Source: Marinobacterium jannaschii DSM 6295 (GTDB lineage: Bacteria; Pseudomonadota; Gammaproteobacteria; Pseudomonadales; Balneatricaceae). Taken from it: a stretch of DNA of 35,847 nt. The notes under the pieces were generated by a model that saw nothing but the letters and a program-made list of their open reading frames with translations, was not told the DNA's origin and did not search any database. Positions 1-35,847 of this stretch are shown piece after piece. The stretch covers positions 1 to 35,847 of the forward strand of contig NZ_JHVJ01000034.1 in the NCBI RefSeq assembly GCF_000620085.1, in the 5' to 3' direction. Numbering within the stretch: the first letter of the stretch is position 1; each line of letters opens with the position of its first letter. The translations under genes and the position numbers were made by a program.

Positions 1-62
1 CCATAGCCCATAGCCCATAGCCCATAGCCCATAGCCCATAGCCCATAGCCCATAGCCCGTAG
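1..62. repeat. Heptanucleotide tandem array, unit CCCATAG
   Basis: A perfect period-7 array of about eight CCCATAG copies begins at the window edge. It ends with one variant copy, CCCGTAG (56-62). The true array length is unknown because the window starts inside it. The unit length is not a multiple of three and no reading frame uses it, so it is intergenic. A further CCCGTAG copy lies at 187-198 on the far side of a 16S rRNA relic. A different heptamer array closes the other end of the window. Confidence 0.95.
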
Positions 63-186
63 CGAGAGCCTTCAAGAAGAGGCCCCTATTCTCCCGTGGA
101 CCTATGCGGTATTAACCAGCGTTTCCACTGGTTATCCCTCACTATCTGGTAGATTTCTACGCGTTACTCACCCGTCAGCCGTTCGG
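63..186 (-). pseudogene. Fragment of 16S rRNA (5' domain), antisense orientation
   Basis: Read on the minus strand, this stretch contains the recognisable 16S rRNA blocks GACGGGTGAGTAACGCGTAG, then GGATAACC...GGAAAC, then AATACCGCAT, then the CTCTTCTTGAAGGCTCTCGC arm. They come in the correct order and spacing for roughly E. coli positions 100-215. Nothing of the rest of the 16S gene is present on either side. Some usually invariant bases differ (CGAACGGCTGACGGG where GAGCGGCGGACGGG is usual), so this is a decayed relic and not the end of a functional rrn operon. Both edges abut CCCGTAG repeat units. It could be an rrn-derived piece captured by recombination or an assembly artefact. The identification as 16S-derived is firm; the origin is inference. 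Confidence 0.8.
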
Positions 187-198
187 TAGCCCGTAGCC
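187..198. repeat. Isolated copy of the CCCGTAG heptamer, right border of the 16S relic
   Basis: TAGCCCGTAGCC is one full and two partial units of the variant heptamer that also ends the left array at 56-62. The 16S relic therefore sits inside, or was inserted into, the heptamer array. From 199 to 280 I see no gene or structure. Confidence 0.7.
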
Positions 199-280
199 TG
201 TGATGTACAAGCATTAGTCATTGGATTATGGGTTTTGCGTCTGTGACCGGGCTGAGGAGTTTACAGTGCGGAGGGAAGGC

Positions 281-315
281 AACTAAAAACGCCGCAGATT
301 GCGGCGTTTTTAGTT
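281..315. terminator. Strong bidirectional intrinsic terminator
   Basis: A perfect 15-bp inverted repeat, AACTAAAAACGCCGC against GCGGCGTTTTTAGTT, is separated by AGATT. The stem has a GC core and A/T tracts on both sides, so it can terminate in both directions. It lies 12 bp past the stop codon of the minus-strand chemoreceptor gene and is its natural terminator. Confidence 0.93.
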
Positions 316-327
316 GCTCGGAGTTAT

Positions 328-2307
328 CTAGCGGAACTGCTGAACCAGCGAGTCCAGCTTATTGCTGGTAGTCACAAGTTCTTTGGCAAAGCGCCGATTA
401 TTGTGGGCTTCCTGGGATGAGCTGGCTGCCAGTTTGGTATTATTCGCCATCAGTTCTGAGATTTCGGCTGTGACCTGAGATTGCTCTTCGGTTGTCTGGG
501 CGATCAGAGTATTCATCTCGTGGATCTCGGTGATTGTAAGCTGGATCTGATCAATCGACTGTTTGGCTTTTTCTGCCGTTTCAACCGTGGCGTGGGCTGT
601 TTGCTTCTGTTGCTGCATCCGCTCGACGGCCTGGTTTGTCGCCAGGTTCAGCTTATCGGTGATGCTCTTGATCTGGTCGGCTGAGGCAGCAGTATTGCTG
701 GCGAGGTTTCTGACTTCATCGGCCACGACGGCGAAGCCGCGGCCAGCTTCTCCGGCACGGGCTGCCTCGATGGCTGCATTAAGCGCTAGCAGGTTGGTTT
801 GTTCAGCAAAGCCCTGAATCACGGCCAGTACATTCTTAATGGAAGCGGCATCATCTTTAAGGGTTTCCAGAGCTGATGAAGTTGCCTCCACATCTTGGGC
901 CAGGTTGCTGACGATGCCGCTGGCGGCGGCCATAAGTTCTGCTCCTTCCTGCCCGATGCTCTGCGCTCGCTGGGTGGCATTGCTGGCTGATGAGGCGCTG
1001 TCTGCAACCTGTACATAGGATGCGGTCAGCTGATTCATACGGACGGCACTGTCTTCGGTTCCCTGTTGCTGTTCATTGACAATATTGCGCAGATTGCGTG
1101 CACCGTTGTTCATTTCGTCCTGTAGCTTCAGCAAGGCGCCTGTTTCAGATCCGATATTCTCCAGCAGATGAGAGAAAAACTCCTGCAGGCTGTTGATGGA
1201 GTCTTTAAGGCTGGTGACTTCCTTAATTCTGCTTTCAAGGCGCATTTCGGAGGTAAGCTCTCCCTTGGCCAACTGGTCAACATATTCACAGGTGCGTCCT
1301 AGAATGGATGACAAGTGGTGTTTGATAAGGGTCATAAAGCCGGCAACCAGGATGATCAGGCAGAGGCATATGGCCAGCAAAATATAGACGCCCTGCTGGA
1401 TCTGTTGGTAATGCTGGGCAAGTCTTTCTTCCAATAGGCTTAACGCCTGCTGCAACTGTATGACTTCCGTCTCGGCATTGTCTTCTGCCTGCTGCTTTTG
1501 CTGGATAAACTTCTGGGCATTGCTGAGCTCTTTCGGATAGCGCTGAAGCAGTGAGTGGAGGCTGGCGATTATCTCAGGGCCAATGTCCTCCTGCTCAGTG
1601 TCTGCATCTTCCTGATCCCAGCCAAGCAGATTGCCGATATCGTCCTTATCTGTTTCCTCCTCATCACGAAATACACCCAGTGGTGGCAGTGATTTCATTG
1701 AGTGGACGGCTGCCTGCATCTTCTCCAGATAATGATGCAAGGAATTCAGTGTGCTATTGTCATTGTTGATGAAGTAACTCTGGCGACTATGGATCAGGTA
1801 GACTAGGCTGCTTTCCACCTCTTCGGCCAGTGTGTGGTAGTTTGCGATCAGTGATGGTCTGCCTTCTGTGGCGCTGTTGATGTAACGCCGGACGGCGATC
1901 AGATCACCGATGAGTTCCCGTTCATTATTCTGCAGCAGGGCCTGAGGGTCTGCGAGTTTGCCGGCGGAACGTAGCTGCGGCAGGGTGTTGTCTCTCAGAT
2001 TGCTGAGTTGCTCAGAGGCGCGCTGCTTGATCTCGGCCGGAAGTATGTCGCTGCTACCGGTCTGGCTGAGCTGCAGGTCGATATTTTCGGTGATTGTCGA
2101 GAGCAGGGTGGCATCGCCGGTAAATAAGTACTGCTGGATCGGAAGTTCAATCGCGCGCCGGGTTTCCTCTTTATATTGTTGATATTCCACTGCAGCTGTA
2201 TAGGCCTGATCCAGTTTGTTCAGAGACCAGATAATAGAGCCCGCAAGGACTGCGACAATGACCAGCAGGCAGAGAGAGGTGATCCTTGTGAGGAGGGCAA
2301 TTCTCAT
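328..2307 (-). CDS. Methyl-accepting chemotaxis protein (transmembrane chemoreceptor)
   Basis: This 659-residue inner-membrane receptor would pass ligand signals to the CheA/CheW kinase complex. A first membrane helix lies near residues 8-28, a large helical periplasmic sensor spans about 29-305, and a second helix lies near 306-328. A HAMP linker runs to about 382, followed by a long coiled-coil signalling domain. The hairpin tip at about 497-535 carries the hallmark run [18 protein letters not shown], which binds CheW/CheA. The periplasmic domain has an unusually acidic segment (about 215-245). The C-terminus (LVQQFR) has no CheR-tethering pentapeptide, so adaptation would depend on other receptors or be tether-independent. 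AAAGGA lies upstream of the ATG. The gene stands alone and is divergent from carA. The ligand cannot be predicted. Family identity is certain. Confidence 0.97.
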
Positions 2308-2491
2308 GACGGTGTCCTTTCACTGTATGAGTGGGATGATCGACCTAGTTGATTGCAGGAGCATGACGGCCCGCAATGCATAGAATTCTTGGGGAATGAA
2401 TGTTAGATATTCTTATGTCTATTTTGACGGCCGATATTGAATGATTATTCTGTTGCGTTTTTATGACATCTAGGAAAAAAGGGTGAGTTTT
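2308..2491. other. Divergent intergenic region, chemoreceptor side
   Basis: This AT-rich stretch should hold the promoter of the minus-strand chemoreceptor. I could not find a convincing sigma-70, sigma-28 (flagellar class) or sigma-54 box on that strand, and I see no reading frame worth calling. The carAB control elements follow to its right. Confidence 0.5.
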
Positions 2492-2520
2492 TTGACGGGG
2501 TAGACCTTTAGGAATAATTT
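2492..2520 (+). promoter_or_regulatory. Candidate sigma-70 promoter for carAB
   Basis: TTGACG (2492-2497) is followed after exactly 17 bases by TAATTT (2515-2520). This predicts initiation near 2527, about 145 bases upstream of the carA start codon. It is the best -35/-10 pair between the chemoreceptor and carA. The promoter is inferred from spacing and similarity alone. Confidence 0.5.
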
Positions 2521-2540
2521 GTCTAGAATACCGCCGGTTT

Positions 2541-2615
2541 GCCTGCAGAAAAGGGAGCAGGCCTCATCAGAATTTTTTAAAGCGAGGTAAAATTTCGATT
2601 TTACCTCGCTTTTTT
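2541..2615 (+). terminator. Two-hairpin leader with intrinsic terminator ahead of carA (possible attenuator)
   Basis: A first hairpin pairs GCCTGC (2541-2546) with GCAGGC (2557-2562). A U6 tract follows at 2573-2578. A second hairpin then has a perfect 13-bp stem (2581-2593 with 2598-2610), a TTCG tetraloop and a six-T run (2610-2615), the classic form of an intrinsic terminator. It lies downstream of the only good promoter and upstream of carA, with no clear promoter between it and the gene, so carAB transcription probably has to read through it. No leader peptide with a start codon is evident. It could instead end a small RNA of about 90 nt. Confidence 0.75.
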
Positions 2616-2672
2616 ACACGTATCGGATTCATTTCTGTCTAGTTCGCAGCGCGCAACGCGGGGGAGGTTCAC

Positions 2673-3809
2673 TTGACGAGACCAGCCATTCTGGCCCTTG
2701 AAGATGGTAGTATTTTCAAAGGCGTGGCCATTGGCGCAGACGGTCAGTCCACAGGTGAAGTGGTATTTAACACTTCCATGACCGGTTATCAGGAAATCCT
2801 GACTGATCCATCTTACTGTCAACAAATTGTTACTTTGACATATCCACATATCGGTAACGTTGGCACCAATTCTGAGGATGAAGAATCCTCCAAGACCTGG
2901 GTTTCAGGTCTCGTTATTCGTGATCTTCCATTGATTGCCAGTAACTTCCGTTCTGAGCAGTCGCTCGATCAGTATCTGAAAGCTAACAATATCGTGGGTA
3001 TTGCTGATATCGATACCCGGCGCCTGACACGGATTCTGCGTGAGAAAGGGTCGCTCAGCGGTTGCATTATGGCCGGTGATGTTGATGAAGCGCAGGCTCT
3101 GACCGCCGCTGAATCTTTCCCGGGCCTGAAAGGTATGGATCTGGCGAAAGAAGTCACTGTCAGCACAGCATACGAATGGAAATCCAGCACCTGGGTACTG
3201 GGTGAAGGTCATGCCGAGAAGGCGGCGGCTGAATTGCCGTTTCACGTCGTTGCCTATGATTTCGGTGTTAAGCGTAACATCCTGCGCATGCTGGTAGAGC
3301 GTGGTTGCCGACTGACTGTTGTGCCGGCTCAGACTCCTGCCGCAGAAGTACTGGCCCTGAATCCTGATGGCGTCTTCCTGTCAAATGGTCCGGGTGATCC
3401 TGAGCCATGTGATTACGCGATCAATGCGATCCAGGAAATTCTGAAAACCGATATCCCTGTGTTTGGTATTTGCCTGGGTCATCAGCTGCTGGCGCTGGCC
3501 TCTGGTGCTCAGACTGTGAAGATGAAGTTTGGTCATCACGGTGCTAACCACCCGGTTCAGGATCTTGACGGCAAGCAGGTGATGATTACCAGTCAGAACC
3601 ATGGCTTTGCGGTAGACGAAGATACCCTGCCAGAGAATATTCGTGCGACCCATAAATCCCTGTTCGATGGCTCCCTGCAGGGGATCGAGCGTACTGATCG
3701 TGCGGCATTCAGCTTTCAGGGGCACCCTGAAGCCAGCCCGGGTCCGCGCGATGTCGCTCCATTGTTCGATAAATTTATCGAGCAGATGACCGCGCACAAA
3801 GACGCCTGA
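2673..3809 (+). CDS. carA: Carbamoyl-phosphate synthase, small (glutaminase) subunit
   Basis: CarA hydrolyses glutamine and channels ammonia to CarB to make carbamoyl phosphate for arginine and pyrimidine synthesis. The 378-residue protein has the N-terminal CarA-specific domain (about 1-150) and a class I glutamine amidotransferase domain (about 190-370). Its nucleophile is Cys267 in GICLGHQ, with His351 and Glu353 in GHPEASPGP, so the catalytic triad is intact. The start is a TTG codon with a strong Shine-Dalgarno GGGGAGG five bases upstream, and the N-terminus aligns with Pseudomonas CarA. carB follows after 53 bp. In many gammaproteobacteria dapB precedes carA; here a chemoreceptor and the leader described above do. 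Confidence 0.97.
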
Positions 3810-3862
3810 TCCTCCGGACAGGTTTTTAGACAGAACGATACAGCTACGACCGGTATATACAG

Positions 3863-6800
3863 ATGCCAAAACGTTCGGATTTAAAAAGTATTTTGATTTT
3901 AGGCGCTGGCCCGATTGTTATCGGCCAGGCCTGTGAGTTTGACTATTCCGGTGCGCAGGCGTGTAAAGCGCTGCGTGAAGAGGGTTACCGCGTTATCCTG
4001 GTGAACTCTAACCCGGCCACAATTATGACCGATCCGGCCATGGCTGATGCGACTTACATCGAGCCGATCAACTGGAAGACGGTTGCCCGAATCATTGAGA
4101 AAGAACGCCCTTGTGCGCTGCTGCCGACCATGGGTGGTCAGACAGCACTGAACTGTGCACTGGATCTGGAGCGCGAAGGCGTTCTGGAAAAGTTCAATGT
4201 CGAGATGATTGGCGCGAATGCCGATACTATCGATAAAGCCGAAGACCGCGATCGCTTTGATAAAGCGATGAAGAAAATTGGTCTGGAGTGCCCGCGTGCC
4301 GCCATCGCTCATAGCATGGAAGAAGCACTGCAGGTTCAGGCTCAGCTGGGTTTTCCGTGCATTATTCGTCCTTCTTTCACGATGGGGGGTACCGGCGGCG
4401 GTATCGCTTATAACAAAGAAGAGTTCATGGAGATCTGTGAACGTGGTCTGGACCTGTCTCCGACCAACGAATTGCTGATCGATGAGTCTCTGATCGGGTG
4501 GAAAGAGTACGAGATGGAGGTTGTGCGTGATAAGAACGACAACTGCATCATCGTTTGCTCGATCGAAAACTTCGATGCCATGGGGGTCCATACTGGTGAT
4601 TCCATTACCGTTGCTCCGGCGCAGACACTGACCGATAAAGAATACCAGCTGATGCGTGATGCATCCCTGGCGGTACTGCGTGAGATCGGTGTGGAAACCG
4701 GCGGTTCTAACGTGCAGTTCGGTGTAGATCCGGAAACCGGGCGCGTTGTAGTAATCGAGATGAACCCGCGTGTATCCCGTTCCTCTGCATTGGCATCCAA
4801 AGCAACCGGCTTCCCGATTGCTAAAGTGGCTGCGAAACTGGCGATTGGCTATACCCTCGACGAGCTGCAGAACGATATTACCGGCGGCGCGACTCCGGCT
4901 TCCTTCGAGCCAGCAATCGACTACGTAGTAACCAAGATCCCTCGTTTCACCTTTGAGAAATTCCCGCAGGCAAACGACCGTCTGACCACGCAGATGAAAT
5001 CTGTTGGTGAGGTGATGGCGATTGGCCGGACACAGCAGGAGTCCCTGCATAAGGCGCTGCGCGGTCTGGAGGTGGGTTCTACCGGTTTCGACCCGATTGT
5101 CGACCTGGATAGCGAAGATGCCCGTTCTACTATCATCCGTGAGATGAAAGAGCCGGGCGCAGAGCGTATCTGGTATGTCGGCGATGCATTCCGCATGGGT
5201 ATGAGCGTCGAAGAGCTGTATGAGATCAGCGGCATCGATCCGTGGTTCCTGGTTCAGATTGAAGACATCATCAAAGATGAACAGCGCATCACTGAAATGG
5301 CGCTGTCCGATCTGGATAAGGATGCTATCTATCGTCTGAAGCGCAAAGGCTTCTCCGATGCCCGTCTGGCGACCCTGCTGGGTGTCAGCGAGAAACAGTT
5401 CCGCAAACAGCGTCAGAAACTGGGCGTGCGCCCGGTTTATAAGCGTGTTGATACCTGTGCGGCTGAATTCTCCACCGATACCGCTTACATGTACTCCACC
5501 TACGAGGAAGAGTGCGAAGCGAACACTACCGAGCGTGACAAGATCATGGTGATCGGCGGCGGTCCTAACCGTATCGGTCAGGGTATCGAGTTTGACTACT
5601 GCTGCGTACATGCGGCACTGGCGGCACGTGAAGACGGTTACGAAACCATCATGGTTAACTGTAACCCGGAAACGGTTTCCACCGACTACGACACGTCTGA
5701 CCGACTGTTCTTTGAGCCGATCACGCTGGAAGATGTGCTGGAGATTGTTAATGTCGAGCAGCCTAAGGGCGTTATCGTGCAGTATGGCGGCCAGACCCCA
5801 CTGAAACTGGCAGTTGCTCTGGAGCAGGCTGGTGTGCCTATTATCGGTACGCCACCGGAAGCCATCGATCGTGCCGAAGACCGTGAGCAGTTCCAGCAGA
5901 TGCTGAAGCGCCTGGGTCTGAAACAGCCAGAAAACGCCACCGTGCGTTCTCTGGAAGAAGCGATCATTGCTGCTGAGAAGATCGGCTATCCGCTGGTTGT
6001 ACGTCCATCCTATGTATTGGGTGGTCGTGCTATGGAGATTGTCTACAAGGAAGATGAGCTGCGTCGTTATATGAACGAAGCGGTACAGGTGTCGAATGAA
6101 GCGCCGGTTCTGCTGGATCACTTCCTGAATGCGGCGGTAGAGATCGATATTGATGCGGTATCTGACGGCGAGACTGTCGTTATCGGTGCCATCATGCAGC
6201 ATATCGAGCAGGCTGGCGTACACTCCGGTGACTCTGCATGTTCATTCCCTCCGTATAGCATTCCAGCCGATGTGCAGGATGAGATGCGTGAGCAGGTGAA
6301 GAAGATGGCGCTTGAACTGGGTGTTGTCGGCCTGATGAACACGCAGCTGGCCTATCAGGATGGCGAGATCTACGTGATTGAGGTTAACCCGCGCGCCTCC
6401 CGAACCGTGCCGTTTGTCTCCAAGTGTATCGGCGTGTCCCTGGCTAAGATCGGTGCTCAGGTGATGACAGGGAAGACCCTGAAAGAGCTGGGTTTCACCG
6501 AGGAGATTGTGCCTGAGCTGTTTAACGTGAAGGAAGCTGTATTCCCGTTCAACAAGTTCCAGGGCGTCGATCCGATCCTGTCTCCGGAGATGAAGTCTAC
6601 CGGTGAAGTCATGGGAACCGGTGAGACCTTTGGCGAAGCCTTTATGAAGGCTCAGATCGGTGCTGGCGAGAAGATGCCTGAGCCAGGTCGTGCCTTTATC
6701 TCCGTACGTGATGTGGATAAAGATGGCGTTATTCAGGTTGCTAAGGATCTGGCCGAGCTTGGTTTCACGCTGATCGCGACCCGCGGTACGGCAAAACTGC

Positions 6801-7084
6801 TGAGTGATAATGGTCTGGAAACCGAGCTGGTTAACAAGGTGATGGAAGGTCGTCCGAATATCATTGATATGATTAAGAACGACGAGATCGCCTATGTGAT
6901 CAATACTACCGAAGGGCGTAAAGCAACGGCTGACTCTGCGGAGATCCGTCGCAGTGCCTTGCAGCACAAAGTGCCTTATACCACTACGCTGGCGGGTGCC
7001 GTAGCGACAACGATGGCGCTGCAGTATGGTGAAGAGCGTGAAGTGCGTCGCCTGCAGGATATTCATCAGGGTGAAAGAGCATGA
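3863..7084 (+). CDS. carB: Carbamoyl-phosphate synthase, large subunit
   Basis: CarB makes carbamoyl phosphate from bicarbonate, ammonia supplied by CarA, and two ATP. The 1073-residue length is standard. Two homologous ATP-grasp halves are clear: the first begins [20 protein letters not shown] near residue 11, and the second has [19 protein letters not shown] near residue 560. Paired glycine-rich loops ([19 protein letters not shown]) bind phosphate. The C-terminal allosteric domain of about 140 residues (from about 935), which senses UMP and ornithine in enterics, is complete. No strong Shine-Dalgarno precedes the ATG, so translation may be coupled to carA. The last four bases overlap greA (ATGA). 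The strand opposite carries a very long open frame that is only a codon-bias shadow. Confidence 0.98.
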
Positions 7085-7557
7085 ATCGTGTGCCAATGAC
7101 CGTGCAGGGTGAAAAAGCCCTGCGCGTTGAACTGGATCAGCTGAAAACGGTTGATCGTCCGCGTGTAATTCAGGATATTGCCACCGCGCGCGAGCACGGC
7201 GACCTGAAGGAGAATGCGGAGTACCATGCTGCACGTGAGCAGCAGGGCTTTATCGAAGGCCGTATCCAGGAGCTGGAAGGCAAGCTGGGGAACTGTCAGG
7301 TGATTGATGTCACTGCCATTCCGCATACCGGTAAGGTGATCTTTGGTACTACAGTGGCGATTATTAACATCGATACCGATGAAGAGAAGCGCTACCAGAT
7401 CGTCGGTGACGATGAAGCTGATATCAAAGCCGGTAAGATCTCCGTCAATTCGCCGATTGCCCGCGCATTAGTGGGGAAAGAGGAAGGTGATATCGTGGGT
7501 GTTCAGGCTCCGGGCGGCATCATTGAATATGAGATTGATCAGGTGATGCACGTCTGA
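7081..7557 (+). CDS. greA: Transcription elongation factor GreA
   Basis: GreA inserts a coiled coil into the secondary channel of RNA polymerase and stimulates cleavage of the backtracked RNA 3' end. The 158-residue protein has an N-terminal antiparallel coiled coil whose tip [13 protein letters not shown] carries the acidic Asp and Glu that position the catalytic metal, and a C-terminal FKBP-like domain. Its ATG overlaps the carB stop as ATGA, so it is translationally coupled to carB, as in Pseudomonas. An intrinsic terminator follows directly. Confidence 0.97.
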
Positions 7558-7574
7558 TTGTCTTGCGGGGAAAT

Positions 7575-7601
7575 AAAAAGGGTGCCGAGGGCACCCTTTT
7601 T
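7575..7601. terminator. Bidirectional intrinsic terminator between greA and yhbY
   Basis: AAAAAGGGTGCC (7575-7586) pairs perfectly with GGCACCCTTTTT (7590-7601) around a GAG loop. It has A/T tracts on both flanks and lies between convergent genes, so it can end both the carAB-greA and the yhbY transcripts. Confidence 0.93.
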
Positions 7602-7661
7602 AGTGTCTGTATATGGTTTCAGACTGAAGTGAAACCAGCGTACAAGTAGTCTGGCAGAACC

Positions 7662-7976
7662 TTAGCTGTGCGCCTGACGCAGCAGGTTGGACAGTTTCGG
7701 ATCCGGGTTTGTTGACTTGCGATAGAGCAGGGCAACATTGCCAATTTCCTGCACCAGTTCTGCTTCGACGATCTCGCACAGTTCACGGGTGATCGCTTTT
7801 TTGACTTCGCGATCGCCAACAGCCAGCTTGATCTTGATCAGCTCGTGATCTTCCAGCATGCGATCAGCTTCCAGCTGGATGTTCTCGGTCAGCCCTTTAC
7901 CGGCGATCATCAGGATCGGGTTCAGTTTGTGGCCGATCGTGCGATAGTGCTTCTTTTGCTCAGGCGTCAAGCTCAT
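7662..7976 (-). CDS. yhbY: Ribosome-associated RNA-binding protein YhbY (CRS1-YhbY domain)
   Basis: This small single-domain RNA-binding protein of 104 residues belongs to the CRS1/YhbY (CRM) family. In E. coli YhbY associates with pre-50S particles and acts in large-subunit assembly. The family signature is intact: LTPEQKKHYRTIGHKLNP at the N-terminus, the GKGLTEN loop (the GxxG-type RNA-binding loop), and the LIKIKL strand. It is divergent from rlmE with about 140 bp between them and convergent with greA, the same arrangement as in Pseudomonas and E. coli. Its Shine-Dalgarno is weak. Confidence 0.95.
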   Translation of the reverse strand: MSLTPEQKKHYRTIGHKLNPILMIAGKGLTENIQLEADRMLEDHELIKIKLAVGDREVKKAITRELCEIVEAELVQEIGNVALLYRKSTNPDPKLSNLLRQAHS

Positions 7977-8116
7977 ACTAAAATACGGTGCCTCAGTGTT
8001 TGGAGTGGAATATTCCAGTTAGATATTAGCTGATTTTACCTGAGTTACCTGCGTCTTAGTAGACGTCGTTCAGTGTCATAGCCGGCGAATAGTCGCCGCG
8101 TTCCCGAGGTTTTAAA

Positions 8117-8740
8117 GTGGCAAAATCAAAAAGCAGTGGTCGGTGGATGAAGGAACATTTTGACGATCAGTACGTCAAAAGGTCCAAAGAAGATGGCTAT
8201 CGCTCCCGTGCGAGTTACAAGCTGCTGGAGCTGAATGACAAGGATAAGTTATTCCGTCAGGGGATGACTGTATGCGATCTCGGCGCTGCGCCGGGTGGCT
8301 GGTCGCAAATTGCGGCTGAACTGGTGGGAGATTCCGGTCGTGTGGTTGCATCCGATATCCTGCCGATGGATCCGCTGCCCGGTGTCGAGTTTGTTCAGGG
8401 GGACTTTACCGAAGAAGAAGTGCTTAACCGCGTGCTTCAGGCGCTGGGTGATGAACCGGCTGACCTTGTAATTTCCGATATGGCCCCCAATATGAGTGGT
8501 AACAGCGGTGTAGATCAGCCTGCGGCTATGTATCTGGTGGAACTGGCACTGGATATGGCGCGTGAAGTGCTTAAACCTGGAGGTAGTTTCCTGGCCAAAG
8601 TGTTTCAAGGCGAGGGCTTTGATGACTATGTGCGCGATATGCGAGGCAGTTTCGACAAAGTGATTACCCGGAAACCGGACGCATCCCGGGCACGGTCCCG
8701 TGAAGTGTATCTTCTTGGGAAAGGATTTAAAGGCGTATAA
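8117..8740 (+). CDS. rlmE: 23S rRNA 2'-O-methyltransferase RlmE (RrmJ/FtsJ)
   Basis: RlmE methylates the 2'-O of U2552 in the A-loop of 23S rRNA at a late step of 50S assembly. The 207-residue Rossmann methyltransferase has the SAM-binding motif [11 protein letters not shown] (about 54-64). It also has the full K-D-K-E catalytic set of the family: Lys35, Asp121 (DMAPNMSG), Lys161 (KVFQGEGFD) and Glu196 (SREVYL). The start codon is GTG with GAGG upstream. It lies directly upstream of ftsH as in E. coli and Pseudomonas, where the pair is heat inducible; I could not find a clear heat-shock promoter here. Confidence 0.97.
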
Positions 8741-8868
8741 ACGTCAGGGAGTTTCTCGGGTGGTGGTTGTCTGATCGCCTGCGGAGAGGCTAATTCGTAA
8801 TAATGCTGATATAACTGTTATAGTGTGAACGCACATTTAGGCGTTATGGTTGAGTTGAGGACGATCCA

Positions 8869-10818
8869 TTGAACGATATGGCTAAAAACCTTGTCCTGTG
8901 GCTGGTGATTGCAGCAGTGTTGTTGACGGTATTCAACAACTTCAGTGCTGAAACTGACCCCCGCGGACTGAATTATTCTGATTTTGTTGCCGAGGTACAG
9001 GCTGACCGCGTTTCTAAAGTGGTGATTGATGGCTATACCATTGAAGGCACCCGTTCCAATGGGGAGACGTTTAAGACCGTCCGTCCTGCATTGCAGGATC
9101 CTAAGCTGGTTGATGACCTGATCAGCCATAACGTCCAGATTGTGGGTAAGCAGCCGGAACAGCAAAGTATCTGGTCGCAGCTGCTGGTCGCTTCGTTCCC
9201 TATCCTGGTTATTATTGCTGTCTTTATGCTGTTTATGCGTCAGATGCAGGGCGGCGGTGGCGGCAAGGGGCCGATGTCCTTTGGTAAGTCCAAAGCACGG
9301 ATGATGGGAGAGGACCAGATCAAAACCACCTTTGACGATGTGGCTGGCTGTGAAGAGGCCAAAGAAGAAGTCAAAGAACTGGTTGATTATCTGCGCGATC
9401 CGGGACGTTTCCAGCGCCTGGGTGGGCATATCCCGCGCGGCGTACTAATGTCCGGTAATCCGGGTACCGGTAAAACCCTGCTGGCAAAAGCAATCGCCGG
9501 TGAGGCCAAAGTGCCGTTCTTTAGTATTTCCGGTTCTGACTTCGTAGAGATGTTCGTCGGCGTAGGTGCTTCCCGTGTTCGCGATATGTTTGAGCAGGCG
9601 AAGAAAAACGCACCTTGCATCATCTTTATCGATGAGATTGATGCCGTCGGCCGTCATCGTGGTGTTGGTCTTGGTGGTGGTAACGATGAGCGTGAGCAGA
9701 CCCTGAACCAGCTGCTGGTTGAGATGGACGGCTTTGAAGGTACCGAAGGTATCATCGTAATCGCAGCGACTAACCGTCCTGACGTACTGGATCCCGCACT
9801 GTTGCGTCCAGGCCGTTTTGACCGTCAGGTCAATGTAGGCCTGCCGGATATTCGTGGTCGTGAACAGATTCTGAAAGTACATATGCGCAAGGTACCGCTG
9901 GGTGAAGATGTAAAGCCTGAGCTGATTGCGCGTGGTACCCCGGGCTTCTCCGGTGCTGATCTGGCAAACCTGGTTAACGAAGCTGCGTTGTTTGCGGCCC
10001 GGGCCAGTAAACGTACCGTAGGTATGGATCAGTTCGAAAAAGCCAAAGATAAAATCATGATGGGCGCTGAGCGTAAGTCGATGGTGATGTCTTACGATGA
10101 GCGTCTGAATACGGCTTATCACGAAGCAGGTCATGCGATCGTTGGTCGCCTGATGCCAAAACATGATCCGGTGTATAAGGTATCGATTATTCCGCGTGGA
10201 CGTGCGCTGGGTGTCACTATGTTCCTGCCGGAAGAAGATCGCTACAGCCATAGCCGTGAATCCATCATCTCTAATATCTGCTCGCTATACGGTGGTCGTA
10301 TCGCTGAGGAGATGACGTTGGGGAAAGAGGGGGTCACGACAGGTGCATCCAACGATATTCAGCGGGCGACGATGCTGGCACGTAATATGGTGACCAAGTG
10401 GGGTCTGAGCGAAGAGCTGGGCCCTCTGCTTTACGACGACGAAGAGCAGGATCCGTTTAACCGTGGTTATGGTCAGTCTGCCAAACCGATGTCTGAAGAT
10501 ACTCAGCGCCGCATCGATGATGTGGTGCGTGGCATTATCAATGATTGCTACTCTAAAGCAGCGCAGCTGCTGGAAGATAATCGCGATATTCTGGAAAGCA
10601 TGTGCCAGGCGCTGATGAAGTATGAAACTATCGATGCCGGGCAGATAGATCAGCTGATGAAGCGTGAGCCTGTTTCAGCCCCTGCGGGCTGGAGTGATGA
10701 TGACCAGCGTAACAGCGATGCACCTGATGATGGTGCAGAGAGCGCAAAGGATGATAAACCGTCTGATGACGGGGTGGATCCTGATGTACCGCCTTCGCCG
10801 GATCAGAATATCCATTAA
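8869..10818 (+). CDS. ftsH: ATP-dependent zinc metalloprotease FtsH
   Basis: FtsH is the essential membrane-anchored AAA+ protease; in enterics it degrades LpxC, RpoH and unassembled membrane proteins. Two membrane helices (about 7-23 and 106-124) flank a periplasmic domain. The AAA module follows, with Walker A GNPGTGKT (196-203), Walker [10 protein letters not shown] (about 251-259) and the second region of homology around GRFDRQ. The protease domain has HEAGH (418-422) and the third zinc ligand Asp496. The chosen start is TTG, with TTGAGG eight bases upstream; the ATG nine bases further in (MAKNL) has no well-spaced Shine-Dalgarno. The 649-residue length is normal. Walker A has Asn where most FtsH proteins have Pro (GPPGTGKT), which is conservative. 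The tail (about 610-649) is acidic and low complexity. Confidence 0.98.
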
Positions 10819-10834
10819 TTGATTTAGTTATCTG

Positions 10835-10862
10835 AAAGGCTGACTTCGGTTGGCCTTTTTTA
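10835..10862 (+). terminator. Intrinsic terminator after ftsH
   Basis: AAAGGCTGAC pairs with GTTGGCCTTT around a TTCG tetraloop, with two G-U wobbles, and is followed by a T run. It sits in the short ftsH-folP gap, so it probably reduces rather than abolishes readthrough into folP. Confidence 0.8.
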
Positions 10863-10878
10863 TGTCTGGAGAAAAGAG

Positions 10879-11745
10879 ATGAACCGAATCCTGCAATGTG
10901 GCGCGCGTACGCTGGACCTGAGCGTGCCCCAGGTGATGGGGATCCTTAACGTAACCCCTGACTCCTTCTCTGATGGCGGGCAACTGTATCAGGACCGCCG
11001 CTTAAGTACTGATGCGGCGGTGCGGCGTGCCGCTGAAATGGTGGCCGAGGGCGCATCCATTATAGATATTGGCGGGGAATCAACCCGTCCGGGTGCTGAA
11101 CCGGTATCATTGCAACAGGAGATGGATCGTGTTCTGCCGTTGGTAGAGCGAATCAGTCATGAGGTTGATGCTATTATCTCAGTGGATACCAGCTCGCCGG
11201 AACTGATGGTAGAGGCCGGGGGTCTGGGCGCCGGTATCCTTAATGATGTCCGGGCCCTGGGACGTCCCGGTGCGCTGGATGCTGCGGCTGCCACCGGGCT
11301 GCCTGTGTGCGTCATGCATATGCAGGGCAGTCCGGCAACGATGCAGAATGCCCCTGAATATGACGATGTGCTTGAGGCGGTGGCAAAATTTCTGCAACAG
11401 CGGATCGATGCTTGTGAGGGGGTTGGCATCAGTCGAGACCGATTGCTGCTGGACCCGGGGTTTGGCTTTGGTAAAACACTGAATCATAACCTCCGTTTGC
11501 TGAACAATCTCGAACGCTTCCATCGTCTCGGGGCGCCGCTGTTGATTGGTACCTCACGCAAGAGCATGGTGGGGCAGGTGCTGGGCAAAGAAGTAGATCA
11601 GCGTTTATATGGAAGCCTTGCTACCGTCGCAGTGGCAGTGATGCAGGGCGCACAGATTTTAAGAGTACATGATGTTGCAGCGACCGCTGATGTGGTTAGG
11701 ATGACTGCAGCTGTTCGTGAAGAGTGTTTTGGAGAGAGTGAATGA
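10879..11745 (+). CDS. folP: Dihydropteroate synthase
   Basis: FolP condenses 6-hydroxymethyl-dihydropterin diphosphate with p-aminobenzoate to form dihydropteroate in folate synthesis; it is the sulfonamide target. The 288-residue TIM-barrel has both family signatures: [16 protein letters not shown] (about 19-34) and [11 protein letters not shown] (about 62-72). It also has the later GFGFGKT and IGTSRKSM segments, which carry pterin- and phosphate-binding residues. The ATG has GGAGAAAAGAG upstream. The last bases overlap glmM as ATGA, so the two are coupled. folK, the preceding step, lies in this window at 33203-33694. Confidence 0.97.
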
Positions 11746-13091
11746 CACGCCGTTATTTTGGGACTGATGGTATTCGGGGAAAAGTTGGCCAGTTTCCGGT
11801 CACTCCTGACTTTGTACTTAAACTGGGCTGGGCTGCGGGTAAGGTTTTCGCCCGGGAAGGCCGCACAAAAATACTGATTGGCAAGGATACGCGCATCTCC
11901 GGGTATATGTTTGAGTCAGCCCTGGAGGCGGGGCTGTCTGCTGCCGGTGTTGATGTGCTGCTGACGGGGCCAATGCCAACTCCGGCCATCGCCTATCTGA
12001 CCCGCACCTTCCGCGCCTCGGCTGGTATTGTCATCAGCGCTTCCCATAATCCTCATTATGATAATGGCATTAAGTTCTTCTCTGCAGAAGGTACCAAGCT
12101 GCCGGACGATGTCGAGCAGGCGATTGAAGCTCAGATGGATCTGGCGATGACGACCGTGGATCCGGAATTACTGGGTAAGGCCAGGCGCATCGATGATGCC
12201 CCGGGTCGTTATATCGAGTTCTGTAAGGCGACACTGGGGGGGCGGGGCCTGCAAGGACTGAAGATCGTTTTGGATTGTGCCAACGGTGCGACCTATCACG
12301 TTTCACCCAAGGTCTTTTCCGAGCTGGGGGCAGACGTGCATGAAATTGCATCTTCCCCGGACGGGCTGAATATCAATGATGAATGCGGTGCGACTGCAAC
12401 CGCTAAGCTGCAGAAAGTTGTAGTCGCTGATCAGGCAGATCTGGGTATCGCGCTGGATGGTGACGGTGATCGTGTCATTATGGTCGATCACAAAGGTGAA
12501 GAAGTCGACGGCGATGAGCTGCTTTATATTATCGCTTCGCACTTACGCCAGAATGGTAACCTCGAGGGTGGCGTCGTAGGAACGCTAATGTCTAATTTCG
12601 GCCTGGAACAGGCGCTGGAAAGGGATGGAGTGCCATTCGTCCGGGCCAAAGTCGGCGATCGCTACGTGATGGAACAGCTGGCGGCGCGTGACTGGCTGCT
12701 TGGAGGCGAGTCCTCAGGTCACCTGGTTTGTCGTGATGTAACTTCAACGGGGGATGGGACTGTGGCTGCGCTCCAGGTGCTTGCCGCCATGATTGAGACT
12801 GGTAAAAGCCTGAACGAGCTGAAACTGGGGATGAACAAAATGCCTCAGACTATGATCAACGTGCGCATGGCCGAAAAGGTCGACGTGGCGGCCATGCCGG
12901 AAGTACAGGATGCAGTGGCAACGACAGAAGCCGTACTGGGCTCTCGCGGGCGTGTATTGTTGCGTCCATCAGGTACCGAGCCGGTTGTCAGGGTGATGAT
13001 TGAAGGTGAAGATGCCGCTGAGGTTAAGCAGCTTTGCACCCAGCTGGCAGCCGATGTAGAAAAAGCACTACAAGTGCTTGAAAAAGCATAA
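11742..13091 (+). CDS. glmM: Phosphoglucosamine mutase
   Basis: GlmM interconverts glucosamine-6-phosphate and glucosamine-1-phosphate on the route to UDP-GlcNAc, for peptidoglycan and lipopolysaccharide. The 449-residue protein has the four-domain alpha-D-phosphohexomutase layout. The phosphorylated serine is Ser101 in [17 protein letters not shown], the metal-binding loop is LDGDGDR (about 240-246), the sugar loop is GGESSGH, and the phosphate loop near the C-terminus is [10 protein letters not shown]. The start overlaps the folP stop (ATGA). The protein begins [11 protein letters not shown], as usual for the family. Confidence 0.98.
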
Positions 13092-13132
13092 TAAGCCAGT
13101 TACTATTTGCGCCTCTTCGAGAGGGGGTCACA

Positions 13133-13891
13133 ATGCGTAAACCGATTGTAGCTGGCAACTGGAAAATGAACGGCGATAAAGCGTTCGTTTCTGAGATTAT
13201 TTCTCAGTTTGTTGCAGAAAAAGATGCTCAGTCAGGCATTGAGGTCTTTATATGTCCTCCAGCCGTGTATCTGGCTCAGGCAGCAGAAGCTGTTGCTGAT
13301 TCCGCTATTGCACTTGGTGCACAGAATGTGAGTCAGTTCGTATCTGGTGCCTATACAGGTGAGGTGTCGGTGGATATGCTGAGTGATCTGGGGTGTCGTT
13401 ATGTACTCCTGGGGCATTCGGAGAGGCGCGCGTTATTCGCGGAAGATGATCAGGCTGTTGCAGAGAAGTTTGTTGCGGTATCCGGATCGCCTGTTATCCC
13501 GGTGTTGTGTATCGGTGAGACGCTTGAAGAACGCGAAGCAGGCAAGACGCTTGAGGTGGTGTCCCGTCAGTTAAAAGCTGTACTGGATAAAGCGGGAGTT
13601 GAATCATTTCTGAATGCGGTAGTGGCTTACGAGCCAGTATGGGCGATCGGAACCGGTAAAACTGCAACCCCCGAGCAGGCTCAGGAAGTTCACGCCGCAG
13701 TGCGTGCAGTGGTAGCCGAATATAGCAGTGAGATTGCCGAAGGTTTGCGTTTGCTTTACGGTGGTAGCGTTAATGCTGCTAACGCTGAAGAGCTGTTTGC
13801 ACAACCTGATGTCGATGGTGGTCTTGTTGGTGGTGCTTCTCTGAAAGCAAACGATTTCATTGCTATCTGCCGCGCAGCGGCAGGTGCATAA
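13133..13891 (+). CDS. tpiA: Triosephosphate isomerase
   Basis: TpiA interconverts dihydroxyacetone phosphate and glyceraldehyde-3-phosphate in glycolysis and gluconeogenesis. The 252-residue TIM-barrel has every active-site element: Lys11 in GNWKMNG, His95 in LLGHSERR, Glu167 in VVAYEPVWAIGTGK, and the phosphate-gripper GGSVN near residue 210. GAGAGGGGG precedes the ATG. It lies 41 bp after glmM and 15 bp before secG, the Pseudomonas order. Confidence 0.98.
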   Translation: MRKPIVAGNWKMNGDKAFVSEIISQFVAEKDAQSGIEVFICPPAVYLAQAAEAVADSAIALGAQNVSQFVSGAYTGEVSVDMLSDLGCRYVLLGHSERRALFAEDDQAVAEKFVAVSGSPVIPVLCIGETLEEREAGKTLEVVSRQLKAVLDKAGVESFLNAVVAYEPVWAIGTGKTATPEQAQEVHAAVRAVVAEYSSEIAEGLRLLYGGSVNAANAEELFAQPDVDGGLVGGASLKANDFIAICRAAAGA

Positions 13892-13906
13892 GTAAACGGT
13901 TAACGA

Positions 13907-14275
13907 ATGGAAACTCTGGTTCTCGTCATTCATGTTCTGCTGGCCGCCGCGATCATTGGTCTGGTGTTGATGCAGCAGGGTAAAGGTGCGGAAGCGGGCG
14001 CCTCTTTTGGTGCAGGAGCTTCTCAAACCGTATTCGGTAGTACTGGCAGTACCTCTTTTATGGTGCGTCTGACCAGTATCGTTGCGGTTGGTCTGTTCGT
14101 TACCAGTTTTTTTCTTGCTATATTCGCAAAGGATAAAGCAGGATCTATCTCTGATGCAGGTATTCCTGCCGCAGAGGTAATTGAAAGCAAAGCAGCTGAA
14201 GCGGAACTGCCTGTGCTGGAAGCCTCTAAGGAAGCTGAAAGCAATACAGATGCAGATATCCCGGCGGCTGACTAA
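13907..14275 (+). CDS. secG: Preprotein translocase subunit SecG
   Basis: SecG is the small auxiliary subunit of the SecYEG channel in the inner membrane. The 122-residue protein has two membrane helices (about 3-21 and 51-71). They are joined by the conserved cytoplasmic loop MQQGKGAEAGASFGAGASQ and its TVFGS continuation, which is diagnostic of the family. An Ala/Glu-rich tail follows (about 80-122). tRNA-Leu begins 13 bp after the stop, so the two are probably cotranscribed, as secG-leuU is in E. coli. Confidence 0.96.
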   Translation: METLVLVIHVLLAAAIIGLVLMQQGKGAEAGASFGAGASQTVFGSTGSTSFMVRLTSIVAVGLFVTSFFLAIFAKDKAGSISDAGIPAAEVIESKAAEAELPVLEASKEAESNTDADIPAAD

Positions 14276-14288
14276 GCTGATGTCAAAT

Positions 14289-14374
14289 GCCCAAGTGGTG
14301 GAATTGGTAGACACGCTATCTTGAGGGGGTAGTGTCCCTAGGACGTGCCGGTTCGAGTCCGGCCTTGGGCACCA
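14289..14374 (+). tRNA. tRNA-Leu, anticodon GAG
   Basis: The acceptor GCCCAAG (14289-14295) pairs with CTTGGGC (14364-14370), followed by A and an encoded CCA. The anticodon arm CTATC-TTGAGGG-GGTAG gives GAG at 14323-14325, reading CUC/CUU. The long variable arm (TGTCCCTAGGACGT) is typical of leucine tRNAs, and the T-arm has GTTCGAGTC. Position after secG and anticodon match E. coli leuU. Confidence 0.97.
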
Positions 14375-14425
14375 TATGTCTTGAATTTTCAAGGCGGTAC
14401 GTGTAATATACGTGCCAGTTTCTGA

Positions 14426-14502
<77 letters not shown>

Positions 14503-14520
14503 ATCTTATTCGTACGTTAG

Positions 14521-14541
14521 AGCCCCTATATGGGGCTTTTT
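14521..14541 (+). terminator. Intrinsic terminator after the tRNAs
   Basis: AGCCCC (14521-14526) pairs with GGGGCT (14532-14537) around TATAT and runs into five Ts. It is the first of two terminators between the initiator tRNA and rimP. Confidence 0.88.
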
Positions 14542-14576
14542 CGTAGGTGTCCCTCAGCGGGCATATGATGAATTGG

Positions 14577-14601
14577 AAATGGGTCTTTAGACCCATTTTT
14601 T
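14577..14601 (+). terminator. Second intrinsic terminator, directly upstream of rimP
   Basis: AAATGGGTCT pairs with AGACCCATTT around a very short apex, followed by a T6 run (14596-14601). It ends only 27 bases before the rimP start codon, leaving no room for a promoter after it. rimP-nusA transcription must therefore read through it, or start between the two hairpins and pass this one. This suggests attenuation or antitermination of the nusA operon. Confidence 0.85.
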
Positions 14602-14628
14602 GTTTGTATACCACCAGAGAGGTCTTCC

Positions 14629-15084
14629 GTGTCGGCAAAGCTGAAGCTGCTGCAAGAGTTGATTGAGCCCGGCGTTGAGGCGTTGGGATATCAGTTGTGG
14701 GGTCTTGAGTTTGCATCCCAGGGTCAAAACAGTACCTTACGAATCTATATAGACTCTGAGAATGGTGTCACTGTGGACGATTGCGCCAAAGTGAGCCATC
14801 AGGTCAGTGGTGTGCTTGATGTGGAAGACCCTATCTCAGGGCACTATACCCTGGAGGTGTCTTCTCCGGGCATGGATCGACCACTTTTTACTCCGGAACA
14901 GTTTCAGGCATATGCCGGTCATCAGGTACAGCTGCGTCTGCGCATCCCTTATGAAGGGAAACGTAAGTTCAAAGGTGTGCTGAATGGCATGGAAAATGAT
15001 GACGTGTTGCTGGTGGTTGGTGACGAAGAATATCTGCTGCCGATTGATTATATCGATCGCGCAAATGTGATCCCCCGGTTCTAA
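14629..15084 (+). CDS. rimP: Ribosome maturation factor RimP
   Basis: RimP binds nascent 30S particles and is needed for efficient small-subunit maturation. The 151-residue protein has the two RimP domains: an N-terminal alpha/beta domain with [14 protein letters not shown], and the conserved [12 protein letters not shown] segment leading into an Sm-like C-terminal domain. The start is GTG with AGAGAGG seven bases upstream. It is the first protein gene of the rimP-nusA-infB operon and precedes nusA by 32 bp. Confidence 0.96.
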
Positions 15085-15116
15085 CGCGGGTTCGGGCTAT
15101 AGGGCGAGGCAAAGGC

Positions 15117-16607
15117 ATGAATAAAGAAATTCTGTTGGTTGCAGAAGCAGTATCTAACGAAAAAGAAGTACCTAAAGAAGTAATCTTCGAAGCGATCGAA
15201 GTCGCTTTGGCAACTGCAACTAAAAAGCGTTTCGACGAAGACTCTGAAGTTCGGGTGGAAATTGACCGCGTAACCGGGGATTACGAAACTTATCGTAGCT
15301 GGGATGTTGTCAGCAATGAAGTTGTGCCTCTGTTGGGCACCGAGCTGACGCTGGAAGAAGCTCACGAGAAAGATCTGAAGCTTGTACCGGGCGATGTCTG
15401 GGAAGAAAAGATCGAATCTGTAAAGTTTGGCCGTATCGCCGCACAGACTGCGAAACAGGTTATCGTACAGAAGGTTCGAGAAGCCGAACGCGCTAAAGTT
15501 GTTGAGCAGTATCGTGACCGTCAGGGTGAACTGATCTCCGGTACTGTCAAGAAGGTGACACGCGATAACATTATCGTAGATCTGGGTAACAACGCTGAAG
15601 CCGTGCTGCCTCGCGATTGCCTGATCCAGCGCGAAACCTTCCGTATGGGTGATCGTGTACGTGCAATCCTCGAAGAGGTGCGTGCAGAAGGTCGCGGCCC
15701 GCAGCTGGTACTGAGTCGTTCCTGTAATGCCATGCTGATCGAGCTTTTCCGCATCGAAGTTCCTGAGATTGCCGAAGAGGTGATCGAGATCCGTGCCGCA
15801 GCGCGTGACCCGGGCTCCCGTGCCAAGATTGCCGTTAAAACAAACGATGGTCGTATCGATCCTGTTGGTGCCTGTGTTGGTATGCGTGGATCACGCGTAC
15901 AGGCGGTTTCCAATGAACTGGGCGGTGAGCGCGTAGATATCGTGCTGTGGGATGATAACCCGGCTCAGCTGGTGATCAACGGTATGGCTCCGGCAGAAGT
16001 AGCCGCCATCATCATCGATGAAGAAACGCATTCGATGGACGTGGCCGTTGCCGAAGAAGGTCTGGCGATGGCGATTGGTCGTGGGGGACAGAATGTTCGC
16101 CTGGCGACTGAATTGACCGGCTGGGACCTGAACGTTATGACGGAAGATGACGTTGCCGAGAAACAGCGTTCAGAACAGGGTTCTGTACGTGACAAGTTTA
16201 TTGAACATCTTGATATTGATGAAGATGTTGCCGATGTTCTGCTGGAAGAAGGCTTCACTACTCTGGAAGAAGTGGCTTACGTTCCACAGGATGAAATGCT
16301 CGAAATCGATGGATTCGATGAAGAGATTGTAGAAGAGCTGCGTAAACGAGCTAAAGACGCACTGCTGAACCTGGCAATTGCCAGTGAAGAGCAGTTGGAT
16401 AAGGCAGAACCGGCAGATGACCTGCTGAATATGGATGGTATGGACCGCCATCTTGCCTTCCTGCTAGCGGCGAAGGGCATCGTAACCATGGAAGATCTGG
16501 CTGAGCAGTCCGTAGACGATCTGCTGGATGTTGAAGGGCTGGATGAAGACAAGGCAGCTCAGCTAATCATGACCGCGCGGGCACCTTGGTTCGACGAACA
16601 GGTGTAA
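15117..16607 (+). CDS. nusA: Transcription termination/antitermination factor NusA
   Basis: NusA binds RNA polymerase and RNA, enhancing pausing and intrinsic termination and taking part in rRNA antitermination. The 496-residue protein has the N-terminal polymerase-binding domain (about 1-125), the S1 domain (about 135-200, around [16 protein letters not shown]), and two KH domains (about 200-345, with [12 protein letters not shown] and [12 protein letters not shown]). Two C-terminal acidic helix-hairpin repeats (about 365-425 and 435-495) follow. The latter are typical of gammaproteobacterial NusA, where they contact the polymerase alpha C-terminal domain. In E. coli NusA represses its own operon, and the terminators before rimP could be the target of such control here. 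Confidence 0.98.
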
Positions 16608-16634
16608 GTGGGGCCAACGGAGAGGAGAACCAAA

Positions 16635-19166
16635 ATGGCAGAAGTCACAGTAAAACAGCTTGCCGACGTGGTTGGTGTTTCCGTTGAGCGTTTGCTCACG
16701 CAGATGCAGGAAGCGGGTATCAATGGTAAAAATGAGGAGTCAGGTGTTTCTGAAAATGAACGCCAGGCCCTTCTCGCATTTTTGAAGCGTAGTCACGGTG
16801 AAGCTTCCGACGAAGGTGAACCGAAAAAGATTACGCTTAAACGTAAAACAACCTCCCAGCTGAAAGTGTCAGGCGCTTCCGGCAAGAAAAAAACGGTGAA
16901 CGTTGAAGTACGTAAGACACGTACTTATGTGAAACGCGATGCTGCAGAAGATCAGCAAGCTGCCGAGCAGGCTAAACTGCAGGCAGAACGCGAAGAGCAA
17001 CAGCGCCGTGAAGAGGAGGAACGTCGTATCGAAGAGGAGCGTCGTTTGGCCGCAGAGCAAGAGAAAGCTAAGCAGGAAGAAGAGCGCCGGAAGCAGGAAC
17101 AAGCTAATGCAGCGGCTAAAGCTGCACAGGCGGAAGCCAGCAATAAGAAACCGGCAGCTGCGAAACCACAGCCGAAACCAGCCGCTGCCGCGCCAGCGAA
17201 AGAAGCTGCCCCTAAACAGTTCCGTGATGCGCCTAAACAGCCTGCGCGCGGTAACAAGGGTCGCAATGATCGTAACGCCCGTGGCGGTAAGCCAGGTGAT
17301 GATCGCAACCGTCGTGGTGGTAAGCTGAGCCGTAACAAGAACGCACGTGGTAACTCACGTCCACAGCACCACACGGGTGAGCATGGCTTTAAAGAGCCTA
17401 CTGCACCAATCGTGCATGAAGTTTCTATCCCTGAGAGCATCACCGTAGCAGAGCTGGCGAAGAAGATGTCCGTCAAAGCTGCTGAAGTCATCAAGGTGAT
17501 GTTTAAGATGGGCGCGATGGCGACCATCAACCAGGTGATTGATCAGGACACCGCTATCCTGCTGGTCGAAGAGATGGGTCATAAGCCGAAGGCGCTGCAG
17601 GAAAATGCAGTGGAAGAGGCGCTGATCGAATCTATGCACCAGGCGGAAGGTGAGCAGATCTCCCGTGCACCGATCGTGACCGTCATGGGCCACGTTGACC
17701 ACGGTAAGACCTCCCTGCTGGATTACATTCGTCGTACCCGTGTAGCTGCCGGAGAGTCCGGTGGTATTACCCAGCATATCGGTGCCTACCACGTAGAGAC
17801 TGATAACGGCATGGTTACCTTCCTGGATACTCCGGGACACGCGGCCTTTACTGCGATGCGTGCACGTGGTGCCAAGCTGACTGATATCGTCATCCTGGTC
17901 GTTGCTGCCGACGATGGTGTTATGCCTCAGACTGAGGAAGCGGTACAGCATGCGAAAGCTGCGGGCGTTCCTCTGGTTATCGCGGTCAACAAAGTCGATA
18001 AAGAAGAAGCCGATCCGGATCGTGTGAAAAACGAACTGGCTCAGCGTGACGTTATCCCTGAAGAGTGGGGCGGTGACGTTCAGTTTGTACATGTGTCTGC
18101 TAAGACAGGTGAAGGTGTTGATGCGCTGCTGGAAGCGGTATTGCTGCAGGCTGAGATCCTTGAACTGACGGCCGTAAATGACGCGCCGGGACAGGGTGTT
18201 GTAGTTGAGTCCCGCCTGGATAAAGGTCGTGGCCCGGTAGCAACCCTGCTGGTACAGAGCGGTACCCTGCGTAAGGGCGATATCGTCCTGGCTGGTCTGC
18301 ATTACGGTCGTATCCGTGCGATGCTGGACGAGAATGGTAAACCGGTTGATGAAGCCGGTCCTGCGATTCCTGTTGAGATCCTGGGTCTGGATGGTACGCC
18401 TTCAGCGGGTGATGAGTTCACTATGGTATCCAACGAGAAGAAGGCGCGTGAAGTTGCGCTGTTCCGTCAGGGTAAATACCGTGAAGTTAAGCTGGCACGT
18501 CAGCAGCAGGCTAAACTGGAGAACCTGTTCGCCAATATGCAGGCTGGCGACGTGAAGTCTCTGAATATCATCCTGAAAGCCGACGTGCGTGGTTCCCTGG
18601 AAGCACTGAGCACGGCGCTGGAAGATCTGTCTACCGAAGAAGTGAAGGTAAACATCGTGTCTTCCGGTGTGGGTGGTATCGCCGAAACCGATGCCAACCT
18701 GGCACTGGCATCTTCTGCCATCATGATCGGTTTCAACGTACGTGCTGATTCACAGGCGAAGGTTGTTATCGAGCGTGAAGAGATCGAGTTGCGCTACTAC
18801 AGCGTTATCTACGACATCATTGACGATGTGAAACAGGCGATGGGCGGTCTGCTCTCTCCAGAATATCGTGAAGAGATTGTTGGTGTGGCTGAAGTGCGTG
18901 ACGTCTTCCGTTCGCCGAAGATCGGTGCGGTTGCCGGCTGTATGGTTACTGAAGGCATTATGTACCGTAACAAGCGTATCCGTGTACTGCGTGACAACAT
19001 CGTGATCTACGAAGGTGAGCTGGAATCCCTGCGTCGCTTTAAGGATGTTGTGAACGAAGTGCGTCAGGGCATGGAGTGCGGTATCGGCGTGAAGAACTAC
19101 AATGACGTTAAAGTCGGTGACCAGATTGAGGTCTTCGACACCGTTGAAGTTCAGCGAACTCTGTAA
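16635..19166 (+). CDS. infB: Translation initiation factor IF-2
   Basis: IF-2 is the GTPase that brings formylmethionyl-tRNA to the 30S subunit and promotes subunit joining. The start chosen is the ATG at 16635, giving [14 protein letters not shown], the usual N-terminus, with AGGAG eight bases upstream. An in-frame GTG 27 bp earlier touches the nusA stop and lacks a Shine-Dalgarno. The 843-residue protein has an N-terminal IF2N domain, a long charged Glu/Arg/Ala/Lys-rich linker (about 100-250), a second IF2N domain (about 265-315), and the G domain. The G domain has GHVDHGKT (352-359), DTPGH and NKVD. Domains II, III and the C-terminal fMet-tRNA-binding domain are present. Confidence 0.98.
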
Positions 19167-19168
19167 TC

Positions 19169-19570
19169 ATGGCACGTGAATTTAGTCGTACACAACGTAT
19201 AGCTGACCAGATCCAAAGGGATCTGGCTCAGCTGATCCAGTTCGAAATCAAGGATCCGCGTCTGGGCATGGTGACGGTAAGTCACGTGCGCGTCAGTCGC
19301 GATCTGGGATATGCGGACATCTTTGTTACCGTTATGCCTCTGGGCGAACAGGATGAGCAGGAGACGGTGAAAGCCTCCCTCAAAGTCCTGCGCAATGCTG
19401 CAGGTTTCCTGCGTGCAGAACTTTCTCGCCAGAGCAATATCCGTTCGATGCCGCACCTGCGCTTCCATTTCGATGAGAGTGTAGAGCGCGGACGTCACCT
19501 TCATGGCTTGATCGAAAAGGCTGTGCGGCTTGAAAATGACAAGCCGGGATCTGACGAAAACGAGGAATAA
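19169..19570 (+). CDS. rbfA: 30S ribosome-binding factor RbfA
   Basis: RbfA is a KH-like protein that binds late 30S precursors near 16S helices 1 and 28 and is required for 5'-end maturation, especially in the cold. The 133-residue protein has the family pattern: [15 protein letters not shown] at the N-terminus, [20 protein letters not shown], and the LRF...D segment before a charged C-terminal tail. It starts two bases after the infB stop, so translation is probably coupled. It is followed two bases later by truB. Confidence 0.97.
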
Positions 19571-19572
19571 CG

Positions 19573-20544
19573 GTGGCTGGTCGTCGTAGAGCTAAAGGCC
19601 GGATGGTTGATGGCATTCTGTTGCTGAATAAACCATCCGGTATCACTTCCAATGGTGCACTGCAGAGGGTTAAACGCCTCTTCGGTGCAGCCAAGGCGGG
19701 TCATACCGGTGCGCTGGATCCTCTGGCCACCGGCATGCTGCCTCTCTGTTTTGGTGAAGCTACCAAGTTCTCACAGTTTCTGCTGGATGCCGATAAGCGC
19801 TATCTGACCACCGCTAAACTGGGTATTCGTACCAATACCAGTGATGCGGACGGTGATGTGGTCGCTGAGGCTGAAGTGGGACCTGAGGTGACTGCCGAAC
19901 GCATTGAAGCCCTGATCCGCGAACACTTTACCGGCGAGATCGAGCAGGTGCCGTCGATGTTCTCCGCGCTTAAATTCAACGGACAGCCGTTGTATAAGCT
20001 GGCGCGTAAGGGAATTGAAGTCGAGGTGAAGCCAAGGCAGGTAACGGTATTCGAGATTCATATGACCGCCTTTCGCGGTGATGAAGTCGATCTCGATATC
20101 CGCTGTTCTAAGGGCACTTATATCCGTTCGATTGTTGAGGATCTTGGCCTGCTACTGGGCTGTGGTGCACATGTCCAGATGTTGCATCGCCTGGACTCCG
20201 GTCCCTATAAAGCATCGATGATGATTGAGCTGGATCAACTTGAGCAGCTTGTGGCTGATCTGGGTGAAGATGCTGACAGAAACAGCATACAAGCCAGACT
20301 TGATCAGTTATTATTGCCAGCCTGGACCGCACTGGGCGAAACGCCAAGTATCGAGTTGCCTGAAATATTGGCTAAGCGGGTACTCAACGGCCAGAAAATA
20401 GCCCTGACTGATCAGGAACCGCAGCCTCTGGTGCGGATCTTTGAGGAAAACAGCGGCCGTTTTCTCGGTGTCGGCGAAATCGCCGAGGACCGCCGGCTGT
20501 TACCGAAGCGGTTAATGAATACTACAGATCAGCCGGCTGGCTGA
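19573..20544 (+). CDS. truB: tRNA pseudouridine-55 synthase TruB
   Basis: TruB makes pseudouridine 55 in the T-loop of elongator tRNAs and also acts as a tRNA chaperone. The 323-residue protein has DGILLLNKPSGITSN, the catalytic Asp in HTGALDPLATGMLP, GEATKFSQFLLDADKRY, and the C-terminal PUA domain. The start is GTG, two bases after rbfA, with GAGGA supplied by the end of rbfA; the resulting basic MAGRRRAKGR N-terminus matches the family. The final codons form one arm of a perfect hairpin (20523-20550). Confidence 0.97.
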   Translation: MAGRRRAKGRMVDGILLLNKPSGITSNGALQRVKRLFGAAKAGHTGALDPLATGMLPLCFGEATKFSQFLLDADKRYLTTAKLGIRTNTSDADGDVVAEAEVGPEVTAERIEALIREHFTGEIEQVPSMFSALKFNGQPLYKLARKGIEVEVKPRQVTVFEIHMTAFRGDEVDLDIRCSKGTYIRSIVEDLGLLLGCGAHVQMLHRLDSGPYKASMMIELDQLEQLVADLGEDADRNSIQARLDQLLLPAWTALGETPSIELPEILAKRVLNGQKIALTDQEPQPLVRIFEENSGRFLGVGEIAEDRRLLPKRLMNTTDQPAG

Positions 20545-20550
20545 TCTGTA
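20523..20550 (+). other. Perfect 12-bp hairpin spanning the truB stop codon
   Basis: TACAGATCAGCC (20523-20534) and GGCTGATCTGTA (20539-20550) are perfect complements around GGCT, and the truB TGA lies in the right arm. No T run follows, so it does not look like an intrinsic terminator. It could protect the upstream mRNA from 3' exonucleases or be a processing site separating rimP-truB from rpsO. Confidence 0.75.
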
Positions 20551-20626
20551 CAGTTTGCAGCGGAGCTGATCCGTTGCATCGACGTTGTTCTGGAAATATG
20601 CCCGGTTCAACGCGTCTTTTAATCCG

Positions 20627-20640
20627 GCAGCGAAAGCTGC
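20627..20640 (+). promoter_or_regulatory. GNRA-capped hairpin in the rpsO leader (candidate S15 autoregulation element)
   Basis: GCAGC-GAAA-GCTGC forms a short stem capped by a GAAA tetraloop 26 bases upstream of the rpsO ATG, just before the AAGGAG Shine-Dalgarno. S15 is known to repress its own translation through leader RNA structures that differ between bacterial groups. That this is such an element is inferred from position and shape only. Confidence 0.4.
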
Positions 20641-20666
20641 GTGCATATTGTTAAGGAGATTGAGAA

Positions 20667-20936
20667 ATGGCTCTGTCTGCAGAAAAGAAAGCTGAGATTG
20701 TTAAAGATTTTGCTCGTGGCGAAGGCGACACTGGTTCCCCGGAAGTACAGGTTGCACTGCTGACCGCTAACATTGAAGGCCTGCAGGGTCACTTCAAAGC
20801 GAACAAACACGACCATCATTCTCGCCGCGGTCTGATCCGCATGGTAAACCAGCGTCGTAAGCTGCTGGACTACCTGAAAGGCAAAGATGCTGATCGTTAC
20901 CTGGACCTGATCAAGCGTCTGGGTCTGCGTCGCTAA
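20667..20936 (+). CDS. rpsO: 30S ribosomal protein S15
   Basis: S15 is a primary binder of the central domain of 16S rRNA (helices 20-22) and forms an intersubunit bridge. It is 89 residues, standard length. Conserved rRNA-contacting segments are present: [35 protein letters not shown], and [26 protein letters not shown] lies upstream of the ATG. The gene is followed by an intrinsic terminator and then pnp, the conserved rpsO-pnp order. Confidence 0.98.
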
Positions 20937-20947
20937 GCTGACTTTCT

Positions 20948-20977
20948 CTGAGGCCATACTTGTATGGCCTCAGTTTT
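20948..20977 (+). terminator. Intrinsic terminator between rpsO and pnp
   Basis: CTGAGGCCATA (20948-20958) pairs perfectly with TATGGCCTCAG (20963-20973) around CTTG, followed by TTTT. The T run is short, consistent with the partial termination known between rpsO and pnp in E. coli. A small hairpin, CCTGAA-GCAG-TTCAGG, follows at 20983-20998. Confidence 0.88.
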
Positions 20978-21002
20978 ATCTGCCTGAAGCAGTTCAGGTA
21001 TA

Positions 21003-21092
21003 ACGGGCTTTCCAGATACAGAGAGCAGATCATCCGGCCCGTACTCACTTGTGTTTTGTCAGAAGTCTCTTAGTAAGAGCACAACTGAGTAC
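21003..21092 (+). promoter_or_regulatory. Structured pnp leader with long imperfect stem (candidate RNase III/PNPase autoregulation site)
   Basis: GTACTCACTTGTG (21041-21053) pairs with CACAACTGAGTAC (21080-21092) with only one mismatch. The apex contains a further hairpin CTCTT-AGT-AAGAG (21067-21079) and a 13-nt bulge on the 5' side. Just upstream ACGGGC (21003-21008) can pair with GCCCGT (21037-21042). In E. coli the pnp leader has a long stem cut by RNase III, after which PNPase represses its own synthesis. The position and double-stranded length here fit that mechanism; cleavage is inferred. Confidence 0.55.
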
Positions 21093-21181
21093 TGGTCCCA
21101 AGATGGCATGATCACCTCTGAGGTTACTAAACCCTTTGACTGGAAGCCGGATCTAATCAATTCGAAATCAGGAATTTTGTT

Positions 21182-23287
21182 ATGCTGAATGCAATTACAA
21201 AAACCTTCCAGTTCGGTGGTCAGGAAGTCACCATCGAAACAGGCCGGGTTGCCCGTCAGGCAACCGGTGCCGCACTGGTTACCATGGGCGGCAACCAGGT
21301 GCTGTGTACCGTTGTTGGCGCTAAAGAAGCCAAAGAAGGTCAGGGCTTCTTCCCACTGTCCGTGCACTACCAGGAGAAATACTACGCTGTCGGTCGTATC
21401 CCGGGTGGTTTCTTCAAGCGTGAAGCACGTCCATCTGAGAAAGAGACACTGACCTCCCGTCTGATCGACCGTCCGATCCGTCCTCTGTTTCCGAAAGGTT
21501 ACATGAATGAAGTTCAGGTCGTATGTACTGTGATGTCTGCGGACAAGCAGAACGATCCGGATATCGCTGCGATGATCGGTACCTCCGCTGCCCTGGCTAT
21601 CTCCGGTATCCCGTTCCAGGGACCTATCGGTGCGGCACGTGTCGGCTTTACCGAAGAGCAGGGTTACGTGCTGAACCCTAGCTACGAGCAGCTGGCGACG
21701 TCTGAGCTGGACATGGTTGTCGCCGGTACCTCCGATGCTGTGCTGATGGTTGAGTCTGAAGCAAAAGAGCTGACCGAAGACGAAATGCTGGGTGCGGTAC
21801 TGTTTGCGCATCAGGAGATGCAGGTTGTCATTAACGCTGTTAATGAACTGGCTGCTGAAGCTGGCAAAGATAAGTGGGAATGGCAGGCTGCTGAGAAAGA
21901 TGCTGAGCTGATCGCCAAGGTTGAAGCTGAAGTGGGTGCAGGTATCGCCGAAGCCTATCAGATCGCCGACAAGATGCAGCGTCAGAACGCGCTGAACGAT
22001 CTGCGTGCCAAAGCCGTTGAAGCTCTGTCTGGCGATGAAGAAGGCCAGGCTTGCGCTAAGGAAGTCTCCGCGATCGTCAGCTCTATCGAGAAATCCACCG
22101 TACGTATCCGTATCCTGGATGCTCAGCCACGTATCGACGGCCGTGACAACAAGACTGTACGTCCGATCCAGGTTGAGATTGATCAGCTGGTTGGTACTCA
22201 TGGTTCTGCCCTGTTCACCCGTGGTGAAACTCAGGCAATCGCTACCTGTACGCTGGGTACGGCGCGTGATGCTCAGATCATCGATGCGATCGAAGGTGAG
22301 CGCAAAGACCCGTTCATGCTGCACTACAACTTCCCTCCTTACTCTGTAGGTGAGTGTGGCCGTATGATGGGTGCCGGTCGTCGTGAGATCGGTCATGGCC
22401 GTCTGGCACGCCGCGGTGTTGCTGCAGTACTGCCAACACAGGAAGAGTTCCCTTACACCATCCGTATCGTATCTGAGATCACTGAGTCCAACGGTTCCAG
22501 CTCCATGGCTTCCGTTTGTGGTGCTTCCCTGGCGATGATGGATGCCGGTGTACCGCTGAAAGCGCCGGTAGCCGGTATCGCAATGGGTCTGGTTAAGGAA
22601 GGTGAGCGTTTCGCCGTTCTGACGGATATCCTGGGTGATGAAGACCACTTGGGCGACATGGACTTTAAAGTAGCCGGTACCGAGCAGGGCGTTACAGCAC
22701 TGCAGATGGATATCAAGATCACCGGTATCACTGAAGAGATCATGGAGATTGCGCTGGAGCAGGCGCTGCATGCCCGTAAGCACATCCTGCAAGAGATGGC
22801 GAAAGTCATCGGCTACGCTCGTCCTGAGCTGCCTGATAACGCTCCGGCGATGACTCAGCTGAAGATCAACCCTGAGAAGATCCGTGACCTGATCGGTAAG
22901 GGCGGTGCGACTATCCGTGCACTGACCGAAGAGACCGGCGCATCTATCGATATCGAAGATGACGGTACAGTCCGTATCTACGCCGAGACCAAAGCAGCTG
23001 CTAAAGCGGCGATCGATCGTGTGACTGCAATCACTGCAGAAGCAGAAGTGGGCCAGGTTTACGAAGGTAAGGTTGTACGTATCGAAGATTTCGGTGCTTT
23101 CGTGAACATCCTGCCGGGTAAGGATGGTCTGGTTCACATCTCTCAGATCGCTAACAAGCGTGTTGAGAAAGTCACTGACTACGTGAACATGGATGATATC
23201 GTTAAGGTTAAGGTACTGGACGTTGATATGCGTGGCCGTATCAAACTGTCTATGCGCGATCTTGAAGCGGACGATGCTGTTAGCTGA
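21182..23287 (+). CDS. pnp: Polyribonucleotide nucleotidyltransferase (PNPase)
   Basis: PNPase is a phosphorolytic 3'-5' exoribonuclease, the core of the degradosome, and can also add 3' tails. The 701-residue protein has the full layout: first RNase PH-like domain (about 1-215), all-helical linker (about 240-310), and the second, catalytic RNase PH domain (about 315-540). The catalytic domain has [23 protein letters not shown] and [16 protein letters not shown] with its metal-binding aspartates. KH (about 555-610, [13 protein letters not shown]) and S1 (about 620-690) domains follow. A weak AGGA precedes the ATG. It is convergent with the GGDEF-EAL gene beyond a shared terminator. Confidence 0.98.
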
Positions 23288-23311
23288 TCCGCAACACTGA
23301 CGCCGTAACTG

Positions 23312-23337
23312 AAAAGCCCTCTGACGAGGGCTTTTTT
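23312..23337. terminator. Bidirectional intrinsic terminator between pnp and the GGDEF-EAL gene
   Basis: AAAAGCCCTC (23312-23321) pairs with GAGGGCTTTT (23326-23335) around TGAC, with A/T tracts on both sides. It lies between two convergent stop codons and serves both. Confidence 0.92.
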
Positions 23338-23367
23338 GTGTCTGTCCGATCCTGCTTAGTGCCGTCG

Positions 23368-25296
23368 TTATGATTCGAGTATGCCGGCTTGCTGTTCCAG
23401 CAGAGCGGTAATCTGTTCGGCAGATACCGGGCGGGAAAAGTAGAAACCCTGGCCCAGCTCACAGCCCTCTTTACGCAACAGCTCCTTATCTTCAGCGGTC
23501 TCGATTCCTTCGGCCACGATGACCAGGTTCAGTGTCTTACCGAGCTGAATGATAGCCCTTAGAACCGAAAGGTCCTCCTGGCGCAGGCTCCAGGCCAGGA
23601 TAAAGGAGCGGTCGATCTTGAGTACGTTCACCGGCAACTGGCTGAGGTGTGACAGCGAGGAGTGTCCGGTACCGAAGTCATCCATGGCCACCTGGATACC
23701 CAGCGATCCCAGTTTCTGCAATATCCGTGAACTGTAACCGAGGTCTTGCATGGTAGTGTCTTCGGTGACCTCAAGCATCAGCTTTGAAGCAGGGATATTG
23801 TGCTCAGCGAGCAGGCTCGAGATCTCGCTTTCCAGATTGCCACAACGGTACATGCCGGGGGATATATTGACCGATATTCTGAAATCCGTATCACCGCAGT
23901 GACGATGCCACTCGGCGAGCTGCCGGCAGGCGCTGTGGAGAATCCATTTACCCAGATTGTCTGCCAGCCCATAGTGTTCGGCAATCTCTATCGCTTCCTG
24001 AGGGGGAATCGCACCCAGTTCTGGATGTTGCCAGCGTAACAGGGCCTCCGTAGCAACGATCTGTTCGCTGGCCAGGTCGACAACCGGTTGATAGGCCAGT
24101 CTGAGCTGACTTTCCGGGCCTGTGCTGAGCAGGCTGCGTAGGTCGTGACCCAACTGCTTGCGGCGTTGCTGAATTGATAGTAATTCATCGTCGTAGAAGT
24201 TGGAGCTGCCCAGCTTCTGCTGTTTGGCCTGGTACATCGCCATATCGGCATTGATCAACAGCTGTTGTGCTTGCTGACTGTGTTCCGGGTAAAGGCTGAT
24301 GCCAATGCTCGCTGAGGGGGTGCAGCGGCCATCACTCAGCATCATCTCCTGGCCGAGTGTTGCTGACAGGCGGCTGGCAAAGCCGGCTACTTCTTCGCGG
24401 TTATTGACCGGATACTGCACAATCGCAAATTCGTCGCCGCCCAGCCTTGCGGTCAGGTCACTGTCCCGGGTGATCGTATTGAGCCTGTCTGCGATGCCCT
24501 GCAGTAGCTGATCACCGGCATTGTGGCCAAGGGTATCATTGACCGCTTTGAAATCGTTAAGGTCGATAAGCAATACCGCGGCACAGCGGTTTTCTCTTCT
24601 GGCTAAGGCAATGACCCGGTTGAGGTGGGCCACGAAGTGGGCCCGGTTTGGCAGGGTCGTCAGGCTGTCGTGGAGGGCGTTATGCTGACTGCGACGGCCT
24701 TCACGAACCAGCAGGAATACCAGAATCGAACCGCTGAAAAACAAGCCGGCCATATAGAGCCCGAAGGTTCTGAAAGCCTCGGAGACCAGGTCCAGTCCAT
24801 ATAACTGATCGCGGTCCATAAAGTTAACCAGCGCGATATTATGCAGCTGTTGCTGATAGTGGCTAAACCGCTGCATTAATTTCCTGGCTGCGGGATCCTG
24901 ATAGGCGGCCAGGTTGTAGTGGATATCCTCGGTTGCCTTGAGTTCGGAAAAGAGACTGTGGATCACCTCTTCGGTATCTTTCAGTTCGCGCAGCTCGATC
25001 GCTTCATCCGAAGAAAGGACAATGTCCAGCCGGTTCCAGAGGATCTCGTACGAGACAATCAGGTCATCCCGATTAATAGTACCGGCACTATAAAGTGAAA
25101 GGTTGAGCCAGTAGTCGGCATACTCTCTTTCCAGCTGGCCGACTGCCCAGATAGTCAGTGGCAGACTACGGGAAACAAGCTTCGAGGTTTTCTGCAGGCT
25201 ATACAGACTGAAGGCAGCGCTGAGGGTGAACAGGATGATCGCTGCGATCAGTAGCAGCATTTTCCGGTTCAGGATCCAGCGATATCCCGGGGTCAT
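23368..25296 (-). CDS. Membrane GGDEF-EAL protein (diguanylate cyclase/c-di-GMP phosphodiesterase)
   Basis: This 642-residue protein would make and/or break cyclic di-GMP in response to a periplasmic signal. A membrane helix at about 12-34, a periplasmic helical domain (about 35-177) and a second helix at about 178-198 lead to a GGDEF domain with the exact GGDEF at 286-290. An RxxD inhibitory site (Arg277-Asp280) lies five residues before it. The EAL domain begins with EALLRW (417-422) and keeps DDFGTGHSSLSHL, KIDRSFI and VAEGIET, so both active sites look intact. It starts four bases after the stop of the periplasmic protein gene upstream, so the two form one operon and probably one signalling unit. 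Net activity cannot be predicted. Confidence 0.95.
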   Translation of the reverse strand: MTPGYRWILNRKMLLLIAAIILFTLSAAFSLYSLQKTSKLVSRSLPLTIWAVGQLEREYADYWLNLSLYSAGTINRDDLIVSYEILWNRLDIVLSSDEAIELRELKDTEEVIHSLFSELKATEDIHYNLAAYQDPAARKLMQRFSHYQQQLHNIALVNFMDRDQLYGLDLVSEAFRTFGLYMAGLFFSGSILVFLLVREGRRSQHNALHDSLTTLPNRAHFVAHLNRVIALARRENRCAAVLLIDLNDFKAVNDTLGHNAGDQLLQGIADRLNTITRDSDLTARLGGDEFAIVQYPVNNREEVAGFASRLSATLGQEMMLSDGRCTPSASIGISLYPEHSQQAQQLLINADMAMYQAKQQKLGSSNFYDDELLSIQQRRKQLGHDLRSLLSTGPESQLRLAYQPVVDLASEQIVATEALLRWQHPELGAIPPQEAIEIAEHYGLADNLGKWILHSACRQLAEWHRHCGDTDFRISVNISPGMYRCGNLESEISSLLAEHNIPASKLMLEVTEDTTMQDLGYSSRILQKLGSLGIQVAMDDFGTGHSSLSHLSQLPVNVLKIDRSFILAWSLRQEDLSVLRAIIQLGKTLNLVIVAEGIETAEDKELLRKEGCELGQGFYFSRPVSAEQITALLEQQAGILES

Positions 25297-25300
25297 AAGC

Positions 25301-25810
25301 CTACTGCGCAGAGATGCTGCGTAGTTGCCAGATCATCTGCTGATGTACGTCGGGCTTATCCAGTCCCGGGACTGTGTCCAGTGGAAACATCAGCCAGATA
25401 GGTCCTTTGTTGCGAATGCGCATTTTCTTTCCGTCCTGACGAATCGCCAGAATTGCCTGCTTCAGCTCCGATCCGCTGAGAGTCACGCTGTACTTATTCA
25501 GCGCCGTGGCGGTGAGCTGTTTATTAGCGATACCGGCATGTTCTAATACTGTCAGGAGCCGAGGGCCGCGGTACTCGTGGGGGTGCTTTGTATAAGGCGT
25601 ATTGGTGACAAAGCTGTGCTGGGGGAATTGCTCCAGCATCTCAAAGTCGAAGTGCAGACCGCCATCTGTGCGGTTACTTTGTTGTACTGCGCCTGTCAGG
25701 CTGAGAATGATGTGTCCTTGCGGGTGGCCGGCAGTATCGGCAATAGAGGCGTGGCAATATAGTGACGCCAGCAGCGCAAGGCTGGACCAGGATCGCAGAT
25801 TCCATATCAT
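25301..25810 (-). CDS. Secreted molybdopterin-oxidoreductase-fold protein, partner of the GGDEF-EAL protein
   Basis: The protein resembles the small periplasmic members of the oxidoreductase molybdopterin-binding (sulfite-oxidase-like) family: HEYRGPRL followed by a leucine-rich stretch, DGKKMRIRNKGPIWLMFP, and MIWQLRSI near the C-terminus. The start chosen is the ATG at 25810, which has AAGGAG seven bases upstream; a longer frame from 25858 lacks this. The 169-residue product begins with a signal peptide (about 1-24, cleavage likely after ASIA). The only cysteine is in the signal peptide, so the mature protein cannot provide the cysteine that ligates molybdenum in the enzymes of this fold. 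I infer a binding or sensing role feeding the adjacent GGDEF-EAL protein. The function is unknown. Confidence 0.75.
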   Translation of the reverse strand: MIWNLRSWSSLALLASLYCHASIADTAGHPQGHIILSLTGAVQQSNRTDGGLHFDFEMLEQFPQHSFVTNTPYTKHPHEYRGPRLLTVLEHAGIANKQLTATALNKYSVTLSGSELKQAILAIRQDGKKMRIRNKGPIWLMFPLDTVPGLDKPDVHQQMIWQLRSISAQ

Positions 25811-26021
25811 TCCCTGACTCCTTTGGTTCGAAATGACCGCTTTGGGGCGGGCTTTCAAGCGGCTGCGCAGCCTGGCTCTTAGCTAGTCAGCCTGGCTGTC
25901 TCTACGCATACTGAAGCTCAGTATAGATCAAAATTTTAAAGCCAATGAGGCGAGGGAAGCACAGGCAGCTATGCACTGCCTGAGTGATCAATCGAATGGT
26001 TTAACCAGGCCTGAGACCGGG

Positions 26022-26696
26022 TCAGATACTTTTGGCCTGCTGGATGCAGTAGATACGGAAGCCGAAGATGTTATACAGGCAGGCTAAGAGGCCAAACGTA
26101 ATATTGATCAGCATATTGCTCAGAGGTGAGAGTAATCCTGCCGCTTCAAGTAGCTGCTCCAGCAGGTATTCCGTGCCCATCAGGGTCAGAAACAGAATCC
26201 CCAGCCCCATAATCAGCGTCCGGAAGTGATCGGCAGTATCCTTTCAGCTTTGGCGGATGGCGTCCATAGCCGGTTGCTTCTGTAACACGCAGATGTAGTC
26301 GGCAAAGCTGAGGCGAATGGTGAGGTAAATCCCCGGGATAATAAACAGCATCAGTCCGCCAAAGGTGATCAGTGCGACACTGAGATAGGTCAGGAGCAGA
26401 GGGCGCCAGCGACTCAGGCTCTGTATCAGGGCCGTCGTGACGCTGATGGGCTGATCTGCTACCACGGAAGCGAAGTAAAAGATCGTCGCTCCCCAATAGA
26501 CGGGAAGTAGGGTGAGGTTCAGCAGCATCAATACCGCCAGGCTGTTGCCCGATGCAGGTAAGTCCGGCGCGCTGGTGGATTCGACCCACAATGTCGCCAG
26601 ATTGATCAGTAGCAGAAAAGGTAGCTGGATCTTGATAATTGCCAACAAGTGCTGGCGAAAGAAGAACAGGCTCTGGCGCAGATAATTCAGAGGCAT
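26022..26696 (-). pseudogene. YciC-like integral membrane protein gene interrupted by one in-frame TGA
   Basis: The reading frame from 26696 encodes 150 residues of a polytopic membrane protein (MPLNYLRQSLFFFRQH..., several hydrophobic helices, LFIIPGIYLTIRLSFADYICVL). It stops at TGA (26244-26246, minus strand) just after AIRQS. The same frame then continues without interruption (KDTADHFRTLIMGLGILFLTLMG...) to a stop at 26022, giving a total of 224 codons. In YciC/UPF0259-type proteins the equivalent position reads SW, so a single TGG to TGA change explains the break. A downstream ATG at 26210 could restart translation. This is either a recent nonsense mutation or a sequencing error. There is no sign of selenocysteine recoding. 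Confidence 0.75.
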
Positions 26697-26776
26697 GCGA
26701 TTCCTTGCAGATTACAATTTGAAGTCGGGACTCTTGAGCCTACTAGCCTAACTTCTTCCTGTTGCAAGGCAAGCTT

Positions 26777-26947
26777 TTATCGGGAGCGGGGTTGTGGTTC
26801 TGCTTTCTGATCAGGTTTGTGCAGACTTTCGCTGCCGCAATCACGGCAAGTGTATTTCTTTGAGGTAGGCCAGAGCAGACGGGTTACCAGGCGGCGCTTT
26901 ACGCGCTGCATAGAGCCGGAACCACAATGAGGGCACTGGGCGGGCAT
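26777..26947 (-). CDS. Small zinc-ribbon protein, function unknown
   Basis: The ATG at 26947 has CAGGAG eight bases upstream and gives a 56-residue basic protein. Two CxxC pairs, CPHCGS near the N-terminus and CRDCGS near residue 35, form a likely zinc ribbon. The linker between them is rich in Arg and Lys (MQRVKRRLVTRLLWPTSKKY), which suggests nucleic-acid or protein contact. A longer frame from 27001 exists but has no Shine-Dalgarno. The gene is monocistronic between the broken YciC-like gene and the rsuA-rsmC operon. I do not recognise a characterised homologue. Confidence 0.65.
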   Translation of the reverse strand: MPAQCPHCGSGSMQRVKRRLVTRLLWPTSKKYTCRDCGSESLHKPDQKAEPQPRSR

Positions 26948-27063
26948 GCAAACTACTCCTGATGGGACTTTAGTATATAAACTAAACGAATGGTAATTCA
27001 ATTAGTGGTTATAAAAACATCAGTCGTAGTTCTTATTTTTTATAAACGGTGTCTGCTTTGCGA

Positions 27064-27091
27064 AAACATCCCCGATAGTCGGCTACCGGGG
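27064..27091 (-). terminator. Probable terminator of the rsuA-rsmC operon
   Basis: On the minus strand CCCCG-G-TAG (27091 downward) pairs with CTA-T-CGGGG around CCGA, with one mismatch, and is followed by ATGTTTT. It lies about 35 bases past the rsmC stop codon. The T tract is short, so the terminator may be modest. Confidence 0.55.
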
Positions 27092-27125
27092 AGTCATTAT
27101 CGTCTGTCTGCGGGGATGTGCGGGG

Positions 27126-28163
27126 CTATTTTGGATGGCTCAGGCGAATCAGCTTAAAGTTACTGTTGGCTGCGATCGGTTCAACCTGATGAAACCAGTT
27201 CAGGGCTTTGCGCTCCAGCGGAATATGCAGGTTCACGACAAAGCATGCAGTACCTTTAGCGCTCAGATGCTGACGGGTAGACTGAAGAAAGCGATCGGTC
27301 AGGTCACCTTCAACGCCGAAACCGGCATGAAACGGTGGATTGCACAGGATCAGATCGAATTTTTCCTGGATCTCTTCCGCGCAGTCAGCGGCGATCACTT
27401 TTCCATTGACGGGATAACGTTCAAAGTTGCGCTGGCAGGCCGCCACAGCCGCGGCATTGTTATCCGTAGCAGTAACAGGGACATTCAGGTGTGCGGCATT
27501 CAGCGACAGGTAGCCATAGCCACAGCCTAGGTCGAGGATGTTTTTCGGCGTGTCGGGCATCATCATCAGAAAACTGTCCAGATGTTCGATCAGGTAAGCG
27601 CTGCCTTTATCGACCTTATTCCAGCCAAAGACCCCGGGCTTGCTCCAGTAGTGGTAATTGTCATCGGCAACGGTTTCCCTTAGCTTTGGATACTGCTGTG
27701 TATCCAGCAGAGGACCCTGACTGTCAGTACGATTGAAGATGCCCAGCCAGGTGTCTTTATCCGCTTTTTCGATATCGCCATCGCCGAACAGTTTCCGGGT
27801 TTTATCGAAATAAGTTTTGATACCCTCCCCCTTGTCACCGGCCAGCCAGAGCTGGCCGCCGGGCTGCAGGATGCGAAAGGCCTCGTTAATGACGTGATGC
27901 ACCACCGGTTTTTCTTTTGAGACTCGATAAACCACCCGGTCATGACTGGAATCTGTCATCTGGCTGAAATCAAAGTCGCTGTACTCGCTCTGCCAGCCCT
28001 GCGTCAGCAGATGCTGGTGGAGGTCCCAGCGATTGCTGATAGCATGGAAATCCGGGTTTGCAGCAATCTGGCTGCTCAGCAGGTTTTCATCCGCTATCCA
28101 GAGTCCCCTTTTGCAGCCACTTTGCAGTGTGCTCTGCAGTAACTGGAACGCACGGTCGCTCAT
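27126..28163 (-). CDS. rsmC: RsmC-like rRNA (guanine-N2)-methyltransferase
   Basis: The 345-residue protein has the tandem layout of the RsmC/RlmG family: a degenerate N-terminal methyltransferase-like half (about 1-160) and a catalytic Rossmann half (about 175-345). The catalytic half has KPGVFGWNKVDKGSAYLIE, SAM-binding DLGCGYG (211-217) and the NPPFH motif (275-279) that defines N2-guanine methyltransferases. RsmC modifies G1207 of 16S rRNA; RlmG modifies G1835 of 23S. Length (RsmC is about 343 residues) and the pairing with rsuA favour RsmC, but the C-terminus is also compatible with RlmG. Its ATG overlaps the rsuA stop (ATGA), so the two are coupled. Confidence 0.75.
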   Translation of the reverse strand: MSDRAFQLLQSTLQSGCKRGLWIADENLLSSQIAANPDFHAISNRWDLHQHLLTQGWQSEYSDFDFSQMTDSSHDRVVYRVSKEKPVVHHVINEAFRILQPGGQLWLAGDKGEGIKTYFDKTRKLFGDGDIEKADKDTWLGIFNRTDSQGPLLDTQQYPKLRETVADDNYHYWSKPGVFGWNKVDKGSAYLIEHLDSFLMMMPDTPKNILDLGCGYGYLSLNAAHLNVPVTATDNNAAAVAACQRNFERYPVNGKVIAADCAEEIQEKFDLILCNPPFHAGFGVEGDLTDRFLQSTRQHLSAKGTACFVVNLHIPLERKALNWFHQVEPIAANSNFKLIRLSHPK

Positions 28164-28852
28164 TGTACGCTCTCCACCTCGGCGTCGCTGAGGAAGCGGT
28201 ATTCTCCCGGCTCAAGCATTTCATCCAGCTCAATCGCGCCGACACTTTCCCGGTGTAAGCCGACTACACGGTTACCTATCGCAGCAAACATTCGCTTCAC
28301 CTGGTGATAGCGACCTTCGGTCAGGGTGACCAGCGCTTCATGTTCTGAGAGGATCTCAAGTCTTGCGGGCTTGGTGCGAAAGCGCTCACTGGCCAGCATC
28401 AGCCCGGTTTCGAACTGCTCAATAGCTTCCTGGGGAATCGGGTCTGCTGTCTCGACACGATAGACCTTGCCGGTTTTGTGCTTGGGCGAGGTGATGCGGT
28501 GTGCCCATTTTCCGTTGCTGGTCAGCAGCACCAGTCCGGTGGTATCCACATCCAGCCGGCCACAGATATGCAGTTCATCGGCGCGGGGTAGCTCAATCAG
28601 GCTGACGACCGTAGGGTGGGTGCCATCGTCATTAGAGCAAACAAAGCCTTCGGGCTTATACAGCATGATGTATTTGTCACCCGGAGGCTCAACCGGATAG
28701 CCCTCCATCAGCACATGGGCATCGGCTGCAACATGCAGTGAAGCATCTTTTGTCACTTCACCGTCGACACTGATCATGCCTTTGTGCAGCATCTTTTTGA
28801 CTTCTTTACGGGAAAACCCGGTGCTTTGGGATAGGTATTTGTCGAGGCGCAT
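28160..28852 (-). CDS. rsuA: 16S rRNA pseudouridine-516 synthase RsuA
   Basis: The start chosen is the ATG at 28852, giving MRLDKYLSQSTGFSRKE, the usual RsuA N-terminus, and 230 residues (E. coli RsuA has 231). The frame is open for 64 further codons upstream, but these read as non-coding. An S4-like RNA-binding domain (about 1-60) precedes the synthase domain, whose catalytic aspartate is Asp101 in GRLDVDTTGL. KxYxV and the EGRYHQVKRM motif follow. RsuA acts on the 30S body during assembly. It is first in a two-gene operon with the RsmC-like gene, and is divergent from the QueD-like gene across about 220 bp in which I see no further gene. Confidence 0.92.
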   Translation of the reverse strand: MRLDKYLSQSTGFSRKEVKKMLHKGMISVDGEVTKDASLHVAADAHVLMEGYPVEPPGDKYIMLYKPEGFVCSNDDGTHPTVVSLIELPRADELHICGRLDVDTTGLVLLTSNGKWAHRITSPKHKTGKVYRVETADPIPQEAIEQFETGLMLASERFRTKPARLEILSEHEALVTLTEGRYHQVKRMFAAIGNRVVGLHRESVGAIELDEMLEPGEYRFLSDAEVESVQ

Positions 28853-29075
28853 CTTCAACCGGAACCAGAGATAGAAAAGCGCCATTATAACAGCCCGCTG
28901 TGGCTTATTCCGGCGAAACAGGAGGATTTTCGGCTGCCCGGGCCTTGCCGGAACCAGGCCCCATGATCGAGACTTAAACCTGAGGTAATTTGTCGGGTAT
29001 AGGGCGCCCTGTACTGTTAATGCCCTACTTGTATGGGGTAACATACGCGGTCATTACAACCTTGGTGGTAGCTAC

Positions 29076-29912
29076 GTGAAACTGTTCGTCGATAACCTCA
29101 CAAATGTTGATTTCTCCTACCTGCACCCGCAGCGGGGACTGGTCGGTGAGTCCTGGTTAGTACAGCTGGAGCTGGATGGCTCACTGAACGATCAGGGAAT
29201 GATTTGTGATTTTGGTATTGTTAAAAAAGCGGTCAAGGACTGGTTTGATACCTATATCGACCACACGCTGGTGGTACCGACCGGCATGTCCAGACTCAGT
29301 TATCGTCAGGCGGGCGGTTATACCGAAGTGGAGTGGCTTTATCCCGATGGTCAGGCGCTGAGCTGCAATGCTCCTGAGCAGGCGATCGCCCTGGTAGGGG
29401 TTCCGGATATTACAGAGGCAACGCTGGCGGACTGGTGTCATGAACAACTGCTGCAGCTGTTTCCGCAACAGGTTGAAGGATTGAAGATCAGTTTTAAGCC
29501 GGAAGCGATCGACGGGGCTTTCTATCATTACAGCCACGGCTTGCAGCAGCATGATGGAAACTGTCAGCGCATCGCTCACGGTCACCGCTCGCGGATTGAA
29601 ATATTCCTCGATGGCGAGCGGGATTCGGTACTGGAAGATATCTGGGCAAAGCGTTTCCGCGATATCTATATTGGTACCGAGTCACACCTTATAGCCCGGG
29701 AAGAGGGCATGCATCACTACCGTTACCAGGCGCCGCAGGGGGACTTCCGCCTCAGTCTGCCGGAGCGCTACTGTTACCTGATGGATACCGAGACGACGGT
29801 CGAGCTGATCGCCTGCCATCTGGCTGCACAGATCAAGCAGGAATTCCCGGACGATGAGGTGACGGTACGTGCTTTTGAAGGTGTTGCGAAGGGAGCCATC
29901 GCCACAGCCTGA
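29076..29912 (+). CDS. Tandem 6-pyruvoyl-tetrahydropterin synthase/QueD-like protein
   Basis: The 278-residue protein looks like two fused T-fold domains of the PTPS/QueD family. The N-terminal half keeps the interface segment [22 protein letters not shown] (about 42-63), but the HGH zinc site is replaced by VGESW (about 23-27). The C-terminal half has the reverse: candidate zinc ligands His154 and HGH 168-170 and the candidate catalytic Cys163 (NCQRIAHGH), but no clear DH motif. Together the two halves would supply one complete set of active-site elements. QueD makes 6-carboxytetrahydropterin for queuosine synthesis; whether this protein does so is not known. The start is GTG with GGTGG upstream. 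The assignment to the fold is good, the function tentative. It is not QueF, despite similar size. Confidence 0.75.
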
Positions 29913-29935
29913 CAATGACAGTAGCGTCAGATACA

Positions 29936-29968
29936 AAAAAACCGCAGTGAGACACACTGCGGTTTTTT
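29936..29968. terminator. Bidirectional intrinsic terminator between the QueD-like gene and the thiolase gene
   Basis: Six A's plus ACCGCAGTG pair with CACTGCGG plus six T's around a five-base loop. It is perfectly symmetrical and lies between convergent stop codons, so it serves both genes. Confidence 0.94.
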
Positions 29969-29987
29969 ATGCCCGTAAGATGGACTA

Positions 29988-31169
29988 TCAGTCGCGTTCT
30001 ACCGCCAGCGCAGTACCCATACCGCCACCGATGCAGAGTGTTGCCAGGCCTTTCTTGGCATCACGTTTCACCATCTCATGTACCAGAGATACCAGAACAC
30101 GGCAGCCGGAGGCGCCGATCGGATGGCCCAGGGCGATAGCGCCACCGTTGACGTTGACGATGTCGGTGTTCCAGCCCAGTTCCTGATTCACAGACATGGC
30201 CTGAGCCGCAAAGGCTTCGTTAGCTTCAACCAGTTCCAGCTCATTGATCGACCAGCCCGCCTTTTCCAGCGCCTTGGTGGTCGCACAGATCGGGCCTGTG
30301 CCCATAATGGCAGGATCGACACCGGCAGAGGCGTAAGACTTGATGCGGGCCAGAACCGGCAGTCCCAGCTCAGCCGCTTTTTCAGCAGAGCAGAGAATCA
30401 CTGCCGCTGCGCCGTCGTTGATGGTGGAAGCGTTACCGGCGGTAACGGAACCGTCCTTTTTAAAGGCCGGGCGCAGTTTCGCCAGGGCTTCTGCAGTGCA
30501 ACCGAAGCGAGGCTGTTCATCGGTATCGAAGACAACCGGGTCACCCCGACGCTGCGGGATGGAAACCGGGATGATCTCATCTTTGAAGCGACCTGAAGTA
30601 ACGGCCGCTTCGGCTTTGTTCTGGGAAGCGCTGGCAAAAGTGTCCTGCTCTTCGCGAGAGAAGCCGTACTTTTCAACGATATTCTCGGTGGTGATACCCA
30701 TATGATAATCGTTAAAGGCGTCCCAGAGGCCGTCTTTAATCATCGTATCGACCATCTTCCAGTCACCCATACGGGCGCCGTTACGGGAGTTAGGGACTAC
30801 ATGAGGAGATGCGCTCATGTTTTCCTGGCCACCGGCAATGATCACATCAGCGTCGCCGCAGCGGATCGCCTGTGTTGCCAGCTGCAATGCCTTCAGGCCA
30901 GAGCCGCATACTTTATTGATCGTCAGTGCCGGAACTTCCTGAGGAATGCCCGCGTTGATCAGCGCCTGACGGGCCGGGTTCTGGCCGGTACCTGTTGTCA
31001 GTACCTGTCCCAGAATAACTTCGTCTACTTCTGCCGGATTCAGGTCGACCTTTTCCAGCAGGGATTTGATAACGGTCGCGCCCAGATCTGAAGCTTTTAC
31101 ACTTGCCAGAGAACCACCAAAGGATCCGATGGCAGTCCGGCCAGCGGCAACAATAACAACGTCACGCAT
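29988..31169 (-). CDS. Acetyl-CoA acetyltransferase (biosynthetic thiolase)
   Basis: The enzyme condenses two acetyl-CoA to acetoacetyl-CoA or runs the reverse. The start is the ATG at 31169 ([19 protein letters not shown]) with GAGAGAGGG upstream; a frame extension to 31190 adds seven unlikely residues. The 393-residue length equals that of PhaA/AtoB enzymes. The nucleophile is Cys88 in [11 protein letters not shown]; the other catalytic residues lie in GHPIGASG (His) and CIGGGMG (Cys). No phaB, phaC or fatty-acid oxidation partner is adjacent, so I do not choose between phaA and atoB. It is transcribed alone between terminators. Confidence 0.95.
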
Positions 31170-31508
31170 ATAAATCCCTCTCTCACACAAACGGTTATTT
31201 TTAGAGTGATGGTAGTTAAGCCAGATGACTCTGATGTTTCATTTGCTCGAAAGACCGGCCGGCTTAGCTAACATGAGGACAATTGTGCAGTGCAGCAATT
31301 GAGTTCTTGAGTCTGCGCTAAGCAGCTGGATCTTGTCAAGGCAGATAGCCCTGCATTGAAGTGATCAGTAAGTAATCAGCTTAATGATCATAACGGCTCT
31401 AACGTGCTAATAGAAGGGCTGTGTAGTAGTGGTATCGGGGAGAAATGAGTGAGGAGAGTTTTGGCAGGTGCCGGGAGCGGGCCCCGCCCGGAAGGCGGGG
31501 CTGCAAAT
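31170..31508. other. Intergenic region upstream of the thiolase and downstream of panC
   Basis: The region holds the unrecognised thiolase promoter and the panC 3' end. An 8-bp perfect GC hairpin, GCCCCGCC (31481-31488) with GGCGGGGC (31494-31501), lies eight bases past the panC stop. It has no T run on the minus strand, so it may be a 3' protective structure or part of a factor-dependent terminator. I see no reading frame worth calling. Confidence 0.6.
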
Positions 31509-32372
31509 TCAGGCTGCAGGAATGTCGATTTCCTGGTTATCGATCAGGCGGGCCTTACCCAGGTAGGCCGCGGCCAGAATCACGATCTCTGCATCGGCTG
31601 CGGTTGCTTTCTGAAGATCATTCCGGCGCACTATATTGAAGTAGTCCCGACTGAACCCCGCTTGCTCCAGCGACTGCTGTGCATCCTCGGCGAGCTGGTC
31701 GTAGTCACGACGTCCCTGCAGGATGGCGCTTCGTGCCTCCCGCAGAGCGCGATTCAGGGCCGGGGCGATCTCCAGTTCTTCCGCTGTGAGGTAGCCATTA
31801 CGGGAGCTGAGAGCCAGCTGGCGATCATCCCGTGCAATAGGAGCGCCCTGAATCTCTACCGGAAGGTAGAGGTCCTCGGCCATCTTGCGAATGACCAGCA
31901 ACTGCTGGAAATCTTTTTCGCCAAAGATCGCCACATCCGGCTGAACGATACCGAACAGCTTGCAGACCACCGTGGTGACACCCTGAAAATGCCCGGGCCT
32001 GCTGGCGCCGCAGTGCATAGCGGATATCGTTGGCACGTAGACCTGGCATTGCCCCTCCCGGCCCTGCGGGTACATCTCGGTATCGCTGGGCGCGAACACA
32101 TAGTGGCAGCCGCGGGAAGCAAGTTTAGCTTCATCGTTTGCCAGCGTGCGTGGGTAGGCATCGAGGTCTTCGTTTTCGCCAAACTGCAGCGGGTTTACGA
32201 AGATACTGGTGACAACAATGTCGGCATTGTCGCGTGCCTGATCAACCAGGCGCAGGTGGCCTTCATGCAGGTTCCCCATGGTCGGGACCAGTGCAACACG
32301 TTTTCCGGCAGCGCGCTCAGCGTCCAGTTGCTGGCGCAGTTCGGTAATAGAGTGGATGGTTTTCATAATCAT
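31509..32372 (-). CDS. panC: Pantothenate synthetase
   Basis: PanC joins pantoate and beta-alanine with ATP to make pantothenate, the coenzyme A precursor. The 287-residue protein is a nucleotidyltransferase-fold ligase with the HIGH-like motif in [13 protein letters not shown] (about 31-43), GEKDFQQL, and the KMSKS-equivalent SSRNGYLT. The start used overlaps the panB stop (ATGA); a second ATG two codons later is equally possible. It is the last gene of the pcnB-folK-panB-panC cluster. Confidence 0.97.
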
Positions 32373-33163
32373 TCGAATTCGTGCTCGGCAGCCGGAAAGC
32401 TGCCGTCCTTGACGGCGCCGGCGTAAGCGCTGATTGCTTCCTGAATGGAGCCAGCGCCGGCCATAAAGTTCTTCACAAAGCGAGGCTGTCGGCCTGAGCT
32501 GATTCCCAGCATATCGTGGATAACCAGGACCTGGGCATCAGTCTGGCTACCGGCCCCGATACCGACGACAGGAATGTCCACGGCGGCTGTCAGCTGGGCG
32601 GCCAGTTTAGCCGGGACACATTCCAGCAACAGCATGCTGGCACCGGCATCCTGCAGGGCTTTGGCATCTTGCAGAATCTGCCGGGCGGATTCATCGTCCC
32701 GTCCCTGGATACGGTAGCCTCCCAGTTTATTCACCGCCTGTGGCGTCAGGCCAAGGTGGGCGCATACCGGAATGCCACGCTCTGCTAGCAGGGTGATTGT
32801 TTCTGCCAGCCAGGCGCCGCCTTCGAGCTTGAGGATATGAGCGCCCGCCTGCATCAGGCGGGCAGCGTTGTCCATCGCCACGTCGAGGGTGGCATAACTC
32901 ATAAATGGCATATCCGCCATGACCATGGCGCCATTAGCGCCACGGGCGACGGCCCGGGTGTGGTAGACCATTTCTTCGACGGTGACCGGGAGTGTGCTGT
33001 CGTTGCCTTGCAATACCATGCCAAGGGAATCTCCGACCAGCAGAACTTCAACCCCGGCATCGCTACAGCGGTTCGCCAGGCAGGCGTCATATGCAGTAAG
33101 CACGGCAAACTTCTCACCCTGACGTTTAAGGGCGGAAAGATGGTGTAGGGTAATGTTTTTCAT
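32369..33163 (-). CDS. panB: 3-methyl-2-oxobutanoate hydroxymethyltransferase
   Basis: PanB transfers a hydroxymethyl group from methylene-tetrahydrofolate to alpha-ketoisovalerate to form ketopantoate. The 264-residue TIM-barrel has the metal-binding [11 protein letters not shown] (about 42-52), [14 protein letters not shown], and the proton-abstracting glutamate segment LLLECVPA (about 177-184). It overlaps panC by four bases and follows folK by 39 bp. It uses a folate cofactor whose synthesis genes folK and folP are also in this window. Confidence 0.97.
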
Positions 33164-33202
33164 GTGACCGGATTAGCTTAGTTGTTATTAGTATTGAGCG
33201 GA

Positions 33203-33694
33203 TTATATACAGATCCGTTCCAGAGTACCCAGAGGGTTTACAACTAATAGATCAGATAAGCGGCTGCCATCGGGCAAAACCAGCCCGGGAGAGATCTCGG
33301 AAAGCGGCCAGAGCACGAAGCTGCGCTCCTGCATAAATGGATGCGGGACGCTGAGGCGCTCGGTCGCGATATGCTCGTCGCCATACAGCAGCAGATCCAG
33401 ATCGAGGGTGCGTGGGCCCCAGTGCTGTTTGCGAACCCGGCGGTGACTCTGTTCCAGTTGCTGTAGCTGATCCAACAGCTGGTGGGCTTCCAGGGTGGTC
33501 CTTAGCAGCGCTACGGCATTGATGAAGTCCGGTTGGTCCTGCGGACCGACCGGATCGGAGCGGTAGAGGCTGGAGGCCTGTAACAGCGTTGTCTGAGGTA
33601 TCAGGTCCAGCTCCGCCAGTGCGGTCGTAACCTGCTGGCGGGGATCTTCAAGGTTGCTGCCCAGGCCGATGTAACAGAGGATCTCAGGACTCAT
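33203..33694 (-). CDS. folK: 6-hydroxymethyl-7,8-dihydropterin pyrophosphokinase
   Basis: FolK transfers pyrophosphate from ATP to hydroxymethyl-dihydropterin, the step before FolP. The start chosen is the ATG at 33694 (MSPEILCYIGLGSNLEDP), giving 163 residues, a normal length. The upstream extension of 49 codons only mirrors the pcnB 3' end in another frame. Key motifs are GLGSN and the ATP/metal segment GPRTLDLDLLLYGD, followed by PHPFMQERSFVLWPL. It overlaps the end of pcnB by 11 bases, the usual pcnB-folK coupling. Confidence 0.95.
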   Translation of the reverse strand: MSPEILCYIGLGSNLEDPRQQVTTALAELDLIPQTTLLQASSLYRSDPVGPQDQPDFINAVALLRTTLEAHQLLDQLQQLEQSHRRVRKQHWGPRTLDLDLLLYGDEHIATERLSVPHPFMQERSFVLWPLSEISPGLVLPDGSRLSDLLVVNPLGTLERICI

Positions 33695-35183
33695 TGTTAC
33701 CGGTCCGGGCTTTATTGTTGTAGCGACGGCGACGGCGTGGCTTCCGGCGCTCGCCTTCCTGACTGCCGCTTTCGTTGTCCAGAGAGCTGCGCTGATCGCT
33801 ATTGGCATTCTGGTAGTCAGTCCACCAGCGCCCCAGTCCATTCAGCTCTTCTCCGGCCTGTTCGCGCAACAGCAGCAGGTCATAGGCGGCACGGAAACGC
33901 GGGTGCTCCATCAGACGCTCGGCACGTTTGCCATGGCGACGTGGCAGTCGTAACTGCAGTTCCCAGATCTCACGGATCGGGGTGGAGAAGCGGCGTGGAA
34001 TCGCAGTGCTCTTAACCTGCCGGGCAATCACTTCATTGGCTGCCTCATGCATGGCCGGCACCGGAGGCATGCCCTGTTCATCCATCAGCTGCTGCATGCG
34101 GCGCTGGGTTGGGTACCAGAGCAGTGCGGCGAACAGGAATGAGGGGGTTACGCTCTTGCGCTGGTTGAGACGCCGGTCGGTATTGCGGAAAGCCGCCGTA
34201 ATCAGTGCTTCTACCGGAAGCTCCGGAGCCTGCTCGATGGTGGCCTGAGTCTGGCCAAACAACTGGCGGAACAGATCATATCGCTGCAGCTGAGTGTAGG
34301 AGTTCATGGCATGTCCGGACTGGAACAGCTTAAGAACTTCATCAAACAGGCGAGCGGCTGCGATATGACCCAGCAAAGGGGCCAGTTCGCGAATCGGCGC
34401 TGCGGTAGCCGGCTCGATGTCAAACTCCAGTTTGGCGGCAAAACGCGCGGCGCGCAGCATCCGCACCGGATCTTCCCGATAGCGGGCGTCCGGATCACCG
34501 ATCATACGCAGGATACGCTGCTGCATATCCTGATAGCCGCCAGTGAAGTCATGCACACTGTGATCTTTGATGCAGTAGTAGAGGGCATTGACTGTGAAGT
34601 CTCGGCGTCGTGCGTCTTCCTCAATCGAGCCATAAACGTTGTCACGCAGGATCAGTCCGGACTCAGACTGTCGTCCCAGCTCACCGTCATTATTCTCGCT
34701 GCTGGAGTCATGGCCGGCGCGGAAGGTGGCAACCTCGATCAGTTCGCGGCCAAAGCGGACGTGTAACAGTTTGAAGCGTCGGCCTATCAGGCGTGAGCGA
34801 CGAAACAACTCATGTGCCTGTTCCGGCTCAGCGTCGGTAGTGACGTCAAAATCCTTAGGGCGTTTACCCATAAGCAGGTCGCGGATACAGCCGCCTACCA
34901 GATAGCCTTCGTAACCGGAATCGACCAGGCGATAGACAACCTTAAGCGCATTGTCATCAAGGCGCTGGCGCTTAATACCATGTTCCGCTTCAGGAATAAT
35001 CCGACGGCGGGGTAAGGAGGAACCCGGTGCTTCCTTTGTTGTTAGCATTGCATCTGCCTTGTTGGCAGTTGCCACAATATCAGTGTCAGAGTCATTTTCA
35101 GCGCGGGCTGAAAAGATCGAACGGATACCGTTACCGATAGTAGAGAACAGGCTTTTTCCCATAGGATTTGAATCTGGATTCAC
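33684..35183 (-). CDS. pcnB: Poly(A) polymerase I
   Basis: PcnB adds 3' poly(A) tails that mark RNAs for decay by PNPase and others. The 499-residue class II nucleotidyltransferase has GGCIRDLLMGKRPKDFDVTTDA, in which Asp111 and Asp113 bind the metals. RRxxP-type RRRIIPEAEHGI precedes it and separates PcnB from CCA-adding enzymes. EEDARRRDFTVNALYY follows. The C-terminal segment LPRRHGKRAERLMEHPRFRAAYDLLLLRE matches Pseudomonas PcnB closely, then a basic Arg/Lys-rich tail. The start used is GTG at 35183; an ATG seven codons later (MGKSLFSTIG) resembles the Pseudomonas N-terminus. Neither has a good Shine-Dalgarno. The CrcZ-like region lies directly upstream. Confidence 0.96.
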   Translation of the reverse strand: MNPDSNPMGKSLFSTIGNGIRSIFSARAENDSDTDIVATANKADAMLTTKEAPGSSLPRRRIIPEAEHGIKRQRLDDNALKVVYRLVDSGYEGYLVGGCIRDLLMGKRPKDFDVTTDAEPEQAHELFRRSRLIGRRFKLLHVRFGRELIEVATFRAGHDSSSENNDGELGRQSESGLILRDNVYGSIEEDARRRDFTVNALYYCIKDHSVHDFTGGYQDMQQRILRMIGDPDARYREDPVRMLRAARFAAKLEFDIEPATAAPIRELAPLLGHIAAARLFDEVLKLFQSGHAMNSYTQLQRYDLFRQLFGQTQATIEQAPELPVEALITAAFRNTDRRLNQRKSVTPSFLFAALLWYPTQRRMQQLMDEQGMPPVPAMHEAANEVIARQVKSTAIPRRFSTPIREIWELQLRLPRRHGKRAERLMEHPRFRAAYDLLLLREQAGEELNGLGRWWTDYQNANSDQRSSLDNESGSQEGERRKPRRRRRYNNKARTGNNES

Positions 35184-35242
35184 CCTGAAAATTGAAGTCG
35201 CGAATCATATCACTGTTGACTCTTTAGTATAAGTGCAGTGAA

Positions 35243-35483
35243 CAAAAGTTGATCAGCGAATGAAATGCGTATTAGGGAGCGGGAAGGGATGGGAAGCTGA
35301 TCGCCTGCAGGTTATCGCGTTGTATAACCGCCAGCTATAGGAAGGGAGTTACGGGATGACTCCACGACCAGCTTTTAAGCCTCATTTTTATTTTTATTAC
35401 GGGCAGAAGACTTTTCCACACGCTACCTGTTTTTATTTTTATTGATGGTGCACGCTTCTAAGCATGTTTTCCTTGTTGTTGTG
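35243..35483 (-). ncRNA. crcZ: Candidate CrcZ-like small RNA (Hfq/Crc-titrating) upstream of pcnB
   Basis: The predicted transcript starts about 12 bases after a sigma-54 promoter, directly at CACAACAACAAGG, which contains a perfect AANAANAA-type catabolite-activity motif (AACAACAA, 35480-35473). A stem-loop CATGCT-TAGA-AGCGTG (35466-35451) follows. Two identical AATAAAAATAAAAA motifs (35443-35430 and 35398-35385) then appear, each matching the same A-rich pattern. In Pseudomonas, CrcZ lies between cbrB and pcnB, is driven by sigma-54 and CbrB, begins with a CA-rich motif and titrates Hfq (with Crc) from target mRNAs. Location, promoter class and motif repetition all agree here. The 3' end is uncertain: a long-loop stem (35296-35302 with 35251-35257) followed by AACTTTTG gives about 240 nt, but readthrough or processing is possible. 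Homology is inferred from architecture. Confidence 0.6.
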
Positions 35484-35493
35484 GGTTGTATAA

Positions 35494-35509
35494 AGCGGGA
35501 ACTGTGCCA
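35494..35509 (-). promoter_or_regulatory. Sigma-54 (RpoN) promoter
   Basis: On the minus strand the sequence TGGCACAGTTCCCGCT matches the consensus TGGCAC-G-R-N3-TTGC-W at the full -24 hexamer, the purine, the -12 GC and the final A/T. The essential GG-N10-GC spacing is exact. The -12 element has CC in place of TT. An AT-rich stretch (about 35511-35552) lies just upstream, where an IHF bend would be expected. It predicts initiation near 35483 and reads toward pcnB. Confidence 0.7.
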
Positions 35510-35582
35510 TGATTATTAACTATTTGATTTATATTGATTTTGTTTTTTATGGGCTTCTTTTCTGAGCCTTCGATGCGGGCTT

Positions 35583-35633
35583 TGTTACCCCTGTTCCCAG
35601 AAAGGTTACTTCTTTGTGGGTAATGCAGTAACG
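35583..35633. promoter_or_regulatory. Cluster of GTTAC/GTAAC half-sites, candidate activator (CbrB-type) binding region
   Basis: TGTTAC (35583-35588), GGTTAC (35604-35609), GTAATG (35620-35625) and GTAACG (35628-35633) lie in 51 bp. They form inverted GTTAC...GTAAC pairs. They are about 100-150 bp upstream of the predicted sigma-54 transcript, the normal distance for an enhancer-binding protein. From memory the Pseudomonas CbrB sites are also TGTTAC/GTAACA-like inverted repeats, but I am not certain of the exact consensus. No other structure is evident from 35634 to 35788. Confidence 0.4.
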
Positions 35634-35788
35634 CCTTCTGCATAGCTGCAGGCGACTATTCGGGGTAGGTGAGGGGGCATTGTGCTCTGCGGGAGCCAGT
35701 TGATCCTGGATATGATCGAGGTGAGCCTTAAGGTTATTACAGCCAGTTATGGTTGCAGATGCAGGTTCGGTGAAGTCGATACTGTCAA

Positions 35789-35847
35789 AAGCAGGAAGCA
35801 GGAAGCAGGAAGCAGGAAGCAGGAAGCAGGAAGCAGGAAGCAGGAAG
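35789..35847. repeat. Heptanucleotide tandem array, unit GCAGGAA
   Basis: A perfect period-7 array of about 8.4 copies of GCAGGAA (TTCCTGC on the other strand) runs to the window edge, so its full length is unknown. It is unrelated in sequence to the CCCATAG array at the left end but has the same unit length and lies likewise in non-coding DNA. Confidence 0.95.

Follow-up and report, generated by a model that had tools for sequence, protein, structure and literature searches.

The DNA upstream of pcnB raises the question of whether a marine gammaproteobacterium carries an RNA that works like the Pseudomonas decoy CrcZ. In Pseudomonas, CbrAB and RpoN induce CrcZ under poor carbon supply, after which CrcZ sequesters Hfq and Crc (PMC8395346). 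The window, by which we mean the whole stretch of 35,847 nt analysed here (C26:1-35847), belongs to a genome of 5.18 Mb in 39 contigs, and a sequence-only reading had placed one CrcZ-like RNA beside pcnB. We conclude that this gene, unit C (35288..35481, minus strand), is very probably the third of three tandem CrcZ-type small RNA genes between cbrB and pcnB, and that its transcript would be a decoy for Hfq and Crc induced by CbrAB and RpoN, with both transcription and binding predicted rather than observed.

Unit C was delimited with R1, a covariance model that was built from other genomes and contains no sequence of the host genome. The match scored 95.9 bits (E-value of 3.5e-20) and was the sole R1 match in the window, which confirms an RNA of this type but not that it is single, as three lie in tandem. 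From the promoter we infer an RNA start near 35483. This predicted sigma-54 promoter, TGGCACAGTTCCCGCT (35494..35509, minus strand), lies upstream of pcnB as proposed, just outside the interval first delimited. It reads TGGCAC-N7-GCT, with C replacing the usual T before GC; the CGC variant is common to all three units of the host genome, while most other promoters have TGC. Scanning the window for the sigma-54 pattern gave two matches with 0.98 expected by chance, so the pattern alone is weak evidence. The A-rich elements could also be located where they had been reported. The 5′ motif AACAACAA, read from the sequence, occupies 35473..35480 (minus strand), and the 14-nt motif AATAAAAATAAAAA occurs twice in identical form, at the loop position of hairpin 1 (35430..35443, minus strand) and in the loop of hairpin 2 (35385-35398, within 35379..35404, minus strand). 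In 100 shuffles of the window the 14-mer was found 0.00 times on average, compared with two in the window itself; AANAANAANAANAA gave the same two window matches against 0.02 in shuffles, and AANAANAA occurs three times in unit C where 0.71 were expected by shuffling (p = 0.0145).

The downstream neighbour of unit C is pcnB, encoding poly(A) polymerase (33684..35183, minus strand; TIGR01942, E-value of 8.9e-164; Pfam PolyA_pol). Beyond the right window edge are two further copies, followed by cbrB, cbrA, gluQ and dksA (the last two named by eye). The copies therefore form a tandem array of three, and the predicted cbrB-RNA-pcnB position was found, with both cbr genes to the right as anticipated. 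Promoters included, the units span C26:35288-35509 (C), 35916-36151 (B) and 36531-36770 (A), and every unit has a promoter and CbrB-type subsites of its own. All copies found in the host genome lie in this gap. Unit A was found at 71% identity by BLAST, and units A and B score 126.3 and 136.6 bits against R1. Between units C and B, Tandem Repeats Finder reported an array of the 7-nt repeat CTTCCTG (C26:35789-35916, window part 35789..35847, minus strand; L004:2190-2317) with 18.4 copies and a run of 10 N inside. The spacer of a two-unit locus in another genome (G033, L047) also holds a tandem repeat, of the CTATCAG type, as seen by eye.

To describe the RNA, we used 32 units in which the closing helix was recognised by eye, a set that excludes L061 and L062 of the host family and all other families. 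The R1 alignment comprises 27 of these, from 21 other host-family genomes, the excluded units being the three of the host genome, L063 and L064. The RNA starts with an A-rich 5′ tail, continues with hairpins 1 and 2, and ends in a long closing helix with hairpin 3 inside it; there are A-rich stretches of about 14 nt in the loops. AANAANAA is present within the first 45 nt in 31 of the 32 units. In a hand-made structure of 22 pairs, 89.7% of the cells are paired. Column shuffles gave 77.9 ± 0.9 and slid controls 20.6 to 43.5%, for a structure that was drawn on the same 27 sequences. Changes on both sides were seen in 19 of the 22 pairs compared with 11.4 in shuffles, and in 83 cells compared with 28.5, counts that are inflated by kinship among the sequences. 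In the closing helix of the relatives, 95.9% of cells are paired and nine of the ten pairs changed on both sides. The stems flanking the 95 A-rich loops of the 32 units had a score of 12.3, against 8.25 ± 0.30 after shuffling (highest shuffle 9.19).

Unit A has a 48-codon ORF behind AACAACAAGGA and one other unit (the second of L048) has one of 70 codons, as might be expected if the units encoded a small protein. However, the longest ORFs of the 32 units measure between 10 and 70 codons and do not agree in where they start and end, several that begin at the ATG of hairpin 2 (AATGAGG) are of unequal length, and the helices covary. As no frame is conserved, we set a small protein aside as very improbable. 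In 29 of the 32 units the closing helix is followed by 80 nt rich in C and poor in G, which suggests Rho-dependent transcript ends. A run of at least five T, counted irrespective of any hairpin, occurs nearby in 11 of the 32. No intrinsic terminator was detected after unit C in a scan of this copy only, its one site lying inside pcnB with 1.0 expected.

The window copy is the most diverged one, having lost hairpin 3 and most of the hairpin stems. Its closing helix, formed by GCTGGTCG (35372-35365) with CGATCAGC (within GCGATCAGC, 35304-35296; 35296..35372, minus strand), is its only good helix. The A-rich hairpin 3 found inside this helix in relatives is missing, the stem of hairpin 2 has shrunk to GCC/GGC, and the stems flanking the two A-rich motifs do not outscore those of shuffled flanks (p = 0.27 and 0.38). 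The stem-loop read from the sequence is therefore weak in this copy. In a tree of 36 units (24 taken from the 32, the other 12 dispersed), unit C also has the longest end branch (0.53). These losses raise the possibility that unit C is decaying and only A and B act, which would be compatible with the array as a whole. We consider this rather unlikely, though still a serious option: the promoter, three subsites, the 5′ motif and two exact 14-mers are retained, an A-rich stretch may be able to bind as a single strand, with no hairpin around it, and relaxed or new function can give a long branch as well. Our preferred reading remains that unit C is the third CrcZ-type gene of the array.

The same tree bears on how the array arose. 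The pair of units in G001 is recent, whereas the pairs in G006 and G033 split before those two species did, and a single clade for the three host copies had a p-AU of 0.476. The tree as a whole points to several separate duplications. An internal duplication of the 14-mer, as had been suggested, was rejected because the motifs occupy the loop positions of hairpins 1 and 2 and both positions are present in 27 of 27 aligned units of relatives. What was duplicated is the whole enhancer-promoter-RNA unit, and both motifs are ancestral loops.

Control of these units was assessed through their CbrB-type sites. In P. putida, the published subsites for CbrB read TGTTAC and GTAACA and are spaced 20-25 bp (PMC6296734). 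Upstream of unit C, the predicted enhancer (35584..35632, minus strand) consists of GTTACT (35632-35627), AGTAAC (35610-35605) and GGTAAC (35589-35584), spaced 22 and 21 bp; only GGTAAC lies in a perfect GTAACA, and the other two match at five of six positions. Over the 32 units we counted 129 CbrB-type sites, 125 of them exact hexamers, while dinucleotide shuffles gave 13.9 ± 3.1 (highest 22). Every unit has at least two. Sites fall near -123 and -82 from the promoter in 24 of the 32 units, the remaining eight being without such spacing. At four loci of, or close to, the Rfam CrcZ type, the subsites are at -123/-83, -123/-83, -124/-82 and -123/-81.

We then compared the gene with CrcZ as defined by Rfam (RF01675). 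At the gathering threshold there was no match here, and the curated model, with which a search had been proposed, gave just 12.2 bits (E-value of 0.85) in a permissive search, against a gathering score of 95 bits. CrcZ was nevertheless the only one of 4227 Rfam families to appear at E-values up to 10, below threshold. Elsewhere in the window, on the plus strand, a ribosomal S15 leader and two tRNAs (20620-20723 and 14289-14499) are ordinary Rfam matches. Across 293 genomes of the order, 59 match Rfam CrcZ at an E-value of 0.001 and 14 pass the threshold, 11 from family f21 (presumably Pseudomonadaceae) and three from f2. None of the 59 is from the host family, in a search whose stricter filters lose weak matches. 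The gene is not a CrcZ member by the Rfam definition.

In other respects it resembles CrcZ closely. CrcZ of Pseudomonas and Azotobacter has the same position between cbrB and pcnB (PMC8395346). At the four Rfam-type loci we found the same sigma-54 promoter with similarly spaced CbrB subsites, and the same 5′ AACAACAA followed by further A-rich motifs, some in predicted hairpin loops. The present gene lies between cbrB and pcnB, has a sigma-54 promoter and CbrB subsites at a set distance upstream, and contains several AANAANAA motifs with one near the 5′ end. Its position, predicted control and motif content are those of an RNA made to act as CrcZ does. In contrast, the conserved core is about 205 nt where CrcZ has 398 model positions or 407 nt, and neither the layout of two hairpins followed by a long closing helix with a third nor the three tandem copies are like CrcZ. 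More than one decoy gene per genome is likewise known from CrcY and CrcX of P. putida, P. fluorescens and P. syringae (PMC8395346), and crcY likewise comes with CbrB subsites and a sigma-54 promoter of its own (PMC6296734). Unlike those, the host copies are in tandem in the cbrB-pcnB gap; other host-family genera have dispersed copies. A broader parallel is the titration of a translational repressor by repeated protein-binding motifs in hairpin loops, as in RsmY, RsmZ and the CsrB-type decoys. There the motifs are GGA for CsrA/RsmA rather than A-rich for Hfq, and we claim no homology.

R1 matched 99 of the 116 host-family genomes, 21 of which gave training sequences and 78 did not. Of the 17 genomes without a match, three (G014, G485 and G487) have the promoter and A-rich motifs by eye. 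Over the whole order, 41 of 390 genomes matched at an E-value of 0.001 or better; 24 of these are outside the host family, at 54.5 bits or less. Matches to the loci of the Rfam-positive family f21 were weak (best 23.2 bits, E-value of 0.0016). Weak matches in three genomes of genus g2 (G020, G475 and G479; L259, L260 and L261) had no sigma-54 module at those places.

The spread of the system was followed through cbrA. An 832-residue part of CbrA had a near-full-length match in 46 of 57 genomes by our own count (in G056 in two pieces). The cbrB-pcnB gap was taken for 45 of the 46, leaving out G003, where the cbrA contig ends. A gap was scored positive if a sigma-54 element in it was followed within 250 nt by two or more A-rich motifs and preceded by one or more CbrB-type subsites; these cut-offs were our own choice, and the rule missed the first unit of L048 (CGGCAC), which was seen by eye. 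The module was found in 36 of the 45 gaps, against 0.005 expected by shuffling, and in 11 of 18 families, f21 included. Since 28 of the gaps (26 positive) are from the host family, each of the other 17 families is represented by a single gap, and ten of these gaps are positive. The arrangement proposed for this DNA does extend outside Pseudomonas, and promoter and A-rich motifs are present in sister species. The relatives concerned include Marinobacterium, Neptuniibacter, Amphritea, Pontibacterium and Nitrincola, in keeping with a marine oceanospirillad. The two negative gaps of the host family (G011 and G025) belong to genomes with units elsewhere, and the negative f2 genome carries a complete unit on a different contig (L270). 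In the f7 gap R1 matched at 39.7 bits and the promoter rule failed, and the negative gaps of f8 and f14 have sub-threshold CrcZ matches; in one f8 genome (G042), neither of two places examined held a sigma-54 module with three motifs. The gaps of f9, f10 and f18 contained no module by the rule.

Units away from cbrB-pcnB occur in G025, G011, G434 and G021 (L164-L172), with a sigma-54 element upstream of nine of the 12 R1 matches. These dispersed units decide whether the A-rich tracts could be chance features of the pcnB untranslated region, for which one might cite how common the sigma-54 pattern alone is by chance. Tracts of that kind would not be expected away from pcnB with a promoter and subsites of their own, nor would the helices covary, and the 14-mer never arose in the window shuffles. 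Because of the dispersed copies and the covariation, we regard a chance origin as excluded for practical purposes.

A decoy of this kind requires partners, and hfq, cbrAB and crc are all encoded in the genome as foreseen, with crc, hfq and rpoN on other contigs. By Pfam, CbrA is a 989-aa kinase (PAS, HisKA, HATPase) and CbrB a response regulator with a sigma-54 domain. CbrA is 49% identical over residues 10-829 to the CbrA of G055, a genome that passes the Rfam CrcZ cut-off. A large kinase and an NtrC-type sigma-54 activator, related to those of CrcZ-bearing genomes, are thus encoded near pcnB, as befits CbrA and CbrB. Pfam showed no transporter domain in the N-terminal part of CbrA, and no family named CbrA or CbrB is among the best 25 NCBIfam matches listed for each protein. 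The Crc ortholog sits between rph and pyrE (neighbours named by eye) and aligns over 253 residues with the solved Crc 4jg3, which we take to be the P. aeruginosa protein. The GDLN of the host exonuclease III is GTYH in the Crc ortholog and GSLY in 4jg3. Full length, a degenerate nuclease site and the rph-pyrE position are as in Crc; NCBIfam calls the protein exodeoxyribonuclease III, above the cut-off of that model. Hfq (L008:1483-1731) is identical to chain 1u1s at 68 of 77 positions and has Phe in place of Tyr25, presumably a distal-face residue.

From these elements a mechanism can be proposed. With its own CbrB-type subsites and sigma-54 promoter, each unit would be switched on by CbrA/CbrB and RpoN when carbon supply is poor, as sites and synteny suggest. 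By analogy with Pseudomonas, the A-rich stretches at the 5′ end and in each hairpin loop would engage Hfq at its distal face, jointly with Crc, and the decoy would remove this repressor complex from mRNAs for the uptake and breakdown of less-preferred substrates. The three-copy array may provide a higher decoy dosage. Besides the units, the host genome has five A-rich ribosome-site matches against one in the reversed control. Three of the five precede genes for proteins with OpuAC, NMT1-like and Asp/Glu racemase domains, which fits uptake and amino-acid metabolism, although cases this few are no evidence.

Genus g4 shows what becomes of the RNA when CbrAB is gone. No CbrB ortholog was found in any of the six g4 genomes, where the best matches are 42-45% identical compared with 64-77% in five CbrB-bearing genomes, and there was no CbrA ortholog in the three genomes tested. 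Still, each of the six has one R1 match (L173, L174, L175, L182, L183 and L279). The order is dksA-gluQ-RNA-pcnB in L173 and L174 (genes named by eye), and the RNA also precedes pcnB in G022. At five g4 loci, neither a sigma-54 element nor a CbrB subsite was found upstream of the RNA. Instead, TTGAAH-N17-TATADT lies just upstream in all six genomes. Taken one sequence at a time, this sigma-70-like promoter is weak, with p-values of 0.0185 to 0.1725 by shuffling; G443 has a second site of equal score, and the site of G444 is overlapped by a loose GG-N10-GC match. We regard it as a candidate promoter because every one of the six genomes has it at the same place, although the six are not independent of each other. 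All of them have kept a gene for RpoN. The 640 nt before pcnB contained no visible unit in 13 g2 genomes and in G012; CbrA was missing from the four of these tested for it, and CbrB from the three tested.

That g4 retains the RNA without CbrAB would suit an RNA that acts chiefly as a general sponge for Hfq and so tunes Hfq-dependent riboregulation, with Crc and carbon control secondary. P. aeruginosa CrcZ is described as also disturbing Hfq riboregulation (PMC8395346), and G051 has a module beside cbrB (L072) while its best Crc match is only 29% identical. Alcanivorax, too, has been reported to lack Crc (PMC9788540), so Crc is not universal. On the other hand, the units beside cbrB have at least two CbrB-type subsites in 32 of 32 cases, and a Crc match of at least 62% identity is present in 34 of the 35 other host-family genomes searched, three of g4 among them. 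We therefore consider a general sponge improbable and favour a decoy for Hfq and Crc under CbrAB control.

Two papers describe CbrAB as exclusive, a 2022 review to Pseudomonas and Azotobacter (PMC8871633) and a 2018 paper likewise to Pseudomonadaceae (PMC6296734), so the step beyond Pseudomonas is larger than the sequence-only reading stated. Among the top matches for CrcZ, CbrA or CbrB with marine genera or orders, and among the listed CrcZ papers since 2022, we found no report of CbrAB-CrcZ outside Pseudomonadaceae, at a coverage that was mostly of titles and thin for subscription journals. In PMC9049629, PMC5295007 and PMC10574752 we found nothing on CrcZ or CbrAB outside Pseudomonas. The nearest report is of an Acinetobacter small RNA with three A-rich motifs that was likened to CrcZ (PMC12802169).

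Taken together, we lean towards the view that CbrAB-CrcZ carbon control is ancestral in the whole broad order (in the GTDB sense) rather than a property of Pseudomonadaceae, and that it may have evolved as a self-contained enhancer-promoter-RNA unit was duplicated and dispersed. On this account, g4 would have deleted cbrAB and kept the decoy RNA at gluQ-RNA-pcnB, driven there by a sigma-70-like promoter. The circuit would thereby have been rewired in nature, with Hfq/Crc titration freed from carbon sensing. As copy number, motif number and promoter type vary among close relatives, the dosage of the decoy and its coupling to CbrAB can be tested directly. If our interpretation is correct, the carbon-control circuit of Pseudomonas and Azotobacter would run in many marine lineages where nobody has looked for it.
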